A stretch of 64,000 bases of DNA from Gemmatimonadota bacterium (lineage in GTDB: Bacteria; Gemmatimonadota; Gemmatimonadetes; Longimicrobiales; Gaopeijiaceae): positions 62,001 to 126,000 of the forward strand of contig JAJCZZ010000010.1 of the NCBI GenBank assembly GCA_029262115.1, written 5' to 3'. The notes beneath the pieces were generated by a model. It was not told where the DNA came from. It did not search any database and saw nothing but the letters and a program-made list of their open reading frames with translations. Made by a program: the position numbers and the translations under genes. Each line of letters starts with the position of its first letter. Within the stretch, counting starts at the first letter, position 1. Below are positions 1 through 64,000 of this stretch, one piece after another.

Positions 1-1669
1 CGTACCGAAGATGACCCAGGCGCCGGAAGTCTCTCAGGTCTGACAGGAGGAACTCGCACCCCCACGACTTCCCGTCATCTCCGTACCCCGTGCCGTCGAA
101 CGCCAAGCCCAGGACGATATCGACGATCCCATGCTCCGCGGCAACCGCGGCCACGTGGGCGTGGTGATGTTGCACCGGCGGAAGCTCGGGCAGACCCGAT
201 TCAGCGGCGAGCCGCGTGCTCAGGTAGCCCGGGTGAAGGTCCCGCACCACCGCCTCCGGCGTCAGGTTGAAGAGCGAAAGGTACCGATCGACCGTGTCGT
301 GGAAGCGGTGGACGGACTCAATATTGTCCAGATCGCCGATGTGGGGACTGATCCAGGCTTCGGTGCCTTCCGCCAACGTGAAGGTGTTTTTCAGGTGCGA
401 TCCGACGGCCAGGACGGCGACGTCGCTTCCGATCGGGAGTCGTACCGGTAGTGGAGCGTATCCGCGGGCCCGCCGCAGGATCACGAACCTATCCGCCACC
501 GGTCGCACGACGGAATCGTCGCACGCGGACACGATGTCGCGGTCGTGCAGCAGCAGCCCGTCGGCCACCTCGCCCATGCACCTTCGCGCTTCCGCACTGT
601 CCGTCACGATCGGCTGTTCACTCAGGTTGCCGCTCGTCATGACCAGTGGCCTGCCCATCTCGCGTAGCAGGAGATGGTGCAGCGGTGAATACGCCAGCAT
701 GAGGCCCACGCGGCCCAGCCCCGGACACACCCCCTCCGCCAGCCCCGCGTCATCGCGTAACGGCAGGAGTACGATCGGTCGTCGGTACGACCTCAACAGA
801 GCCTCGGCCGCAGTTGATACGCAGGCGACCTTACGAGCTTCTTCCACGGACGACACCATCACGGCGAATGGCTTGTCGTCCCGGCCCTTGCGACGCCGGA
901 GGCGCTCGACCGCCACGTTGGAGCGGGCATCGACAGCGAGGTGGAAGCCGCCCACACCGCGCACCGCGAGGATACGCCCGACGCCGAGGAGGGCGACGGC
1001 CAGGCGGATCAGGTCGTCGCCCTCCATGACCGGGCGCCCCTCGATCTCCAGTGACAGACGAGGCCCGCAGCGGGGGCATGCGTTGGTCTGCGCGTGGTAC
1101 CGCCGATCGGTCGGGTCCGTGTACTCGGCCCTGCACGCTTCGCATTGCGTGAAGCCCGCCATGCTGGTTCGGTCCCGATCGTACGGCATCGAGCGCATGA
1201 GAGTGAACCGCGGACCGCAGTCGGTGCAGGTTGTGAACGGGTATCCGAATCTGCGGTTCGATGGATCTTCCAACTCGTCGAGACAGACGGCGCACGTGGC
1301 CACATCCGGCGGCACCGGGAGTCGACCCGTCGGGTGGTCGTCGGACGGCGCGACGTGGAAGTCCACGAGACCCTGTGGTGCACGTTCGGTACGGGTGATC
1401 CGGTCGATGCGCGCGAGGGCCGGCGCCTCGCTCAGGATCGAGCCTTCGAACGCGTCGAGAGAGGCCCGGGTCCCCTCCGCCACCACGCGCACAGCTCCGT
1501 GTTCGTTCCTGACCGTGCCGCGGAGTCCGCTCTTCCGCGCCATACGGTAGATGAAGGGCCGGAACCCCACGCCCTGCACAACTCCGGAAATGACGACATC
1601 TTCCGCGTGCGTCGAGTCGGGCTCGAGTGCCCGCCCGTCTACCTGGGTAGCCTCGCTCCGCGGCGTCAT
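1..1669 (-). CDS. hypF: Carbamoyltransferase HypF, 3' end outside the window
   Basis: HypF makes the thiocarbamate from carbamoyl phosphate that HypE turns into the cyanide ligands of the [NiFe] centre. About 556 codons are present and the frame is open to the window edge. In order there is an acylphosphatase domain (VVQGVGFRPF near residue 32), two zinc-finger repeats with paired CxxC motifs (CAVC, CTDC, CEAC, CPRC), a YrdC-like domain (KPFAVM) and the start of the Kae1-like domain (HHHAHVAAV and AFDGTGYG). HypF is usually about 750 residues, so roughly 200 are missing here because of the window edge. The ATG at 1669 overlaps the hypB stop as ATGA, so it is probably translationally coupled. 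It is the last visible gene of the hydrogenase operon. Confidence 0.95.
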   Translation of the reverse strand, partial: MTPRSEATQVDGRALEPDSTHAEDVVISGVVQGVGFRPFIYRMARKSGLRGTVRNEHGAVRVVAEGTRASLDAFEGSILSEAPALARIDRITRTERAPQGLVDFHVAPSDDHPTGRLPVPPDVATCAVCLDELEDPSNRRFGYPFTTCTDCGPRFTLMRSMPYDRDRTSMAGFTQCEACRAEYTDPTDRRYHAQTNACPRCGPRLSLEIEGRPVMEGDDLIRLAVALLGVGRILAVRGVGGFHLAVDARSNVAVERLRRRKGRDDKPFAVMVSSVEEARKVACVSTAAEALLRSYRRPIVLLPLRDDAGLAEGVCPGLGRVGLMLAYSPLHHLLLREMGRPLVMTSGNLSEQPIVTDSAEARRCMGEVADGLLLHDRDIVSACDDSVVRPVADRFVILRRARGYAPLPVRLPIGSDVAVLAVGSHLKNTFTLAEGTEAWISPHIGDLDNIESVHRFHDTVDRYLSLFNLTPEAVVRDLHPGYLSTRLAAESGLPELPPVQHHHAHVAAVAAEHGIVDIVLGLAFDGTGYGDDGKSWGCEFLLSDLRDFRRLGHLRY

Positions 1670-2340
1670 CGGACCAGGGCTCCGGCGTTCACGAGCGACC
1701 GCAACAGGCCATACCAGTCGTCGAGGCCCTCTCCCGTACTTGCGGAGGTCTGCACGAAGCGGAGGTCGGGGTTGACCCGATGCGCGTACTCCAGCGCCTT
1801 GTCGACGTCGAACGGGACGTGCGGCAGGAGATCGACCTTGTTCAGGACGGCGAACTTGGCCACCTGAAACATCTTCGGGTACTTGAGCGGCTTGTCCTCG
1901 CCCTCCGTGACGCTGAAGACCACGACTTTGGCCGACTCTCCGACGTCCCACGAGGCGGGGCACACGAGGTTGCCGACGTTCTCGACGAACAGGAGGTCGA
2001 TGGTGTCGAGGTCGAGGTCGTCCAACGCGGCGCCGACCTGTCGGGCGTCCAGGTGGCACGCTCCCCCCGTCACGACCGCATGGACCACTCGGTCGGTCCA
2101 CCGAGCCAGACGGTCGGCATCGTTCTGGGTCTGGACGTCTCCGGTGACCACCGCCATGCGCACCTCCGTGCCGAGGTCCCGGAGCGTGCGTTCCAGTAAC
2201 AGCGTCTTACCCGCGCCCGGCGACGAGACGAGGTTGAGTGCCACGACGTCGTGCTCGCCGAGTCGCCTCCGGACGTCACCGGCGAGGGCGTCGTTGCGTT
2301 CCATGACCCGCTCTCTGACCTCAATGCGTCGGACGGTCAT
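1666..2340 (-). CDS. hypB: Hydrogenase nickel-insertion GTPase HypB
   Basis: HypB is the GTPase that works with HypA to deliver nickel to the hydrogenase large subunit precursor. The 224-residue protein has a P-loop (SSPGAGKT, residues 39-46), a GDVQTQNDA switch region, the metal-site pair in GGACHLDA, LLFVENVGNL and the NKVDL guanine motif. The N-terminal histidine-rich nickel-storage stretch of some HypBs is absent. The start chosen is the ATG at 2340 (MTVRRIEV); a longer start at 2382 would lie deeper inside hypA and adds sequence not typical of the family. It overlaps hypA by 20 bases and hypF by 4. Confidence 0.95.
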   Translation of the reverse strand: MTVRRIEVRERVMERNDALAGDVRRRLGEHDVVALNLVSSPGAGKTLLLERTLRDLGTEVRMAVVTGDVQTQNDADRLARWTDRVVHAVVTGGACHLDARQVGAALDDLDLDTIDLLFVENVGNLVCPASWDVGESAKVVVFSVTEGEDKPLKYPKMFQVAKFAVLNKVDLLPHVPFDVDKALEYAHRVNPDLRFVQTSASTGEGLDDWYGLLRSLVNAGALVR

Positions 2341-2581
2341 CGTCGATTTCCAGGTAGGTGACGCGGAGTTCGCCGCCGACACGCGCGTCCAGAACCGGAC
2401 GCGCCCTGCCGAACGGCGGTCGAGACAACAGGGCCTCCAGACAGAACTCCAGGCTGTCCGGCTCCACGCTTCCGTCCACGCCGACCTCCACGCCTACCTC
2501 GAGCAGCCACGGGAGCCCCTCCGGGCCAACGTGGGCTTCCGCGATCCGGCAGATCTCCATGGCCAGCGACAGCTCATGCAT
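2321..2581 (-). CDS. hypA: HypA-like nickel metallochaperone lacking the zinc ribbon
   Basis: HypA binds nickel through an N-terminal Met-His pair and hands it to HypB and the large subunit. The start at 2581 gives the family N-terminus MHELSLAMEICRIAE, so the nickel-binding Met1-His2-Glu3 is kept. Usual HypA is about 113-120 residues with two CxxC pairs forming a zinc ribbon. This protein has 86 residues and neither CxxC pair: the sequence passes from ...FGRARPVLDARV straight to GGELRVTYLEID, which matches the strand after the ribbon. The only cysteines are in EICRI and LEFCLE. It overlaps the protease gene upstream (8 bases) and hypB downstream (20 bases). Family assignment is firm; how it works without the ribbon is unknown. 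Confidence 0.88.
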   Translation of the reverse strand: MHELSLAMEICRIAEAHVGPEGLPWLLEVGVEVGVDGSVEPDSLEFCLEALLSRPPFGRARPVLDARVGGELRVTYLEIDDDRPTH

Positions 2582-3077
2582 GCGTGGGGATCCGACGGGT
2601 CGGCACATCGTGGCCCCAGTCGCGTAGCTGATCCAGGACGGAGTCGACCACTTCGCCGAGCGCGGCGGTCACCTTTGGTGAGAGGCCGTCGTGGAGCACG
2701 ACCGTGTCAGGCTCGACGCCGATGGCCACGGCTTGGTCCGGGAAGGTTCCGCGCAACTCCATCAGCGCGAAGATCTCTCGGAGGTCGATCTGATGGGGCG
2801 AGACCTTGTGATACAGAAGGCGGGGAAGGTCGACCTTCTCCAGGTGTACGATCGAGCCTGGAGGCGATCCCTCGTGGATCGCGTCGACGACCAGGAGACG
2901 GTCGGCCGACTCGAGTGCCGGGAGGAGCTGCATGCCCCACGTGCCGCCGTCCAGAAGCTCTACGCCCTGAACCCCGTCCAGGAGCGGAGCCAGGAGTCGA
3001 ACCACAGCCACCCCGACCCCGTCGTCGCCCATGAGCGAGGAACCGACACCGACGACCACCGTGCGCCCCTCAGTCAT
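2574..3077 (-). CDS. hyaD: Hydrogenase maturation protease (HyaD/HupD type)
   Basis: This endopeptidase removes the C-terminal peptide of the large subunit after nickel insertion. The 167-residue product shows VVVGVGSSLMGDDGVGV at its N-terminus (the Asp/Glu-type metal-binding loop of HycI/HybD proteases), LLVVDAI in the middle and HKVSPHQIDLREI, where the family has its conserved histidine. The start at 3077 overlaps the cytochrome b stop by 8 bases; a longer reading from 3113 adds residues not typical of the family. Its expected substrate is the tail after DPCMACGVH in the large subunit encoded two genes upstream. Confidence 0.93.
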   Translation of the reverse strand: MTEGRTVVVGVGSSLMGDDGVGVAVVRLLAPLLDGVQGVELLDGGTWGMQLLPALESADRLLVVDAIHEGSPPGSIVHLEKVDLPRLLYHKVSPHQIDLREIFALMELRGTFPDQAVAIGVEPDTVVLHDGLSPKVTAALGEVVDSVLDQLRDWGHDVPTRRIPTHA

Positions 3078-3792
3078 CGACGAAGTCCAGATCCGCGCGG
3101 ACGTATCGCCCACCCCCGATCATCGAGGAGATCCGGCTCTCCTGGTGGACCACGTCCGCCCTCAAGGTGAGGTACAGGTGGATGGGAATGAAGATGAGCC
3201 ACGTCCAGGTCAGGACATGGTGGAGCAGCCGCGCGACCTGCGCGCCTCCGACCACGATCCCCACCCACCCGAAGGCATTGAAGAGGAGGCCCCCGGGGTT
3301 CGACAGGCTGTACATGTAGAAGCCGGTGAGGATCTGGACCACGGCCACCGCGTACATCGTCGTGTATGAGATCTCCTGGATCGGGTTGTGGCCCAGGTAG
3401 TGGGGCGCCTTGGCCGGCTCGATGAACATGTACTTCTTCAGGATGAGCCATAGGTTCTTCCAATCGGCGCGCGTATGGGGCAGAAGCGCGTCCCAGCGTT
3501 CGAACTTGTTCCCGGCGAACAGCCAGTAGACCCGGACGATCGCGGTGGCCACCAAGACCCCGGCGGCCACGAAATGGGTGAAGCGCATCCGCGCCATGAC
3601 GAAGTGGTCGGCGGCCTGCCCCTCGGACATGAAGTAGGGCGTTCCGATGTAGAAGCCGGTAACGATGAGGGCCGCGACGGACAGCACCACGATCCAGTGC
3701 ATGATGCGCAGGGGCCACTGCCAGAGACGCACGCGCTTGTAGGCCACGGGGAGTCCCCGGGACAGGCTCGGCACCTCGGTGTGCACGCTCAT
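3070..3792 (-). CDS. hyaC: Ni/Fe-hydrogenase b-type cytochrome subunit
   Basis: This membrane cytochrome b anchors the hydrogenase and passes electrons from H2 to the quinone pool. The 240-residue product has four hydrophobic segments, around HWIVVLSVAALIVTGFYIG, THFVAAGVLVATAIVRVYW, TTMYAVAVVQILTGFYMY and HHVLTWTWLIFIPIHLYLTL, with histidines placed for two b hemes (MHW, TH, HH, IHLY). The ATG at 3792 overlaps the large-subunit stop as ATGA. Its presence shows a respiratory, membrane-bound uptake enzyme rather than a soluble one. Confidence 0.94.
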   Translation of the reverse strand: MSVHTEVPSLSRGLPVAYKRVRLWQWPLRIMHWIVVLSVAALIVTGFYIGTPYFMSEGQAADHFVMARMRFTHFVAAGVLVATAIVRVYWLFAGNKFERWDALLPHTRADWKNLWLILKKYMFIEPAKAPHYLGHNPIQEISYTTMYAVAVVQILTGFYMYSLSNPGGLLFNAFGWVGIVVGGAQVARLLHHVLTWTWLIFIPIHLYLTLRADVVHQESRISSMIGGGRYVRADLDFVDD

Positions 3793-5504
3793 CCTCCGAC
3801 TCTCACGCTCGTGACCTCAGCCCCGGTGGCGTCCAGGACGTGGACACCGCACGCCATGCACGGATCGAACGAATGGATCGTGCGCAGGATCTCGAGCGGT
3901 CGCGCGGGATCCACCAACGGATGGTTGTCGGTGAGCGCAGATTCGTACGGCCCACCCGCTCCCGAGGCGTCACGCGGAGAACAGTTCCATGTGCTCGGCA
4001 CGACGCACTGGTACCGGCTGATGCGCCCGTCCCGGATCTCGACCCAGTGTCCGAGCGAGCCCCGGGCGGCCTCCAGGAACCCGTACCCCTGCGCTGTGTC
4101 TGGCCAGGACGAGGGTTCCCACCGGTCCCCGTTGAACGTCGTGGTGTCTCCGGAGCGGATCCGTGCGACCAGCGACGCGAACCACTGCTCCATCCGCCGG
4201 GCCAGAAGCACGGTCTCGGCGCCTCGTGCCGCCGTGCGACCGAGGGTGGAAAAGAGTGCCTCGGGACCCACCTGAAGCCTGCCAAGCGCCTCGTCCACGA
4301 CCTCCCGGATGTCGGTGTGGCCCGATGCGTATCCTACGAGCATGCGGGCCAGCGGACCGACTTCCATGGGGCGTCCCTGGTATCGGGGCGCCTTCATCCA
4401 CGTGTACTTCTCGTGGTCCTGCAGATAGGTCCACGGCGGTTCCGGCCCCGTGTACCGCGGTCGGGTCTCCCCCTCCCAGGGGTGGAGCCCTACCTCGTCG
4501 CCGCCCTCGTACTCGTACCAGGAGCTGGTGATGTACTCCCGCACCTCCTCCTGTTCGTAGGGAAGTACCTCGGCCAGGTTCCGATCGAAGATCACGCCGC
4601 GCGAGAAGTACATGGAATCCGCGTCGCGCCATTGACCGCTGTCCGGGTAATCGCCGACGGACATGTAGTTCTCCACACCTCCGCCGATCGACGCCCACTC
4701 CTTGTAAAACGAGGCGATGGCCAGGAGGTCGGGCCAGTACACCTCTTCCACGAAACGACGAGCCCGGGTGATCATCCCCTGGACCTTCGTCAGGCTCTCG
4801 GCATTGATCGTCCCCGTATCGTCGAGGTTGATCGCGGATGCCATGCCGCCCACGAGGAAGTTCGGATGGGGGTTCTTCCCACCGAAAATCGTGTGCACCC
4901 GGATCACGTCGCGCTGCCAGTCCAGCGCCTCCAGGTAGTGAGCCACGGCCATCAGATTGGCCTCGGGAGGGAGCTTGTACGCCGGGTGCCCCCAATACCC
5001 GTTCGTGAAGATGCCGAGCTGCCCGGACTCCACGAAGCGTCGGACGCGCCCCTGCACCTCGGCGAAGTGTGTGGCGGAGTTGTTCGGCCACGGTGACAGA
5101 CTGCGCGCAAGGCTCGCGGTGGCCTCGGGGTCGGCCGACAGCGCGCTCACCACGTCCACCCAGTCGAGCGCATGGAGATGGTAGAAATGGATCACGTGGT
5201 CCTGAACCGTCTGCATCGCGTGCACGAGGTTTCGGATCAGCCCTCCCGCCGGGGGGACCCGGATGCCGAGGGCGTCTTCCACGGCGCGGCACGAGGCGAT
5301 GGCATGCACGGCGGTACACACGCCGCAGATCCGCTGCGTGAACGCCCACGCGTCTCGTGGGTCCCGACCCTCCATGATGATCTCGATGCCCCGGAACTGC
5401 GTGGACGACGCCCACGCCTGGGAAATGCGCCCCGCCTCTTCCTGGACCTCGATTCGCAGGTGGCCCTCGATCCTCGTGATCGGGTCCACGACGACTCTAG
5501 CCAT
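3789..5504 (-). CDS. hyaB: [NiFe]-hydrogenase large (catalytic) subunit
   Basis: This subunit carries the Ni-Fe(CN)2CO active site. The product has 571 residues. The N-terminal cysteine pair is in RICGVC (residues 58-63) and the C-terminal pair in DPCMACGVH (residues 547-555). The 16-residue tail after His555 (VLDATGAEVTSVRVGG) is the peptide expected to be removed by the HyaD-type protease. The family N-terminus VDPITRIEGHLRIE supports the start at 5504, which overlaps the small-subunit stop by 8 bases; the open frame extends upstream to 5618 but that part is antisense-like sequence inside the small-subunit gene. It is a group 1 membrane-bound uptake enzyme judging from its partners. Confidence 0.96.
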   Translation of the reverse strand: MARVVVDPITRIEGHLRIEVQEEAGRISQAWASSTQFRGIEIIMEGRDPRDAWAFTQRICGVCTAVHAIASCRAVEDALGIRVPPAGGLIRNLVHAMQTVQDHVIHFYHLHALDWVDVVSALSADPEATASLARSLSPWPNNSATHFAEVQGRVRRFVESGQLGIFTNGYWGHPAYKLPPEANLMAVAHYLEALDWQRDVIRVHTIFGGKNPHPNFLVGGMASAINLDDTGTINAESLTKVQGMITRARRFVEEVYWPDLLAIASFYKEWASIGGGVENYMSVGDYPDSGQWRDADSMYFSRGVIFDRNLAEVLPYEQEEVREYITSSWYEYEGGDEVGLHPWEGETRPRYTGPEPPWTYLQDHEKYTWMKAPRYQGRPMEVGPLARMLVGYASGHTDIREVVDEALGRLQVGPEALFSTLGRTAARGAETVLLARRMEQWFASLVARIRSGDTTTFNGDRWEPSSWPDTAQGYGFLEAARGSLGHWVEIRDGRISRYQCVVPSTWNCSPRDASGAGGPYESALTDNHPLVDPARPLEILRTIHSFDPCMACGVHVLDATGAEVTSVRVGG

Positions 5505-6675
5505 CGGACTCCTCCCGGTCGGACTCGAGGTTCTTCTCTGGTGGCGTCGATACCACGGGAAGCACGACCGCGCCTGGATCCCCGTCCCTGGCCCGGGATC
5601 TCTGGATGCCCGTGGCAATCGCGTGGGCGCCCACTCCCGCGGCGGCTCCGAGCGCCAGAGCCGCGCCGATCACGTCGGCGCTCCGCTCCACGCCGAACCC
5701 GACCACGTTGGGCAGACGCTCGTAGAACGGCGTCATCGTGTCCCAGAAGTTGCGCTCCGTGCATCCGATACACGGATGACCCGCGCCGATGGGCCAATCC
5801 GTGTGGCTGTTCCACTGGAAGATCGGACATGGAGAGAAGCACGCCGGTCCCTTGCATCCGACTTCGTACAGGCACCATGCCTTCCGAGCGCCTTCGTCGT
5901 CGAACTTCTGCACGTACTGTCCCGCGTCGAAGTTGGCCCGACGTGGACATTGGTCGTGAATGCGCGCACCGTACGCGAACAACGGCCGCCCTTGACCATC
6001 GAGGGCCGGCATGGCGCCGAAGGTCAGGTAGTGCACGACCGTAGCGGTGATGACGTCGCCGATGGGCGGGCATCCCGCGATGTTGACAACCGGCCGGTCA
6101 CGGATGATCCGATCGATGCCGACGGCCCCGGTCGGGTTCGGGCGGGCGGCCTGGACCGACCCCCAGTGCGCACAGGCCCCCACCGCGATGATGGCGGCCG
6201 CACCCTCTGCGGCCTCCCCGAGCACGTCGAGCCCCGTACGGCCCCCGATCGTGAGGTAGATCCCGTCGTCCTCCAGCGGGACGGAGCCGGTCACGATCAA
6301 CAGGTACTGCCCGAAGTTCTCCTCCATGGCCGTGGCCTTCGCCGCTTCGACCGCGTCGCCCGCCCCCGCCATGAGCGTGTGCTGGTAGTCCATCGAGACG
6401 AGGTCGAGAAGGAGGTCGCCGATGGTGGGGTCGGACGTGCGCAGGACGCTCTCGACACAACCGGTGCACTCCTGAAGCTGCAGCCACACCACCGAAGGCC
6501 GGCGGACCTGCTGCAGCGCGCGCACCATCTCGGGGGTGAACGCCGACCCCACGCCGAGGACCACGCACAGGTCCGTACACCAGGAGATGAATTCGCGGCG
6601 CGTCACACCGCGGCGGTCGAGGTGTTGGCCCAGGGTTTCGGATTCGGACCACGCGAACGGAGTCGGACCCATCAT
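5497..6675 (-). CDS. hyaA: [NiFe]-hydrogenase small subunit with Tat signal
   Basis: This iron-sulfur subunit moves electrons from the active site to the cytochrome b. The 392-residue product has a twin-arginine signal (TRREFISWC, Arg26-Arg27), a proximal-cluster site starting ECTGC (Cys70, Cys73), GACAHWG and GCPP, distal and medial cluster cysteines in HDQCPRR, CLYEVGC, CFSPCP and CIGC, and a C-terminal membrane anchor (VIGAALALGAAAGVGAHAI). O2-tolerant enzymes have CTCC where this one has CTGC, so the two extra proximal cysteines are absent or at least the first one is. The ATG at 6675 sits 8 bases behind GGGAGG; a GTG at 6681 is too close to that site. It is the first gene of the operon. 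Confidence 0.94.
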   Translation of the reverse strand: MMGPTPFAWSESETLGQHLDRRGVTRREFISWCTDLCVVLGVGSAFTPEMVRALQQVRRPSVVWLQLQECTGCVESVLRTSDPTIGDLLLDLVSMDYQHTLMAGAGDAVEAAKATAMEENFGQYLLIVTGSVPLEDDGIYLTIGGRTGLDVLGEAAEGAAAIIAVGACAHWGSVQAARPNPTGAVGIDRIIRDRPVVNIAGCPPIGDVITATVVHYLTFGAMPALDGQGRPLFAYGARIHDQCPRRANFDAGQYVQKFDDEGARKAWCLYEVGCKGPACFSPCPIFQWNSHTDWPIGAGHPCIGCTERNFWDTMTPFYERLPNVVGFGVERSADVIGAALALGAAAGVGAHAIATGIQRSRARDGDPGAVVLPVVSTPPEKNLESDREESDG

Positions 6676-6912
6676 GCGCACGCCTCCCGAGATGTTGAAG
6701 AAACCCGATACGACCGGGCATCTATCGAAGCTCCGGCCCGCAAGGCCGGCTCAAGAACGCGTTCGCTACGGCGCACCAGGGAGCCGGGACCGGCCCGGAC
6801 GCTGGAGACGCTCCTGTATATGCCACCGTTGCGGAACCCAACCCATCGGGAAACACGCCCGGCGGTGGGTGGGGATTTCCCCCCGACCGCAAGCGGGCCC
6901 CGCCACCACGGA

Positions 6913-7022
6913 GGTGACGAGGCCCGAGCGCAGGGGGACGAGACGTCCAAGGGAACGGCTTCTTCGATGAGGAATATTCTCCGGGGGTGACGAGGCCCGA
7001 GCGCAGGAGGCCGAGACGTCCC
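6913..7022. repeat. 36-bp direct repeat pair, about 72 bp apart
   Basis: Two copies of a sequence beginning GGTGACGAGGCCCGAGCGCA and ending GAGACGTCC occur near 6913-6948 and 6985-7022. They differ at about two positions (GGGGGAC versus GGAGGCC in the middle). They lie 240-340 bases upstream of the hydrogenase small-subunit start. They could be regulator sites or a small local duplication. Confidence 0.75.
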
Positions 7023-7115
7023 GTGTTCCCCCATCCGCCGGGCCTGGCCGATCGTCGATTCACACGGGGGTGCGAACCCCGGATTCGGCGGCGGCGACGC
7101 TCCCGGCAGAGCTCG

Positions 7116-7135
7116 CTTGTGAATAAGTTCACAAG
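7116..7135. promoter_or_regulatory. CRP/FNR-like operator palindrome
   Basis: CTTGTGAA-TAAG-TTCACAAG is a perfect 8+8 inverted repeat. Its core TGTGA-N6-TCACA is the classical CRP-type consensus. It lies about 185 bases before the start of the plus-strand gene at 7320 and about 440 bases before the hydrogenase start, in AT-rich sequence that stands out from its surroundings. A CRP-superfamily regulator site is the simplest reading; which gene it controls is open. Confidence 0.6.
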
Positions 7136-7319
7136 ATGCCGGGGGGCGCGTGAACCCGCTCCGCGACGCCGCACGCAACCCTTGGCCGCCTGGGATCGTC
7201 CAAGAGGTGGGCCGAAGCCAGGGCACCTCGCGGATGGAGTGCCCGGCTGCAACTATTTCAGCATCCGCCCCGTAGTCTCCGGAAGGCGCCTTCTTCACCA
7301 ACACGACCCTTCGACGAAC

Positions 7320-7643
7320 ATGTCTCCGAGAAAGACCATACTTCGCGAACTGTCCCGCACGCATCAGGCGAGTGGTACCACCATGTATACCCGTCCCCCC
7401 GAGATCACCGGGTTCGCCCGGGAGCCGGACAAATACCAGAAGGCGGTCAACCAGCTTCTGTCTGACCGACTCATCGAAGGGCGCAAGGACGAGGAGGGCC
7501 GCATGGCCATCGCCATCAACGAGCATAAGATGGCGGAGGTGCGGCGGGAGCTGCGCCCCGTGTGGGCGAATCCGCTGCTATGGGCGGGGCTCGCCGCGGT
7601 CGCCGTGGCCGCCTGGTTCGTCCTGGGTGCGGGAGCCGCCTGA
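7320..7643 (+). CDS. Small membrane-anchored protein, unknown function
   Basis: A 107-residue protein not assigned to a named family. Residues 1-70 look like a small winged-helix-like domain (MSPRKTILREL... YQKAVNQLLSDRLIEGRKDEEGRMAIAIN). They are followed by a charged helix and a C-terminal membrane segment (NPLLWAGLAAVAVAAWFVLGAGA). The open frame continues upstream to 6987, but that part is arginine-rich and not protein-like, so the ATG at 7320 was chosen; ATG 7383 is a shorter alternative. It converges with the flavoprotein gene, with 2 bases between the stops. The tail anchor suggests the N-terminal domain faces the cytoplasm. Confidence 0.6.
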   Translation: MSPRKTILRELSRTHQASGTTMYTRPPEITGFAREPDKYQKAVNQLLSDRLIEGRKDEEGRMAIAINEHKMAEVRRELRPVWANPLLWAGLAAVAVAAWFVLGAGAA

Positions 7644-7645
7644 GC

Positions 7646-9298
7646 CTACGTTCGGTCCGACTCGCTTTCGTCGAGGCGCGCCAGGTATCGATGCACCGCC
7701 GCGACCACGACAGAGCCCTCTCCGACCGCTGACGCGACCCGCTTCACCGACCCCGCCCGAACGTCGCCGACCGCGAACACCCCCGGACAACTCGTCTCGT
7801 AGGCCGTGGCATCCGGGCCGGCGTTGCGACCGGTGCAGAGGAATCCTTCGTCATCGCACTCGGCGGTGGGGCCCAACCACTCGGTGTTGGGCGTGGCGCC
7901 GATCATCACGAACAGCGCCGTCGTCTCGACTCGCCGCTCCTCGCCGGTCTCCGAATTGGTGAGCGTAACCGCCTCGAGGGTGTCGCCCCCATGGAGGGCG
8001 GTGACCTCGGTCTTTGTAAGCAGTTCGATCCGCTCGTCGTCCGCGATGCGAGAGGAGAGGTAGGACGACATCGTGTCCTCCAGCCCGTCCGATCGCACGA
8101 CCACATAGGTGTGCGTCGCGTACCTGGACAGAAACATGGCGGCCTGGCCGCCACTGTTGCCGCCGCCAACGACCACCGCGTTTGTCTCGCCACAGAAGCG
8201 CGCTTCCAGGTCGGTCGCCGCGTAAAAGACGCCGGCCCCTTCGAACTGTCGCAGCCGCCGCACCGGGAGTCTCCGGTACCGGGCGCCCGTGGCGATCACC
8301 ACGGACCGGGCCTCGATACACGGCCCCTTGTCGAGGAGGACCTCGTAGCCGCCTTCGACCTGCTCCAAACCGACCGCTCGGTGCGGAACGCTGATGCGGG
8401 CCCCGAACTTGACCGCCTGCACTTCGCCTCGGAAGGCGAGCTCTCCTCCTGAGATGCCCGTCGGGAATCCGAGATAATTCTCGATTCTCGAAGACGTGCC
8501 TGCCTGCCCGCCGACGGCCGTGTCCTCGATGACAAGCGTACGGAGTCCCTCCGACGCCCCGTAGACCGCGGCGGCAAGACCCGCCGGGCCCGCCCCGACC
8601 ACCACCATGTCGTAGACGCCGTCGAGGCCGGGCGAGATTTCCAGCCCGAGCGCCTTTGCAAGTTCCAGAGTGCTGGGATCCGCCAGCACCCGACCATGGC
8701 GGTCGATGGCCACGCACTCGGCATCTCCCAGATCCACATCCGCACGCTCCGCCATGGCTTCGGCGTCGGAGCGGTCCACGAATTGGTGGGGAAGACTGTT
8801 CCGCGTAGCGAATTCACGAAGGCGCAGAGTTGACGCATCGCTTGGGTCGCCGATGAGGACGAGCCCCCCCTCTTCCCAGTCGAGGAGAAGCCGACGACGG
8901 GCCGCGAATGCCGTCACGATCACGTCGCTGACCTCGGGCACCGTGGCGACGAGGCTCCTGAGGCGATCCTGCTCCACGAGAATGATGGAGCCAGGATCGC
9001 GGACCACGCCGGCGAAGAAGGTCTCCTGCTCCATCAGCATGCCGAGTTCACCGACGAAGTTGCCTTCGCCGATGGTCACCACGATCTCGTCCTTCGACCG
9101 ATCCAGTATGTCGATGGACCCCGACTGGATGTAGATCAGATCGTAGCCGGGCTGGCCTACCTCGAACAGAACGTCGCCCGCTTCGGTCTTACGGCATGAC
9201 CCGTTGGCTTCGAGCGCATCGAGGAAGACGTCGTCGACCTCGGGCCAGGCCACACGTTCGAGATCGGTTCGGGGCGTTGATGTACGTTGTTCGGACAC
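7646..9298 (-). CDS. cNMP-binding domain / thioredoxin-reductase-like flavoprotein
   Basis: A 550-residue three-part protein. Residues about 10-130 form a cyclic-nucleotide-binding beta-roll (AGDVLFEVGQPGYDLIYIQSGSIDI, GNFVGELGML). Residues about 140-215 resemble a thioredoxin/glutaredoxin-like fold (GLVLIGDPSDASTLRLREF) with no active-site cysteines. The rest is a thioredoxin-reductase-like FAD/NAD(P) module (MVVVGAGPAGLAAA, GGQAGTSSRIENYLGFP, VVVGGGNSGGQAAMF, GVFAVGDVR). Where thioredoxin reductases carry CxxC, this protein has GVFYAATDLEARFC, so the redox dithiol is missing. The start is taken as GTG 9298 (MSEQRTSTP...), because the open frame before it is proline-rich and runs into the divergent dksA-like gene. 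It is probably a signal-responsive NAD(P)H oxidoreductase with an unknown acceptor. Confidence 0.88.
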   Translation of the reverse strand: MSEQRTSTPRTDLERVAWPEVDDVFLDALEANGSCRKTEAGDVLFEVGQPGYDLIYIQSGSIDILDRSKDEIVVTIGEGNFVGELGMLMEQETFFAGVVRDPGSIILVEQDRLRSLVATVPEVSDVIVTAFAARRRLLLDWEEGGLVLIGDPSDASTLRLREFATRNSLPHQFVDRSDAEAMAERADVDLGDAECVAIDRHGRVLADPSTLELAKALGLEISPGLDGVYDMVVVGAGPAGLAAAVYGASEGLRTLVIEDTAVGGQAGTSSRIENYLGFPTGISGGELAFRGEVQAVKFGARISVPHRAVGLEQVEGGYEVLLDKGPCIEARSVVIATGARYRRLPVRRLRQFEGAGVFYAATDLEARFCGETNAVVVGGGNSGGQAAMFLSRYATHTYVVVRSDGLEDTMSSYLSSRIADDERIELLTKTEVTALHGGDTLEAVTLTNSETGEERRVETTALFVMIGATPNTEWLGPTAECDDEGFLCTGRNAGPDATAYETSCPGVFAVGDVRAGSVKRVASAVGEGSVVVAAVHRYLARLDESESDRT

Positions 9299-9383
9299 GG
9301 CGCGGCATTCTTCCGGCGGCGGGGCGTGGGGCTCGCGGCGCACTATGGTCGCTCGCGGGGCGGGAGTGCGCCAGCTTGGGGGC

Positions 9384-9731
9384 ATGGCACCGTTGAGTGA
9401 AGATCACTTCCGCACCAGGCTCGTCGAAGAACTCGAACGTGTCACCCGTAGCGTACGCTCGGCTTCATCGGCCGGCCGGGAGCTGATCGAGGACGTGTGC
9501 CGACCTGGGGGTCCGCCACCGCTCTCGTCGCTCGCGGAGCAGAGAATGCTGTCGGAGCTTCAGGAACGCGATGCCCGAAGGGTGCGCGAACTCGTCGACG
9601 CCCTCCGACGGCTGGACCGGGGGGAGTACGGGCGGTGCACGACCTGTGGTGCGTCGATCGAAGACGTTCGTCTCGATCTGATGCCGGACACGAAAGCGTG
9701 CGCGGCGTGCGCGTCCACGCCTTCGGCCTGA
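9384..9731 (+). CDS. DksA/TraR-type zinc-finger protein
   Basis: A 115-residue protein with an N-terminal helical coiled-coil part and a C-terminal C4 zinc finger (Cys85-x2-Cys88 and Cys106-x2-Cys109; CTTCGASIEDVRLDLMPDTKACAAC), followed by five residues. This family binds the RNA polymerase secondary channel or acts as a small zinc-finger regulator. The conserved dksA coiled-coil tip DxxDxA is not seen, so a DksA-like stringent-response role is not certain. The ATG at 9384 was chosen because the family fold starts there. It is divergent from the flavoprotein, with 85 bp between the two starts. Confidence 0.85.
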   Translation: MAPLSEDHFRTRLVEELERVTRSVRSASSAGRELIEDVCRPGGPPPLSSLAEQRMLSELQERDARRVRELVDALRRLDRGEYGRCTTCGASIEDVRLDLMPDTKACAACASTPSA

Positions 9732-9755
9732 CGACTCCCACCCCCCAGGGTCGAA

Positions 9756-10688
9756 CTACCGGAACTGGTGCGGGAAATCGCTCGGGACCTCCAGCTTGTC
9801 ACGATCCCATTCGGCCAGATCCGCTACCGCATTATATGTGCTGCGTAGGAAGTCCCGGAGCGCGGCATCCGGGTCCGACGACGTCCGCACCGCTTCGTAC
9901 GGGAGGAAGTACTCGCCCATCTCCTCGCTCCAGAACGCCTCAGCGGGCTGGACGGGCGCCGATGAAAAACCGTCGGGCGTAGGGTAGGCGTACGAGTAGA
10001 ACGCCGCGGCAGGGCTCATCTCGCCGCCCGGCCAGAACCCACAACTGTACACCTCGTGGGAGTATGCTTCCCTCGTGATCCAGTCCGGAAGGCCGGGAAT
10101 TCCACCCGGGTGCTCGGGTGCGGGGCGTCCGGAGAACCGGGTCACCGCAAGGTCGAAGCTTCCCCAGAAGAAGTGAACGGGGCTCGATTTCCCGAGGAAG
10201 CGGGCACGGAACTGTGTGAAAACCCGAGTCGTCGAGTTGAGGACCCGCGCAAACCGCGACGCCGCGTCGGGGTCGTAGGCTCCCACCACGGTGTCTTCGT
10301 CGAACGGAATCGGGTCCGGGATCTCGCTGGGGACCTCGAGGATCTCGACCGAGAAGCCGAGGTCGTCCAGAGCCGACATGAGATCGGCATGGAACGTCGC
10401 GACGCTCTGCTCGCGCAACCGGAGCGCCCGGTGCTCACCCCGGTCGGTTCGGACGCGGACAGCATGCTCGTGAAAGTCGAGTTCGATGTCGAAGGCCCCA
10501 GCGCGGTGGTACATTGTTGATGTGGTCAACCCCACGGGGGTCACGTAGAGCGGAACGTGCCACGAATGGTTGAGCCACGGACTGGTGACGAGGCGAACCT
10601 TACCCAGGATCTGGGACCACATGTGAAGCGATCGAAGGGTACCACTCCATTCGGAGTAGTCGAGCCGGGGCCAATCCGCCTGCGCCAT
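9756..10688 (-). CDS. DUF5996 family protein
   Basis: A 310-residue cytosolic protein matching the DUF5996 family as remembered: WPRLDYSEWSGTLRSLHMWSQILGKVRL at the start, PWLNHSWHVPLYVTPVGLTT, then a middle VHFFWGSFDLAVTRFSGR and SHEVYSCGFWPGG near residue 220. The molecular function of the family is unknown. The ATG at 10688 has GAGGAG 8 bases upstream; a longer frame start at 10733 lacks support. It is a stand-alone gene facing away from dksA-like and in the same direction as the ADOP gene upstream, separated by a 148-bp gap. Confidence 0.85.
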   Translation of the reverse strand: MAQADWPRLDYSEWSGTLRSLHMWSQILGKVRLVTSPWLNHSWHVPLYVTPVGLTTSTMYHRAGAFDIELDFHEHAVRVRTDRGEHRALRLREQSVATFHADLMSALDDLGFSVEILEVPSEIPDPIPFDEDTVVGAYDPDAASRFARVLNSTTRVFTQFRARFLGKSSPVHFFWGSFDLAVTRFSGRPAPEHPGGIPGLPDWITREAYSHEVYSCGFWPGGEMSPAAAFYSYAYPTPDGFSSAPVQPAEAFWSEEMGEYFLPYEAVRTSSDPDAALRDFLRSTYNAVADLAEWDRDKLEVPSDFPHQFR

Positions 10689-10798
10689 GCGGGTTCTCCT
10701 CGCGAGAGTGTCTCGACGGGCCGCTGTCGGCACGGCCCCTCACCGTCAAATGCGAAACCCCACCCCCTTCGATCCGTTTCAACTGTGACCTGGTGTGG

Positions 10799-10818
10799 CC
10801 GACCCCTTTTGGGGCCGG
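10799..10818 (-). terminator. Possible hairpin after the ADOP gene
   Basis: CCGACCCC-TTTT-GGGGCCGG forms a 7-bp stem with one A/C mismatch. It lies 19 bases beyond the permease stop on the minus strand. No T-run follows, so intrinsic termination is not assured. Confidence 0.35.
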
Positions 10819-10836
10819 GAAGGCCGGGACCGGAGA

Positions 10837-13527
10837 TCAGCGGGCGGTGATCACGCCGATCGGGTCGTGTCTTGCGGCTCGCCGCGCCGGGAACCACGCC
10901 GCCGCCGCCGCCAGAACGAACAGGATCGTCGCCGCAGCCAGGACGACCCAGGTGCTTCCGTCGGCCGACCCCGGCGCGACCTCGGCGATCCGGCCGCCCA
11001 CCCACAGCGCGGTGATGAGCCCCGTTCCCACGCCCGCTGCCGCGACGGCTGCAGTACGACCGAGCACGCGCCGAACCACCTGGCCCGGTGTCGCACCCAA
11101 AGCAACCCGGATCGCGGTCTCCCGCGCCCGCTCAGAGATCACGTAGGAGACCATTCCGTAGACGCCGAGTACCGCCAGCGCCAACGCCGACAGCGCGAGC
11201 CCCAGCCCGACCGACGCGAGGAAGTGCGGCCGGACGAGCGCCGTTCGCTCGATCGAACGGAGTGTGCGGGGCGCGCCCACGGTGAGCGTGGGGTCGACCG
11301 CCTCCAGCGCACCTTCCAGCGCGGCGGCAACGCTCACGGACCCGCCGTCCGCCCTCACCACGAAGTAGGTACCCCAGCGAGGCGCCTGCCGGTTGCTGAG
11401 GTACACCTCTGGACGTGTGGACGCCCCGGGCGTCAGAGGCTCTACATCCGCAACGACGCCGATGACCCTGACCGTTCGACCGAGATCGGGAAGCCGAAGA
11501 ATGGCGCCCACCGCCGCGTCTCCGCCCCAGGCACGGCGGGTGAGTTCCCGATTGACGAGGGCCACCGGCTCCGAGTCGCGCCCGTCGCTCTCCGCGAGTT
11601 CCCGCCCCGACACGACAGGGATCCCCAGGGTCGAGAAATAGTCGGGACCCACGTCGAACCACCACGCCGATCCCTCCGACCCATCGGCTCCGGCACCGGA
11701 TGTCTCGAACGGGGTTGCACCGTCCCCGCCCCCGAACAGCGGACCGGCCGACGCGGTCGAGGCCGCCAGGACGCCGGGCACCGATGCCAGCGCCTCCTCC
11801 GAGCGGCGGAGCAGTGCGGCCACATCGTCCCTCGACGGGTGCACACCGGTATCGATGAACGCCGACGCCACCAGAACATCGTCACGCTCGAAGGGGGGAT
11901 GCCAGGCCAGATATCCCGCGAAGCTGCGAAAGAGAAGTGCGGCCGACGCCAGGAGGATGGTGGAGAAGGCGAGGCCGCCCGCCATGAACGACGTACGCCA
12001 CCGTTCGGTGGAGCCGCTCGACCCGGCACGGGCGCCGGCCACGATCGCACGCCCCGAGCTTGCGCGCGTGAGACGCAGCGCCGGAAGCACCGCGAACAGG
12101 GTCGTCACCACCAACGCGGTCAGGACGGCAAAGGCGAACACGCGCGCGTCGACGGCGACCTGCCCCAGCCGCGGCAATTCGGGCGGCGCCAGCCGGACGA
12201 GGAGACGGGTCGCCAGGAAGGTTGCCGGCACCGCCACGCCCGCCGCCGCGAACGTGAGAACGAGACCCTCCACCACCAGCGCCGCCACCACGCGACTCCG
12301 GCCCGACCCGAGCGCGGACCGTATCGCGATCTCCTGACGCCGCATGAGGCCGCGTGTGAGGAAGAGGTTGGCCACCTGGGCGCATACGATCAATCCGAGA
12401 AGACACGAGCCCGCGAGGAACATCAGAAGCACCCGGGCGCTGGCGCCGAGAACCCGGTCGTGCAGGGATTCGACGCGGAGCCGCCAATTCTCATCGATGT
12501 CCGCAGGGTACGCGGCCGCGAGACCGCGGTAGATCCCCGAGAGTTCCTCCTCAGCGACCGAACGGCCCACGCCCGGGGCGAGCCGACCCAGCGCCGTGAA
12601 CCCGCGCCAACCGCGAACCTCGGCGTCCGTGGGATCGAAGTGCGGTGGCTTCCACAACTCCACCGATTCGAGGTTGGCCAGCGGAACCCGCGCTCGCTCG
12701 GACAGAACCCCGACAATCCGGTGCGGCGTACCGTCGAGGTCGAGCGTGCGGCCGATCGCTCCCACGTCCGCACCGTACCGGCTCACCCAGAGAGGATGGG
12801 CAAGGACCACGACCTTGTCCCGGTCCGGACCGACCTCCTCGGGCAAGAAGTATCGTCCGGCCGCCGGAGCCGCTCCGAGCGCGCGAAAGAACGCGGCAGT
12901 GGCCAGCCCTCCTCGCACACCCCGGCTCCCGCTCTCGTCCGTGAGCCGGAAGGCCCAGCCGCGCGCGATGCCCAACTCGGTTACGGCGCCGGACGCCGCC
13001 AGGTCCTCGACGTTGGCGGGCGACGCAATACAGTAGTCGGCCAGATCGCGGTGACCCTCGCACACCACCACGAGCCGATCCGGCTCGGGGAGATCGAGCG
13101 GCCGGAAGACGATCCCGTCGACCATGGCGAACACCGTCGTGACCACGGTCATCCCGAGGAAGAGCAACAGGAACGCAGGCACGCTGAAGTCGAGGTGTCG
13201 AAAGAGCGTCCGGACCGTGATCCGCACATCCGGAACTGCGGCACGGGCGGTCCAACGAGCTGAAGCGCCGTCGTACGCCCGGCTGTTCATCACGTGCGGC
13301 GGCGCACCCGTCAGCCGACGGAGCGTGAATCCGACCGATAGTCGGAGGGCCGTGCCCCAGTACCAAGCGCGTGCGACGAGAGGCGACGCTCCCGGTCGAT
13401 CAACTCGTGCGTTGAACAGCTCGTGGAGGTCTCCGAGCACGGTTTCGCGGACCGGCCCTCGAGGCAGGATCATGCCCAGAAGCGCCTCGGCCAGAATGGG
13501 CGGCCGGACGTCGCGGTCAGTGCTCAT
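10837..13527 (-). CDS. ADOP-type duplicated ABC transporter permease
   Basis: An 896-residue permease of the acidobacterial duplicated orphan permease (ADOP) type. The first 90 residues form the cytoplasmic leader found in PadR-linked members (PPILAEALLGMILPRGPVRETVLGDLHELF). After it come two MacB-like periplasmic core plus FtsX units with membrane segments at about 118-140 (FLLLFLGMTVVTTVFAMVDG), a middle set (LLMFLAGSCLLGLIVCAQVANLFLTRG and following) and a C-terminal set (GLALSALALAVLGVYGMVSYVISERARETAIRVALGA). No ATPase gene is adjacent, which is usual for ADOPs. It overlaps the PadR gene by 11 bases, so the regulator and permease are one unit. The substrate is unknown. Confidence 0.92.
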   Translation of the reverse strand: MSTDRDVRPPILAEALLGMILPRGPVRETVLGDLHELFNARVDRPGASPLVARAWYWGTALRLSVGFTLRRLTGAPPHVMNSRAYDGASARWTARAAVPDVRITVRTLFRHLDFSVPAFLLLFLGMTVVTTVFAMVDGIVFRPLDLPEPDRLVVVCEGHRDLADYCIASPANVEDLAASGAVTELGIARGWAFRLTDESGSRGVRGGLATAAFFRALGAAPAAGRYFLPEEVGPDRDKVVVLAHPLWVSRYGADVGAIGRTLDLDGTPHRIVGVLSERARVPLANLESVELWKPPHFDPTDAEVRGWRGFTALGRLAPGVGRSVAEEELSGIYRGLAAAYPADIDENWRLRVESLHDRVLGASARVLLMFLAGSCLLGLIVCAQVANLFLTRGLMRRQEIAIRSALGSGRSRVVAALVVEGLVLTFAAAGVAVPATFLATRLLVRLAPPELPRLGQVAVDARVFAFAVLTALVVTTLFAVLPALRLTRASSGRAIVAGARAGSSGSTERWRTSFMAGGLAFSTILLASAALLFRSFAGYLAWHPPFERDDVLVASAFIDTGVHPSRDDVAALLRRSEEALASVPGVLAASTASAGPLFGGGDGATPFETSGAGADGSEGSAWWFDVGPDYFSTLGIPVVSGRELAESDGRDSEPVALVNRELTRRAWGGDAAVGAILRLPDLGRTVRVIGVVADVEPLTPGASTRPEVYLSNRQAPRWGTYFVVRADGGSVSVAAALEGALEAVDPTLTVGAPRTLRSIERTALVRPHFLASVGLGLALSALALAVLGVYGMVSYVISERARETAIRVALGATPGQVVRRVLGRTAAVAAAGVGTGLITALWVGGRIAEVAPGSADGSTWVVLAAATILFVLAAAAAWFPARRAARHDPIGVITAR

Positions 13528-13855
13528 CGGCCGCCCCCGCGTCTCCCAACCCGTCCCAGACGCTCCGCCACCGAGTTCGCGTTCGCTCCAACGCGTGCAC
13601 TCCCGCCGGCGTGGCGGTCAGGAGGCGTTTGCGACGGCCGCCTCGTCCCGGCACCGGATCGCCCAACCGTGACTCCAGTAAGCCCTTCTCTTCCAGGCGG
13701 TCGACCGTTGCGTACAGGGCGCCCGGCGACAACGTCCGCCCGGTCCTCGCCTCGAGTTCCCGGAGAACCCGCGGTCCGTACCCATCCCCCGCGAGCCGTA
13801 GCACACTCCACATAACCATCTGCTCGAGCTCGCCCATGTACACCCGGTCGTCCAT
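13517..13855 (-). CDS. PadR family transcriptional regulator
   Basis: A 112-residue short PadR protein with a winged-helix domain: LEQMVMWSVLRLAGDGYGPRVLRELEARTGRTLSPGALYATVDRLEEKGLLESR, then a GGRRKRLLTATPAGVHALE wing and C-terminal helix. The ATG at 13855 has GGGGAGG just upstream; an internal ATG at 13837 is possible. It is immediately upstream of, and overlaps, the ADOP gene, so it most likely represses its own operon. Confidence 0.93.
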   Translation of the reverse strand: MDDRVYMGELEQMVMWSVLRLAGDGYGPRVLRELEARTGRTLSPGALYATVDRLEEKGLLESRLGDPVPGRGGRRKRLLTATPAGVHALERTRTRWRSVWDGLGDAGAADEH

Positions 13856-14039
13856 CTCCCCTCCCCATTTTCCGCGTTTGCTCGCCCACCCAACCCTACT
13901 TCTCAGGATTGGATGCCAAGCCTAGGGTGTAAAGTTGGAAAATGGCAAGAGCCGTGGATCCGTGCCCTTGCAGTTCCTTCCCCCGAGGGTCGAGGTTTCG
14001 AGACTCCGTGGTCCGTTCTTCAGAGGAGCGCCTCTGTCC

Positions 14040-14591
14040 ATGCTCGCCAAGATTCTCCTCGCATTCGTGGTCCTGGTGGCGGCGATCGTCCTGGTCAGCT
14101 CCGCTGGCCCGACCGCGCCCCTCTCCCACGGCTCATACCTTACGTATGAAGTGGGAGGGACCCGGGTGCGCGTAACCTTCCGAGAGGCCAGTGGGGGGAA
14201 ATACGACGTTGTAGTAGAATATCAGGATCCGGGGGGACCGTGGGCCGTTGGCGAGGAAATGCCCGGACATGGCGAGAGCGTGGACAGGCGGGTTCGCGGG
14301 TCGTCGGGAAGCCCGCTCGAAGTGGCGTCCTTCGGTCCGATCTGGGCGTCACCCGACGACCTGGTCATGGGAGGTCGGGCGCACGGGGCGGCCGTCGAGG
14401 ACGTGCGGTCCGAAAACGGGCGGGACGTCGCCGTCGTGAGCGCACCGGCCGGTGCGGCGGGCGCCCTGCGCGGGCGGTGGCGCTTCGATGTCGAAACCGG
14501 ATTCCTCCTCAGCGGTTCGCTGAGTACCGCCGTGGCCGAGAGCCAGAGCTTCCGTTTGGTCGAGAGCAACATCACGGGGCTCGGGCGCTAG
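14040..14591 (+). CDS. Membrane-anchored or exported protein, unknown function
   Basis: A 183-residue product not assigned to a family. The N-terminus is an uncleaved anchor or signal peptide (MLAKILLAFVVLVAAIVLVSSAGPTAPLS). The remainder is rich in beta-strand-like segments (HGSYLTYEVGGTRVRVTFREASGGKYDVVVEYQD... WRFDVETGFLLSGSLSTAV) and resembles a small periplasmic beta domain. An in-frame extension to 13935 was rejected because the ATG at 14040 starts directly at the hydrophobic segment. It converges on the next operon with a 4-base overlap at the stops. Confidence 0.6.
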   Translation: MLAKILLAFVVLVAAIVLVSSAGPTAPLSHGSYLTYEVGGTRVRVTFREASGGKYDVVVEYQDPGGPWAVGEEMPGHGESVDRRVRGSSGSPLEVASFGPIWASPDDLVMGGRAHGAAVEDVRSENGRDVAVVSAPAGAAGALRGRWRFDVETGFLLSGSLSTAVAESQSFRLVESNITGLGR

Positions 14592-14968
14592 AAGCACACC
14601 TGGTAACGGATACCCGCACGCATCAGCGTATCGGCCGGCTGCGCCCCGGGCGAGACCCACACCCAATGGTTCCTCGGCACTTCGAGAGACACCACGGTTC
14701 GGCCGCCTTCGGTCACGGTGTCGGCGGCGGCGCGAGGTCGGTGTAGAGTATCGCGCACCTCCAGGCGGGCAGGACCCGTTCCGATCGTGTCTCGGTACAG
14801 GTGCAACCAAACGACGGCCGTTGGACCGGTGTTGTTGAATATCGAGTGGTCGCCCAGCGCGGTGTCGGATGGGAGGCACACCTGTCCAGATGCGGACCCT
14901 GCGAGGACGGTAAGCCACAGTAGGCACACGCCGACCGCGGCGGCGGTGAGTCGGAAAAATCTCAGCAT
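14588..14968 (-). CDS. Small exported protein, unknown function
   Basis: A 126-residue protein with a signal peptide (MLRFFRLTAAAVGVCLLWLTVLAGSASGQ, cleavage likely after SGQ or ASG). Its mature part is of beta type (HSIFNNTGPTAVVWLHLYRDTIGTGPARLEVRDTL... TVVSLEVPRNHWVWVSPG... IRYQVCF) with two cysteines near its ends (QVCLPS, YQVCF) that could pair. It is the last gene of a four-gene operon and its ATG overlaps the stop of the 56-residue gene (ATGCTGA). No family recognised. Confidence 0.6.
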   Translation of the reverse strand: MLRFFRLTAAAVGVCLLWLTVLAGSASGQVCLPSDTALGDHSIFNNTGPTAVVWLHLYRDTIGTGPARLEVRDTLHRPRAAADTVTEGGRTVVSLEVPRNHWVWVSPGAQPADTLMRAGIRYQVCF

Positions 14969-15132
14969 GGTCCGGGCTCCCACTCGTTACGCACCGCGTC
15001 CGGGTCATCCAGCGTGATGCGGTCGCACTCCTTCCTGCTGACGTCCGGGAGCGTGGACGTCGTGCCGTCTTTCCGGAAGATCGTACAGCACCCCTTTCTG
15101 CCCGTCTCGGCCTGCATCGTTTTCTGGTTCAC
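14962..15132 (-). CDS. 56-residue cysteine-containing protein inside an operon
   Basis: A very small gene with a GTG start at 15132 that overlaps the stop of the lipoprotein gene as GTGA, and a TGA at 14964-14962 that overlaps the start of the next gene. Coupling on both sides is the main evidence that it is real. The peptide starts VNQKTMQAETGRKGCC and ends NEWEPGPC, with four cysteines (GCC, KECD, PGPC) and many charged residues. There is no signal peptide. It could be a cytosolic zinc-binding or disulfide peptide. No family is recognised. Confidence 0.55.
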   Translation of the reverse strand: MNQKTMQAETGRKGCCTIFRKDGTTSTLPDVSRKECDRITLDDPDAVRNEWEPGPC

Positions 15133-15554
15133 TGCGCGCCCTCATGGATTGGAGTCATGGCAACGGTCGTGAGTGCGGTGAAACCGCTGACCACACCGCG
15201 GACTTCGGCAACACCGGCACTGTCGGCCGCAACAAGGACCGCCTCCGCCACCATCCCGTCTGCGCCGGGGACCACCCGTACGTCGATCACGTTCGGAGTC
15301 TCCGCGCCCTGGAATCGGCCCAACGTGGTCCGGAATTGGACGGTGGTCGGCTTGGCTTCTGATGGTAGATGGGCCCGGATCGTATCGACCGATTCGCCGT
15401 CTGCGGGCATCACGGCCGGTGTGCGTGTCTGAGAAAGAAGGATGATCTCGTCGAGCGCGACACTGGCCGGGTCGGGCTCCAACGGCGAGCGCGCCCAATC
15501 GCACGCCGTAGCAATGGCTGCGAGAGTCAGGGCCACCCATCGGCGGGCGATCAC
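15129..15554 (-). CDS. Predicted lipoprotein with an Ig-like domain
   Basis: A 141-residue product beginning at GTG 15554 (GTGA overlap with the preceding gene). The N-terminus has a lipobox (LTLAAIATAC, cysteine 18), so it is probably an outer-membrane or periplasmic lipoprotein. The mature part looks like a bacterial Ig/invasin-type repeat (IRAHLPSEAKPTTVQFRTTLGRFQG... AEAVLVAADSAGVAEVRGVVSGFTALTTVAM). Longer open reading upstream is out of frame with the preceding gene and was not used. Function unknown; the operon suggests a role in the cell envelope. Confidence 0.65.
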   Translation of the reverse strand: MIARRWVALTLAAIATACDWARSPLEPDPASVALDEIILLSQTRTPAVMPADGESVDTIRAHLPSEAKPTTVQFRTTLGRFQGAETPNVIDVRVVPGADGMVAEAVLVAADSAGVAEVRGVVSGFTALTTVAMTPIHEGAQ

Positions 15555-16420
15555 GAGGCCCCCAGGAGTCCGGCAATCGGACCCAATACGGCGCCGTAGC
15601 TCACGTCGAATCCGAACGTGAAGAAGAGATCCCGCTTGTCTACGCTCGATTCGACGATGGGATTCCCGTCCGGCTGCTCGAAGAACATGACGCCGGCCCC
15701 GATCCGGGCGTTCCGATACACCCTCAAGCCCAGTCCGATCACGGGTGAGCCAACCGGGTACAGCTTGTCCACCTTTGCCTCCGTGTAGAGTTCGAGGGGT
15801 GTAATGCCAAGAAAGACACTGAGCGCCTTGCGGGGCTCCGTGAATAGCTGTCCTACGCTGAAGTCCTCGCGAACGTTGATGGGCACGGTGTAGAAATGCA
15901 GCGACGTCAGAGCGCCCATGTAGCGGGTCCTTGACGCCACCAGTAGCCCTGCATCCGTGGTGACGTAGTCCGCGAAGGTCGTGGCCGTGCGCCCCGTCAC
16001 GCGAGCCTCCCCCTTCTTGAGCCGACCCGCTTGTACGCCCAGGCTTTCGGTCCTGGAAACCGTGAGCGCGAAGCGATAGTCCTCCTTCGGGCGGAGCGGC
16101 GGAACTTGGAATACCACGGCGCTGCGGGGCCCCCAGTCTGCGCGCGTCAGATGCGTCTGCGCCGGCATAGTGGACGTCGTGGTCGTTCGGCCGTTGATAA
16201 TCGTGACCGTCCGCACGTCCAACGCGATTTCGCTGGCCCCCTCCGGCACCGGAACCTTCAACAGAAAGACCTCGCCAAACGGAAGCGGCGCCGCCACGCG
16301 CCCCATGGAGAGGTCTACCTCCACGACCTTCAGAGGATACCGAACGACCACCTCCTGTCCTTCGGACGGCGATGGCACTAGCAACGCACCCACGAGGACC
16401 GCCCTCCAAGCTCTCGACAC
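15551..16420 (-). CDS. Exported, possibly outer-membrane protein, unknown function
   Basis: A 289-residue product with a signal peptide (SRAWRAVLVGALLVPSPSEGQ). The N-terminal 140 residues look like a soluble beta domain (VPEGASEIALDVRTVTIINGR... DWGPRSAVVFQVPPLRPKEDYRFALTVSR). The C-terminal 150 look like a short beta-barrel or outer-membrane segment (SVFLGITPLELYTEAKVDKLYPVGSPVIGLGLRVYRNARIGAGVMFFEQP... DLFFTFGFDVSYGAVLGPIAGLLG). The GTG at 16420 has GGGAGG 5 bases before it. It is the first gene of the four-gene coupled operon. No family was recognised. Confidence 0.62.
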   Translation of the reverse strand: MSRAWRAVLVGALLVPSPSEGQEVVVRYPLKVVEVDLSMGRVAAPLPFGEVFLLKVPVPEGASEIALDVRTVTIINGRTTTTSTMPAQTHLTRADWGPRSAVVFQVPPLRPKEDYRFALTVSRTESLGVQAGRLKKGEARVTGRTATTFADYVTTDAGLLVASRTRYMGALTSLHFYTVPINVREDFSVGQLFTEPRKALSVFLGITPLELYTEAKVDKLYPVGSPVIGLGLRVYRNARIGAGVMFFEQPDGNPIVESSVDKRDLFFTFGFDVSYGAVLGPIAGLLGAS

Positions 16421-16712
16421 CCTTGCCTCCCGGTTTGGCGTCCACATCCACGCCCAGATCCGATCTGATCCGGCATTCTGACTTGATTGACGGACGCGAT
16501 ACGCGCTTTTCCCCGGAGGCGATGAGCCTCAAAGGCGAGTTTCGAGTCGCGTGTACGGTGTCAGGTCCGGCGGCGGGTGCGAAGAGCACGTCCGACTCGT
16601 GGTCGCGTAGAGAGCCCTATCACGGGCTCGTCCAGTCCGATCCGCAACTTGCATCTGTGGGCCGTCGGAACGCCCCTGGCATACGCCGCTACCCGGACTT
16701 GGAGAGAGATCG

Positions 16713-17261
16713 ATGGCGAGGATCCTCATGGTCGAGGACGACGCGAATATCCGCGAGGTGTACCGCACGATTCTCGAGGCCGCCGGCCACGACGTGCTGG
16801 AGGCGGCCGACGGTCAGGAGGGATTCCGATCCGTCCTGATGGACGAGCCCGACCTGGTCCTTCTCGACCTGAGCCTGCCGCTGATCGACGGTGACGGGCT
16901 ACTCAAGCGCCTCGAGCGGTTGCCGATCGCCGACGAGTTGAAGGTGATCGTCGTCACGGCCCACGACCGAAGGGTCGCGACCAGTCGGATTCCGGAAGGC
17001 ACATGCCGGGGCCTCCTCATCAAGCCGGTCCATCCGGACGAGTTGGTCCGAACGGTACACGACTGCCTCGAGGGCCGGACGTGTGGCCAGCGTCTGGTCC
17101 GACGGTTCATTAGCCGGAACGTAGCCAACTCCTCGACGAACCCGAATGCAACCACTTCTGCAGAGGACTCTCGGAGTAGCTTCGCGAGGAGACGTACAAC
17201 GTCACGACGAAGTTTCGAGGTGCCGTGCATCACGATCGCCCGGTGTATCCGGCGCTCCTGA
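16713..17261 (+). CDS. Single-domain response regulator
   Basis: A 182-residue protein with a receiver domain at residues 1-120: acidic pair Asp9/Asp10 (MVEDD), phospho-acceptor Asp52 (LLDLSLP), the switch Thr in VVTAHD and the conserved Lys in LLIKPVHPDE. There is no DNA-binding output domain; the last 60 residues are arginine and serine rich and of low complexity. No partner histidine kinase is nearby. It may signal through protein contacts, or the tail may be non-functional. It converges on the ABC ATPase gene 18 bases away. Confidence 0.82.
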   Translation: MARILMVEDDANIREVYRTILEAAGHDVLEAADGQEGFRSVLMDEPDLVLLDLSLPLIDGDGLLKRLERLPIADELKVIVVTAHDRRVATSRIPEGTCRGLLIKPVHPDELVRTVHDCLEGRTCGQRLVRRFISRNVANSSTNPNATTSAEDSRSSFARRRTTSRRSFEVPCITIARCIRRS

Positions 17262-17279
17262 CTGCGGAGAGGTTGGCCA

Positions 17280-17987
17280 TCAACGCGGAGAAGCATGCCG
17301 CAGACGATCCTCCACGATCCGCCCGTCCACGAGAACCAGTGCCCGGTCGCACGCGTTTGCGAGCGCCTCGTCATGTGTGACAAGGAGAAAAGCAGTATCA
17401 TGCGCCCGATGAAGGGTGCGGAAGAGGGAGAAAACCTCTTGCGAGCTCTCGGTGTCCAGGTTGCCAGTCGGCTCATCCGCCAGAACGAGGGAAGGCTTGC
17501 CGATCAGGGCCCGAGCCACCGCCACCCGCTGCTGTTGACCGCCCGAAAGCTCACGTGGGCGAGCTCGTCCACGCCCTTCGAGTCCTACCGCCCGCAAGAC
17601 CCGTCTCGCCTCCTCTCGGTCCTTGTCGTGGATGCGTCCCCGACGAAGCGCCAGAGGGAGCATGACGTTTTCGACTGCGGTCAAAGACGGGATCAGGTGG
17701 TGGAACTGGAAAATGAATCCGAGTTCCTCCCCCCTCAGTCGCGTGAGATCGTCGTCGGTCAGATCCCTTGTGCGCCGGCCCCCGAGCAGCACATGACCCG
17801 CCGACGGGCGGTCCAGGAGACCGATCAAATTGAGAAGCGTGCTCTTGCCCGAGCCCGACGGGCCGATCAATGCGGTGAACTCCGCCCGGCCGATCGTGAG
17901 GTCGATGCCGCGGAGCACCTCCTTGGTCGCTCCGCCGCTTTCGTAGCTTCTTCGGACACCTTCCAGACGAAGGACTGGTTCAGTCAT
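17280..17987 (-). CDS. ABC transporter ATP-binding protein (MacB/LolD type)
   Basis: A 235-residue ATPase with Walker [12 protein letters not shown]-loop FQFHHL, signature [15 protein letters not shown], Walker B LVLADEP and the switch His in LLVTHDEA. The start at 17987 ([17 protein letters not shown]) overlaps the permease stop by 8 bases; the longer frame to 18128 lies inside the permease gene. Together with the two genes upstream on this strand it forms a tripartite exporter. Confidence 0.95.
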
Positions 17988-19197
17988 GCCGAATCGCGGC
18001 AGCGGGATCCAGTCGGGCCGCACTCCGTGCCGGGAAGAGAGCGGCCGCGGTGCCGGTCCCGATGGCGACGGTGAAGGCAAGCAGGTAAAGCGAGACAGGA
18101 AGCTCGATCGGATAGGTCGGCGTTCCATCCGGGTTGGTGGACCCTGCCATGGAGGCGATCGACAGGAGGGTTCCGGCGCCCGTCCCGAGGACGCCTCCCG
18201 CGATCGCGATAACCAAGCCCTGAAGGAGGAACGCCCGTAGCACCAGCCCCCTCCCCCCTCCGACGGCCCTGAGGATCCCGATCTGCCGGGCCTTCTGAAG
18301 GGTCGAGACGATCATGACGCTCGCCACACCCATGGCCACAGCGAACATTACGAAGACCCGGATCAGGAGCGTCGCCCCGCGTTGGGACCCGATGGCCACC
18401 TCCAACTGGGTGTTCGATTCCGTCCACGGCTCCGCATCCAGACCGGTCTCGAATTCCAGGATCCGCGCGACCGGCTCGGCTTCCCAGAGGTTCCGGATCC
18501 TGAGGTTGAACATCGAGATCCCTCCTGGCAGATCCAGAAGGGCCTGCGCCCGCCGCAACGCCAGGAGAACCCAGCGGTCGTTGGCTGCCTGGTTTCCGAG
18601 GTCGAGCACGCCGGCCACCCGAAGCGTCTGGTAGTCCGGCCCACCGGTACTGACGCGGAACCGGTCCCCGATGGTTAGACCGAGATCCTCCGCCAGGCCC
18701 GTTCCGATCAAAGCGGACTCCCCGGACAAGTCCAACGAGCCGGATCTGAGCTTCCCTTCGATCTCGATCACCCGCCCGACTGCAACCGGATCCAATCCCT
18801 TCAAGGCCACCGCGCGCGTGGCGGCCCCTGCGACTGCGAACCCCGGTCCCTCCACCGTCGGGGCCACGGCCGTGACATCCGTGAACGACTCCAGGTAGCG
18901 GGCCACGGCCTGCCAATTCTGTATGGAGCGTATAGGCTGTGGTGGTGGCGAGATGTCCTCAACGAGGACCTCGGCTCGACCGTGGTGGACCGGACGGACC
19001 ACCAGTTCCGGCTGACGCACGATGATGTCGGGTACGATACCCAGTGTCTGAGCAATCATCGTCCGCTCCACCGCCGTGATGAGGGCGGTGATGAAGAACA
19101 GCACGGTGACGCCCACGGCCGTGGCGAGGACGAGGAGAAGCGACTGCTTCCATCCCTCCCGCATGAAACTGAGCGCCAGGAAGAGGTCGAGGCGCAT
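17980..19197 (-). CDS. FtsX-family ABC permease of a MacAB-like exporter
   Basis: A 405-residue permease: an N-terminal membrane helix (SLLLVLATAVGVTVLFFITALI), a large periplasmic MacB core domain at about 45-270 (FAVAGAATRAVALKGLDP, LIGTGLAEDLGLTIGDRF), and three C-terminal helices (LLIRVFVMFAVAMGVASVMIV, LLQGLVIAIAGGVLGTGAGTLL, LYLLAFTVAIGTGTAAALFPA). It is one base after the adaptor gene stop, and overlaps the ATPase start. Confidence 0.93.
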   Translation of the reverse strand: MRLDLFLALSFMREGWKQSLLLVLATAVGVTVLFFITALITAVERTMIAQTLGIVPDIIVRQPELVVRPVHHGRAEVLVEDISPPPQPIRSIQNWQAVARYLESFTDVTAVAPTVEGPGFAVAGAATRAVALKGLDPVAVGRVIEIEGKLRSGSLDLSGESALIGTGLAEDLGLTIGDRFRVSTGGPDYQTLRVAGVLDLGNQAANDRWVLLALRRAQALLDLPGGISMFNLRIRNLWEAEPVARILEFETGLDAEPWTESNTQLEVAIGSQRGATLLIRVFVMFAVAMGVASVMIVSTLQKARQIGILRAVGGGRGLVLRAFLLQGLVIAIAGGVLGTGAGTLLSIASMAGSTNPDGTPTYPIELPVSLYLLAFTVAIGTGTAAALFPARSAARLDPAAAIRHD

Positions 19198-19198
19198 G

Positions 19199-20494
19199 TC
19201 AGTGGAAGGGGATCTTCAGCCCGCCCGAGGCCGGGTCGTATACCGCGGTCGGTGACCACGGAGTCGCTTGGACTTCAGCGCCCACTCGAGACGAGGGCAC
19301 ATCGCCGACAACTACGGAGTCACCGTCGGCGAGCCTCGCGAACACCTCGGTACGCGTACTGCTCCGCATTCCGACTCTCACCGGAATGCGCTCGATCCTT
19401 CCGTCCCTTACGACGTGGACGAAGGAGTGGCCGCTCTCGGTCAGCACGGCCGCAGCGGGCACGGCGAAGCCGCCCGTGCTCCGCCGTGCCTCGACCGTAA
19501 CCGAGACGGTCATGTTCGGCCGCAGGAACGACGGAGGTGATGGTATGCGCAGCCGCACCCCCAGCGTTCCCCGCTCGGGGTCGACCGACGGTGAGAGGCG
19601 AACGACGTCGGCAGAGAATGGCTGTTCCGGCACAGCGTCGGCCACGGCCGTGGCGGATTGGCCTACGCGAAGCTCGGCGGCGGCACGTTCGTCCACGTCC
19701 ATGCCGATGTAGGTATCGCCAAGGGGCAGTAGCTGGAGCACGGAGTCGCCAGGTCGCACGATTGCCCCGGGGTCGATCATACGGCGGAGGACGACCGCCC
19801 GCATCGGCGATCGAACGGCGGTCCGTGTGAGAGCCAAGTTCGCCTCCACGAAGGCCGCCCTGGCGACCGCGAGGTCGGCCGCCAGAGAAGCCGACCGGCT
19901 CCCGTTCGGCTCGGTGGCCTGCAGTTCGAGCGAAGCGGACGACTGACGCTCCTCGGCGGAGGCGAGGGCTGCCTCGGCATCCTCCAGCGCCTTTGTCGGC
20001 ACAGCGCCCAAACTCGACATCGTCTTCATCCGCTCCACGTTCCGTCGGGCGTTCGCCAACTCGACAGAGGCTTGCCGCAGTCGAGCCCGCGCAAGCGCCT
20101 GGCCCTGGTTTTTGATCTCAATCAGCCGGGCCTCGGCCCGCGCGACGTCGGCGGTTGTGCTCGCACGAAGGGCGGAAGCGACGGCCGAATCCACGGTCAT
20201 CAGTACAACACCCGCCGATACTGTGTCCCCCTCTTCCACCTCGACCGTCAGGACCGGCCCCTCCGCCAAGACGATCACGGGGATGGCTCGGCGCGCCTCC
20301 ACCCGCCCACTGGCCACCACCGTATACAAGAGGGGCTCGCGCTCGATCGTCCAGATCGCGACCCGGGGAGGGGCAACCGCGGCGGCGACTGCGTGTGCGG
20401 CAACGACAATCGCCAGCAGCGCCACTATGATGACCAGAATCAGCTTCAGCCGGCTCGGGCCATTCGGAGGGGGTTGCCCGCTGGCCTCACTCAT
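19199..20494 (-). CDS. Efflux periplasmic adaptor subunit (HlyD/MacA family)
   Basis: A 431-residue membrane-fusion protein. It has an N-terminal membrane anchor (LKLILVIIVALLAIVVAAHAVAAAV), a lipoyl-like half (VLAEGPVLTVEVEEGDTVSAGVVLM), a long coiled-coil hairpin (about residues 110-200), the second lipoyl half (TRTAVRSPMRAVVLRRMIDPGAIVRPGDSV) and beta-barrel domains. It is the first gene of the exporter operon, with GGGAGG just before the ATG at 20494. The operon starts next to tandem operators shared with a divergent TetR-type gene. Confidence 0.93.
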   Translation of the reverse strand: MSEASGQPPPNGPSRLKLILVIIVALLAIVVAAHAVAAAVAPPRVAIWTIEREPLLYTVVASGRVEARRAIPVIVLAEGPVLTVEVEEGDTVSAGVVLMTVDSAVASALRASTTADVARAEARLIEIKNQGQALARARLRQASVELANARRNVERMKTMSSLGAVPTKALEDAEAALASAEERQSSASLELQATEPNGSRSASLAADLAVARAAFVEANLALTRTAVRSPMRAVVLRRMIDPGAIVRPGDSVLQLLPLGDTYIGMDVDERAAAELRVGQSATAVADAVPEQPFSADVVRLSPSVDPERGTLGVRLRIPSPPSFLRPNMTVSVTVEARRSTGGFAVPAAAVLTESGHSFVHVVRDGRIERIPVRVGMRSSTRTEVFARLADGDSVVVGDVPSSRVGAEVQATPWSPTAVYDPASGGLKIPFH

Positions 20495-20528
20495 CGATCC
20501 TCCCTACTGATAATGATCTCGACATGGT

Positions 20529-20578
20529 GTCGGCCGTTTACCGACGCTGTGTCGGCAACTATACCGACGGCGTGTCGG
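20529..20578. promoter_or_regulatory. Tandem TetR-type operators
   Basis: Two inverted repeats GTCGG-N7-CCGAC (20529-20545) and GTCGG-N8-CCGAC (20551-20568), plus a third GTCGG half-site (20574-20578), lie between the adaptor gene (start 20494, minus) and the TetR gene (start 20595, plus). Half-sites repeat every 22-23 bases, about two helical turns. They probably bind the TetR protein and control both genes. Confidence 0.7.
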
Positions 20579-20594
20579 CAAGACAAGGAACCCT

Positions 20595-21203
20595 ATGCCG
20601 AAGATCTCAGAGCCTACCGTCGAGGAGCACCGGGAGGCGCAGTTGCATCAGCTATTGGCTGCGGCACGGGAGGTGGTGCTGTCCGGTGGCCCGGCCGCTC
20701 TGTCGTTTACGGAACTGGCCCGAAGAACAGACCTCGCCCGTTCCAGCATCTACGAGTACTTCGCGAACCGCGGCGAGTTGATCGTCACCCTCATGGGGGG
20801 GGATGCGCTTGGCTGGATCGACTCCGTCCGCGCGGCGGTCGAGGGAGAGGAGGATCCGGTTCGCGCGATCGAGGCATTTGTCACGAGTCAGTTGCGTCTG
20901 GTCGCGGACGGTTCGCACGATCTCTTCTTCAGGCTCGTGGCCGAGACGGATGAGCCTGCGGTGCAAGCCTTCGCGGAAGAGCAGCACCGGACCCTGCTCA
21001 GCGTGGTCGAGGTGCCGTTGCGTCGGGTAGGTGTGAAGTCGGTCGGCCTGACGCAAGACATGATGGAGGCTGCGATACAGGCGGCGGCCACGCGGGTTGT
21101 TGGCTCGCGTTCGGACCCGGAGGTGGCGGAGATCATCACGACGGCGACGCGATTCGTGAGACGAGCGGTGGAGGGCGTGACGATCGCAGCAGAGCTCGAA
21201 TAG
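20595..21203 (+). CDS. TetR family transcriptional regulator
   Basis: A 202-residue protein with an N-terminal helix-turn-helix (LLAAAREVVLSGGPAALSFTELARRTDLARSSIYEYFANRGELI, residues 20-63) and a helical C-terminal ligand domain (residues 75-200). It is divergent from the exporter operon, so it most likely represses that operon and itself. The C-terminal pocket (FFRLVAETDEPAVQAF) gives no clue to the ligand. Confidence 0.93.
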   Translation: MPKISEPTVEEHREAQLHQLLAAAREVVLSGGPAALSFTELARRTDLARSSIYEYFANRGELIVTLMGGDALGWIDSVRAAVEGEEDPVRAIEAFVTSQLRLVADGSHDLFFRLVAETDEPAVQAFAEEQHRTLLSVVEVPLRRVGVKSVGLTQDMMEAAIQAAATRVVGSRSDPEVAEIITTATRFVRRAVEGVTIAAELE

Positions 21204-21260
21204 CGGGAGGCGCCGGGAGCCCCACCCGCGCGACCGCTCCTTGTCGCTTATCACCCATAA

Positions 21261-21305
21261 TACTATTACTTGTGATACTATCATTAGTGATACTATCGTT
21301 GGTGG
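21261..21305. repeat. Three 15-bp tandem repeats before the AAA ATPase gene
   Basis: TACTATTACTTGTGA, TACTATCATTAGTGA and TACTATCGTTGGTGG follow each other without a gap (21261-21275, 21276-21290, 21291-21305). The AT-rich block ends 12 bases before the ATPase start. It could be an operator array or part of a 5' leader; it is too short and has no spacers, so it is not a CRISPR. Confidence 0.75.
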
Positions 21306-21317
21306 AGAAATGAAGCC

Positions 21318-22763
21318 ATGGATCCAGCAAGAGCCAGCCAGCCACTGGCAGATTTCCTGGACGCCCCGGTACCGCGCCACACGCTTGGGCTCATGTACGG
21401 GCGGCGCCGTATCGGCAAATCCACGCTCCTTCACGAACGTGTCCGCGAACGTGGCGGCTTCTATTGGGAGGCCACGCGCGGTGAACCGGCCGTCCACCTG
21501 GCGCGGCTGGGAGAAGCCCTCGGTGACCATCTCGGCGTCGGGAAATTGTCGTTCGAGACCTGGGAGGAGGCGGTCTCGCAACTGCTACGTCTCGGCGTAG
21601 AACGAGCAACCCCGGTGGCGCTGGACGAATTTGGCTACCTGTTGGAGGGGGAACCGCGGTTGGATTCGGTCATCGCAGCGGCGATCGGTCCGGCCGGACA
21701 GGAAGCAACCCCAGGGCGAGGAAGATTCGTGCTCTGCGGCTCCGCCATCGCCATGATGCGCGCGCTAACCGCGGGTGAGGCCCCGCTTCGCGGACGGGCG
21801 GGATTGGAACTGGTGATGCAGCCATTCGATCACCGGCAGATCGCGTCGCTGCTCAAAATGGAGGAGGATCTGGCGTTGACCGCGCGGGTGTTCGCGGTCA
21901 TTGGGGGGGTGGTCGGATATGCGACGGACATGGTCAATTACGACCTCCCCGACCGACCCGACGACTTCTCTCGCTGGGTCGCAACGCGGGTCCTCTCGCC
22001 GGCGGCGACACTCCACCACGAGGCGACCACGTTGTTGGCGGAGGATCCCACGCTCTCCAGCTCAAGTCCCACCCTCCACCATAGTATTCTCGGGGCGATC
22101 GCAAATGGTGCCGTCACCGCGGGATCGATAGGAAACCAGCTACGGCGTCCGGTCTCCAACCTCGCCCCATCGCTCAATCGCCTGATCGCAGCTGGATTCG
22201 TGCTTCGGCATGAAGATCCCATCCGAACCCGGCGACCAACCTACGCTCTCGCGGACCCGTTCCTCCAGTTTCACTACGCGATCCTGGAACCTCACGGTTC
22301 GCTCCTGCGCGATCGGAACCCGCTCGACCTGTGGACCGGGAGGCTCTCGACCACATTCGATTCGCGTGTTCGTGGTCCGGTGTTCGAAGAGCAGGCTCGG
22401 GCCTGGGTGCGGAGGTACGCAAGCAGTGAGACGATCGGCGATTCCCCCGACTATGTGGGGCCGTCGTCCGCGACCATCGAGGGGAAGGAGCACGAAATCG
22501 ACGTGCTCGTGGCCGCCGAGGACGGAGCCGCCGAGCCATCGGGCAGAACGGTCATCGCCCTCGGCGAGGCCAAAGCCGGCGAGATGATAGCGGCCCGGCA
22601 CCTCCGCCACCTCGAGAGAGTCAGGGCGAGCCTGGGTCAACGAGCCGTCGGTGCGAAGCTTCTCCTGTTCGGAGCGGAGTGCGACGCAGAGATGGGTGAC
22701 GTAGCGGGAGGTCGTCACGACGTGGAGTTGGTGGATTTGGCTCGGCTCTACGACGGGGAGTAA
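21318..22763 (+). CDS. AAA ATPase with C-terminal DUF234/PD-(D/E)XK-like domain
   Basis: A 481-residue member of the archaeal-type AAA ATPase family. The P-loop is YGRRRIGKST (residues 27-36), Walker B-like VALDEFGYLL near 98-107, a sensor in RFVLCGSAIAMM, and GEAPLRGRAGLELVMQPFD typical of the family. A winged-helix stretch follows (AIANGAVTAGSIGNQLRRPVSNLAPSLNRLIAAGFVLR), and a C-terminal domain shows FEEQARAWVRRYA, EIDVLV and VIALGEAKAG, which fit a PD-(D/E)XK nuclease fold. Members of this family are found in archaea and bacteria, with unknown role; some are proposed mobile-element or stress ATPases. The gene stands alone after the tandem repeats. Confidence 0.88.
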   Translation: MDPARASQPLADFLDAPVPRHTLGLMYGRRRIGKSTLLHERVRERGGFYWEATRGEPAVHLARLGEALGDHLGVGKLSFETWEEAVSQLLRLGVERATPVALDEFGYLLEGEPRLDSVIAAAIGPAGQEATPGRGRFVLCGSAIAMMRALTAGEAPLRGRAGLELVMQPFDHRQIASLLKMEEDLALTARVFAVIGGVVGYATDMVNYDLPDRPDDFSRWVATRVLSPAATLHHEATTLLAEDPTLSSSSPTLHHSILGAIANGAVTAGSIGNQLRRPVSNLAPSLNRLIAAGFVLRHEDPIRTRRPTYALADPFLQFHYAILEPHGSLLRDRNPLDLWTGRLSTTFDSRVRGPVFEEQARAWVRRYASSETIGDSPDYVGPSSATIEGKEHEIDVLVAAEDGAAEPSGRTVIALGEAKAGEMIAARHLRHLERVRASLGQRAVGAKLLLFGAECDAEMGDVAGGRHDVELVDLARLYDGE

Positions 22764-23237
22764 CCGCTCTGGCGAGCTACCACTGAATTGACTCTGCTTC
22801 GAACGGGACATGTCCGACGCGATGGTAAGGGCGACCCGTGACCGCTTCACTCCGCCGAAGAGCGTCGCCCGTCGGTAGTAAACCCGCTGGGCCCGGCACG
22901 TCGTTTGCGGGGTAGTAGCCGTTGGAGTTGGTGTCGTCATACATCGCGTCGCTGGGCTCGTATCTCGTCAGTTCCACTATCACGACCGCAACCCTACCGG
23001 TGAAGCGTAGACGCGACGCTCTCCACGCGTAACACCCACTAATACGTATTGGCCCCGATAGCCCTGGAGTCGGTTGTGGCGAGCCTACCCCTAGTTGCCC
23101 TTCACCCCGCCAGGCAAGCGGGAGCTGACAGGTCGTTCAGCGAACTGATGGATCGCGACTCTGCGGTTCCCAGGGGCGTCGGGTCTTCGATGTGTTTCTT
23201 CCTAGTCGGCTCTCAACCTTCCGACTCGGATCGCAGC
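22764..23237. other. Intergenic region left of the insertion sequence
   Basis: This 474-bp stretch has no strong gene. It contains a weak 68-codon frame on the minus strand (listed separately) and a 10-bp palindrome AATACGTATT at 23041-23050. The part nearest 23237 was probably next to the LuxR-type gene before the insertion sequence arrived, so the native promoter of that gene may be here. Confidence 0.5.
22777..22983 (-). CDS. Possible small protein, unknown
   Basis: A 68-residue frame from a GTG at 22983. The peptide has a fairly normal amino-acid mix (VELTRYEPSDAMYDDTNSNG... RVGHVPFEAESIQW), unlike the arginine/proline-rich shadow frames around. It lies in an otherwise empty region. It might be a small gene or the end of a decayed one. 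No family recognised and no clear ribosome-binding site. Confidence 0.25.
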   Translation of the reverse strand: MIVELTRYEPSDAMYDDTNSNGYYPANDVPGPAGLLPTGDALRRSEAVTGRPYHRVGHVPFEAESIQW

Positions 23238-23243
23238 TAGTGA
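23238..23243. repeat. Left target-site duplication, TAGTGA
   Basis: The six bases TAGTGA directly left of the insertion sequence match TAGTGA at 24906-24911 directly right of it. This marks the insertion point and shows the element is intact and not old. Confidence 0.9.
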
Positions 23244-24905
23244 GTTCCCATCCGGAAACTCACCGGAGGCGGCTGGATCTGACGCGGAACGGTACAGGAT
23301 AAGGGCTGCTGGGCTCGCTGACGATGGGTTGGCGAGCTTAGAGCGGACGATTTGGGCGGCCGGAGGGGTGAAATCGAAGCGCGTGGGCGCACGTCGCCCG
23401 GTAGTGGGGCAGGCTACACGCGGTGATGCGGTTCAGGCCATGCGATGTCGAGCGAGGAGCAGGAGGTTGGCCGAGACGACGGAGGCACCGACGTAGCAGG
23501 CGAAGGCGTCTGCGCCCTTCCAGGTGCAGCGGCCGAGGCCGAAGACGCGCTTGAGGAAGGAGATCACGCCTTCGATGCCGGCGCGGAAGTTCCTGAGTTG
23601 ACGGTAGACCCAGGTGCTGGAGGCCATGTCTTCGACGAGCAGGCCGCGCTTCTTGGCGAAGACGACGTCCTCGAGCCCGCGTGCCTTGGCTTCGGTGAGG
23701 TTGTGCTTGCTGGCGTAGGCGCCATCGGCCGACGCCTGGCGCGGGTAGGCTCCGTAGAGATCGCGGTGGCGGTCGATCATGCGGAGGAAGAGGGCGGAGT
23801 CGGCGGGGTTGCCGTCCTCGACGACCCAGTCGAGGATGAGCCCGCTCTTGCCGCCGCTGAACGTGACCTTGTGGCCGTAATAGGTATCACGGCCGTCCTT
23901 TCGGATGATGTCGGTGTGGGGCTCGAAGATCGAGACCAGCTTCTCCTCGGCGGGGACGGACTCTCCTTGAAGCACGCGTCGCTCGGTCTGCGAGACGACC
24001 TGCCGGACGAGGGGGATGTAGTGCTCGAGTTCAGAGGCGAGGCGCTGGGCGCGTGCGGCGAAGGGGCCCCGCTCGTTGCGGAGCCGAGGCACTGCGGCCT
24101 CGGCATAGCGAAGCGTCGAACGGGTGACGTGGAGCAGATCCTTGTAGGGCTTGATGCGCTGCGTCTGGCGGCGGGCGTTCAGGACCTCCATGTGTCGCCG
24201 CTTGGCGCGCCGCGTGTGATTTCGGAACGGGACACGGAAGCCTTCGCGGGCGTGGGAGAGGATCCGGGTGAGGGTTCGCACACCGTCGAAGAGCAGCGCG
24301 CCGTCCGTGGGATGGTGGATGTTGGACGCCGTTACGGTGGCGTCGAGCCGCACCGTTTCGCCGTCCTCGACGCCGCAGGCTTCGGCGTGGCCGACGACGA
24401 CGCGGTTGACCGCCTCCCACGTCTCGTCCGAGATCCGCCGGATGGTCTCAGCCAGCGCCGACTTACGGGGAACCTCGAGCGGGTGCGTGAAGCCCAAGAA
24501 GCGCATGTAGCTGCGCGAGTCCGCGAGATGGAAGGCCAGCGCCTCATAGCTGAACCCGTTCATCTGCTTGATGAGTGCAGCGCGCAGAACCTGCTCGGCC
24601 GACAGCCCAGGGCGTCCCGTCTCGGCCCGATCCCCGCGCAGGTCTTTCCAGATCAGCTCGGCGATGCGAGGCTGTGCGACAAGGATCGCATCGATCGCTT
24701 CCAGTTCCTGTGCATGTTCATGCGGCAGCACGGGAACCGTGAACAGATCGAAGTCGGGTACAACTCGGCGCATCCGGACGCTCCTTGCAGGAGGGGCAGT
24801 TTCTTACTCGCAATCTGAAACTACACTCCGCTTCGCAAGATTACGAGCCCCGGGTGCGCCGTTTGCCGTTTCGTTACAACAACTTATGAGTTTCCGGATG
24901 GGAAC
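23244..24905 (-). mobile_element. Complete insertion sequence, 1662 bp
   Basis: The ends are a perfect 19-bp inverted repeat, GTTCCCATCCGGAAACTCA at 23244-23262 and its complement at 24887-24905. A 6-bp direct repeat TAGTGA flanks it. One transposase gene on the minus strand fills most of it. The right end lies 16 bases before the start of a LuxR-type gene, so the insertion replaced the native leader of that gene. Confidence 0.95.
23433..24773 (-). CDS. Transposase (DDE type, ISNCY-like)
   Basis: A 446-residue transposase. The N-terminal part has FDLFTVPVLPHEHAQELEAIDAIL, GRPGLSAEQVLRAALIKQMNGFSYEALAFHLADS and SALAETIRRISDETWEAVNR. Then come RLDATVTASNIHHPTD with the first catalytic Asp, KVTFSGGKSGLILDW, ASADGAYASKHNL with a second Asp, and GIEGVISFLKRVFGLGRC holding the final Glu. 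The order fits an IS5-like RNase H fold; this combination resembles the ISNCY family. The ATG at 24773 has AAGGAG 7 bases before it. It looks intact. Confidence 0.92.
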   Translation of the reverse strand: MRRVVPDFDLFTVPVLPHEHAQELEAIDAILVAQPRIAELIWKDLRGDRAETGRPGLSAEQVLRAALIKQMNGFSYEALAFHLADSRSYMRFLGFTHPLEVPRKSALAETIRRISDETWEAVNRVVVGHAEACGVEDGETVRLDATVTASNIHHPTDGALLFDGVRTLTRILSHAREGFRVPFRNHTRRAKRRHMEVLNARRQTQRIKPYKDLLHVTRSTLRYAEAAVPRLRNERGPFAARAQRLASELEHYIPLVRQVVSQTERRVLQGESVPAEEKLVSIFEPHTDIIRKDGRDTYYGHKVTFSGGKSGLILDWVVEDGNPADSALFLRMIDRHRDLYGAYPRQASADGAYASKHNLTEAKARGLEDVVFAKKRGLLVEDMASSTWVYRQLRNFRAGIEGVISFLKRVFGLGRCTWKGADAFACYVGASVVSANLLLLARHRMA

Positions 24906-24911
24906 TAGTGA
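24906..24911. repeat. Right target-site duplication, TAGTGA
   Basis: This is the second copy of the 6-bp target duplication flanking the insertion sequence. Confidence 0.9.
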
Positions 24912-24921
24912 GTGCCCCGCG

Positions 24922-25608
24922 ATGAGTCGCTCCTCGGAGCCGCGGGCGCGAGGGTTCGGTACAGGTCGCTTTCGTGTGGCTGTCGTAGCCAGCGCGACGC
25001 TTTTTCGAAAGACAGTAGAGGATCTGCTCCTAGCACATGCTGCCTTCGAGACTCCCACTTTGTTTGCGACTCCTTCGAGTCTGGGGGGCTTCAGCCCTGA
25101 AAGACCCTTCGACCTGGTTGTCGTCGACGGCTTGCAGACTTTGGACGTGGTTCTGACAAGGGCTCCTCGCGTACGCGACCATGCATTCTTCGTGGTAATG
25201 GAGCTACCGGGGTCCCTTGAGGAGATAGATCGACTCTATCGTCTTGGCGTCCGCGGTTTCTTGAGCCCACGGATGCCCATGTGGGAGGCTGAGGCCATTC
25301 TCATGCTCTCAGCGTCCGGTCATGGCTACGTGCCCAGGCACTTGCTGAGCCAAAGGCAGCCCGAGTCGGAGGGTCTCGAAGCACCCGACGCCCTCACCCA
25401 TCCGCTGACACCGCGCGTGACACCGCGCGAGCGGGAGGTTTTGGCCCGGCTTGCCGAGGGGGGCTCGAACAAGGCAATAGCCAAGGAGCTCGGCGTTTCT
25501 GTGAGCACGGTGAAGACCCATATTCATTCGATTCTCACCAAGCTCAACGTGGCGTCACGTGGCCAAGCCGCGGCCCGCTACTCAGACCTCTTTCGGCAGG
25601 AGACTTAG
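24922..25608 (+). CDS. LuxR/NarL-type regulator with a pseudo-receiver domain
   Basis: A 228-residue regulator. Residues 15-135 are receiver-like (RVAVVASATLFRKTVEDLL, LVVVDGLQ with Asp69), but the acidic pair is replaced by Ser24-Ala25, so phosphorylation control is doubtful. Residues 160-222 form a LuxR helix-turn-helix (LTPRVTPREREVLARLAEGGSNKAIAKELGVSVSTVKTHIHSILTKLNVASR). The ATG at 24922 lies 16 bases from the insertion sequence and has no clear ribosome-binding site in native DNA. The open frame continues into the element, so a hybrid longer start is possible. It is upstream of the M15/HEAT/PQQ genes. Confidence 0.88.
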   Translation: MSRSSEPRARGFGTGRFRVAVVASATLFRKTVEDLLLAHAAFETPTLFATPSSLGGFSPERPFDLVVVDGLQTLDVVLTRAPRVRDHAFFVVMELPGSLEEIDRLYRLGVRGFLSPRMPMWEAEAILMLSASGHGYVPRHLLSQRQPESEGLEAPDALTHPLTPRVTPREREVLARLAEGGSNKAIAKELGVSVSTVKTHIHSILTKLNVASRGQAAARYSDLFRQET

Positions 25609-25766
25609 GTATGTTGACCTCGGCCGAGGATCTAGATCTTGGTCTACACCCAATGGTCGATGGTGTGATTCTGGCACAAAGTAAATATTTCCTCATCCGC
25701 CTCGCCACGAATGGCGGCATGTCGTTTGGGCGACGCTAGACCAATCCCGCTCTGAGGCCGGAGGAC

Positions 25767-26513
25767 ATGATGCAACAGCGACGGAAGTTGAGGTGGACGT
25801 TTTTCGTTGCGATCACTGCCCTGGTTCTTCCCTCCTGTGACGACAACTCACCGGTGGTCGAGCCTCTTGAGACGCTCGAGGTAGAGGACCCGTGGGCACC
25901 TCTCTTGGCTTCCGAGCCAACGCTGCGGTGGGACGGTATCGGAGTCGCCACTGGTCCTGATGGGGCCGAATGCGCGACCCAGGAAATGCCCAGTGCCGAG
26001 TGTTGTCAAGCCTTTCCGGGGTTGCCGAACTGTTCGTGGGGCAACTGCGGCGATGAACGGGACACGATAATCCGGGAGTACACTTTTTACGGTTCTTCAT
26101 GGGCACCGCATTGCGTCAACTTCGCCACCAGCGGGGGCACCACGAACTTTTCTTGGTCCGAACTCAACGATGGGTTCTCGGGTGGCAATCCCCACAACCC
26201 CTATTCAATCATTACTTCGGGTCTTACTACCGGCCTAGAGGCTACACGCTCCAACTACAACCGGGGCGGAATTCTCCTAAGCTCAGGGTATCGCTGCCCG
26301 CACGGCAATTTCGCCGTTGGAAGCCCCAGCCCCAACAGTCACCACACCCGCGGTCGCGCGGCGGATATGTATTCCGCGGATCACGGGGGAGTGAACTGGA
26401 CTGAGACGGAGTTCAACCTCCTCAAGGCGGCTGCAGACGCCACAAGTCCCGGCCCGATAGAATCCTTCTCGTGGACTAGGTACGACGATCACCATTACCA
26501 CGCCGCCTGGTAG
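25767..26513 (+). CDS. M15-like peptidase lipoprotein
   Basis: A 248-residue exported protein. The N-terminus is a lipoprotein signal (TFFVAITALVLPSC). The C-terminal 100 residues match the peptidase M15 family (D,D-carboxypeptidase/VanY-like): ILLSSGYRCPHGN, then SHHTRGRAADM with the zinc-binding His and Asp, and a C-terminal DDHHYHAAW with the last His. The middle has several cysteines (CATQEMPSAECCQAFPGLPNCSWGNCGDE). It probably trims peptidoglycan or another peptide in the envelope. Two ATGs (25767 and 25770) follow GGAGG; the second is better spaced. A palindrome GATCTAGATC lies upstream at 25629-25638. Confidence 0.78.
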   Translation: MMQQRRKLRWTFFVAITALVLPSCDDNSPVVEPLETLEVEDPWAPLLASEPTLRWDGIGVATGPDGAECATQEMPSAECCQAFPGLPNCSWGNCGDERDTIIREYTFYGSSWAPHCVNFATSGGTTNFSWSELNDGFSGGNPHNPYSIITSGLTTGLEATRSNYNRGGILLSSGYRCPHGNFAVGSPSPNSHHTRGRAADMYSADHGGVNWTETEFNLLKAAADATSPGPIESFSWTRYDDHHYHAAW

Positions 26514-26526
26514 TAAGGAGCCCCAC

Positions 26527-27321
26527 ATGCGTATCCATACGACAGTGCGAAAGCTCGTCCTAGCGGCAGTGTTGGTGGCCGCATCGTTCGATAGGGTGGA
26601 GGGCCAAGTCACAAGAATCGACCGAGAGCAGCAGGCGCAATGGGCAGAGCGGCTCGGGAGCAGTGAGGCGGCCGAACGAAAGCAGGCGTTCTACGAGAGT
26701 CTCGCTATCCCTCACGAAGACGTTCTCCCTGTGCTCTCGCAAGCGCTCACGCGCCTGCTTGAGGGCCTGAACGTGGTTGTAGCCGAGGCCATTTCCGCGG
26801 GTGAAACACTAGATGTCCACGAAGATCCCTCGTACGTCGCCGCCGTCTCACGGCGGGTCGCTGAGATCCGCGACCCTAACGCGATCAGGGCTTTGGCGCG
26901 AGCGATGGACGGTGGACGGCTCGCGTCGGAGGCTTTGGGTTCTTTCGGTCCCGCGGCTATTCCAGCGGTGGTCGCAGTGGTAGAGGATCCTGAGAGCCAT
27001 TACGACCTCGTCATCTACGGTCTGAGGAGTCTTGGTCAGATCGTTGCATTGCATAGGGCGACTCTGCCTACTGCTGCCCGCGCAAGCATCAAGCGCGCAG
27101 TGTCGATGCGGCTCAACAACGAGCAGTACTTCACGACACTCTGGGCGGCAGTTGATCTGGCTGTAGACTTGGCTGACGCAGAGTTGCTGGATACCGTCCG
27201 GCAACTCGCCAATGACGCGGATGCAGTCCGAGCTCGAGGCATTACCGATCCTGAGATTATCGCCCTGACGAGGGATCGGGCGGCGAAACGGCTTCGTGGG
27301 GGAAGCCCGCCGCCTAGGTGA
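26527..27321 (+). CDS. Exported HEAT-repeat-like protein
   Basis: A 264-residue protein with a signal peptide (LVLAAVLVAASFDRVEGQ). The mature part is all helical, with repeated AEAISAGE..., EIRDPNAIRALARAMDGG, EALGSFGPAAIPAVVAVVED and YGLRSLGQIV blocks that resemble HEAT/PBS-lyase-like repeats. AAGGAG is 7 bases upstream of the ATG. It is 13 bases after the M15 gene and overlaps the PQQ gene start as GTGA, so all three are probably one unit. It may be a scaffold in the periplasm. Confidence 0.65.
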   Translation: MRIHTTVRKLVLAAVLVAASFDRVEGQVTRIDREQQAQWAERLGSSEAAERKQAFYESLAIPHEDVLPVLSQALTRLLEGLNVVVAEAISAGETLDVHEDPSYVAAVSRRVAEIRDPNAIRALARAMDGGRLASEALGSFGPAAIPAVVAVVEDPESHYDLVIYGLRSLGQIVALHRATLPTAARASIKRAVSMRLNNEQYFTTLWAAVDLAVDLADAELLDTVRQLANDADAVRARGITDPEIIALTRDRAAKRLRGGSPPPR

Positions 27322-29315
27322 CGCCTCTGGTCTCTCGGGTATCGACAAGGCCGAATCGCAGACTCCTGTCGGGAATAACAGTCGCGGTTCTGGTGCTTTC
27401 GGCGGGTGCGTGTCGAGATAACTCGGATTGGCCGACCCCCGTGGCGTCCATGGACGCCACCGGGGATTGGTCGTCGTGGGGTGGCGATTCGGGCGGTAGC
27501 CGGTATTCGTCAGCGGATCAGGTCCACAGAGGGAACGTTGGGCGGCTCCAAACAGCCTGGCGAACGCGTGTCGCGAAAGGCTCCTGGCCTGTAGCCGGGA
27601 CCTCTACCACGAGTTTCAGGTTCGAAGTGACTCCGTTGTATTGGAAGGGGGCTTTGTTCCTGAGCACGCCATACGGCGAGGTGCTCTCTTTGGACCCCGC
27701 GAACGGTACCGTTCGTTGGCGGACCGACACGAATATCGATGTATCCCGCCCCTACGCAGAAGGTTTCACCTCGCGCGGCGTAGCCGTTTGGAGCCACTCG
27801 GACGTTAGCGGCCAGCAGTGCGATGATCGCGTTTTCGTTGCGACGGTCGCCTCAGAGATGGTCGCGCTCGACGCGCACTCGGGGTTACCCTGCTTGCAGT
27901 TTGGCGATCGGGGCAAAGTGCGGCTCGACACCGGAGTGGCCCTCCAGGGTAGTCTGGTAGAAAGTTGGGACTACTCCGTCACCTCGCCGCCGACGGTGGT
28001 GGGCGACGTTATCGTCGTCGGGTCGTCGGTACGCACGAACGGTCGAGCGGGCACGGCCTCGGGAGTGGTTCGCGCCTACGATGCCGCGACGGGTTCGCTT
28101 CTCTGGAGATTCGATCCCATTCCGCGAAGCCCCGACCACCCAGCATGGAAAGAGTGGTCGCCGGAGGATGCGGCGCGAACCTCCGGCGGGAACGTGTGGG
28201 GCGTCATGTCGGCGGATGAGAATCTTGGAATCGTCTACCTCCCTACCGCCAGTCCTGGACCCGATTCATTCGGCGGGCTGCGCCGGGGGCGGAATGACTT
28301 CGCCAACTCAATCGTGGCCCTCGATGCTGAATCAGGGTCCCTGATCTGGTCCTTCCAGACGGTGCATCACGACCTCTGGGACTACGATGTCGCAGCGCAG
28401 CCAGTGCTGGCCTCCATGCGGAAGGAGGGGCGCGACGTGGATGTCGTTGTGATCGGAACGAAGTCTGGGAGCTTGTTCGTTCTAAATCGTGTAACCGGAG
28501 AACCATTGGTTCCAGTGGTGGAACTACCCGTCCCGGAAAGCGACGTTGCCGGAGAGAACGCGTGGCCCACGCAGCCGTTTCCCACATGGCCGACCCTTCA
28601 AGAGCGTTATCTCTCGCCTGACGAAGCTTTCGGGGTGACCGACAGCGACGAGAAATCCTGTCGAGACAGCATGGCGGGGCTTCGAAACGAGGGTACCTTC
28701 ACCCCACCGTCTGTTCGTGGCACGCTCGCTTGGCCAGGCTTCTGGGGTGGAGTCAACTGGGACGGGATGGCCTTCGACCCCGTTCGACGGGTCTTGATCG
28801 TAACGGTGAAACGCCTCGCCACCGTGGTCCAACTTCATCCGATCCCCTCGGGTCTTCAGCACGGTTTCGGCGTGCCGTACAGCGCTACGCGCCGACCATT
28901 GGTAGCGCCATCCGGTATCCCATGCACGCCACCTCCGTGGAGTCTCCTTATCGCACTTGATCTGGATGCGAAGGAGACCCTCTGGACCGCTCCGCTCGGC
29001 GCAATACCGTCCTTGGCCTATGATGAACGTGCGTCCGAGTGGGGTTCATTGGCCTTCGGAGGTCCGCTCATGACAGAGGGGGGGCTTGTCTTCGTGGGCG
29101 CATCCCAAGATGACCAGTTCCGGGCCTTCGACATCGAAACAGGCGATGTGTTGTGGGAAACGGGCCTACCGGCCGGAGGCCAAGCGACGCCGATGACATA
29201 CGTACACGATGGGCTTCAATACGTTGTGATCGCCGCAGGCGGCAGGGCGGGCATAGGATCACCCGGTGACTGGCTCGTCGCCTATGTGCTGGGGCCTCCC
29301 GAACCAGGGCAATAA
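27318..29315 (+). CDS. PQQ-dependent quinoprotein dehydrogenase (lipoprotein)
   Basis: A 665-residue protein with a lipoprotein signal (VLVLSAGAC) and the beta-propeller signature of PQQ dehydrogenases: DWSSWGGDSGGSRYSSADQV near residue 50, repeated W-type blades (VRAYDAATGSLLWRFDP, ALDAESGSLIWSFQTVHHDLWDYD, ALDLDAKETLWTAPLG, AFDIETGDVLWETGLPAGG), and GGVNWDGMAFDP. No heme-binding CxxCH is present, so it is not a quinohemoprotein. It fits the glucose/alcohol dehydrogenase group, oxidising a sugar or alcohol outside the inner membrane. No pqq biosynthesis genes are in the window. GTG at 27318 overlaps the previous stop. Confidence 0.9.
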   Translation: MTPLVSRVSTRPNRRLLSGITVAVLVLSAGACRDNSDWPTPVASMDATGDWSSWGGDSGGSRYSSADQVHRGNVGRLQTAWRTRVAKGSWPVAGTSTTSFRFEVTPLYWKGALFLSTPYGEVLSLDPANGTVRWRTDTNIDVSRPYAEGFTSRGVAVWSHSDVSGQQCDDRVFVATVASEMVALDAHSGLPCLQFGDRGKVRLDTGVALQGSLVESWDYSVTSPPTVVGDVIVVGSSVRTNGRAGTASGVVRAYDAATGSLLWRFDPIPRSPDHPAWKEWSPEDAARTSGGNVWGVMSADENLGIVYLPTASPGPDSFGGLRRGRNDFANSIVALDAESGSLIWSFQTVHHDLWDYDVAAQPVLASMRKEGRDVDVVVIGTKSGSLFVLNRVTGEPLVPVVELPVPESDVAGENAWPTQPFPTWPTLQERYLSPDEAFGVTDSDEKSCRDSMAGLRNEGTFTPPSVRGTLAWPGFWGGVNWDGMAFDPVRRVLIVTVKRLATVVQLHPIPSGLQHGFGVPYSATRRPLVAPSGIPCTPPPWSLLIALDLDAKETLWTAPLGAIPSLAYDERASEWGSLAFGGPLMTEGGLVFVGASQDDQFRAFDIETGDVLWETGLPAGGQATPMTYVHDGLQYVVIAAGGRAGIGSPGDWLVAYVLGPPEPGQ

Positions 29316-29352
29316 CATGCTTGACTAGCTCGCTTAACGACCAGTATATCAT

Positions 29353-29433
29353 ACCTTACAATTTCTTGTGAGGTGGGCATAGGAGCGGTATATTGTACCT
29401 TAATTGGGGTACGGCCTGGTACACTGAACCTTA
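29353..29433. promoter_or_regulatory. Repeated ACCTTA sites and GTACC/GGTAC palindrome
   Basis: ACCTTA occurs at 29353-29358, 29397-29402 and 29428-29433, just before the HipB-like gene. The second copy overlaps an inverted repeat GTACC-N8-GGTAC (29395-29412). These are good candidates for binding sites of the HipB-like protein. Confidence 0.5.
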
Positions 29434-29439
29434 CGTGCG

Positions 29440-29772
29440 ATGAGATCTAGAGCCTACGACATCCTCCCGATTCCGGTACGACGGTCCTTGAAGAAGCTCG
29501 GGCGGGACATCAGGGTGGCCAGAAAGAAGCGTCGACTCACCGTGGCCATGATGATGGAGCGCGTCGGTGTTTCAAAGGCGACCTACATCAATATTGAAAA
29601 GGGCGATCCGAGAGTCGGAATCGGCATCTACGGAATCACTTTGATGGCGCTCGGTCTCGGAACCCCGTTCGTGGATATCGCAGACCCGAGCGGGGACGAC
29701 GAAGGTCTGGCCCTGGAAGAGAGCCGGCTTCCGGAACGCGTTCGGCCGAAGAAAGGAAGTGGAGGCCGATGA
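29440..29772 (+). CDS. HipB-like XRE regulator / antitoxin
   Basis: A 110-residue protein with an XRE helix-turn-helix (LGRDIRVARKKRRLTVAMMMERVGVSKATYINIEKGDP, residues 20-57), GIYGITLMALGL and a tail EESRLPERVRPKKGSG that is typical of the HipB-type partners of HipA kinases. Its stop overlaps the ATG of a decayed hipA remnant (ATGA). The regulator frame is intact, so it may now act alone. Confidence 0.85.
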   Translation: MRSRAYDILPIPVRRSLKKLGRDIRVARKKRRLTVAMMMERVGVSKATYINIEKGDPRVGIGIYGITLMALGLGTPFVDIADPSGDDEGLALEESRLPERVRPKKGSGGR

Positions 29773-29991
29773 GGCGGACGATCTCAGTTCATGTCGGGGA
29801 GCAGGGCCACCTCGCCGGCCACCGTGACTACAATCTCGAGGGGCGCGCGAAAGTGCGGCGTTCACGTACGATGCAGGCTGGCTCGAGGCACCCGCACGAT
29901 TCGCGATTGACCCCGCCGTCCTTCGCCTCGTGACCGGCCGCCAGTTCCACAACCGTACAGACTTGGCCGTTACGTGCCTGGAGCCGACATG
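29769..29991 (+). pseudogene. Remnant of a HipA-like kinase gene
   Basis: The ATG overlaps the HipB-like stop. The first frame reads RRTISVHVGEQGHLAG..YNLEG, then the match moves one base after the GGGG run and reads ESAAFTYDAGWLEAPARFA, DPAVLRLVTGRQFHN, which is the HipA N-terminal domain. A stop follows and the remaining 300 or so residues, including the kinase core, are missing. So the gene is both frameshifted and truncated. It would leave an orphan antitoxin-like regulator. Confidence 0.75.
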
Positions 29992-30534
29992 AATATCTCA
30001 ACAAGAATGCTACGTCTCGCCAGGCGACTGGAACGACCGCTCATCGCGACCGTCGTCGTCGTGGCCTCGCTCATCGCTACGCCCTCTGCGATCGAGGCCC
30101 AGTCGTCCTCTGAACTCAGCTTGGCCATCGAAACGGCGCTGCTTCGGGCCGCGGGCCAACCGGGTCATAGAGGTCTGAGGGCCGTGGTCGACGCAAGCCT
30201 GTCTGGTCGGCTTCCCGCGGCCAACTCTTCGACCCATGTGGGTGGGCTCCGAACCGTGGATCAGGCGGACGTCGTGGCCTGCGAGGGTGCGACGCCCTTG
30301 GAGCGTCAGTGTTGGTTCCGGACCGGCGCCGATGCCGACGTTATCTTTGCGGCTGTGCACGCAGCGGTCGACGGTGAGAAGGGGTTCGTCGACATCGTTA
30401 CGAAGACCCCCCACGAAGGCGTGCTCCGTGGTGAGCGACATCGCTGGGTCTCGGAGGGCGCGAGCCGCTATCACCTCGGGCAGGTTGATGGTGAGTGGAC
30501 CGTCGTTCGCGTCGAAGGTCTTTGGATCTCATAG
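29989..30534 (+). CDS. Exported protein, unknown function
   Basis: A 181-residue protein with a signal peptide (LERPLIATVVVVASLIATPSAIEAQ). The mature part is a small alpha/beta domain (LSLAIETALLRAAGQPGHRGLRAVVDASL... DADVIFAAVHAAVDGEKGFVDIVTKTPHEGVLRGERHRW). It has no recognised motif. The ATG at 29989 is preferred to one 15 bases earlier. It follows the hipA remnant directly, so the deletion that removed hipA may end here. Confidence 0.6.
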   Translation: MNISTRMLRLARRLERPLIATVVVVASLIATPSAIEAQSSSELSLAIETALLRAAGQPGHRGLRAVVDASLSGRLPAANSSTHVGGLRTVDQADVVACEGATPLERQCWFRTGADADVIFAAVHAAVDGEKGFVDIVTKTPHEGVLRGERHRWVSEGASRYHLGQVDGEWTVVRVEGLWIS

Positions 30535-30583
30535 AAGTCGAATGACCGGCCGCGGGTCCCACCTCACCGGGAGCAAGACGGGT

Positions 30584-31213
30584 TCAGAGTTTGGCGGCAG
30601 CCATCATCACCGGCTTGGCCCAATCGGGCACCTCGTCGAGCGGCACCGAGTGAACGATCGGGCCGTCACGCATGGCGAGGAGCAGGCAAGGCGAGGGAGA
30701 GGCGCGTTGCTGTGGGTCGGCCTCCAGCGAGTTGTCGAAGAGGCGCAACTCGCTCAGGTAGGGGAGGAGCCGGATCAGGTTCTCGCGGCTCGACCGCCAA
30801 CGTTGTCGGATCCGCTCTTCCGGGATCGCATGTCCCCCCTGCAGCACGCGGGCACGTACCCGCTCAATGTGAAGGTCAGCGGAAGCCAGGCCGAGATAAA
30901 GGAGGTGCACGTGGATACCCTCCTCGGCCGCCCCGATCAGCAGGTCGGTCATCGTCCTGCCGCCCAGCGTCGTCTCGAATGCGAAGTCCAGCCCGTCGTC
31001 GATGGCCCGGATGAGCGCCTGGCGTCCTCGCTGCCAGGCCCGGGAGTTGGCCGCATCCAACTCGAGCCCCTGGTCCATGTAGGCACGGGTCAGTTCGTCC
31101 GGGTTGTGATAGTCGGCGCCACGCCGGCGGAGGGCTTCACCGACCACGGACGACTTGCCTGCGCCGTTCACGCCGGCGATCACGACGACCTCGGCGTGCG
31201 GCGCCTCGCTCAG
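30584..31213 (-). CDS. Zeta-toxin-like P-loop kinase
   Basis: A zeta-type P-loop protein: VVVIAGVNGAGKSS at the start, YHNPDELTRAYMDQGLELDAAN, FAFETTLGGRTMTD, VHLLYLGLASADLHIERVRARV and EERIRQRWRSSRENLIRLLPYLSELRLFDNS. Zeta toxins phosphorylate UDP-GlcNAc sugars; related kinases have other targets. A GTG at 31183 would cut off the first strand before the P-loop. An alternative CTG at 31213 has GGAGG 6 bases upstream and overlaps the antitoxin stop as CTGA, giving LSEAPHAEVVVIAGVNGAGKS, which fits the fold better; it is used here. The length is about 209 residues. Confidence 0.8.
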   Translation of the reverse strand: MSEAPHAEVVVIAGVNGAGKSSVVGEALRRRGADYHNPDELTRAYMDQGLELDAANSRAWQRGRQALIRAIDDGLDFAFETTLGGRTMTDLLIGAAEEGIHVHLLYLGLASADLHIERVRARVLQGGHAIPEERIRQRWRSSRENLIRLLPYLSELRLFDNSLEADPQQRASPSPCLLLAMRDGPIVHSVPLDEVPDWAKPVMMAAAKL

Positions 31214-31602
31214 CCCTGGCCTCCGGCCTTGGTCTTGGCGCCGACGCCCTTCCCCGGGGTGCGGGGCTTCACGGCGGCCTCACCCAGCTCTCGGCCGCTC
31301 ATCGCCAACAGCGCGGCGACTCCGGTTCGGTGCGCCTCCGTCTGCATACGGGCGACGCGTGCGTCGAACTCCTCCTCGAGCGCCGCCAGGTCCGGCTCCC
31401 CGTGTCCGACCATCTCCCGGAACTCGTCGACCGGCACCAGCACGGCCTGGGGCTCGCCGTATCTCGTAATCACGACCCGCTCGCCGGCGGCGACCCGCGA
31501 CAGCACGTCCCCCAGCCGATCCTGAATCTTCGACGACGAGATCTCGCTGGTTCGCGGTATGACCGGCACCCGCACGGTCGGGGTCTTCGCGCGCTGGCTC
31601 AT
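31210..31602 (-). CDS. Phd/YefM-like antitoxin
   Basis: A 130-residue protein. Residues 10-65 are Phd/YefM-like (VIPRTSEISSSKIQDRLGDVLSRVAAGERVVITRYGEPQAVLVPVDEF), a DNA-binding and antitoxin fold. A C-terminal extension with ALEEEFDARVARMQTEAHRTGVAAL and a basic tail probably contacts the toxin. The ATG at 31602 has GGAG 6 bases before it. It is directly upstream of the zeta-like kinase and overlaps it, as expected for a toxin-antitoxin operon. Zeta toxins usually have epsilon antitoxins; Phd is normally paired with Doc or RelE-type toxins. Confidence 0.8.
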   Translation of the reverse strand: MSQRAKTPTVRVPVIPRTSEISSSKIQDRLGDVLSRVAAGERVVITRYGEPQAVLVPVDEFREMVGHGEPDLAALEEEFDARVARMQTEAHRTGVAALLAMSGRELGEAAVKPRTPGKGVGAKTKAGGQG

Positions 31603-31740
31603 GTCGCTCCTGGTAGGAAAGCTGGCTATGTTACTGGCACATGTTACGGATGTTCCGTCACACAAGCCAACTGAGTACTCGACTTCTCAGAGGAGGTGCC
31701 CAAAAGCGGTGCAAGCGGCTCGACGGTGTACTATAGCAAA

Positions 31741-31867
31741 TTGCACAAAAACTTCCATTTGATCCCCGTGCTAGCACAAAAGTTGCGCCGAGACGCCGCT
31801 GCCTGCTATCGTCTCGGCTAATCGCAACAAAACCTCCCGACTGGCCGTCTTGATAGCACGAAAGCGG
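31741..31867. promoter_or_regulatory. Repeated GCACAAAA-type sites before the Fic gene
   Basis: TTGCACAAAAACTT (31741-31754), TAGCACAAAAGTTG (31772-31785) and TAGCACGAAAGCGG (31854-31867) share a GCAC(A/G)AAA core on the same strand. The second overlaps a 10-bp palindrome GTGCTAGCAC (31768-31777). They lie between the divergent antitoxin and Fic genes. They may bind the AbiEi-like domain of the Fic protein. Confidence 0.45.
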
Positions 31868-31894
31868 CAGATCCGGCCAGAGGACCGGGGGACC

Positions 31895-33376
31895 ATGGCA
31901 AGAAAACGTTTGCACTACGCACCGGTCTTTCTCAGTACCGACGAGATCACAGCCCAGGTGGCTCGGGGTGTGAAAGCGGGCGAACTCCGCAAGATCGGGC
32001 CGCGTCTATACACGCCGCATGTGACGGACGACCCGCGGAGCGTGATCCAGCGCAACCTGTGGGAGGTCGTGGGCCTCCTCTTCCCCGGGACCGTGGTCGG
32101 ATACCGCACTGCCATTGAAGGCGGGCCATCGCCGGAGGGTACGGTGAACCTTGTTGGGGGGTATGACCGCCTTGTGAAGCTGCCGGGGCTCATCATCCGC
32201 CAGAACAAGGGGCCAGCGCCCCTCGCGGGCGACCGGCGGTTCATGAGAGGCCTGTGGCTCGCGTCGCGGGCCCGAGCGCTACTGGAGTGCCTACGGCCGT
32301 CCCGGACGAGCCAGGCTGGAGCGCGGGGACTGCCCCGCGATGAGATCGAGCGGCAGATCGAGCAGATGGCGCGGGTCTCGGGCGAGGATGCCGTGAACCA
32401 TCTGCGGGACCAGGCCCGTTCCATCGCCCAAGAACTCGGGGCGCGGTCGGAGTTCGACGAGTTGAACAGCATCGTCGGAGCGATTCTTGGCAGTCGGACC
32501 GGGCCCCTGACGTCGCGCATCGCCATCGCGCGGGCGGCGGGTGAGCCCTACGACCCAGGTCGGCTTGAGCGCTTACAGGAGCTTCATGGCGCGCTCGTGC
32601 GGTGGAACGCCTCCCCTCGCACCATGCCATACCAGTCGGCGACGGCCTTCAGCAACGCGGCCTTCATAGACGCCTACTTCTCAAACTACATCGAGGGAAC
32701 CGAGTTCGGCGTCGAAGAGGCAATGGACATCGTTTTCGAGGGGCGGATACCGGAACACCAACCAGAGGATGCACATGACGTGCTGGGCACGTTCCAGATC
32801 GTGGCGAGCAGGGATGAGATGGGACTCAGTATGGCGGACGAGCGGGGCGGCTTCGAGGGCCTCGTCCAAACGCTGCGCCGCCGGCACGAGATCATCATGG
32901 CGGCCCGCCCTGACAAGCGGCCGGGCGAGTTCAAGGAGCAGGCGAACTACGCCGGCGCCACGGCCTTCGTCGGACCGGAGCTCGTGCTCGGCACACTGAG
33001 TCGTGGCTTCGAGCTGTTTCGTTCGCTGCAGGAGCCGTTCGCGCGTGCCGCCTTCATGATGTTCCTGATCTCGGAGGTCCATCCGTTCCTGGATGGGAAT
33101 GGACGGATAGCCCGGATCATGGCCAACGCCGAGCTCCTGGCCGAAGGCCACCAACGGATCATCATCCCCACGGTGTATCGCGAGGACTACCTCCTGGCAC
33201 TGCGCTCGTTGATGAGACAGGGCAGGACCGACCCATTCCTGCGTATGCTGGACCGGGCACAGGAGCTTGTGTCCCGCGTGGACTTCGACGATCTGGGTCA
33301 GACGCTGGAGACTCTTCGGGCGGCGAACGCATTTCTGGAGCCGTCAGAGGGGCGGCTGATCATGCCGCCGATGTAG
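31895..33376 (+). CDS. Fic protein with AbiEi-like N-terminal domain
   Basis: A 493-residue protein. The first 130 residues resemble the AbiEi/DUF6088 antitoxin-regulator family (LRKIGPRLYTPHVTDDPRSVIQRNLWEVVGLLFPGTVVGYRTAI... LPGLIIRQNKG). The Fic core is intact: HPFLDGNGR at residues 396-404, so it should transfer AMP or another nucleotide to a target. The inhibitory motif (S/T)xxxE(G/N) is present as SNYIEG at residues 263-268, inside the same protein, so it is probably autoinhibited. The ATG at 31895 was chosen over an in-frame one at 31850 that lacks a clear ribosome-binding site. It is divergent from the Phd/zeta pair. Confidence 0.88.
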   Translation: MARKRLHYAPVFLSTDEITAQVARGVKAGELRKIGPRLYTPHVTDDPRSVIQRNLWEVVGLLFPGTVVGYRTAIEGGPSPEGTVNLVGGYDRLVKLPGLIIRQNKGPAPLAGDRRFMRGLWLASRARALLECLRPSRTSQAGARGLPRDEIERQIEQMARVSGEDAVNHLRDQARSIAQELGARSEFDELNSIVGAILGSRTGPLTSRIAIARAAGEPYDPGRLERLQELHGALVRWNASPRTMPYQSATAFSNAAFIDAYFSNYIEGTEFGVEEAMDIVFEGRIPEHQPEDAHDVLGTFQIVASRDEMGLSMADERGGFEGLVQTLRRRHEIIMAARPDKRPGEFKEQANYAGATAFVGPELVLGTLSRGFELFRSLQEPFARAAFMMFLISEVHPFLDGNGRIARIMANAELLAEGHQRIIIPTVYREDYLLALRSLMRQGRTDPFLRMLDRAQELVSRVDFDDLGQTLETLRAANAFLEPSEGRLIMPPM

Positions 33377-33687
33377 CCGTGGCCGCACAAGTCCGACCGA
33401 CAGTCGACCTGGACATCACGACGATCCGCGACAACGTCGTCCACGTTCTGTTTATCCGCCACCACTCCCTAGACCCTGGCGATGTTTGGCCACCACAGAG
33501 TTACCCGGGCCCCGGCTTCACTGGCGACGCAGTAGCTTCTCAGGTAGCCACCGCCCCCAGCAGAGCCGGTCGCAGCGCCCCAGTCGGAAGGAAGCCCGCC
33601 CCCCCCCGCCGCGTTTCTGCTGCGCAGCGGTCCCGCGCAGCAGCAAACGCGGCGGCGAAATGCTGCGAACCTTCGCAGCCTTTCGCC
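33377..33687. other. Intergenic region between convergent genes
   Basis: This 311-bp stretch between fic (plus) and pilC (minus) has no gene that can be supported. It holds one long hairpin and a C9-type run at about 33599-33607. Confidence 0.6.
33608..33653. terminator. Long hairpin between convergent fic and pilC
   Basis: An 18-bp stem (left arm GCCGCGTTTCTGCTGCGC, 33608-33625; right arm 33635-33653 with one bulged C at 33644) and a 9-base loop. It lies 34 bases after the pilC stop and 231 after the fic stop. There is no T-run on either strand, so it may act as a transcript-end barrier or mRNA stabiliser. Confidence 0.55.
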
Positions 33688-34890
33688 CTACTGCACCGCG
33701 TTGATCATGTCGAAGATCGGCAGGTACATGGCCACGATCATGCCACCGACCACCACGCCGAGCACCACGATCATGATCGGCTCCATGGCCGACAGCAGGG
33801 TCTCGACGGCCTGGTCGACCTCCTGGTCGTAGAAGTCGGCGATCTTCGACAGCATCTCGTCGAGGCCACCGGTCTGCTCGCCCACGTTGATCATCTGGAC
33901 GACCATGGGGGGGAACACACCCGACTCCTTCAACGGTCCGGCAATCGTCTCACCACCGGCGATCGACGCCCGCGATCCCATGACGGCGTCGTGAATGACG
34001 CGGTTTCCCGCGGTCTTCGCTGTGATCTCGAGTCCCTCGAGGATCGACACACCCGAAGAGACCAGCGTACCGAGCGTCCGCGTGAAGCGGGCCACGGCGG
34101 CCTTGCGCTGCAGGTCGCCGAGAATCGGCATGGCCAGCACCAGTCGGTCGATGATGAGTTCGCCGGCGGACGTCTTGTAGAACGCCCGGATTCCCACAAC
34201 GAAGCCGATCGCCCCGGCCCCCACGGCCCACCAGTACGCCTGGAGGAAGGCGCTCATGGCGATGACGACACGCGTCGGCAAAGGGAGTGGGATTCCGGCC
34301 GACGCGAACATCGACTGGAAGGTCGGGATGACGAAGATCAGGAGGATGACAATCGCGCCGCCGGCCACGGAGAAGATGACGCCCGGGTACACCATGGCGC
34401 CTTTGATCTTCCGGACCAGCGCGTCGTTCTTTTCCAGGAAGGTCGCGAGGCGGAGCAGAATGGTATCGAGGATACCACCCGCTTCACCGGCGGCGACCAT
34501 ATTCACGAAGAGTTCGGTGAAGACCTTGGGATGCCGGCCCATGGCGTCGGCCAGCGTATGCCCCGACTCCACGTCGTACAGGACCTCCGAAATGGTCTTC
34601 CGGAGCGCCACGTTCTCGGTCTGCTCCGCGAGAATGTCCAGGCTCTGCACGAGCGGCAGCCCGGAGTTGATCATCGTCGCGAACTGACGGGTGAAGATGA
34701 CGATGTCCCGGGTCTTGATCCCGGTGCCGAAGGAGAACGAGATCTCCTTCGACTTCTCCCGTACGGATACGGGAATCATCTTCTGTTTATGGAGAAACGC
34801 GAGGACGTCATCCTTGCTGGCGAGATCGATCTCGCCACTCTGGATGTCTCCGCCCGAGGCCGGTCGTGCGCTGTACGCGAAAGTAGGCAT
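33688..34890 (-). CDS. pilC: Type IV pilus/type II secretion inner-membrane platform protein PilC
   Basis: A 400-residue protein with the two T2SSF domains of PilC/GspF (FTRQFATMINSGLPLVQSLDILAEQT near 65-90 and RFTRTLGTLVSSGVSILEGLEI near 265-290), membrane helices (GVIFSVAGGAIVILLIFVIPTF, YWWAVGAGAIGFVVGIRAF, IMIVVLGVVVGGMIVAMYLPIF) and the MYLPIFDMINAV C-terminus. The small N-terminal domain begins MPTFAYSARPASGGDIQSGEIDL. It forms the platform on which the PilB and PilT motors act. It is third in the pilB-pilT-pilC run. Confidence 0.96.
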   Translation of the reverse strand: MPTFAYSARPASGGDIQSGEIDLASKDDVLAFLHKQKMIPVSVREKSKEISFSFGTGIKTRDIVIFTRQFATMINSGLPLVQSLDILAEQTENVALRKTISEVLYDVESGHTLADAMGRHPKVFTELFVNMVAAGEAGGILDTILLRLATFLEKNDALVRKIKGAMVYPGVIFSVAGGAIVILLIFVIPTFQSMFASAGIPLPLPTRVVIAMSAFLQAYWWAVGAGAIGFVVGIRAFYKTSAGELIIDRLVLAMPILGDLQRKAAVARFTRTLGTLVSSGVSILEGLEITAKTAGNRVIHDAVMGSRASIAGGETIAGPLKESGVFPPMVVQMINVGEQTGGLDEMLSKIADFYDQEVDQAVETLLSAMEPIMIVVLGVVVGGMIVAMYLPIFDMINAVQ

Positions 34891-34977
34891 AGTTCCTTAG
34901 TTGCGTCTCCCTTGGGGGGGCGTCAACCCCGGAGCGGTCTCACGCGAGCCCGCCCCACGGGCACCTCACGGGTGCCT

Positions 34978-36096
34978 CTACATGTTTCCTGGCACGGGCT
35001 CGCCCACCGCCCGAAGCAGTTCAGACGGATCTCCCGACCGCTTGAGCGCTTCTTCGAGCGTGACCTCGCCTTTCATGTACAGAAGCTGCAGGGCGTCGTT
35101 CATGGTCTGCATGCCATGCTTCTTTCCGGCCTGCATGAGTGAGTAGATCTGGTGGATCTTCTCGTCGCGGATGACAGCACGAATGGCCGGGGTGCAGATC
35201 ATGATCTCCGTGGCAGCCACCCGACCCCTGCCCTTCGCCTTCGGCAGGAGCGTCTGCGTCAGGACACCCTCGAGCACGAAGGCCAGCTGCGCGCGGATCT
35301 GAGCCTGCTGATGCGACGGGAAAGCATCGACGATTCGGTTGATCGACTCGGCGGCCGAGTTCGTGTGCAAGGTCGCGAAGACGAGGTGGCCGGTCTCGGC
35401 AATGGTGAGCGCAGCCGAGATCGTTTCCAGGTCACGCATCTCCCCGATCAGGACGATGTCGGGGTCCTGCCGGAGGGCGTATTTCAGCGCGGCGGTGAAG
35501 CTCTTCGTATCCGCCCCGACCTCCCGCTGGTTGATCATGCAGTTGTGATGGCGGTGGATGAACTCGATCGGGTCCTCGATCGTGATGATGTGACCCTTTC
35601 GCTCCCGGTTCACCTTGTCGACCATCGCGGCCAGCGTCGTGGATTTGCCCGACCCGGTCGGCCCGGTCACGAGCACCAGGCCACGGGGCCGCTCGGCCAA
35701 TTTGTTGACGATCGGCGGCAGGCCGAGCTTCTCGATGGAGATGATCTCGTAGGGGATCTGCCGGATGGCCATGGCCACGCAGCCACGCTGCTTGTACACG
35801 TTGCCGCGGAAACGCGACAGGTTCTGCACGCCGAACGAGAAATCGAGCTCGTCCTCCGTCTCGAAGCGCTTCTTCTGGTTCTCCGTCAGGATCGAATACG
35901 CCAGCGAAAGGGAGTCCTTCGGCGTGAGGACCTGACCGGTTTTGGAGTTCTGTAGATCCCCGTCGATGCGCAGTTTGGCCGGATTGCCCACGGTGACGTG
36001 GAGGTCGGACGCTCCCCGCTGGATCATCTCCTGGAGAAGGAGACGTAGACTGATCTCCTGCTGCTGGGGAGGTGCGGGAGCTGCTGGCTGGTTCAT
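34978..36096 (-). CDS. pilT: Type IV pilus retraction ATPase PilT
   Basis: A 372-residue ATPase with the N-terminal PAS-like part (MIQRGASDLHVTVGNPAKLRIDGDL), Walker A GPTGSGKSTT, EDPIEFIH (Asp box), the Walker B region DPDIVLIGEMRDLETISAALTIAETGHLVFATLHT and the PilT tail AIRAVIRDEKIHQIYSLMQAG, which separates PilT from PilB. It powers pilus retraction for twitching and DNA uptake. The gene is 18 bases after pilB. Confidence 0.97.
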   Translation of the reverse strand: MNQPAAPAPPQQQEISLRLLLQEMIQRGASDLHVTVGNPAKLRIDGDLQNSKTGQVLTPKDSLSLAYSILTENQKKRFETEDELDFSFGVQNLSRFRGNVYKQRGCVAMAIRQIPYEIISIEKLGLPPIVNKLAERPRGLVLVTGPTGSGKSTTLAAMVDKVNRERKGHIITIEDPIEFIHRHHNCMINQREVGADTKSFTAALKYALRQDPDIVLIGEMRDLETISAALTIAETGHLVFATLHTNSAAESINRIVDAFPSHQQAQIRAQLAFVLEGVLTQTLLPKAKGRGRVAATEIMICTPAIRAVIRDEKIHQIYSLMQAGKKHGMQTMNDALQLLYMKGEVTLEEALKRSGDPSELLRAVGEPVPGNM

Positions 36097-36114
36097 TGAA
36101 TGTCCTTGGCGGAT

Positions 36115-37833
36115 CTAGTCGGAGACCGCGGTCTCCTTGATGAGTTCTTCGAGTGTGGTGACGCCCCGCTCGACCTTCTTCATGCCGTCCTCGCGAAGAG
36201 TCAGCATGCCTTCCGACCGCGCGAGCTCACGGATGTCGTCGGTCCCCATCTCAGCCATGATCGCCTTACGGAGCGATGTGCTCATGATCATGACCTCGTA
36301 GAAGCCGCACCGGCCCTTGTATCCGGTGCCGCCGCAATGGTCGCATCCCTCGCCCCGATAGAACGTGTGCTTTGCGGCCCACTCCAGGGGAAGCTTCGCG
36401 GCCGTAAAGTACTCCTCGTCGTACGTCGCCTCGGCCTTGCAGTGCTTGCAGATCCGTCGGGCCAGTCGCTGGGCGGTGAGGAGGTTGAGCGCCGAGGCGA
36501 CGTTGAACGGCTCCAACCCCATGTCGATGAGCCGGGTGATGGTCGAAGGGGTGTCGTTGGTGTGCAGCGTCGACAGCACGAGGTGACCGGTGAGCGCTGC
36601 CTTGATGGCGATCCCGCCCGTTTCGATGTCACGAATCTCGCCCAACATGATGATGTTGGGGTCCTGTCGTAGAAAGGCCTTCAGCGCCGCCGCGAAGGTC
36701 ATCCCGATCTCGCTGCGGACCAGCACCTGGTTGATGCCATAGAGGTTGAACTCGACCGGGTCCTCGGCCGTCATGATGTTGGTGTCGATCGTGTTGATCT
36801 GGGACAGAGCGGAGTACAGCGTGGTGGTCTTCCCGGAACCCGTCGGGCCCGTGACCAGGACCATCCCGTAGGGGCGACCGATAGCCCACATGAAGTCCTT
36901 TTCGGCCTTCGGCTCGAAGCCGAAGGTGGTCAGGTCGAACGTCAGATTTCCCTTATCGAGAATCCGGAGCACGATCTTCTCGCCGAAGATCACGGGCAGA
37001 ACCGAGACGCGGAAGTCCACGACCTTGTTCTTCATCTTCAGCTTGATGCGCCCGTCCTGAGGCACCCGCCGTTCCGCGATGTTCAGATCCGCGATGATCT
37101 TCACGCGGGACGTGAGCGCCGCCTTCATCTTGTACGGCGGCTTCATGACCTCGATGAGGGACCCGTCGATCCGGTATCGGATCCGGATCTCCTTCTCAAA
37201 CGGCTCGATGTGGATGTCGGATACGCCCTTGAGCACGGCGTCGGTCAGCAATCCGTTGATGAACCTGACCACGGGGGCCGAATCGATTTCGGCAGCAAGC
37301 GCGGACTGTTCCTCGTCGTCCTGCTCCTCGATGAGCTCGACATCCTCGTCGCCCCACTGGTCGAGGAGCTCGGCCATCTGGGCGTCTTCCGTCCCACCGT
37401 AGTAGCCCTCCAGATGCTTGCGGAGGGTATACTCCCCGACGATGACCGGCTCGATGTCCAGCTTGGTGATGAACTTCAGGTCGTCGATGGCGCTGAAGTC
37501 CGTGGGGTTCGTCATGGCCACGGTCAGCATGCGTCCGACGCGCCGCAAGGGCAGCACGAGATGCTTGTTCGCCACCTCCGGCGGAATGAGCCTGAGGATC
37601 TTCTCGTCGACCTTGATCTTCTCGAGGTCGACGGCCGGAACCCGGTACTGCTTGGCCAGCATGCGGGTCAACTCTTCTTCCTGCACGAAGCCCAGCTTCA
37701 CGAGCGCATAGCCGATCCGGGTCCGGCTGGACCGGGCCTCGGCCAGCCCTTCCTTGAGCTGGTCCTCGGTAATCAGTCCTTCACGGACGAAGAGATCGCC
37801 AAGACGAACTTCCTGGGCGGCCTTCACTGACAT
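36115..37833 (-). CDS. pilB: Type IV pilus assembly ATPase PilB
   Basis: A 572-residue extension ATPase. The N-terminal MshEN domain (LGDLFVREGLITEDQLKEGLAEARSS... LIPPEVANKHLVLPLRR) often binds cyclic di-GMP. The motor core has GPTGSGKTTTLYSAL, DPVEFNLYGINQVLV, LRQDPNIIMLGEIRDIETGGIAIKAALTGHLVLSTLHTND. A zinc-binding tetracysteine is visible (CKHCKAEATYDEE and CDHCGGTGYKGRCGFYEV). It drives pilin polymerisation through PilC. No pilin gene is in the window. Confidence 0.97.
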   Translation of the reverse strand: MSVKAAQEVRLGDLFVREGLITEDQLKEGLAEARSSRTRIGYALVKLGFVQEEELTRMLAKQYRVPAVDLEKIKVDEKILRLIPPEVANKHLVLPLRRVGRMLTVAMTNPTDFSAIDDLKFITKLDIEPVIVGEYTLRKHLEGYYGGTEDAQMAELLDQWGDEDVELIEEQDDEEQSALAAEIDSAPVVRFINGLLTDAVLKGVSDIHIEPFEKEIRIRYRIDGSLIEVMKPPYKMKAALTSRVKIIADLNIAERRVPQDGRIKLKMKNKVVDFRVSVLPVIFGEKIVLRILDKGNLTFDLTTFGFEPKAEKDFMWAIGRPYGMVLVTGPTGSGKTTTLYSALSQINTIDTNIMTAEDPVEFNLYGINQVLVRSEIGMTFAAALKAFLRQDPNIIMLGEIRDIETGGIAIKAALTGHLVLSTLHTNDTPSTITRLIDMGLEPFNVASALNLLTAQRLARRICKHCKAEATYDEEYFTAAKLPLEWAAKHTFYRGEGCDHCGGTGYKGRCGFYEVMIMSTSLRKAIMAEMGTDDIRELARSEGMLTLREDGMKKVERGVTTLEELIKETAVSD

Positions 37834-37976
37834 CTGGGAGCCGTCCTGCTCGGGAAATGCCGGGAGAGCGCCCCTGCGGGCACCTCGGTAAGAATACGCC
37901 GTGAGCCAGCCGCCCTACAAGTCGCTTGACGACATCCGTTTCCACCGCCTCGTCCACACTGCTCGGGGCGGCGCTT

Positions 37977-38675
37977 CTACCGCACGACTACGCTTGCGCG
38001 GATCCGCCCCAGCGTGGCGGGCCCGATCCCGCTCACGGCCAGGAGGTCATCGACCCGCTGAAACGGTGACCGAAGCCGATGGGCGGCAATTCGTTCGGCC
38101 AGGGCGGGGCCGATGCCCGGCAGCCGTTGGAGTTCCTCGACCGTCGCCCGGTTCAGGTCCAGCGCCGCGGCGTCCGTCTGCCTCGGCCGGCGCGACCGGT
38201 CCGACCTCTCGGCCGCCGACGGCCGAGAGCCCACCGAAGGCCGACGCTCCACCGCTCGGCTCGGCCGGGCCGCGGGGGCGATCGCCTCGAGGTGCGGTCG
38301 AATCTTCCGGAGGGTGGCATCACCGATGCCCGCGACCCGCGTCAGATCGTCGACCCGCTGAAAGGGTCCGTCGCGCTCCCTGGACGTGATGATTGCGCTC
38401 GCGGTGGATGGACCGATCCCCGGCAGACGGTCGAGCAGCTCCGCCCCCGCCGTGTTCAGGTCGACGCGTTCGCCCGGTGACAGCGGCTCCGAGCGCCGCG
38501 CCGCCGCCTCCGTCAGATCCTGGCTCTCAGCGAGCAGGGCTCCCACGGTATCGGCCGCCACCCCCTCCAGACGGACCGCACGGTCCTGACTCGACTGCCA
38601 CCCCCATCGGACGGAGCTGAGCGCGAGCAGGACGATCGCGGCGCGGCGGAACGCTCGGGCGTCGGTCGGATTCAT
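37977..38675 (-). CDS. ComEA-like protein with two helix-hairpin-helix modules
   Basis: A 232-residue protein with an N-terminal membrane or signal segment (FRRAAIVLLALSSVRWGW) and two helix-hairpin-helix modules: VDLNTAGAELLDRLPGIGPSTASAIITSR at about 85-113 and LDLNRATVEELQRLPGIGPALAERIAAHR at about 178-206, joined by a basic linker (PSRAVERRPSVGSRPSAAERSDRSRRPRQ). ComEA binds DNA in the periplasm during natural transformation; the duplication is unusual. The ATG at 38675 starts at the charged leader; the longer frame is inside the sprA-like gene. Placement next to pilB and pilT fits a role in pilus-mediated DNA uptake. Confidence 0.85.
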   Translation of the reverse strand: MNPTDARAFRRAAIVLLALSSVRWGWQSSQDRAVRLEGVAADTVGALLAESQDLTEAAARRSEPLSPGERVDLNTAGAELLDRLPGIGPSTASAIITSRERDGPFQRVDDLTRVAGIGDATLRKIRPHLEAIAPAARPSRAVERRPSVGSRPSAAERSDRSRRPRQTDAAALDLNRATVEELQRLPGIGPALAERIAAHRLRSPFQRVDDLLAVSGIGPATLGRIRASVVVR

Positions 38676-38725
38676 GGTCCCGGACCGTCGCGCGAGGTCG
38701 GGGCCTCCTCCATGGCCCGAAGGGG

Positions 38726-41700
38726 TCAGAACGGACGGAAGGGCAGCGTCCCCGCAGAGATCTCGAGTTGGCCGTAGACACCGAGTTGGAACTGGGTGGA
38801 GCCGGTGCGCTGTCCCACGAAGGACTGGCGATGGTCGTAGCTCATCTGCATGCCGACTTCGAAGCCCTGGAGGGCGGAGTCGAGCGTGAGGCTCAGGCTT
38901 CGACGGAGTTGGTCCACGAACGGAACGCACTCGTCCGTCTCGCGGGAGGCGGTGGCTCGACAGTCGCGCTGCCCCACGAAGGCGGCCTGGAAGGCCAGAC
39001 GCACCGGGCGCGTGAGACCGTCCCCAAGGAAGCTGGGTGGTTGGAACGCCGAGCTGACCGACAGCCGGTGGGTGTCTTCGTCCTGCTCGGTGCTCCCGGT
39101 CGGATCCAGGCTCGTTCCGGCCCGGAAGGAGCCGCGGTACGCGGTCACCAGCGACCCGGCCCAGGTCACCGAAAGGTCGAACGGCACCTGCACGCTCTCG
39201 GTCTCCCGGCGCTGCTGGCTCCGCCCTCCGAACAGCATCTCCCGGGTGGTCTGGACGAAGCCGGACGAGAGGCTGACGCGTTCGACCCCCGTCCAGTCGG
39301 GAAGGTTCAAGGGCGGCAGGCTCACCCTCAGGTCGGGCCAGGTCCGCTGGATGACGTCCCGTTCGGTTCTGGGATCCAGGGTGGAGGCGTCGCTCAGGCG
39401 GTACTGCACGCTGACGACGGCGCCGCCGGGCAGCCCGACCCCGGACGCCACGCTCCAGGTGGACTGATCCACGAGGGTGGCGGCCGTGTCCCGGCCGACG
39501 AAGCGGAAGTCGTCCACGCCGCCCCACCCCCACTGAAACGCGGAGCCGGGCTCGATCGGGTCCCGGTTGAAGCGCGCGGAGACTCCGTTCAGGTACGTCA
39601 CCTGCAGCGGGCGCAGGGCTCCGAGCATCTCCCTGAATTGGACCACGTCCCGGGGTTCACCCGGTCGAGGCTCGCCCACGAGAGAGGTGGCCAAGGCGGT
39701 CGGATCGAGCGCGAGGACCGCCCGCCAGTTCCGCTCACCGTTGGCACTGCGCGTGAGTACGAGCGCGCTGTCGGTGGCGACCGGAATCCGCTCGAAGAAG
39801 TTCGCGTTTCGATCGGATCGGTAGACCGTCGTGAGGTCCACATCGTTGCGCAGCCACGATACGATGCGGGGGCGGAACCCGATGTGGGTCCGAAGTTGCC
39901 GGCTGGTCTCCCAGCCGAGGTTCACCCCCGCCGCGCGCGAGCGCTCCCGACGGATCAGCTCCTGGATGTCCGCGTCGGCCACGGATTCGGACGGGTCGAG
40001 GAGGTCGCGCGTGGACAGGAAGGTCAGGTCCGCGGCCAGCGGTTGAATCGGGCGGAAGCGGACATCCGCGGCGGTCTCGAAGGTCTCCCTCGGCGCGAGG
40101 GTCGGGAGCACGAGCGAGTCGAGCGCCGTCTCGATGATCCGCTCGTACCGGAAGATCCGGGTGTCCCGCTGTACGTACGAGCTCCCCACCGATACGCGTT
40201 CGGGGGTCCAGCGGAAGCGCGTGCCCAGAATTTTGTTTGCCAGGAAGCCAGGCAGGAGCGTCCGCAGGACGCCTTCCGTGAAGCCCGGAAGGAGCGGGAA
40301 GTCGCGAACCGCCGGCTCGCGAGTCCATCCCAGACCAGCCGTGAGACCGTCCGAGTCGTTGACCGCCGTGACCGTGGACTGGTGTGCCCGGGAGTAGGCC
40401 AGGCGCGCGTCGAGCCCGTCGAGGACGAGCCCGACCCACGGATTGGCCGTCCGCGTTCGCTTCCGGAACGACAGCCCGATCCGGCTCTGGCGGGAGGCCG
40501 TCGAGCGCAGGTTCTGCAGGCGATCCGCACGCAGGTCCGAATTCGCGAGGAAGGTAGGATCCTGTCCCACACGGTCGAGGCTGATGGTCAGCGGGAGATC
40601 GATCCCCCATGAGGCGGGGGCCCACCGGCCGAGACTCAGTGTGGACATGAGCGACAGCGCCCGGTCGTTCTGATACGTCGGGTCGTCGCGGAGTTGCCGG
40701 AAGAACGCGCCCCGGTCCGTGATCGTCAGACGTGAGTCCAGCACGCCGGCGCCGCTCAACTCCGCTTCCAGGGACCCTGCCAGACCGGCGTCCCGGACCG
40801 GCCGCGCCAGCCGCAACTCGTCGATCCACACTTCGCCCGTGAGGGGAAAAAGCCCGTCGTTCAGGACGCCCATGGACAGCTCACGCACGTTGGCCAGGTC
40901 GGGGGCGCGACCCCGATCCCTGAGCACGACCGCGTAGGTGGAGTCGGGCGCCCAAACCACCACCGGCGGATCGGTCGCCGAGATCGGCTGAACGAGAAGC
41001 TGCTGCTCCGCCCTACGCCTCAGGTCGAGCCACTGTCCGAAGTCGATCTTGACCTCCGGCAACCAGTCCTCTGCCATGAAGTCGGACGAGATAGACGGCG
41101 TGGGAAGGCGGGTCCGGTAGAGGTAGAAGTTGTCGGCGTCGCTCCCGACCTTGAAGAAGAAGTAGCTGTCCCGGTCGGGCCCGAAGTCACCGGAACGCGG
41201 GACCACCCAGACCCTGGCTTCCCGATAGTTGAGGAAGTTGCGGGGGCGCTGGGGAAAGCGTTGATACACCTCCGCGCGCGCTCCGCTCGGAACGTCCTCG
41301 AAGCGAACGCCCAGCGACTTCTCGTTGAACTCGATCCCCTGCCCCGCGAACGCCGAGGTCGGGTCCAGGAGATCCTCCCTGACGCCGGGTGGCGACGCGT
41401 AGGCGAGCCCCTCGGTGACCTCGGAAACCGTCGCCACTTCGACCCGGCCGAAGGCGGCGAGCGTGTCGCCGCCGAGCCCTCGGAGCACGCCTGTGCCCGA
41501 GCGGCGGATCCACCGGGAGCCCACGAGACGCATTCGCGCCACCTCGACCTTGCGCTCGGAAGGCCCCGCGACGGTCATACGGAGATGCTTGACCGAGCGG
41601 AGGTCCGCGTCCGAGAAGGCACCGCCGACTTCCAGGGCCTCCGAGCCCTGGATCGGAATTCGGTAGAGCTGGAAATCCGTGCCGGTCTCCTGACGCGTCC

Positions 41701-44700
41701 GGGCCAGGAACGGCGAGCTGCCGTCGAGGCGGATCACGAAGCGGAGGTGGCGCTCCTGGCTGTCGAGCTTCCCGTTCTGGTCCAGATCCTCCGTGTCGCG
41801 GCGCCCATTGCCACGCGTGCAGTTGGCCCGCACGTCGGCAATCCGGTAGATCTGGCCCGGCTCGGCCAGGCACGACTCACCCCACACGCCCCGCCGATCG
41901 GCCTCCGTGCTCCAGATCTCGCCCCGGGCCGGGTCGGCCTCCTGGTCGAGCAGGCCCAGGCCCCACCGCTCGCCGGTGGTGGGCTTCAGCCCCTCCGTGG
42001 CTCCGCCCTCGTCGATGAAGAACGCATCCTCGTTCACCGCCCCGAGGTCGACGATCATCGACAGCCCCTCGCCGCCCTTCACGTAGAACTCCAGGAAGTC
42101 CGTTCTGGTGAGGTCGAGCCCGGTGGGCGAGAGGTCCGTGGTGATCGAGCGCCACGACGGCCGCTGGAGCTTCTGATCCCGCCCGAAGGCGAGCAAGAGG
42201 CCCGGCTCTCGGAGCTCGGAGCCCGCCACGCGGATCTGCTGGTCGATGTCCTGGCGGGGGAAGTAGCCTTCGTGCACGCCCAGACTGTCTCCCACCAGCG
42301 ACTCCACGATCCACGCATGCTGCCAGGAGAGGGGGGCGGCGGTCCGTGCGTCGAGGACCGTCGGTAACGCGGTCTCGGCCCCGTCCCGGAAGTCCGGAGC
42401 GCTCCCGAACATCCACTCGGTCGACAGCAGGGAGACCGGCAACTGGTTGGCCGCGTCGAAGTCGTCCACGAACGCCTCGCCCCGCGTATTGGGGTTCGGC
42501 AACGACACGGCCAGATCTCCGCTGACTCGGAAGGTGCTCTCGCCGGCGAAGCGGAGCCCCGGAAGCCGGTCCCACAGGCGGTCCATCCAGTCGAGGCGGG
42601 TCTCCACCCCACCGCTGATGCCTCCCAGCAGAGCGGCGGCCGGCTCCGTGCCGAGCTGCGGACGCGTGACCACGGTGCGCTCGGACTGATAGAGCCCGAT
42701 CACGTCGAGTCCCCCGCCGTCTCCCAGACTCGCATGCGTCTGGATTCCGAAGACCTGGGTCGGAGAGACCTGGAAGAGCGACCGCTGTTCCCAGGTGGCC
42801 CTGACCGCCGCGTCCGGATCGGTGGTGAAGAGGAGTTGGGGCTCCAGCAGGATCACCTGACCCACGTCGTAGTCGATTTCGTAGTCGACGCCCCGGGCCA
42901 GGATGCGGTCTCCGAGATAGATGCGCTCGCTGCCGTCTCGAATGCCGAGCGCACCCAACGAGAACGAGGAGATGACGCCCTCGCTCCGCAGACGGTACGC
43001 CAGCGTCAGCCGGTAGAGCCCCGCGTTGTCGCGCTCGAACGGGTCTTCCTCGTCGTAGATGCGGGGGTTCCCGTCGCCGCCGAGGATCGTGGCCGTCTCG
43101 CCTGCCGTCAGGCCCCGATTGGGAAGCGGGGGAGGTGCCGAGAACGGCTCCAGGGTCGGGAACACGATGAAGGTGCCCTGCACCGCACCCTGGTCGGAGA
43201 AGATCTCACCGGCCGGGGAGTACACGGCCGACGGGTCGAGCACGTCGAGCGGCGACTCCTGGTCGAGCCCGAAGAGCTGGAGGAAGGTGAGGTCCTCTCC
43301 GGACGGCGTGCGCTTGAAGGTGCGACCCGCGGAGCGCTCTCCCAGGGAGATCTCCAGCTCCACGGACGTGTCTTCGACGTCCCGCGATCCCGACACGCGG
43401 TAGACCTGGTGCATCTCGAGGTCCCAAGTCGGTCGATTCGGCTGGTGGTTCGCCCCGGACGCCTTCAACAGCCGAAGCTCCGGCCGGAGGCCCTGGTTGT
43501 GGATCCGCTCCGGATTGTAGTCGCCAACGGTGTCGCCGGTGGCGGTGATGTACGTGACCGCCAGCATCTCGTCGCGACGGAGCGGGCTGCGTAGCGCCAC
43601 CCACAGTCCGCTGGGATGGAGGAAGTAGTCCACTCCCTGCTGGAGGTAGCGGAACCACCCGGACTCCGCGATGCGCTCGCCGTCCTTCTCCGCCACGGCG
43701 TCCGCCTGGATGAAGCCTTCGACCTGCTGCCGAAGAATCGGATCCGCTTCGAAGCGGTAGAGCTGGATCGGTTCGACCCCGGGAGCCACCGACGGCGGCG
43801 CCGACCCCGCGTCCAGATCCAGGGCGTCCACGTGGGGAAAGCGGTCGAGCAGCTCGGGCTCCAACAGGAAGAAGAACTGCCCGCGCACATAGTCGGCGTC
43901 GTCGAGCGTCAGCGTGTCTTCCTGGACGAAGGCCCGCTGATCGCCGAGTCCCGTCAGACGGAATTCGCGAGAGTTCAGGTCGCCCCTCTGCTGGGCCCAC
44001 ACAGCCTGGAAGTCGAGCGGGCCGAGCTGACCCTCCGCCTGGAAACCGAAGTTCCCCGAGGGGATGCCCTCGGTCAGGAAGCGCGAACGAGGCAGGATGA
44101 AGTCGACGTCGCCGACCTCAAGCCGGCGCAGGATGTCGTCGTCCAGACCCTGGTAGAAGATGTTGATGCGGTTCGCCGCATCGAATTCCCGGCTCTGGTC
44201 GAAGTCCACGTCGACCTGGACCCGATCCGCGATGGTGCCCGCGACCTGGACCCCGAATCGTACCTCGGGGCTGAGTTGGGGAATCAGCGTGGGGTTGCAA
44301 CTGCTGCGGAACTGCTCGTCGCACGGCCGAAAGCGCGTCCAGTCGCCGCCGAGCTCCATCCGGCTGCGAACGCTGAGCGCCAAGTCGGCGAAGTCGGTGA
44401 CGAACCGGGGCGACCCCTCGGCCGCGGGGTCGACCGGCGCAGCGGTCCGACGAAACGGCGGCGGGGCGGCCGGCAGATACCGGGACGAGTCCCCGGCGAG
44501 GCCCCACTCGGCCACCCGGGTGCGCAGCGTCGCATCCATGGTGGCCGTGCCGGTCCGCCACAGCCGAGCGCGCCTCGTGAAGAGACCCGAGGCACGCTGA
44601 CCCGGGGCCAGAGCCCGAGCGCCCGACCGGACCGACGGAAACGGGGTCGGCGGCAGAGGGCGGAGCCCCAATCGGAGTGTGGACGCGGTGGACGGACCGG

Positions 44701-44806
44701 TGAGTCCCGCCCGGACCGCCGTTGGTACCACATCCAACGGGCGGAGGATCGTGTCCGCCGGCGCGCTTGCCGCCAGCGCGGCTACGAGAGTGAGGGAGGC
44801 GAACAC
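38726..44806 (-). CDS. sprA: SprA-like giant outer-membrane protein
   Basis: A 2026-residue protein with a signal peptide (SLTLVAALAASAPA) and a C-terminal phenylalanine-ending strand (LEISAGTLPFRPF) typical of outer-membrane beta-barrels. SprA forms the outer-membrane translocon of the type IX secretion system. Family-like stretches include LGALGIRDGSERIYLGDRIL, DYEIDYDVGQVILLEPQLL, AFVDDFDAANQLPVSLLSTEWM and VDFDQSREFDAANRINIFYQG. The protein is somewhat shorter than Bacteroidota SprA (about 2400). No other type IX genes are in the window. It is divergent from lptF, and co-directional with comEA-like and the pil genes. Confidence 0.8.
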   Translation of the reverse strand: MFASLTLVAALAASAPADTILRPLDVVPTAVRAGLTGPSTASTLRLGLRPLPPTPFPSVRSGARALAPGQRASGLFTRRARLWRTGTATMDATLRTRVAEWGLAGDSSRYLPAAPPPFRRTAAPVDPAAEGSPRFVTDFADLALSVRSRMELGGDWTRFRPCDEQFRSSCNPTLIPQLSPEVRFGVQVAGTIADRVQVDVDFDQSREFDAANRINIFYQGLDDDILRRLEVGDVDFILPRSRFLTEGIPSGNFGFQAEGQLGPLDFQAVWAQQRGDLNSREFRLTGLGDQRAFVQEDTLTLDDADYVRGQFFFLLEPELLDRFPHVDALDLDAGSAPPSVAPGVEPIQLYRFEADPILRQQVEGFIQADAVAEKDGERIAESGWFRYLQQGVDYFLHPSGLWVALRSPLRRDEMLAVTYITATGDTVGDYNPERIHNQGLRPELRLLKASGANHQPNRPTWDLEMHQVYRVSGSRDVEDTSVELEISLGERSAGRTFKRTPSGEDLTFLQLFGLDQESPLDVLDPSAVYSPAGEIFSDQGAVQGTFIVFPTLEPFSAPPPLPNRGLTAGETATILGGDGNPRIYDEEDPFERDNAGLYRLTLAYRLRSEGVISSFSLGALGIRDGSERIYLGDRILARGVDYEIDYDVGQVILLEPQLLFTTDPDAAVRATWEQRSLFQVSPTQVFGIQTHASLGDGGGLDVIGLYQSERTVVTRPQLGTEPAAALLGGISGGVETRLDWMDRLWDRLPGLRFAGESTFRVSGDLAVSLPNPNTRGEAFVDDFDAANQLPVSLLSTEWMFGSAPDFRDGAETALPTVLDARTAAPLSWQHAWIVESLVGDSLGVHEGYFPRQDIDQQIRVAGSELREPGLLLAFGRDQKLQRPSWRSITTDLSPTGLDLTRTDFLEFYVKGGEGLSMIVDLGAVNEDAFFIDEGGATEGLKPTTGERWGLGLLDQEADPARGEIWSTEADRRGVWGESCLAEPGQIYRIADVRANCTRGNGRRDTEDLDQNGKLDSQERHLRFVIRLDGSSPFLARTRQETGTDFQLYRIPIQGSEALEVGGAFSDADLRSVKHLRMTVAGPSERKVEVARMRLVGSRWIRRSGTGVLRGLGGDTLAAFGRVEVATVSEVTEGLAYASPPGVREDLLDPTSAFAGQGIEFNEKSLGVRFEDVPSGARAEVYQRFPQRPRNFLNYREARVWVVPRSGDFGPDRDSYFFFKVGSDADNFYLYRTRLPTPSISSDFMAEDWLPEVKIDFGQWLDLRRRAEQQLLVQPISATDPPVVVWAPDSTYAVVLRDRGRAPDLANVRELSMGVLNDGLFPLTGEVWIDELRLARPVRDAGLAGSLEAELSGAGVLDSRLTITDRGAFFRQLRDDPTYQNDRALSLMSTLSLGRWAPASWGIDLPLTISLDRVGQDPTFLANSDLRADRLQNLRSTASRQSRIGLSFRKRTRTANPWVGLVLDGLDARLAYSRAHQSTVTAVNDSDGLTAGLGWTREPAVRDFPLLPGFTEGVLRTLLPGFLANKILGTRFRWTPERVSVGSSYVQRDTRIFRYERIIETALDSLVLPTLAPRETFETAADVRFRPIQPLAADLTFLSTRDLLDPSESVADADIQELIRRERSRAAGVNLGWETSRQLRTHIGFRPRIVSWLRNDVDLTTVYRSDRNANFFERIPVATDSALVLTRSANGERNWRAVLALDPTALATSLVGEPRPGEPRDVVQFREMLGALRPLQVTYLNGVSARFNRDPIEPGSAFQWGWGGVDDFRFVGRDTAATLVDQSTWSVASGVGLPGGAVVSVQYRLSDASTLDPRTERDVIQRTWPDLRVSLPPLNLPDWTGVERVSLSSGFVQTTREMLFGGRSQQRRETESVQVPFDLSVTWAGSLVTAYRGSFRAGTSLDPTGSTEQDEDTHRLSVSSAFQPPSFLGDGLTRPVRLAFQAAFVGQRDCRATASRETDECVPFVDQLRRSLSLTLDSALQGFEVGMQMSYDHRQSFVGQRTGSTQFQLGVYGQLEISAGTLPFRPF

Positions 44807-44894
44807 GCGTTCGGGTCAGCGGCCGAACAGAGAGGACGTACCGGGTGTAGACCCCCGCGTTCGCCCATGACCGGTCCATCCGCGGGAGACGACC

Positions 44895-46364
44895 ATGCGG
44901 CTCGGAGTACTCACACGATATCTGGTTCGGGCCCACCTGGGTCCGTTCCTGTTCTCGTTGAGTGCCATTACCGGCCTCATCTTCCTCAACGGGATCGCGC
45001 AGCGGATGGACGGCTTGGTCGGCAAGGGCCTCTCCTGGAACGTGATCGGCGAGTTCTTCATCCTGTCGCTACCGCATACGATCGCGCTGTCCCTGCCCAT
45101 GTCCGTCCTGGTGGCGGTGCTGTACGCGTTCAGCGAGATGACCGGCTCGAACGAGATCACCGCCATGTCTGCGGGGGGGGTTCGCCCACTCAGGATCATG
45201 ATTCCGCTCCTGGTCATGGGCGCCGTGGCGACCGCCACGATGCTGTACTTCAACAACAGCGTGCTTCCCGAAGCGAATCACCGCCTAAGAAACCTGTTGG
45301 TCGACATCGGTCGCAAGAGCCCGACCTTCCAGTTGAAGGAGCAGGTGGTGAACGAGATCCGAACAGAGGACGGTCTCGACACCTATTTCCTGACAGCCGC
45401 GCGCATCGACCCGACCACCAACACGCTCGAAGACGTTACGATCTTCGACGCGAACAACCCCGTGCGTCGTCGGACGACCTACGCCGAGCGCGGCGTCATG
45501 GAGTTCAACGCCGCCCGTACCGATCTCTACCTGACGTTGTATGCGGGCGAGGTGCACGAGATCCAGGGCGATCGGGAGGGAGGGTTCCAGCGCCTCTTCT
45601 TCGCGAAGCAGGTCGTGCCCCTTCGTGGTGTGGGTGACGAGCTCAACCGCCAGTTGGGCGGAACCCAACGCGGCGATCGCGAGATGAGTTTCGCGATGCT
45701 GCGGGAGAACGCCGACGAGAAGCGCGCCGAACTCCGTCAGGTCGAGGAGACCAACCATGAGCGGTCGATGGAGGCGCTCAGGCTCGCGCTCAACCGCCCG
45801 GCCGACGCCGATACCGCGCTGGTCAACCAGTTCCGCTCACAGGTGACGCAGGGCCGCCTGGCCAACTCCACGTCGCCGGGCTCGCTCCTCGCCCGCGACC
45901 CCGTGACGCAGCGGGTGGTCGTGAACACCAGAACCAACGTCGCCCGCTCGGACTCGCTGAAGGAGCTGACCAACCGGTATACCGTCGAGCTGCACAAGAA
46001 GTGGGCGATCGCGTTCGCGTGTCTGATCTTCACGCTCATGGGTCCGCCGCTGGCCCTGCGCTTCCCGCGCGGCGGCGTCGGGATGGTGGTGGCCGGCTCG
46101 ACGATCATCTTCGCGGTGTACTGGATCGGTCTGATCGGGGGCGAGAGCCTGGCGGACCGTCGAGTGGCCGACCCGATCATCACCATGTGGGCGCCGAATC
46201 TGGTGCTGGCGCTCATCGGACTGTTCCTGGTGTCCCGCATGGGCAGGGCCGGAGGGACGGTTCGGGGTGGCGGTGGCTTCGGCGACCTCCTCTACCGCCT
46301 GAGCGACGCCGCACGACGACGGTTCGGCCGACGCCGGAGCCGCCGGTTGGAGTCGCCGGCCTGA
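44895..46364 (+). CDS. lptF: Lipopolysaccharide export permease LptF
   Basis: A 489-residue permease of the LptBFGC complex, which extracts LPS from the inner membrane. It has three N-terminal helices (FLFSLSAITGLIFLNGIAQRM, LPHTIALSLPMSVLVAVLYAFSEM, LLVMGAVATATMLYFNNSVLP), a large periplasmic beta-jellyroll (residues about 120-370) and three C-terminal helices (WAIAFACLIFTLMGPPLALRF, VAGSTIIFAVYWIGLIGGESL, PNLVLALIGLFLVSRM). FSEMTGSNEITAMSAGGVRPL is the coupling helix. Its length exceeds most LptFs because of a longer periplasmic part. It is followed by lptG with a 1-base overlap. Confidence 0.95.
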   Translation: MRLGVLTRYLVRAHLGPFLFSLSAITGLIFLNGIAQRMDGLVGKGLSWNVIGEFFILSLPHTIALSLPMSVLVAVLYAFSEMTGSNEITAMSAGGVRPLRIMIPLLVMGAVATATMLYFNNSVLPEANHRLRNLLVDIGRKSPTFQLKEQVVNEIRTEDGLDTYFLTAARIDPTTNTLEDVTIFDANNPVRRRTTYAERGVMEFNAARTDLYLTLYAGEVHEIQGDREGGFQRLFFAKQVVPLRGVGDELNRQLGGTQRGDREMSFAMLRENADEKRAELRQVEETNHERSMEALRLALNRPADADTALVNQFRSQVTQGRLANSTSPGSLLARDPVTQRVVVNTRTNVARSDSLKELTNRYTVELHKKWAIAFACLIFTLMGPPLALRFPRGGVGMVVAGSTIIFAVYWIGLIGGESLADRRVADPIITMWAPNLVLALIGLFLVSRMGRAGGTVRGGGGFGDLLYRLSDAARRRFGRRRSRRLESPA

Positions 46365-47431
46365 TGCGGGTCCTGGACCGCCTGGTCGGTCGCACCTTCC
46401 TGAAGCTGTTCTTCCTGTTCCTGCTGGCCTCACCGCTCCTGTTCGTGATCGGCCACCTGACGGAGAACGTCGACACGTATGTCGATCGGAGCCTCACGAT
46501 CGCCGAGATCGCCCAGTCCTACCTGTTCCGACTCCCGCTCTACCTGCAGCAGTCGTTTCCGATCGCGGGGCTTCTCGCGGCGGTCTTCACGGTTCACGCC
46601 ATGACCAACCACCGCGAGATCGTGGCGGCGAAGGCGGGCGGGATCTCCTTTCACCGCGTGGTCCGTCCGATCCTCGTCCTGGGCGTGCTCCTCACCGGCG
46701 CGGCGCTCGCCCTGTCCGAGATCACGCCCGGCGGCAACCGGCGGGCGGCGGAGCTGGTGCGTGACGAGGAGCCGGGACGGAGCTGGCGCTCCGACTTCGT
46801 CTACGAATCGGTTGACGGAACGACATGGCACGTCCGCCGCCTGACCGCCGGCGACAACCGCATGAGCGAGGTCGTCCTCGAGCGCCCGGCGACGGACGCT
46901 CGGCCCGGACTGCACCTGCTGGCCGACGCCGCGGAGTTCGACGACGAGAAGGGGTGGACGTTCGCCCGCGGGTACATGCGCGAAATGCGGGCCGACTCGA
47001 GCAACCGGGCCTACCAGTTCGAGCGGCTGCGCATGGCCGGGCTGACCGAGCGGCCAGAGGAGCTGCTGGAGCGTCCGCGCGACGCCGAGGAGATGACCTA
47101 CGCCCAGATCGGGCGCCAGGCCGACATCGTGGAGCGAACCGGGGGCAACGCCCGCGATCTCCTCGTCAAACAGCAGCAGAAGCTCTCGATTCCCGTCGCG
47201 ACTCTCGTTGTCATTCTCCTGGGGATGCCGCTCGCGACTTCCACACAGCGGGGTGGGACGGCCCACGGGGTCGGCATCAGCCTGGGCGTCACGATCGGGT
47301 ACTTCCTGCTGCTCCGCATCAGTGGAGCCCTCGGGGAGGCCGGCGCGATTCCGCCGCCCACCGCGGCCTGGGTGCCGAATATTCTGTTCTTCGTGGCGGC
47401 GGTGGTGTTGCTGGCGCGGGTGCGGACGTAG
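46364..47431 (+). CDS. lptG: Lipopolysaccharide export permease LptG
   Basis: A 355-residue permease partner of LptF. It has TM helices around FLKLFFLFLLASPLLFVIGHL, YLQQSFPIAGLLAAVFTVHAM, VVRPILVLGVLLTGAALAL, VATLVVILLGMPLAT, and ILFFVAAVVLLA, the coupling motif TNHREIVAAKAGGISFHRV, and a periplasmic jellyroll between. The ATG at 46364 overlaps the lptF stop (TGATG). No lptB gene is nearby. Confidence 0.93.
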   Translation: MRVLDRLVGRTFLKLFFLFLLASPLLFVIGHLTENVDTYVDRSLTIAEIAQSYLFRLPLYLQQSFPIAGLLAAVFTVHAMTNHREIVAAKAGGISFHRVVRPILVLGVLLTGAALALSEITPGGNRRAAELVRDEEPGRSWRSDFVYESVDGTTWHVRRLTAGDNRMSEVVLERPATDARPGLHLLADAAEFDDEKGWTFARGYMREMRADSSNRAYQFERLRMAGLTERPEELLERPRDAEEMTYAQIGRQADIVERTGGNARDLLVKQQQKLSIPVATLVVILLGMPLATSTQRGGTAHGVGISLGVTIGYFLLLRISGALGEAGAIPPPTAAWVPNILFFVAAVVLLARVRT

Positions 47432-47494
47432 GCGGGGGGGTCGCCGGCACCGCGGCCACGTCTCTCCTCGCTGACCGGCCGACAAAGCTGGTTT

Positions 47495-47569
47495 TTTGGC
47501 CAGTAAACGAGTTTTGTGGCCAGTAAATTGGTGATTTGTGGTCAGAAACGGTATGATGTGGCCAGCAAC
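47495..47569. repeat. Four operator-like repeats before the second Fic gene
   Basis: Near-identical units TTTGGCCAGTAAA (47495-47507), TGTGGCCAGTAAA (47515-47527), TGTGGTCAGAAAC (47537-47549) and TGTGGCCAGCAAC (47557-47569) repeat every 20-22 bases, about two helical turns. They end 37 bases before the GTG start at 47606. The even spacing and GC-poor sequence suggest a regulator array, perhaps for the winged-helix domain of the Fic protein itself. Confidence 0.75.
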
Positions 47570-47605
47570 GAAGTCCGTTTGGAAGCAGCGGATGGAGCCC
47601 GTAGA

Positions 47606-49084
47606 GTGCCGACATCAAGGAATGCCGACATCCGAGCATCCCTCGATCACATCGAGGCGATTCTGGACGAGCACGCCCAAGGGCTTCAGCGCGCCGAGCT
47701 CCGGGACGCACTGACCCGACAGTACGGCGAGACCCTTGCCGATCGCACGCTGCGGCGTCGCCTCGAGCAGTTAAAAGATGAAGGACGCCTCGTCCGCATT
47801 GGAAAGGGCCGCGCGACTCGATACCACCCGACGGATCGCGGGTACGGGCCTCGACCGCTCACCGGCGGGGGTTCGGGTGACGATACGAGGACCGACGAGC
47901 CGGTGGAGCAGGATGAGGAGAGCGCACACTCCGCAATCATCCCCTTGTCTCCCGAAGGTCTCGAACTCCAGCGCCTGATCCGTCTTCCCCGCCAGCAGCG
48001 GGAGCCGTGCACGTACGATCGGGAGTTCCTCGGGGACTACGTACCCGGCCAGACCTGGTACTTGCCGGAGGACGTTCGCCACGAACTCATTGCGGCCGGA
48101 CAGACGCCCAACCCGGAGCGGCCCGCGGGCACATACGCGCGAGACATTCTCGATCAGCTCCTGATCGACCTTTCATGGGCGTCGAGCAGGCTCGAGGGCA
48201 ATACGTATTCGAGGCTCGACACACAAAACCTCCTGGAACTGGGCACCCCCGCCGAGGGGAAGAGCCGACAGGAGGCTCAGATGATTCTCAATCATCGCGC
48301 GGCCATCCGCATGCTCGTGGACACCGCCGAGGACATCGACTTCGATCGCCGCTCGGTGCTCAGCTTGCACGCAGCGCTGGCAGACAACCTCGTGGCCAGT
48401 CCGGGCGAGGAGGGAGCCCTGCGGCGGCGCCCTGTGGACATCAGCGACACTGTCTACAGGCCCAGCGGAGTGCCGCAGATCATCCGGGAGTGCTTCGATC
48501 TGGTGCTCGCGAAAGCCCGCGACATTCCCGATCCGTTCGAGCAGGCTTTTTTCACGATGGTCCACATCCCCTACCTGCAGCCGTTCATCGATGTGAACAA
48601 GCGGACGTCGCGCATTGCCGCGAACATCCCCTTCATCAAGCGCAATCTGTGTCCGCTCTCCTTCGTCGACGTTCCCCATGAGGCGTACATTGAAGCGACG
48701 ATCGGGATCTACGAGAGGAAGGACGTCGCTCTACTGCGGGATGTCTTCGTGTGGGCCTATCGGCGGTCGTGCGACCAGTATCGGGTCGTGCGCGAAGCAC
48801 TGGGCGAGCCGGACACCGTTCGCCTCCGCTACCGTGAGCAGCTCGCGGATCTCGTCCGAGAGACCGTGCGTTCACGCGCCCCGATCAAGCGGAGCCACTT
48901 GAGGGCGTGGGCCCACGATCACGACGTCGAGACGGCGGGCCAGGAAGCGTTCGTCGAGCGAGCCATGGACATCCTCCTGAACCTCACCCAGGGAGTAGCG
49001 GGTCGGTACGGGCTCTCGGACGAGGACGTGGATGCTTGGCGGGACTCTGTTACGAACGGGGAGGGTCCGTTCAGCGCGGAGTGA
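47606..49084 (+). CDS. Fic family protein with N-terminal winged-helix domain and altered Fic motif
   Basis: A 492-residue protein. The N-terminal 75 residues are a winged helix (HIEAILDEHAQGLQRAELRDALTRQYGETLADRTLRRRLEQLKDEGRLVRIGKGRATRYHP). The Fic core shows SSRLEG as the inhibitory motif (residues 193-198) and QPFIDVNKR at residues 325-333, where catalytically active Fic proteins have HPFxxGNGR. The catalytic histidine is replaced by Gln and a glycine by Val, so nucleotide transfer is doubtful. The C-terminal 110 residues are helical (REQLADLVRETVRSRAPIKRSHLRAWAHDHDV). GTG 47606 was chosen because it follows the repeat array and a ribosome-binding site; a longer frame starts at 47516 inside the repeats. 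Confidence 0.82.
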   Translation: MPTSRNADIRASLDHIEAILDEHAQGLQRAELRDALTRQYGETLADRTLRRRLEQLKDEGRLVRIGKGRATRYHPTDRGYGPRPLTGGGSGDDTRTDEPVEQDEESAHSAIIPLSPEGLELQRLIRLPRQQREPCTYDREFLGDYVPGQTWYLPEDVRHELIAAGQTPNPERPAGTYARDILDQLLIDLSWASSRLEGNTYSRLDTQNLLELGTPAEGKSRQEAQMILNHRAAIRMLVDTAEDIDFDRRSVLSLHAALADNLVASPGEEGALRRRPVDISDTVYRPSGVPQIIRECFDLVLAKARDIPDPFEQAFFTMVHIPYLQPFIDVNKRTSRIAANIPFIKRNLCPLSFVDVPHEAYIEATIGIYERKDVALLRDVFVWAYRRSCDQYRVVREALGEPDTVRLRYREQLADLVRETVRSRAPIKRSHLRAWAHDHDVETAGQEAFVERAMDILLNLTQGVAGRYGLSDEDVDAWRDSVTNGEGPFSAE

Positions 49085-49254
49085 TCGGAGGTGGTTGGGG
49101 CGGGCCGTTCACGTCGCGGGGTACAGGTGCCGGTCCTCGGCACCAACCGACCGCGCGCTGGCGGCTAGGGTGTCGCCCACCCTACTGTCACACCCCTGCC
49201 CTATTCATTCGACCGCGTTTCCACCCGTTCTTCACTCCCGCAACCCCCCTTTGA

Positions 49255-52200
49255 ATGCAGCGCTCCGCCGACCGGATCGTCTACTCCGCCACGGACCTGA
49301 GCGGGTACCTCGCGTGCCCGCACCTGGCCGCGCAGAACCGCGGTCGCCTGCTCGGGCTGATTCCGTCCCCTCCCAAGTACGAGGACCCGGGCACGGACGT
49401 CCTTCGGCGGCGCGGAGAAGAACACGAGCAGGGCATTCTCGAGCGGTACCGCCAGCGCGGCCTGTCCGTCGTCGAGCCGAGGCAGCCCATCCGGGGAGCG
49501 AGCGAGGACCGCTCCGAAGTGCACCCGGACCTGGTTGCGTGCGCCGCCGAAACGATCGATGCCATGCGGAGCGGGGCGGACGTCATCTACCAAGCGGTCT
49601 TGTACGGGAGCCGCCCGAAGAGTGCGGATCGCGGCAGCCCGGAGAGCGCAGACTTCGGCGGCCCGGAGAGCGCCACGTCCGACGACGGGAGTCCGGCGAC
49701 CACGGAGGTGGCGCCCGTTCTCTGGCTCGGACGCCCCGACTTCCTCGCGAGAGTCGAGACACCCAGTCATCTCGGCGATTGGTCCTACGAAGTGGTGGAC
49801 GCCAAGCTGTCCCGGAGCGCCAAGGCCGGCGCGGTGCTCCAGACGAGCTTCTACTCGGAGTTGCTGGAGTGGGCACAGGGCGGTGCGCCCGAGTTCATGC
49901 ACCTGGCGTTGGGCGGCCCGGGCCAGGAGCCGGAACAGTTTCGCGTGACGGACTTCGGGGCCTACTACCGGTCGGTCAGGCGACGCTTCGCCAAGGCGAT
50001 GGCAAGAGAGGCCGGGCACGGGCCGGCCGGCGGCCCGACCACGTATCCCGAGCCGTGCGAGCACTGCGACCTGTGTGACTGGCGACCGGTGTGCCGAGAC
50101 CGGTGGCGGGCTGTCGACCACCTCTCTCTTGTGGCGGGAATCACGCGAAAGCAGCGGGACGCGCTGGAGGATCGGGACGTCCCCACACGCGCCGCCTTGG
50201 GCGGCCTTCCCCTGCCCGCCGATCCCCCGCTCGACGGTGTCGGCGCCCCCGCGTTGGAGCGCATCCGCGAGCAGGCCCGTATCCAGGTCGAAGGCGAGCG
50301 TGAGGGCCGGCCCAAGTACGAGCTGCTGGACGGTGTTGCGGACGAATTCGGCCTCGGATCGCTCCCGGCGCCGTGCCCGGGCGACCTGTTCTTCGACATC
50401 GAGGGCGATCCGCATGCGGTCGACGGCGGCCTCGAGTATCTGCTCGGCTGGGTCGACGGGGACGGCGCCTACGACCGGCTCTGGGGCCTCGACCCCGTCC
50501 ATGAAAAAGTGGCGTTCGAGGCCTTCATCGACCGGGTCACGGAGCGGATGGAGCGCTGGCCGGACATGCGCGTCTATCACTACAACCACTACGAACCGAC
50601 GGCGTTGAAGAAGTTGGCGGGCCGTCACGCAACCCGAGAGCAGGAGCTCGACGACCTGCTCCGAGGATCCGTGTTCGTGGACCTGTACCGGGTCGTGCGG
50701 CAGGGTATCCGCGCGTCGGTGGAGAGCTACTCCCTCAAGAAGCTGGAGCCGCTCTACGGCTACGAACGGGACGTCGAACTGCGGCTGGCGTCCCGGGCGC
50801 TGGCCAACTTCGAAGCGTTCCTGGGAATGGGCGGGACCGTTGAGGACTCCGCGGACGAGACGGTCAACTCGCTCCTGGACGAAATTGCCCGGTACAACCG
50901 TGACGACTGTCTGTCGACGCTTCGGCTGCGCGACTGGTTGGAGGAGCGGAGGGAGGAGTTGGAGGGGAAGGAGGAGAGGACGATCGAGCGGTGGGATGGG
51001 TCGGAGGAGGAGCAGGAAACCGACGCCAACGCGCTCGAGCAGGAGGCCGTCGCGCTCAGGGCCCGCCTCCATGCCGGTCTTGCCCGGAACCCCGACGAAC
51101 ACACGCCGGATGAGCGCGTGCGAGCCCTGCTCGGCCACGCCCTCTCGTTTCACAGGCGCGAAGACCGGGCCAGCGGGTGGGAGTACCACGCTCTCAACGA
51201 GGCGGATACCCAGGATCTGATCGAGAGTCGGAAGGGGTTGGGCGGACTCGAATTCGTTGAGACGATCGAAGGCGATGGCGGTACCGTGATCCACCGGTAC
51301 CGGTTCCCCGAGCAGCATCATCGCATCGAGCGGTCGGATTCGCTCATGCGGCCGGTGAAGGAGGGGAAGGCGCAGCGGGTCGGCTCCGTCGTCAATATCG
51401 ATGACGAGCGCGGCCTTCTCGACCTTCGCCCCTCCGACGCCGCCGCCACGGACCTCGAAGGGGTCTTCCATAGCGACTACATCGGCTCGGATGGGGCCAA
51501 ACGTGCCCTTCTGCGGCTTGGCGAGGACGTGCTGGAGGGCGGGGTGGATGGGGCGGAAGACACCCTCGCCGTCCGATTGCTCCTGGGCGCCGGTCCCGAC
51601 GCCAAGCCTTACGCGCCATCGGGGGACTCCAACGGAGATGCCATCACGCTACGCCGCCCGGACGAGACCAACGTGGAGGCGGCGCGCCGGATCGTGCCGG
51701 AACTCGGCGCGTCTACGCTCGCCGTGCAAGGGCCTCCAGGCGCCGGCAAGACCCACCTGGGCGCCCATCTCATCGTGGATCTTCTGCGAAACGGGCTGCG
51801 AGTGGGCGTGTCCGCGCATAGCCATAAGGCCATCGGCAACCTCTTGAAGAAGGTCTGCGAGACCGCTGAGACGGAGGGCGTTGAAGTACGGGGACGCCAG
51901 AAATCCAACAAGAAGCAGTGGTGCGGACGCGAGGAAATGCGGCACACCAGCAGCAATCCACCGATGGAGAATGCCCGAAAGAAGGGGTTGCTGAACCTCC
52001 TGGCCGGCACCCGATGGCTGTGGTCCCGCGTGGGCATGGCGGACGCCGTCGACGTGCTCGTGATCGATGAAGCGGGTCAGATTTCGCTGGCGAACGTACT
52101 GGCAATGACGCGGTCGACGACGTCGATCGTGCTGCTCGGGGATCCTCAGCAACTCCAACAGCCGACGAAAGCCACACACCCGGGCGGATCGGGCACCTCG

Positions 52201-52875
52201 GCGCTCGACCACCTGCTCGGCGGCGCGAAGGTGATGCCCCTGGATCGAGGGCTGTTCCTCGAGCGGACGTGGAGGCTGCACCCCGACCTGTGTGACTTCA
52301 CGTCCGAGCAGTTCTACGACAGCCGGTTGAAGGCCCAGGACGGCACCGAGCGGCAACGCGTCGACGGGCCCGGAGCGCTGGCCGGCACCGGCCTCCGCTT
52401 CGTTCCCGTGGCCCATGAAGGCAACACGAGCGACGCACCCGAGGAAGTCGAGGCGATCGAGCTCCTGGTAGACCAACTCCTCGATGGCTCGTGGACCTGG
52501 ACGGACACCGCCGGCGCTACTCGGGAACTCAGCGAAGACCAGCTTCTCGTGATCGCCCCGTACAACGCGCAGGTCGCACGCCTGCGGGCGGCGCTACGCG
52601 ACGGCATCCGGGTAGGGACGGTGGACAAGCTGCAGGGGCAGCAAGCGACCGTCGTCCTGTTTTCCACCACGTCCTCGAGCACGGAGGACGCGCCGCGGGG
52701 CATGGACTTCCTGTTCGACGCACACCGGCTGAATGTGGCCACCTCGCGCGGGCGATGCGTGACCGTGGTGGTCGGCTCGCCCAGGCTGTTCGAGGCCGAC
52801 TGCTCGTCCGTGGAGCAGATGCGGCTGGCGAACGGGTTCTGTCGGATGCTGGAGATGGCGGGTGGTGATCGGTGA
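49255..52875 (+). CDS. TM0106-type RecB-like nuclease with SF1 helicase
   Basis: A 1206-residue protein of the TM0106 family. The N-terminal RecB-like PD-(D/E)XK part shows LACPHLAAQNR (Cys21), EVVDAKLSR (catalytic Lys) and a cysteine cluster CEHCDLCDWRPVC (residues 268-280) that together could hold an iron-sulfur cluster as in Cas4 and AddB. Residues about 376-470 form an RNase H-like exonuclease domain (LFFDIEGDPHAVDGG, YHYNHYEPTALKKL, RYNRDDCLSTLRLRDWL). The C-terminal half is a superfamily 1 helicase: GPPGAGKT at about 826-833, VIDEAGQIS at about 935-943, LLGDPQQLQQP, ERTWRLHPDLCDF, TVDKLQGQQATVVLFST, NVATSRGR. It may act in DNA repair or defence. GTGA overlap joins it to the truncated DUF429 gene. 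Confidence 0.9.
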   Translation: MQRSADRIVYSATDLSGYLACPHLAAQNRGRLLGLIPSPPKYEDPGTDVLRRRGEEHEQGILERYRQRGLSVVEPRQPIRGASEDRSEVHPDLVACAAETIDAMRSGADVIYQAVLYGSRPKSADRGSPESADFGGPESATSDDGSPATTEVAPVLWLGRPDFLARVETPSHLGDWSYEVVDAKLSRSAKAGAVLQTSFYSELLEWAQGGAPEFMHLALGGPGQEPEQFRVTDFGAYYRSVRRRFAKAMAREAGHGPAGGPTTYPEPCEHCDLCDWRPVCRDRWRAVDHLSLVAGITRKQRDALEDRDVPTRAALGGLPLPADPPLDGVGAPALERIREQARIQVEGEREGRPKYELLDGVADEFGLGSLPAPCPGDLFFDIEGDPHAVDGGLEYLLGWVDGDGAYDRLWGLDPVHEKVAFEAFIDRVTERMERWPDMRVYHYNHYEPTALKKLAGRHATREQELDDLLRGSVFVDLYRVVRQGIRASVESYSLKKLEPLYGYERDVELRLASRALANFEAFLGMGGTVEDSADETVNSLLDEIARYNRDDCLSTLRLRDWLEERREELEGKEERTIERWDGSEEEQETDANALEQEAVALRARLHAGLARNPDEHTPDERVRALLGHALSFHRREDRASGWEYHALNEADTQDLIESRKGLGGLEFVETIEGDGGTVIHRYRFPEQHHRIERSDSLMRPVKEGKAQRVGSVVNIDDERGLLDLRPSDAAATDLEGVFHSDYIGSDGAKRALLRLGEDVLEGGVDGAEDTLAVRLLLGAGPDAKPYAPSGDSNGDAITLRRPDETNVEAARRIVPELGASTLAVQGPPGAGKTHLGAHLIVDLLRNGLRVGVSAHSHKAIGNLLKKVCETAETEGVEVRGRQKSNKKQWCGREEMRHTSSNPPMENARKKGLLNLLAGTRWLWSRVGMADAVDVLVIDEAGQISLANVLAMTRSTTSIVLLGDPQQLQQPTKATHPGGSGTSALDHLLGGAKVMPLDRGLFLERTWRLHPDLCDFTSEQFYDSRLKAQDGTERQRVDGPGALAGTGLRFVPVAHEGNTSDAPEEVEAIELLVDQLLDGSWTWTDTAGATRELSEDQLLVIAPYNAQVARLRAALRDGIRVGTVDKLQGQQATVVLFSTTSSSTEDAPRGMDFLFDAHRLNVATSRGRCVTVVVGSPRLFEADCSSVEQMRLANGFCRMLEMAGGDR

Positions 52876-53177
52876 GCGACTTTGGTGAGGGCGTCCGCGT
52901 TGTCGCGGTCGACTGGTCCGGCGCCAAGTCGGCGGTGCATAAGAAGATCTGGCTCGCCGAAGTGGTGGACGGTCGGATGGTGCGGCTCGAAACGGGAAGG
53001 GACCGGGAGGAGGTGGTGGAGCACCTCATTGGCGAGGCGGCTTTGGGATGTCCGATGGTGGTGGGTCTGGACTTCGCCTTCGCGTTTCCCGCCTGGTTCA
53101 CTCTAGTTGAAATCCGCGGTGGCGGAGGGTTCTTCGCCGGCGGGGCCATGTGCTGCCCTCCTGGATCCGTTGCCTAG
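52872..53177 (+). pseudogene. Truncated DUF429-like protein
   Basis: A 101-codon frame from GTG 52872 that overlaps the helicase stop. The first 75 residues match the DUF429 family (VVAVDWSGAKSAVHKKIWLAEVVDGR, EVVEHLIGEAALGCPMVVGLDFAFAFPAWF). Full members are about 250 residues. After PAWF the sequence becomes glycine-rich and unrelated (GGGGFFAGGAMCCPPG) and then stops, so the gene is cut at about 53100. The first part could still make a short protein, but it lacks most of the domain. Confidence 0.7.
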
Positions 53178-53185
53178 AAACCACT

Positions 53186-54013
53186 ATGCCCCCTCGTCAG
53201 GCCCAGGCTGACTGGTCAGCAGCTCTCCAGGATGTACATGTACTAGTCGCTGCTGGCATTCTGCTTGTGTGGGTTATGGCTAGTTCAGCGGTGCTGCTTT
53301 TCCCTCCTTTGCCGGGCGTATTAGTTGCGTCGTCCTTGACTATGTTGCGGTGATCGTGCATGTGTGGCGCCCACATCGGCGGCAGTCCTGGGACCAGCTT
53401 TCCCAGCTCGGCGCAAGATCGTTGCCGGGGCGCTGGCGTTGGGTCGGCGTTTCCGTTCTCACGGTTGTTTGGGCCATTTCCCTCAACGTCGCCTACGATC
53501 ATCTGCTCCCTCTGGCGGATCCGTCCTTCGATCCGTTTACCGAGTATGCTGAGCGGGGAGGTTGGATCGCTGTCGCGATTCTCACAGTGGGTTTCGGGCC
53601 GCTGATTGAGGAGTTCGTGTTCCGTGGTTGGATCCAGGACGCGCTACAACGCGTCACCTCACCCCCGACTGCGATCCTCATATCGGCCTTTCTATTCGCG
53701 TTGCCACATGGACGTGGTGACGGCCTGCCACTGTATATGGCTATCGGAGCGGTGTTCGGCTGGGTTGTCTGGAAAACCGGGTCCATTATGGGCGGGCGTA
53801 GTCGTTCACGCGGTATATAACGCCGCTTTGCTGCTCGCCTCTGCGTTTCAGCGGAGGGAAATCGCGAACCTCGGCCTGGACATGCAACTCTCCCCAACCG
53901 CGATCGTCTTGGTCTCTCTAGCAGGTGTTTGCTCTCTCGCAGGCGTTGTCGTGCTGCTTCGGCAAGAACCCGGAGCGGTGCGAACAGCTCAGGAGACGAG
54001 CAACGGCATATGA
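53186..54013 (+). pseudogene. CPBP-family (CAAX protease-like) membrane protein gene with two frameshifts
   Basis: Three pieces in two frames make up one CPBP gene. Piece one (53186 to about 53340) gives MPPRQAQADWSAALQD and a first helix (VHVLVAAGILLVWVMASSAVLL). Piece two (about 53340-53785, other frame) gives VHVWRPHRRQSWDQL and the motif GFGPLIEEFVFRGWIQ with the Glu-Glu-Arg active site, ALPHGRGDGLPLYMAIGAVFGWVVWKTGSI. Piece three (to 54013, first frame) gives WAGVVVHAVYNAALLLASAF. A one-base change at about 53789 (ATTATGG where ATTTGG is expected) and another near 53330-53350 break it. CPBP members cleave or modify peptides in the membrane. Confidence 0.7.
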
Positions 54014-54243
54014 AGGCACCGGAAGGCGTCGACCAACTCCGAGAGGTCACTGCAGAGGAGGAGTTCACCGGCCTACCACATCGTCGCGCGATCATCGCGG
54101 GGAGCCCGGTCCACGCCGCCGGCCCGTTCGGGTTCGTGCCCGACGTTCTCACGGCGCCTCGCGCGGTGCAGCTCGACGGGCCGGGCGCCGGCCAGCGCGT
54201 AGGAGCTCTGCACCGAAACCAGAAGATTTGGTCTCTTTGGTGA
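54010..54243 (+). CDS. Possible small protein, unknown
   Basis: A 77-residue frame whose ATG overlaps the last stop of the broken CPBP gene (ATGA). It reads MKAPEGVDQLREVTAEEEFTG, HRRAIIAGSPVHAAGPFGF and ends HRNQKIWSLW. It has a normal amino-acid mix, but no known motif and no ribosome-binding site of note. It may be a small gene or a fragment of a decayed one. The 168 bases after it, up to dapF, hold nothing recognisable. Confidence 0.3.
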   Translation: MKAPEGVDQLREVTAEEEFTGLPHRRAIIAGSPVHAAGPFGFVPDVLTAPRAVQLDGPGAGQRVGALHRNQKIWSLW

Positions 54244-54411
54244 TCGATGGGTCCAAGCTGTCCTACCCACCGACCGTGGGTTCGCGGTTTCTGCGGCGTC
54301 CGATGTGCGGGATTACATTTACGACGGGTCCGTGTACCGTCTACTCTCCGTCCCGGTCGTGTCGTGTACCCGATTCCCCGGCGGTGATGCCGCTCTCCGG
54401 CCACCGTCCCC

Positions 54412-55302
54412 CTACCCCCCCAACCTCCGCACGAAATCCGCAGCCAGTACTCCCGTCATCACCTCTTCCACCGGCCCCCGCAGCACCACCTGCCGCTCGG
54501 CGCTCACCGTTGCCGTCAGCGTCCCGCCCACCATGTCGATATGCACCGGCCCCGGTGCCATCCCCCGCGACACGGCGGCAACCGCCACCGCACATGAGCT
54601 CGTGCCCGAAGCGGTCGTGGGTCCGACCCCCCGCTCCCAGATCAACGCCCGACACCGATCGGAGCCGCTCACCTCGGCCAACTGCACGTTCGAGCCATTG
54701 GCCAGCGATGGGTGAGCCGTCAGAAACCGGCCCACTTCAGCGAGCCGCTCGTCGGTCATCGGTTCGCCCCAGACGACCATGTGGGGATTGCCGACCCCCA
54801 CCGGGACCAGGTCGAGCGCCTCCCCGTCCGGACCCTCCAACCGGCCATCGCCATCGAGGGCGGAGGCGTCCATCGCCACCGCGGCCGGACCCACCTCCGC
54901 CGCGCCCATGTCGACCGAGATGTCGTAGGTGCCGGCCGAATGCGCGTGGACCGTCATCGCAACCCGGTCGCCACCGACCTCGATCGTGAACGGCTCATCG
55001 CCGACGTGTCCTTCGCGGTGGAGATACGAGCCGAGCACACGCAGCCCGTTTCCGCTTCGTTCGAACTCGCCGCCGTCCGGGTTGAACATCCGGAGACGGA
55101 ACACGCCGCCCGATCGGTCCGCGAGGAGGACCACGATCCCGTCGCCTCCCGGCCCCCGCAGGCGCTCGCAGGTGGCGGACACGGCCTCGGGTGAGGCCGG
55201 CAGATCACCTCCCTCCTCGAACACGAGGTAGTCGTTTCCGAGTCCGTGCGCCTTGTAGAACGACGCTGCCAGGCTTGGTCGCTCCGCCCACAGCCCTGTC
55301 AT
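54412..55302 (-). CDS. dapF: DapF-family protein with serines in place of both catalytic cysteines
   Basis: A 296-residue protein of the diaminopimelate epimerase fold: FYKAHGLGNDYLVFEE, FNPDGGEFERSGNGLRVLGSYL, VGVGNPHMVVWGEP, NVQLAEV, ERGVGPTTASGTSSCAVAVAAV. True DapF uses two cysteines, in CGNGxRC and ACGTGxCA. Here these are Ser83 and Ser232; Val89 also replaces a usual Cys. So it may not epimerise L,L-diaminopimelate. In the related proline racemase family, changing a catalytic Cys to Thr or Ser goes with dehydratase activity, so a different reaction is possible. AAGGAG lies 7 bases before the ATG. It stands alone, away from other lysine genes. The fold is certain, the function is not. 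Confidence 0.8.
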   Translation of the reverse strand: MTGLWAERPSLAASFYKAHGLGNDYLVFEEGGDLPASPEAVSATCERLRGPGGDGIVVLLADRSGGVFRLRMFNPDGGEFERSGNGLRVLGSYLHREGHVGDEPFTIEVGGDRVAMTVHAHSAGTYDISVDMGAAEVGPAAVAMDASALDGDGRLEGPDGEALDLVPVGVGNPHMVVWGEPMTDERLAEVGRFLTAHPSLANGSNVQLAEVSGSDRCRALIWERGVGPTTASGTSSCAVAVAAVSRGMAPGPVHIDMVGGTLTATVSAERQVVLRGPVEEVMTGVLAADFVRRLGG

Positions 55303-55495
55303 TCAGCCGCTCCTTTTTACCGTTTGACGACCGGATTCTCCCGAATCCACCTCGCACGCCCTTTCGGTGCGCGGACGTGACCAACTTCGCGTAGCGGGCC
55401 TCGGCCGACCATCCGGGTGGGCGCGGTCCGCAACCTTTGGCCTCCGAGCCCCGTCCGAGGTAGGGCGACGAACACGTTCATTTGGGTGGATGACG

Positions 55496-58165
55496 ATGAG
55501 TATATACAGGACCCTTGCCGTGACCGCTGGCCTGCTGGTAGCCGGGGGCGCCTCTCTCAGCGGGCAGACCGCAGGCGACGGCGGAGTGATCTCGACGGGC
55601 GCGCCGACCCCGAAGGTCGTGCCCGGGTGCTGCACCGGCGATGCACCCGTCCTTCAGGCGACCCGCCTCGTCGGCAGCATCGAGATCGACGGTCGGATGG
55701 ACGACGAGGGGTGGCGGCTCGCCCCCGTCGCGGCCGAGTTCGTCCAGTTCGAGCCGCGTGAGGGCGCTCCGGCGACGGAGCGGACGGAGGCTCGGGTGCT
55801 CTACGGACCGGATGCTCTGTACGTCTTCCTCCGCGCATGGGACAGCCGGCCCGACAGCATTGCCGGCCAGCTCACACGCCGCGATCAGGACTCGTATTCC
55901 GACCTGCTCGGTGTGGTGGTCGATTCGTACTTCGACCGGCGCACGGCCTTCCACTTCGCGGTAAATCCGGTCGGGGTCAAGCACGACATCTACCGGTTCG
56001 ACGACACCTCGGAGGACGGGGGATGGGACGCGGTCTGGGACGTCGAGACCTCGGTCGACGAGAGCGGATGGTCCGCCGAGTTCCGCGTCCCCTTCTCGCA
56101 GCTCCGGTTTGGGAGCGGCGCCGATCAGACGTGGGGCATCAACTTCACCCGGGAGATCGCGCGCCGGGACGAAACCGACGTGTGGGCGCCCACGTCCCCG
56201 CAGGAGTCCGCGCTCGTGTCGCGCTTCGGGGAGCTGCGCGGCCTGATCGGGCTGGAGGCTCCGAACCGGTTGGAGTTGGTGCCGTACTCGCTCGTCGGGC
56301 TGGAACGGGCGCAAGGCGATGTCGCCAACCCGTTCTACTCGGAAAATCAGATGCTCGGCGCCGCGGGCGCGGACCTCAAGTACGGCGTGACCAGCGACCT
56401 GACGCTCGACGTGACGCTGAACCCGGACTTCGGCCAGGTGGAGGCCGATCCCGCTCAGGTGAATCTGTCCGCGTTCGAGACCTTCCTACCCGAGCGTCGT
56501 CCCTTCTTTTTGGAGGGCGCGAGCATCTTCAACTTCGGGATCGCGCTCGGAGACGGCGACGACGCCAACGAATCGCTCTTCTACTCGAGACGCATCGGCC
56601 GGGCCCCTCAGGGGAAGTTCGATCCACGCGGCGGGTACGGGGACGCCGACGACCGGACGACGATCCTCGGCGCCTGGAAGCTGTCCGGGAAGACCCAAGG
56701 AGGGTGGTCGATCGGTGCGCTGCACGCCGTCACCTCGGAGGAGTCCGCACGGATCGCTCCCGCCACCGGTGATCGCTTGAACGAAGAGGTCGAGCCGTTT
56801 TCCAACTATGGGGTGCTACGGGTCCAACGGGACTTCCGCGAAGGGCGAAGCGCTCTGGGTGTGATCGGAACGCACGTGAATCGCGACAAGCAGGTGGCGG
56901 ACGCGCTCGGGCTCCGTTCGAGCGCCTTCGCGGGCGGGCTCGACTTCCGCCACCGCTTCGCGGGCGAGACGTACCAGGTGAGCGGATATTTGCTGGGATC
57001 GCACGTCCGAGGCTCCACCGAGGCCATCACCTCCACCCAGCGCTCGCCACTGCGCTACTACCAGCGTCCGGACGCCGATCACGTCGACTTCGACCCGACC
57101 CGGACGTCGCTGTCGGGGGGCACCGCGTTCTTCAACTTCGAGAAGATCGCCGGGGAGCACTGGCGCTTCAGCACCGGCATCCACACCCGCACGCCCGGCT
57201 TCGAGGTCAACGACATCGGCTTCCAGAACGACGCGGACTCCTGGTCGAGCTGGTTCTGGGTCGGATATCGGCAGACGACGCCCCAGGGCCCGTTCCGCCG
57301 GTGGAATCTGAACACGAACGGATGGGCGGGCGGGAACTACGGAGGAAGCCGACGAGGTCCCGGGATGAACGTCAACGGGAACGTCCAGTTCAAGAACTTC
57401 TGGCACGCCTACGCCGGCGTGAATCGGGACACGGGCGGGTTCTCCGGTCAGTTCCTCCGCGGCGGCCCCTTGTTCCGCATGGAGGCCCGCACCAACGGCT
57501 GGGGAGGCTTCGGCACCGACTCACGGAAGCCCGTCATGTTCAACCTGAACGGATGGGGGAACGTGAGGCCGGAATCCGACTCCTGGGCCTTCGGGCTCTC
57601 GCCCAACATCCGGATTCGTCCCTCTGGTCGGGCCACCTTCCAGGTCGGTGCGCAGGTCAATCGCACGGCGAACGACAACCAGTGGGTGGACCGTGTCGAC
57701 GGGGCGGAGCCGACGTACCTGTTCGGTCGGATCGACCAGAAAACGGTCGGCATCACCGTGCGCGCCGACTACGCCTTCACGCCGACCCTGTCGCTGCAGC
57801 TCTACGCGCAGCCGTTCGTGAGCGCGGGGACGTACGAAGAGTTCAAGCGCGTGGCGGATCCGCTGGCCGCGGCATACGGCGACCGGTTCGTACCGGTGAC
57901 CGGTTCGGGCGCGTTGGATCTGGATCTCGATGGGTCGCCCGACGTGGAGGTCGACCCGGACTTCAACGTGAAGCAGTTCCGCTCGAACGCGGTGCTGCGG
58001 TGGGAGTACCGGCCGGGGTCGAGTCTCTTCGTGGTGTGGTCGCAGGGGCGGAACGCGTTCTCCCGGGATGGTGCGTTCGATTTCTCCGATGACTTTCGTG
58101 GACTGTTTTCGGAGCCGTCGGATAATGTGCTGATGGTGAAGTGGAGTTACTGGATCAGCCGGTGA
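55496..58165 (+). CDS. DUF5916 outer-membrane protein with CBM9-like N-terminus
   Basis: An 889-residue exported protein. A signal peptide (YRTLAVTAGLLVAGGASLSGQ) is followed by a CBM9-like beta-sandwich (IEIDGRMDDEGWRLAPVAAEFVQFEPREGAPATERTEARVLYGPDALYVFLRAWD... WDAVWDVETSVDESGWSAEFRVPFSQLRF) and a DUF5916 beta-barrel (TLNPDFGQVEADPAQVNLSAFETFLPERRPFFLEGASIF... LMVKWSYWISR). Members are common in Gemmatimonadota and related phyla. It may bind or import carbohydrate-like material; the substrate is unknown. The start at ATG 55496 is better placed behind GGTGG than 55490; the frame extends upstream to 55367 with arginine-rich, non-protein-like sequence. Confidence 0.87.
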   Translation: MSIYRTLAVTAGLLVAGGASLSGQTAGDGGVISTGAPTPKVVPGCCTGDAPVLQATRLVGSIEIDGRMDDEGWRLAPVAAEFVQFEPREGAPATERTEARVLYGPDALYVFLRAWDSRPDSIAGQLTRRDQDSYSDLLGVVVDSYFDRRTAFHFAVNPVGVKHDIYRFDDTSEDGGWDAVWDVETSVDESGWSAEFRVPFSQLRFGSGADQTWGINFTREIARRDETDVWAPTSPQESALVSRFGELRGLIGLEAPNRLELVPYSLVGLERAQGDVANPFYSENQMLGAAGADLKYGVTSDLTLDVTLNPDFGQVEADPAQVNLSAFETFLPERRPFFLEGASIFNFGIALGDGDDANESLFYSRRIGRAPQGKFDPRGGYGDADDRTTILGAWKLSGKTQGGWSIGALHAVTSEESARIAPATGDRLNEEVEPFSNYGVLRVQRDFREGRSALGVIGTHVNRDKQVADALGLRSSAFAGGLDFRHRFAGETYQVSGYLLGSHVRGSTEAITSTQRSPLRYYQRPDADHVDFDPTRTSLSGGTAFFNFEKIAGEHWRFSTGIHTRTPGFEVNDIGFQNDADSWSSWFWVGYRQTTPQGPFRRWNLNTNGWAGGNYGGSRRGPGMNVNGNVQFKNFWHAYAGVNRDTGGFSGQFLRGGPLFRMEARTNGWGGFGTDSRKPVMFNLNGWGNVRPESDSWAFGLSPNIRIRPSGRATFQVGAQVNRTANDNQWVDRVDGAEPTYLFGRIDQKTVGITVRADYAFTPTLSLQLYAQPFVSAGTYEEFKRVADPLAAAYGDRFVPVTGSGALDLDLDGSPDVEVDPDFNVKQFRSNAVLRWEYRPGSSLFVVWSQGRNAFSRDGAFDFSDDFRGLFSEPSDNVLMVKWSYWISR

Positions 58166-58713
58166 CGGCTCAGGGGGCGTTTCTTTAGGGGCCACCGTTT
58201 TCTGCGGGTGGGTTTCGTGGGCTTTTCTCGTGGGGGTCCGTGGGACAGCACGCGCCCTGCGGGGCCGCTCGCGAACTGCCGGGGTGGGTGGGGTGCGCGC
58301 TCGCTACACGATGCGGCGCCGCTGACGTGTCGGTTGGGCTGCGTTACTCCGCGTGCGCCGCATCGAAGTGCCCCTCAGGGCGCGTGCTGTCCCTCGGACC
58401 ATCGGGCTGATCGGGGGAGAACCCACCGGTTTGGGTGGTCGCGTTGCTACGCTCGCTGTCGACGGGCTGCTCTTTGGGGCCGTGGCGGCGCTTTGCGCCG
58501 CCTTGGTTGTGCGGGCGGTGGGAGCTCTCGGCGGCGGGGTGGAGGCGCTTTGCCGCGCTCGCGCCCCGATCTAGCCGCTTTCTCGGACGTGGCGGCCGGT
58601 GGCCGCCTCATTCTTGCCGGGGGGGAGGTCTTGACGTTCGGGTGGTCGCATCGCTGCGCTCGCTGTCTACCCGGCTGTTGTCACTCACTTCGCGTCTGTC
58701 GCTCCGGGCTCCA
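58166..58713. other. Intergenic region with an imperfect repeat
   Basis: This 548-bp stretch has no gene that can be supported; all frames are arginine- and cysteine-rich. Two similar blocks (about 58430-58474 and 58637-58683) share GGGTGGTCGC and CGCTCGCTGTC, and are probably an old duplication. Confidence 0.55.
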
Positions 58714-59187
58714 TCACCCACCCTTGGCGACCTCTTCCAGCCGCTGGTAGCTGGCTTCCAGGCCCTCTTCCATGCCGCTGGCGAGCATTCCCTTTCTGGC
58801 CTCCTCGTCGGGTAGCTCCATGCGGACGGTCATGAGCGTGCCTTCGCCGTCGGGCTGGAACGTGGTCTCGATGCGGTTGTCGGGGGTCGGGTCCGGCAGG
58901 TGCATGCGCTCGATGTGGACGATGCGGGAGAAGGGCTCCAGGGCGACGAACTCACCGGTCAGGTAGAAGCCCTGTCCGTCTCCCTTGGTCCATTCGTAGC
59001 GCAACGCTCCGCCGGGGCGCGCGTCGCATTGGCACACCGGCATGGTCCAGCCGGGAGGACCGAGCATCCACTGTTGGATCAGGTCGGGCTCGAGGTGGGC
59101 GCGGTAGACCTGCTCTGGGGGTGCGGCGAAGCGGCGGGTGACAACGACCGTGCGGTCGCCTTCGGTGGTGAGCTTCAAGGAGTTCAT
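58714..59187 (-). CDS. SRPBCC/AHSA1 domain protein
   Basis: A 157-residue protein of the START-like AHSA1 family (VVVTRRFAAPPEQVYRAHLEPDLIQQWMLGPPGWTMPVCQCDARPGGALRYEW... GEFVALEPFSRIVHIERMHLPDP... TLMTVRMELPDEEARKGMLASGMEEGLEASYQRLEEVA). This fold binds hydrophobic ligands. It overlaps the ArsR gene (ATGA) and is typical of the ArsR-SRPBCC pairs in which the regulator controls the pair. Confidence 0.9.
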   Translation of the reverse strand: MNSLKLTTEGDRTVVVTRRFAAPPEQVYRAHLEPDLIQQWMLGPPGWTMPVCQCDARPGGALRYEWTKGDGQGFYLTGEFVALEPFSRIVHIERMHLPDPTPDNRIETTFQPDGEGTLMTVRMELPDEEARKGMLASGMEEGLEASYQRLEEVAKGG

Positions 59188-59540
59188 GGCGTCGGGTTCT
59201 CAGCGGTTGAGGTGGGGGCGGCTAGGAGTGTATCCAGCCGGTCGTAGTTGGCGGAAAGCGCCGTCTTGAGCACGGCAAGCCACTCGTCGATCGCGGCCAC
59301 CCCGTCCGGCGAGAGGCGACACGGCCGGCGGGTGCCGTCGATCCGCCGGCGAATGAGGCCGGCCTTCTCCAGGACACCGATGTGATGAGAGACGGCCGGC
59401 TGGCTCATGTCGAAGGGCTCGGCCAACTCCATCACCGACACCTCCCCTTCGGACAGCCGATCCAGGATGGCTCGCCGGGCTGGGTGAGCCAGCGCGGCGA
59501 AGACGACGTCCATATCCGGTGCGTGCTCGGCCAGTTTCAT
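59184..59540 (-). CDS. ArsR family transcriptional regulator
   Basis: A 118-residue winged-helix regulator ([69 protein letters not shown]). It has no metal-binding CxC or ELCVCDL motif, so it belongs to the non-metal SdpR-like group. AT-rich sequence before it (59541-59570) contains two ATAA-rich direct repeats (TTATATAAG and ATAAATAAG on the minus strand) and a TTGACA box, which may be the promoter and its own operator. It is divergent from metH. Confidence 0.9.
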
Positions 59541-59691
59541 AATGCTATCCTTATATAAAGACTTATTTATGTCAAGTGGCGATTGGATGGGGTGTCGCCG
59601 CCACGGCCGCCGGCCCCTTGGATCCGCCCCACGCCGGCTTTACCTTCCGGGCACAACCGAATCGGGCGATTTGCGGCGTATTGCGGCCCGA

Positions 59692-59712
59692 CCGACCAAG
59701 CTGATTGGTCGG
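59692..59712. promoter_or_regulatory. Hairpin in the metH leader
   Basis: CCGACCAA-GCTGA-TTGGTCGG is a perfect 8-bp stem with a 5-base loop, 70 bases before the metH start. AAACATGCTAAAAAG follows. It could be part of a leader control element. The conserved boxes of the cobalamin and SAM riboswitches are not seen. Confidence 0.45.
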
Positions 59713-59781
59713 CCAAACATGCTAAAAAGCCATGCCTCGCCGCGTGCATGTTCGCTGCGGGGCTTGGTGTTGGAGGAGACC

Positions 59782-62700
59782 ATGAACGACACGGCTGACG
59801 GTCCTCGCTCCGCCGGGGAGCGGATCGACGCGCTCCGCCAGGAGCTGGCGAAGCGCATCCTGATCCTGGACGGGGCGATGGGGACGATGATCCAGTCCTA
59901 TCGCCTGGAAGAGCAGGACTACCGGGGCGACGCGCTCGCCGACCATCCGAGTGCTCTGTTCGGCGCGAATGACGTGCTCGCGCTCACTCGCCCGGACGTG
60001 CTCGGCGAGATCCACGCCAAGTATCTCGAGGCAGGGTCCGACATCCTGGAGACGAACACGTTCAACGCGAACGCGGTCGGGATGGCCGACTACGATCTTC
60101 AGTCCAAGGTCCGCGACATCAACGTCGCCTCGGCCCGCGTCGCGCGGGAAGCTGCCGACCGGGCGGAGGCCGCAGACGGGCGGGCGCGGTGGGTGGCCGG
60201 GTCGCTCGGCCCGACGACCCGCAGCGCGTCCATCTCTCCGGACGTCGGAGATCCTGGAGCGCGAAACGTCACGTTCGACGACCTGGTGGAGGCCTACTCC
60301 GAGCAGACGGAGGCGCTTCTGGACGGGGGCGTCGACCTCCTGTTGGTCGAAACGGTGTTCGACACGTTGAACGCGAAGGCCGCCCTCTTCGCCATCTCGA
60401 CGGTTCTGGAAACGCGTGGCGTCGACGTTCCGGTCATGGTGTCAGGTACGATCACGGACCAGAGCGGCCGGACGCTCTCCGGTCAGACACCCGAAGCGTT
60501 CTACAACTCCATCCGGCACGGCGTTCAGGCTGGTCCCCTGCGCCGATCCGGCTTGTTGACCGTCGGCCTCAACTGCGCGTTGGGCGTCGACCAGCTTCGC
60601 CCCTTTCTGGAAGAGCTGTCGGACGTGGCGGAGCTTCCCGTGTCGTGCCACCCGAACGCGGGCCTCCCCAACGAATTCGGCGGATACGATCAGACACCCG
60701 AGCACATGGCGACGGTCATTCGTGACTTCGCCGACGCGGGCTTCCTGAACATCGTGGGGGGATGCTGCGGCACGACGCCCGACCATATCCGGGCCATCGC
60801 GGACGCGGTCGCGGACAAGGCGCCCCGCCCCCTTCCCCAGCGTGAGCGCGTGACCCGCCTGTCGGGTCTGGAGCCCATCACCATCGGGCCCGACTCGCTC
60901 TTCGTGAACGTCGGTGAACGGACGAACGTGACCGGGTCCCGCCGCTTCGCACGGCTGATCATGGAGGATGCGTACGAGACCGCGCTCGAAGTCGCCCTCC
61001 AACAGGTTCAGGGCGGCGCCCAGATCATCGACGTGAACATGGACGAGGGGCTACTCGACGCTCAGGCGGCCATGACCCGCTTTTTGAACCTGATGGCGGC
61101 CGAACCCGAGATCGCGCGGATTCCCGTCATGGTGGACTCGTCCGACTGGCGGGTTCTCGAGACCGGCTTGAAGTGCCTCCAGGGCAAGGGGATCGTCAAC
61201 TCGATCTCGCTCAAGGACGGCGAGCCCGAGTTCCGTGAAAAGGCGCGTCTGGTCCGCCGGTACGGAGCGGCGGCGGTCGTTATGGCGTTCGACGAAGACG
61301 GTCAGGCCGACTCGCTGGCGCGGCGTATCGAGATCTGCAGCCGTGCGTACCGGATCCTGGTCGAGGAGGAGGGCTTTCCGCCCGAGGACATCGTGTTCGA
61401 CGCGAACGTCTTCGCGGTCGCGACCGGGATTTCCGAGCACAACCGATACGCCATCGACTTCATCGGGGCGGTCGAGGGCGTGAAGGCTGCGTGCCCGTAC
61501 GTCCTGACGAGCGGCGGCATCAGCAACGTCTCCTTTTCGTTCCGCGGGAGCCCGGAGGTGCGCGAGGCCATGCACGCCGCGTTCCTCTACCACGCTATTG
61601 CCGCGGGCCTCGACATGGGAATCGTGAATGCCGGCGCGCTGCCGGTGTACGACGAGATCCCCGGCGAGCTCCTCGACCCGATCGAGGACGTTCTGTTCGC
61701 TCGAAATCCGGAGGCGACGGAAGCGCTCACCCGCATCGCGGGGGAGCGCACGGGCACGACGGAGAGCCGGACCACCGAAGACCTGTCCTGGCGGGAGCAC
61801 GACGTACACGCGCGGCTCGTGCACGCGCTCGTCAAAGGAATCGACGCCTTCATCGAGGAAGACACGGAAGCCGCGCGCCAACAAGCCGAGCGGGCGCTCC
61901 ACGTCATCGAAGGGCCGTTGATGGACGGCATGAACGTCGTCGGAGATCTCTTCGGAAGTGGGCGAATGTTTCTCCCGCAGGTGGTAAAGAGCGCGCGCGT
62001 CATGAAGAAGTCGGTGGCCTACCTGCTCCCCTACCTGGAAGCCGAGAAGCTCGAGGGCGAAGCCGAAGGAAAAGGCCGCATCCTCATGGCCACCGTAAAG
62101 GGAGACGTGCATGATATCGGCAAGAACATCGTCGGCGTCGTCCTTCAGTGTAACGGTTACGAGGTCATCGATCTGGGCGTCATGGTGCCGGCCGAGCGCA
62201 TCCTGGAAACCGCCCGCGAGTCGGCCGTCGACATCGTCGGGCTCTCAGGGCTGATCACCCCTTCGCTCGACCAGATGGTCCACGTGGCCAGGGAAATGGA
62301 GCGCCTGGACTTCGACGTCCCGCTGCTCATCGGGGGCGCCACGACATCCCGTGCGCATACCGCGGTCAAGGTCGAGCCCTCGTACAGCGGGCCCACCGTG
62401 CACGTTGTCGACGCGTCCCGCGCCGTGGGGGTCGTCGGCAGTCTTCTCGACCGTGCCGGCCGTGAGGACTATGTCGAGACGGTTCGCCGTCAGTATGACG
62501 CGGAACGAGAACGACGCGCACGGAAGGGAGCCCGGAGCGAGTTGCTCGACGTCGCCGAGGCGCGAGCACAGCGGTGGACGACGGATTGGCCGGAATACGT
62601 GCCGCCCGTGCCGTCACGCCCCGGCATCCATCAGCTCGACGTTCCGGTGTCGGAGCTGCGACCGCTTATCGACTGGACGCCGTTCTTTCAGACCTGGGAG

Positions 62701-63603
62701 TTGGCCGGGTCGTGGCCGACGATCCTCGAAGACGAGTTGGTCGGCGAGACGGCTCGCTCCCTGATGGCGGACGCGAACTCGCTGCTGGATCGGGTCGAAG
62801 CCGAAGCGCTGCTCCGTCCACGCGCCGTGGTGGGCCTCTTCCCCGCCGGATCCGAGGGAGACGACGTCCGCGTCTGGACGGATGCCGACCGGACCGAGGT
62901 CCGGGCCACGGTGCACGGCCTCCGCCAGCAGTTCGGGAAGAAGGGCCGCCCGAACCTCTGTCTATCCGACTTCGTCGCGCCCGTCGACACGCCGGTGGAA
63001 GACTGGATGGGGGCGTTTGCGGTGACGGCCGGCCGGGGACTCGAACCGTACATCCGGGAGCGGGAAGCGGCGCTCGACGACTACCAGGCCATACTGGCGC
63101 AGGCCATCGGCGATCGGCTCGCGGAGGCGCTGGCCGAGTACACGCACCGCTTCGTGCGGACGACGCTGTGGGGGTATGCGGCCGGGGAGTCCCTGGAGAA
63201 CACCGATCTGGTGCGTGAGGCCTACCGCGGCATCCGTCCCGCGCCAGGGTACCCGGCATGTCCGGACCACACGGAGAAGCGGACCCTGTTCGACCTGCTG
63301 GATGTTACCGACGCCATTGGCGTCACGCTCACCGAGAGCTGCGCGATGGACCCGCCCTCGTCCGTCAGCGGGTGGTACTTCGCCCATCCAGGGGCCCACT
63401 ACTTCGGCGTGGGCCGTGTCGGGCGGGATCAGGTCGCGGATTACGCGGAACGGAAGGGGATGAGCGTCGAAGACGTGGAGCGTTGGCTGGGCCCGAATCT
63501 GGGGTACGATCCGTCCGCTTCACCCGCGCCCGCCGCCGCGTCGCAGGGCAAGCCGACGACCCGCGCGACGACGACAGCAGGAACGGTCGGGGGAACCCGA
63601 TGA
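59782..63603 (+). CDS. metH: Cobalamin-dependent methionine synthase MetH
   Basis: A 1273-residue enzyme that moves a methyl group from methyltetrahydrofolate to homocysteine. All modules are seen: homocysteine domain (residues 15-340; [21 protein letters not shown] with Cys328 and Cys329 as zinc ligands), pterin domain (about 360-640; [28 protein letters not shown]), cap and cobalamin domain (about 680-920; GDVHDIGKN with ligand His777, [13 protein letters not shown]) and AdoMet activation domain ([15 protein letters not shown] near 1150). The ATG at 59782 has TGGAGGAG just before it; an open frame further upstream is not protein-like. It overlaps the next gene (ATGA). Confidence 0.96.
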
Positions 63604-64000
63604 GGGACCGGATCGCCGACGGGCGCGTCCACGTGTTCGATGGTGCGATGGGTACCCTGCTCTACGACCGGGGGATCTTCGTCAACGTCTGTTACGACCA
63701 GCTCAACGTCGACCGCCCGGAGCTGATACAGGCGCTCCATGAAGAGTACGTTGACGCTGGTGCGGATATCCTGGAGACCAACACGTTCGGCGCCAACCCC
63801 GTGAAGCTATCGTCGTTCGGGCTGGCCGACCGGACCGAGGCGATCAACCAGCGTGCCGTGGAGTTGGCGCGCGCGGCCGCCCGTGGCCAGGCCAGCGTGG
63901 CGGGAGCGGTCGGCCCGCTGGGCGTTCGCATCGAGCCGTGGGGACCGACCTCGCTCGACGAAGCCGAGGGACACTTCGAGCGCCAGGTCGCGGGCCTCCT
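63600..64000 (+). CDS. Homocysteine S-methyltransferase / methylenetetrahydrofolate reductase-like, 3' end outside the window
   Basis: The first 133 residues are visible: [83 protein letters not shown]. This is the N-terminus of the zinc-dependent homocysteine methyltransferase fold as in the bifunctional YitJ-type enzymes and MetH. Because it follows metH with a 4-base overlap, a fused methyltransferase-MTHFR that feeds methyltetrahydrofolate to MetH is the best guess. The C-terminal domain is off the window, so this is not settled. Confidence 0.75.

Follow-up and report, generated by a model that had tools for sequence, protein, structure and literature searches.

The gene at positions 54412-55302 (minus strand) of the window, that is, of the whole 64,000-nt stretch of Gemmatimonadota DNA that we analysed, encodes a DapF homologue with serine in place of both catalytic cysteines, and we conclude, with a probability of roughly 0.68, that it is a functional DAP epimerase with Ser/Ser as its acid-base pair. 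Its activity is argued for by the sequence, the binding pocket, the presence of only one copy, the accompanying pathway genes, the predicted fold and the repeated origin of the variant. DapF is the textbook case of a thiol/thiolate pair that abstracts a very weakly acidic hydrogen; its cysteines are regarded as indispensable, and they are the attachment point of aziridino-DAP inhibitors. A natural, essential-looking Ser/Ser DapF offers a direct test of the requirement for sulfur in this chemistry, and predicts cell-wall synthesis that is not blocked by thiol-directed DapF inhibitors. Single natural serines are already known in the related proline racemases. A natural double-serine DapF appears to be new within the openly licensed literature, in which we found no report of one, nor of any working double-serine member.

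The open reading frame is complete, starts with ATG and encodes 296 amino acids. In a search with curated HMMs the product matched TIGR00652 over its full length (residues 14-287) with 175.2 bits, against a cut-off of 114.65 bits; it contains two PF01678 domains, and no other Pfam family was matched at E-values up to 1. Solved DapFs read EMCGNG or EQCGNG at the first catalytic site and LACGTG or QACGTG at the second. At the first, corresponding to Cys75 of the Anabaena enzyme and Cys73 of the H. influenzae enzyme, the window protein has Ser83 (codon AGC, 55054-55056, minus strand); at the second, corresponding to H. influenzae Cys217, it has Ser232 (codon TCG, 54607-54609, minus strand). Val89 replaces the nearby third cysteine of the CGNGxRC motif, and GND, MFN, GNPH, SGNG, NVQ and ERGVG are all intact. 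This alignment agrees with an earlier note on the same DNA, which had described all three cysteines as changed and GNPH, SGNG and ERGVG as kept; its judgement that the case is unusual is also supported. A degraded pseudogene is ruled out, as the reading frame is open and the pocket conserved. By family model, fold and pocket fit the protein is a DapF, yet it has Ser83 and Ser232 where the family has its two catalytic cysteines, and we therefore class it within the DapF family as a Ser/Ser variant, one that probably has DapF function. It also serves as a warning that annotation by family model silently includes enzymes without the catalytic residues.

In the complex of Anabaena DapF with a DAP analogue, the reacting end of the ligand is contacted by Asn13, Gly76, Asn77, Gly225 and Thr226, and the distal end by Asn66, Asn164, Asn197, Glu215 and Arg216 (PMC12039745). 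All ten contacts are present in the window protein, as N23, G84, N85, G233 and T234 at the reacting end and N74, N172, N205, E223 and R224 at the distal end; of the residues known to contact DAP, only the two cysteines are changed. Gly84 and Asn85, in the SGNG motif (residues 83-86; 55045-55056), are the counterparts of the residues whose backbone amides hold the proximal carboxylate. Asn172 in the GNPH motif (171-174; 54781-54792) and Asn205 (codon 54688-54690) correspond to the distal-carboxylate binders Asn164 and Asn197 of Anabaena, and Glu223 and Arg224 in the ERGVG motif (223-227; 54622-54636) to Glu215 and Arg216, which hold DAP at its distal end (all features on the minus strand). Across 184 Ser/Ser sequences N23, N74, G84, N205, E223 and R224 are invariant, N85 (183/184), G233 (182/184) and N172 (180/184) are nearly so, and position 234 is always Thr or Ser. 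The new activity proposed in the earlier note is unlikely, since every DAP-contacting residue is kept. In Cys/Cys proteins from other orders of the same class (L225, L227, L229-L235, L237 and L258-L277) the Asn of GNPH is largely lost, the motif reading mostly VPH, and to judge from their sequences these enzymes may bind DAP differently. Because Asn172 is kept in the Ser/Ser proteins and largely lost in these relatives, the Ser/Ser proteins are closer to the textbook DAP pocket at this position.

An AF2 model of the window protein had a mean pLDDT of 95.4 and a pTM of 0.91, and in it both serines directly precede helices (residues 84-96 for Ser83 and 233-245 for Ser232). The closest PDB structures are all DapFs, with TM-scores of 0.71-0.85 by query length, and the engineered C73S (2q9h) and C217S (2q9j) proteins are also among the structural matches. 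An alignment of Ser/Ser with Cys/Cys proteins revealed no extra base or Ser-activating residue consistent across both Ser/Ser groups; positions 18, 126, 221 and 92 differ between the two sets, without a consistent new base.

The window protein is the sole PF01678/TIGR00652 protein of its genome (G000; 5.45 Mb, 95.7% complete), and of 59 relatives in its order 57 gave a DapF match, each apparently a single gene; a profile search of all these genomes detected no second PF01678 protein in the order. In the order, 54 genomes, including that of the window, allowed both catalytic residues to be read, and all 54 are Ser/Ser. A scan of a genome collection gave 56 Ser/Ser loci from Gemmatimonadota, which overlap partly with the genomes just described, and two loci that end before the second site. 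Elsewhere in the phylum the 36 genomes read are all Cys/Cys, 30 from other orders of the same class and six from another class of the phylum. The 69 sampled sequences from Acidobacteriota divide into 43 Ser/Ser, 24 Cys/Cys and two Cys/Ser, and Alphaproteobacteria are Cys/Cys, rarely Cys/Ser. In all, the 284 loci comprise 184 Ser/Ser, 94 Cys/Cys, four Cys/Ser and two incomplete sequences, and the reverse Ser/Cys state was found in none of the 284. The natural Cys/Ser DapFs are L198, L288, L112 and L325, two from Acidobacteriota and two from Alphaproteobacteria; with the Cys/Cys and Ser/Ser enzymes they form a ready-made series for gauging the contribution of each residue. The Ser/Ser clade that the earlier note proposed looking for thus exists, in the order of the window and also in Acidobacteriota. 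Chance, a sequencing error or one aberrant genome is ruled out by the fixation of Ser/Ser across the order and its occurrence in 184 sequences, among them those of three single-contig relatives (G005, G022 and G025). We conclude that Ser/Ser is typical of the whole order and of much of Acidobacteriota, usually as the only copy, so that the two serines probably take over the role of the two cysteines.

Two further observations concern individual records. One contig titled Gemmatimonas phototrophica (L051) encodes a Ser/Ser DapF of the type found in the other order, and the record is probably misnamed. Some Acidobacteriota encode a divergent Cys/Cys DapF-like family that scores below the DapF cut-off and reads SNGSRA and GETLxCGTG (L253-L256, from G157, G110, G167 and G146); it is the sole TIGR00652-type match in some genomes, and in G146 it stands beside a Ser/Ser DapF. 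G135 and G176 have a weak second DapF-like match similar to that of G146.

In a tree of 147 sequences, built without the two trait columns, Ser/Ser requires at least two separate origins, one for the large groups of Acidobacteriota and Gemmatimonadota and the other for L289/L293, which are nested among Cys/Cys and Cys/Ser sequences. In a tree of 47 sequences the main Ser/Ser group of Acidobacteriota was not sister to that of Gemmatimonadota, which implies three changes, with weak support at that point. We set aside a single origin because the starred branches of the tree cannot be explained with fewer than two changes; when a single Ser/Ser clade was put to the AU test, the result was only borderline (p = 0.053) and does not formally reject it. 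At site 83 the serine codon is AGY in all but one of the Gemmatimonadota sequences and TCN in nearly all of those from Acidobacteriota. AGY and TCN codons are more than one mutation apart, and each is a single mutation from the cysteine codons TGY, which makes independent Cys-to-Ser replacements likely, though not proven. On the tree, then, there are at least two origins of Ser/Ser, and probably three.

The gene content of the genome points to a need for meso-DAP. LysA scored 473 bits against a cut-off of 298, and DapB was above its cut-off in the window's genome and in 46 of the 59 genomes searched. The aminotransferase route that the earlier note had suggested searching for has a DapL-like candidate in the window's genome, but its scores are under both curated DapL cut-offs (467.6 versus 593 and 480 versus 507), so that this step of the pathway is tentative. 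MurE of the same genome and of 20 relatives carries the DNPR motif, which has been reported to confer D-centre specificity for D,L-DAP (meso-DAP) and has been noted in a Gemmatimonadetes MurE (PMC9434261). A bypass through a recognisable meso-DAP dehydrogenase was looked for and not found: no protein of the genome or its relatives exceeded the cut-off of 180.6 bits, the only matches being short and of Rossmann type, with 20-29 bits. The combination of DapB, a DapL-like aminotransferase, LysA and a DNPR-type MurE with no recognisable dehydrogenase indicates that meso-DAP is needed and has no other recognisable source. With DAP-route genes present and the window gene the sole copy in its genome and relatives, the secondary DapF beside another lysine route that the earlier note had offered is not supported, and the second dapF that it had proposed looking for was not found in the genome. 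A search of the openly licensed literature yielded no measurement of the cell-wall diamino acid in these organisms.

The simplest interpretation is that the enzyme runs the usual DapF cycle, in which Ser83 and Ser232 would serve as acid and base. Deprotonation of serine would be helped by the helix dipoles and by closure of the pocket, and the enzyme's rate would presumably be sufficient in the cell. Against such a pair, a serine hydroxyl gives up its proton much less readily than a thiol. Engineered Cys-to-Ser changes, made singly in a DapF-like histidine racemase, greatly reduced turnover (PMC11602996). The earlier claim that such an enzyme cannot work with two serines is nevertheless too strong, since a 4-hydroxyproline epimerase of the homologous proline racemase superfamily works with Ser93 and Cys236, a precedent for natural serine at the first site; in a Ser/Thr enzyme of that superfamily, a dehydratase, the serine is described as catalytic (PMC4113996), and EcL-DER, a natural Cys-to-Thr racemase, is active (PMC8142540). 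A possible benefit of Ser/Ser is immunity to thiol oxidation, which is plausible because Corynebacterium DapF is described as redox-sensitive, with oxidised and reduced structural forms (PMC5296763). We lean slightly towards the wider view that meso-DAP is made throughout the order, and in much of a second phylum, by a cofactor-free Ser/Ser epimerase, in which an alcohol/alkoxide pair would carry out 1,1-proton transfer at the alpha-carbon, which would have originated independently two or three times, possibly via Cys/Ser, and which would be insensitive to thiol reagents and oxidation.

Among known systems, canonical DapF (TIGR00652, PF01678; Anabaena 9mro, P. aeruginosa 8qzy, H. influenzae 1gqz) shares with the window protein its fold, length, DAP contacts, catalytic sites at helix N-termini and pathway context, and differs in having cysteine at both catalytic positions and at that of Val89. 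The engineered H. influenzae C73S and C217S proteins carry the identical substitutions singly, whereas the window protein has both, naturally and fixed across an order. The Ser/Cys 4-hydroxyproline 2-epimerase and the Ser/Thr trans-3-hydroxyproline dehydratase have the same two-domain fold and a natural first-site serine that is described as catalytic, but belong to another family with other substrates, and the examples described are never Ser/Ser; moreover, their catalytic serine is positioned by an Asn at +3 (PMC4113996), where the window protein has Gly86 and all Gemmatimonadota Ser/Ser sequences have Gly. Pfam, which gives PF01678 alone at E-values up to 1, does not place the window protein in the proline racemase superfamily. 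The cofactor-independent histidine racemases (HisR, CntK) have a DapF-like fold, with Cys/Cys sites and a different substrate.

It is unlikely that the Ser/Ser protein has too little epimerase activity, or none, and is retained for binding or regulation, with meso-DAP supplied by an unrecognised enzyme such as a PLP racemase of broad specificity or a new kind of dehydrogenase. The loss of turnover on Cys-to-Ser engineering (PMC11602996) is what this alternative would expect, and three acidobacterial genomes (G135, G146 and G176) each have a DapF above the cut-off together with a divergent DapF-like gene; the former is Ser/Ser in G135 and G146, and the latter, read in G146 only, is Cys/Cys. The cultured Chloracidobacterium thermophilum is also unable to make lysine (PMC4376005), although the tie to a DapF sequence in our set is uncertain. 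However, the whole catalytic pocket is conserved, including Asn23, Glu223, Arg224 and both helix N-termini; the window's own order has neither a second PF01678 protein nor a DAP dehydrogenase above cut-off; and serine itself is fixed at both sites across the order, without drift. Were the Ser/Ser protein not an epimerase, a whole order with meso-DAP-requiring lysine and cell-wall genes would have no known way to make meso-DAP.

The same difficulty confronts a different reaction on a DAP-like substrate, which we consider improbable: racemization or epimerization of another amino acid, or a dehydration or elimination like that of the Ser/Thr dehydratase. Cysteine replacement does accompany dehydratase activity in some clusters of the proline racemase superfamily (PMC4113996), and DapF relatives with a changed substrate exist (histidine racemase and O-ureidoserine racemase), but the residues that contact DAP are conserved at both the proximal and the distal end, DAP carries no 3-hydroxyl that could be eliminated, and the genome, with its lysA and meso-DAP-type murE, would be left without a recognisable DAP epimerase. 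Nor do the relevant models fit, the window protein scoring 10.7 bits with histidine racemase CntK (NF033599; cut-off 300) and 44.5 bits with the bifunctional DapF/glutamate racemase (NF038284; cut-off 350). Very improbable is a one-sided enzyme in which only one serine, or water or another residue, is catalytic and conversion is slow or biased in direction. The Thr/Cys aspartate/glutamate racemase EcL-DER, with one cysteine changed to threonine, is reported to be irreversible (PMC8142540), and the Cys/Ser state was found four times and Ser/Cys never; on the other side, no replacement base stands out, and the equal fixation of both serines suggests that both are used.

The Gemmatimonadota neighbourhoods contained no lysine operon or cluster around dapF, a point against the DAP epimerase reading; LptF/G-like permeases, metH and transport genes recur there. 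In its favour, the Ser/Ser dapF of two acidobacteria (L089 and L091) has lysA within 5 kb. In the window, a long open reading frame (55367-58165, plus strand), whose product is apparently secreted or in the outer membrane, is divergent from dapF, with the two starts close together.
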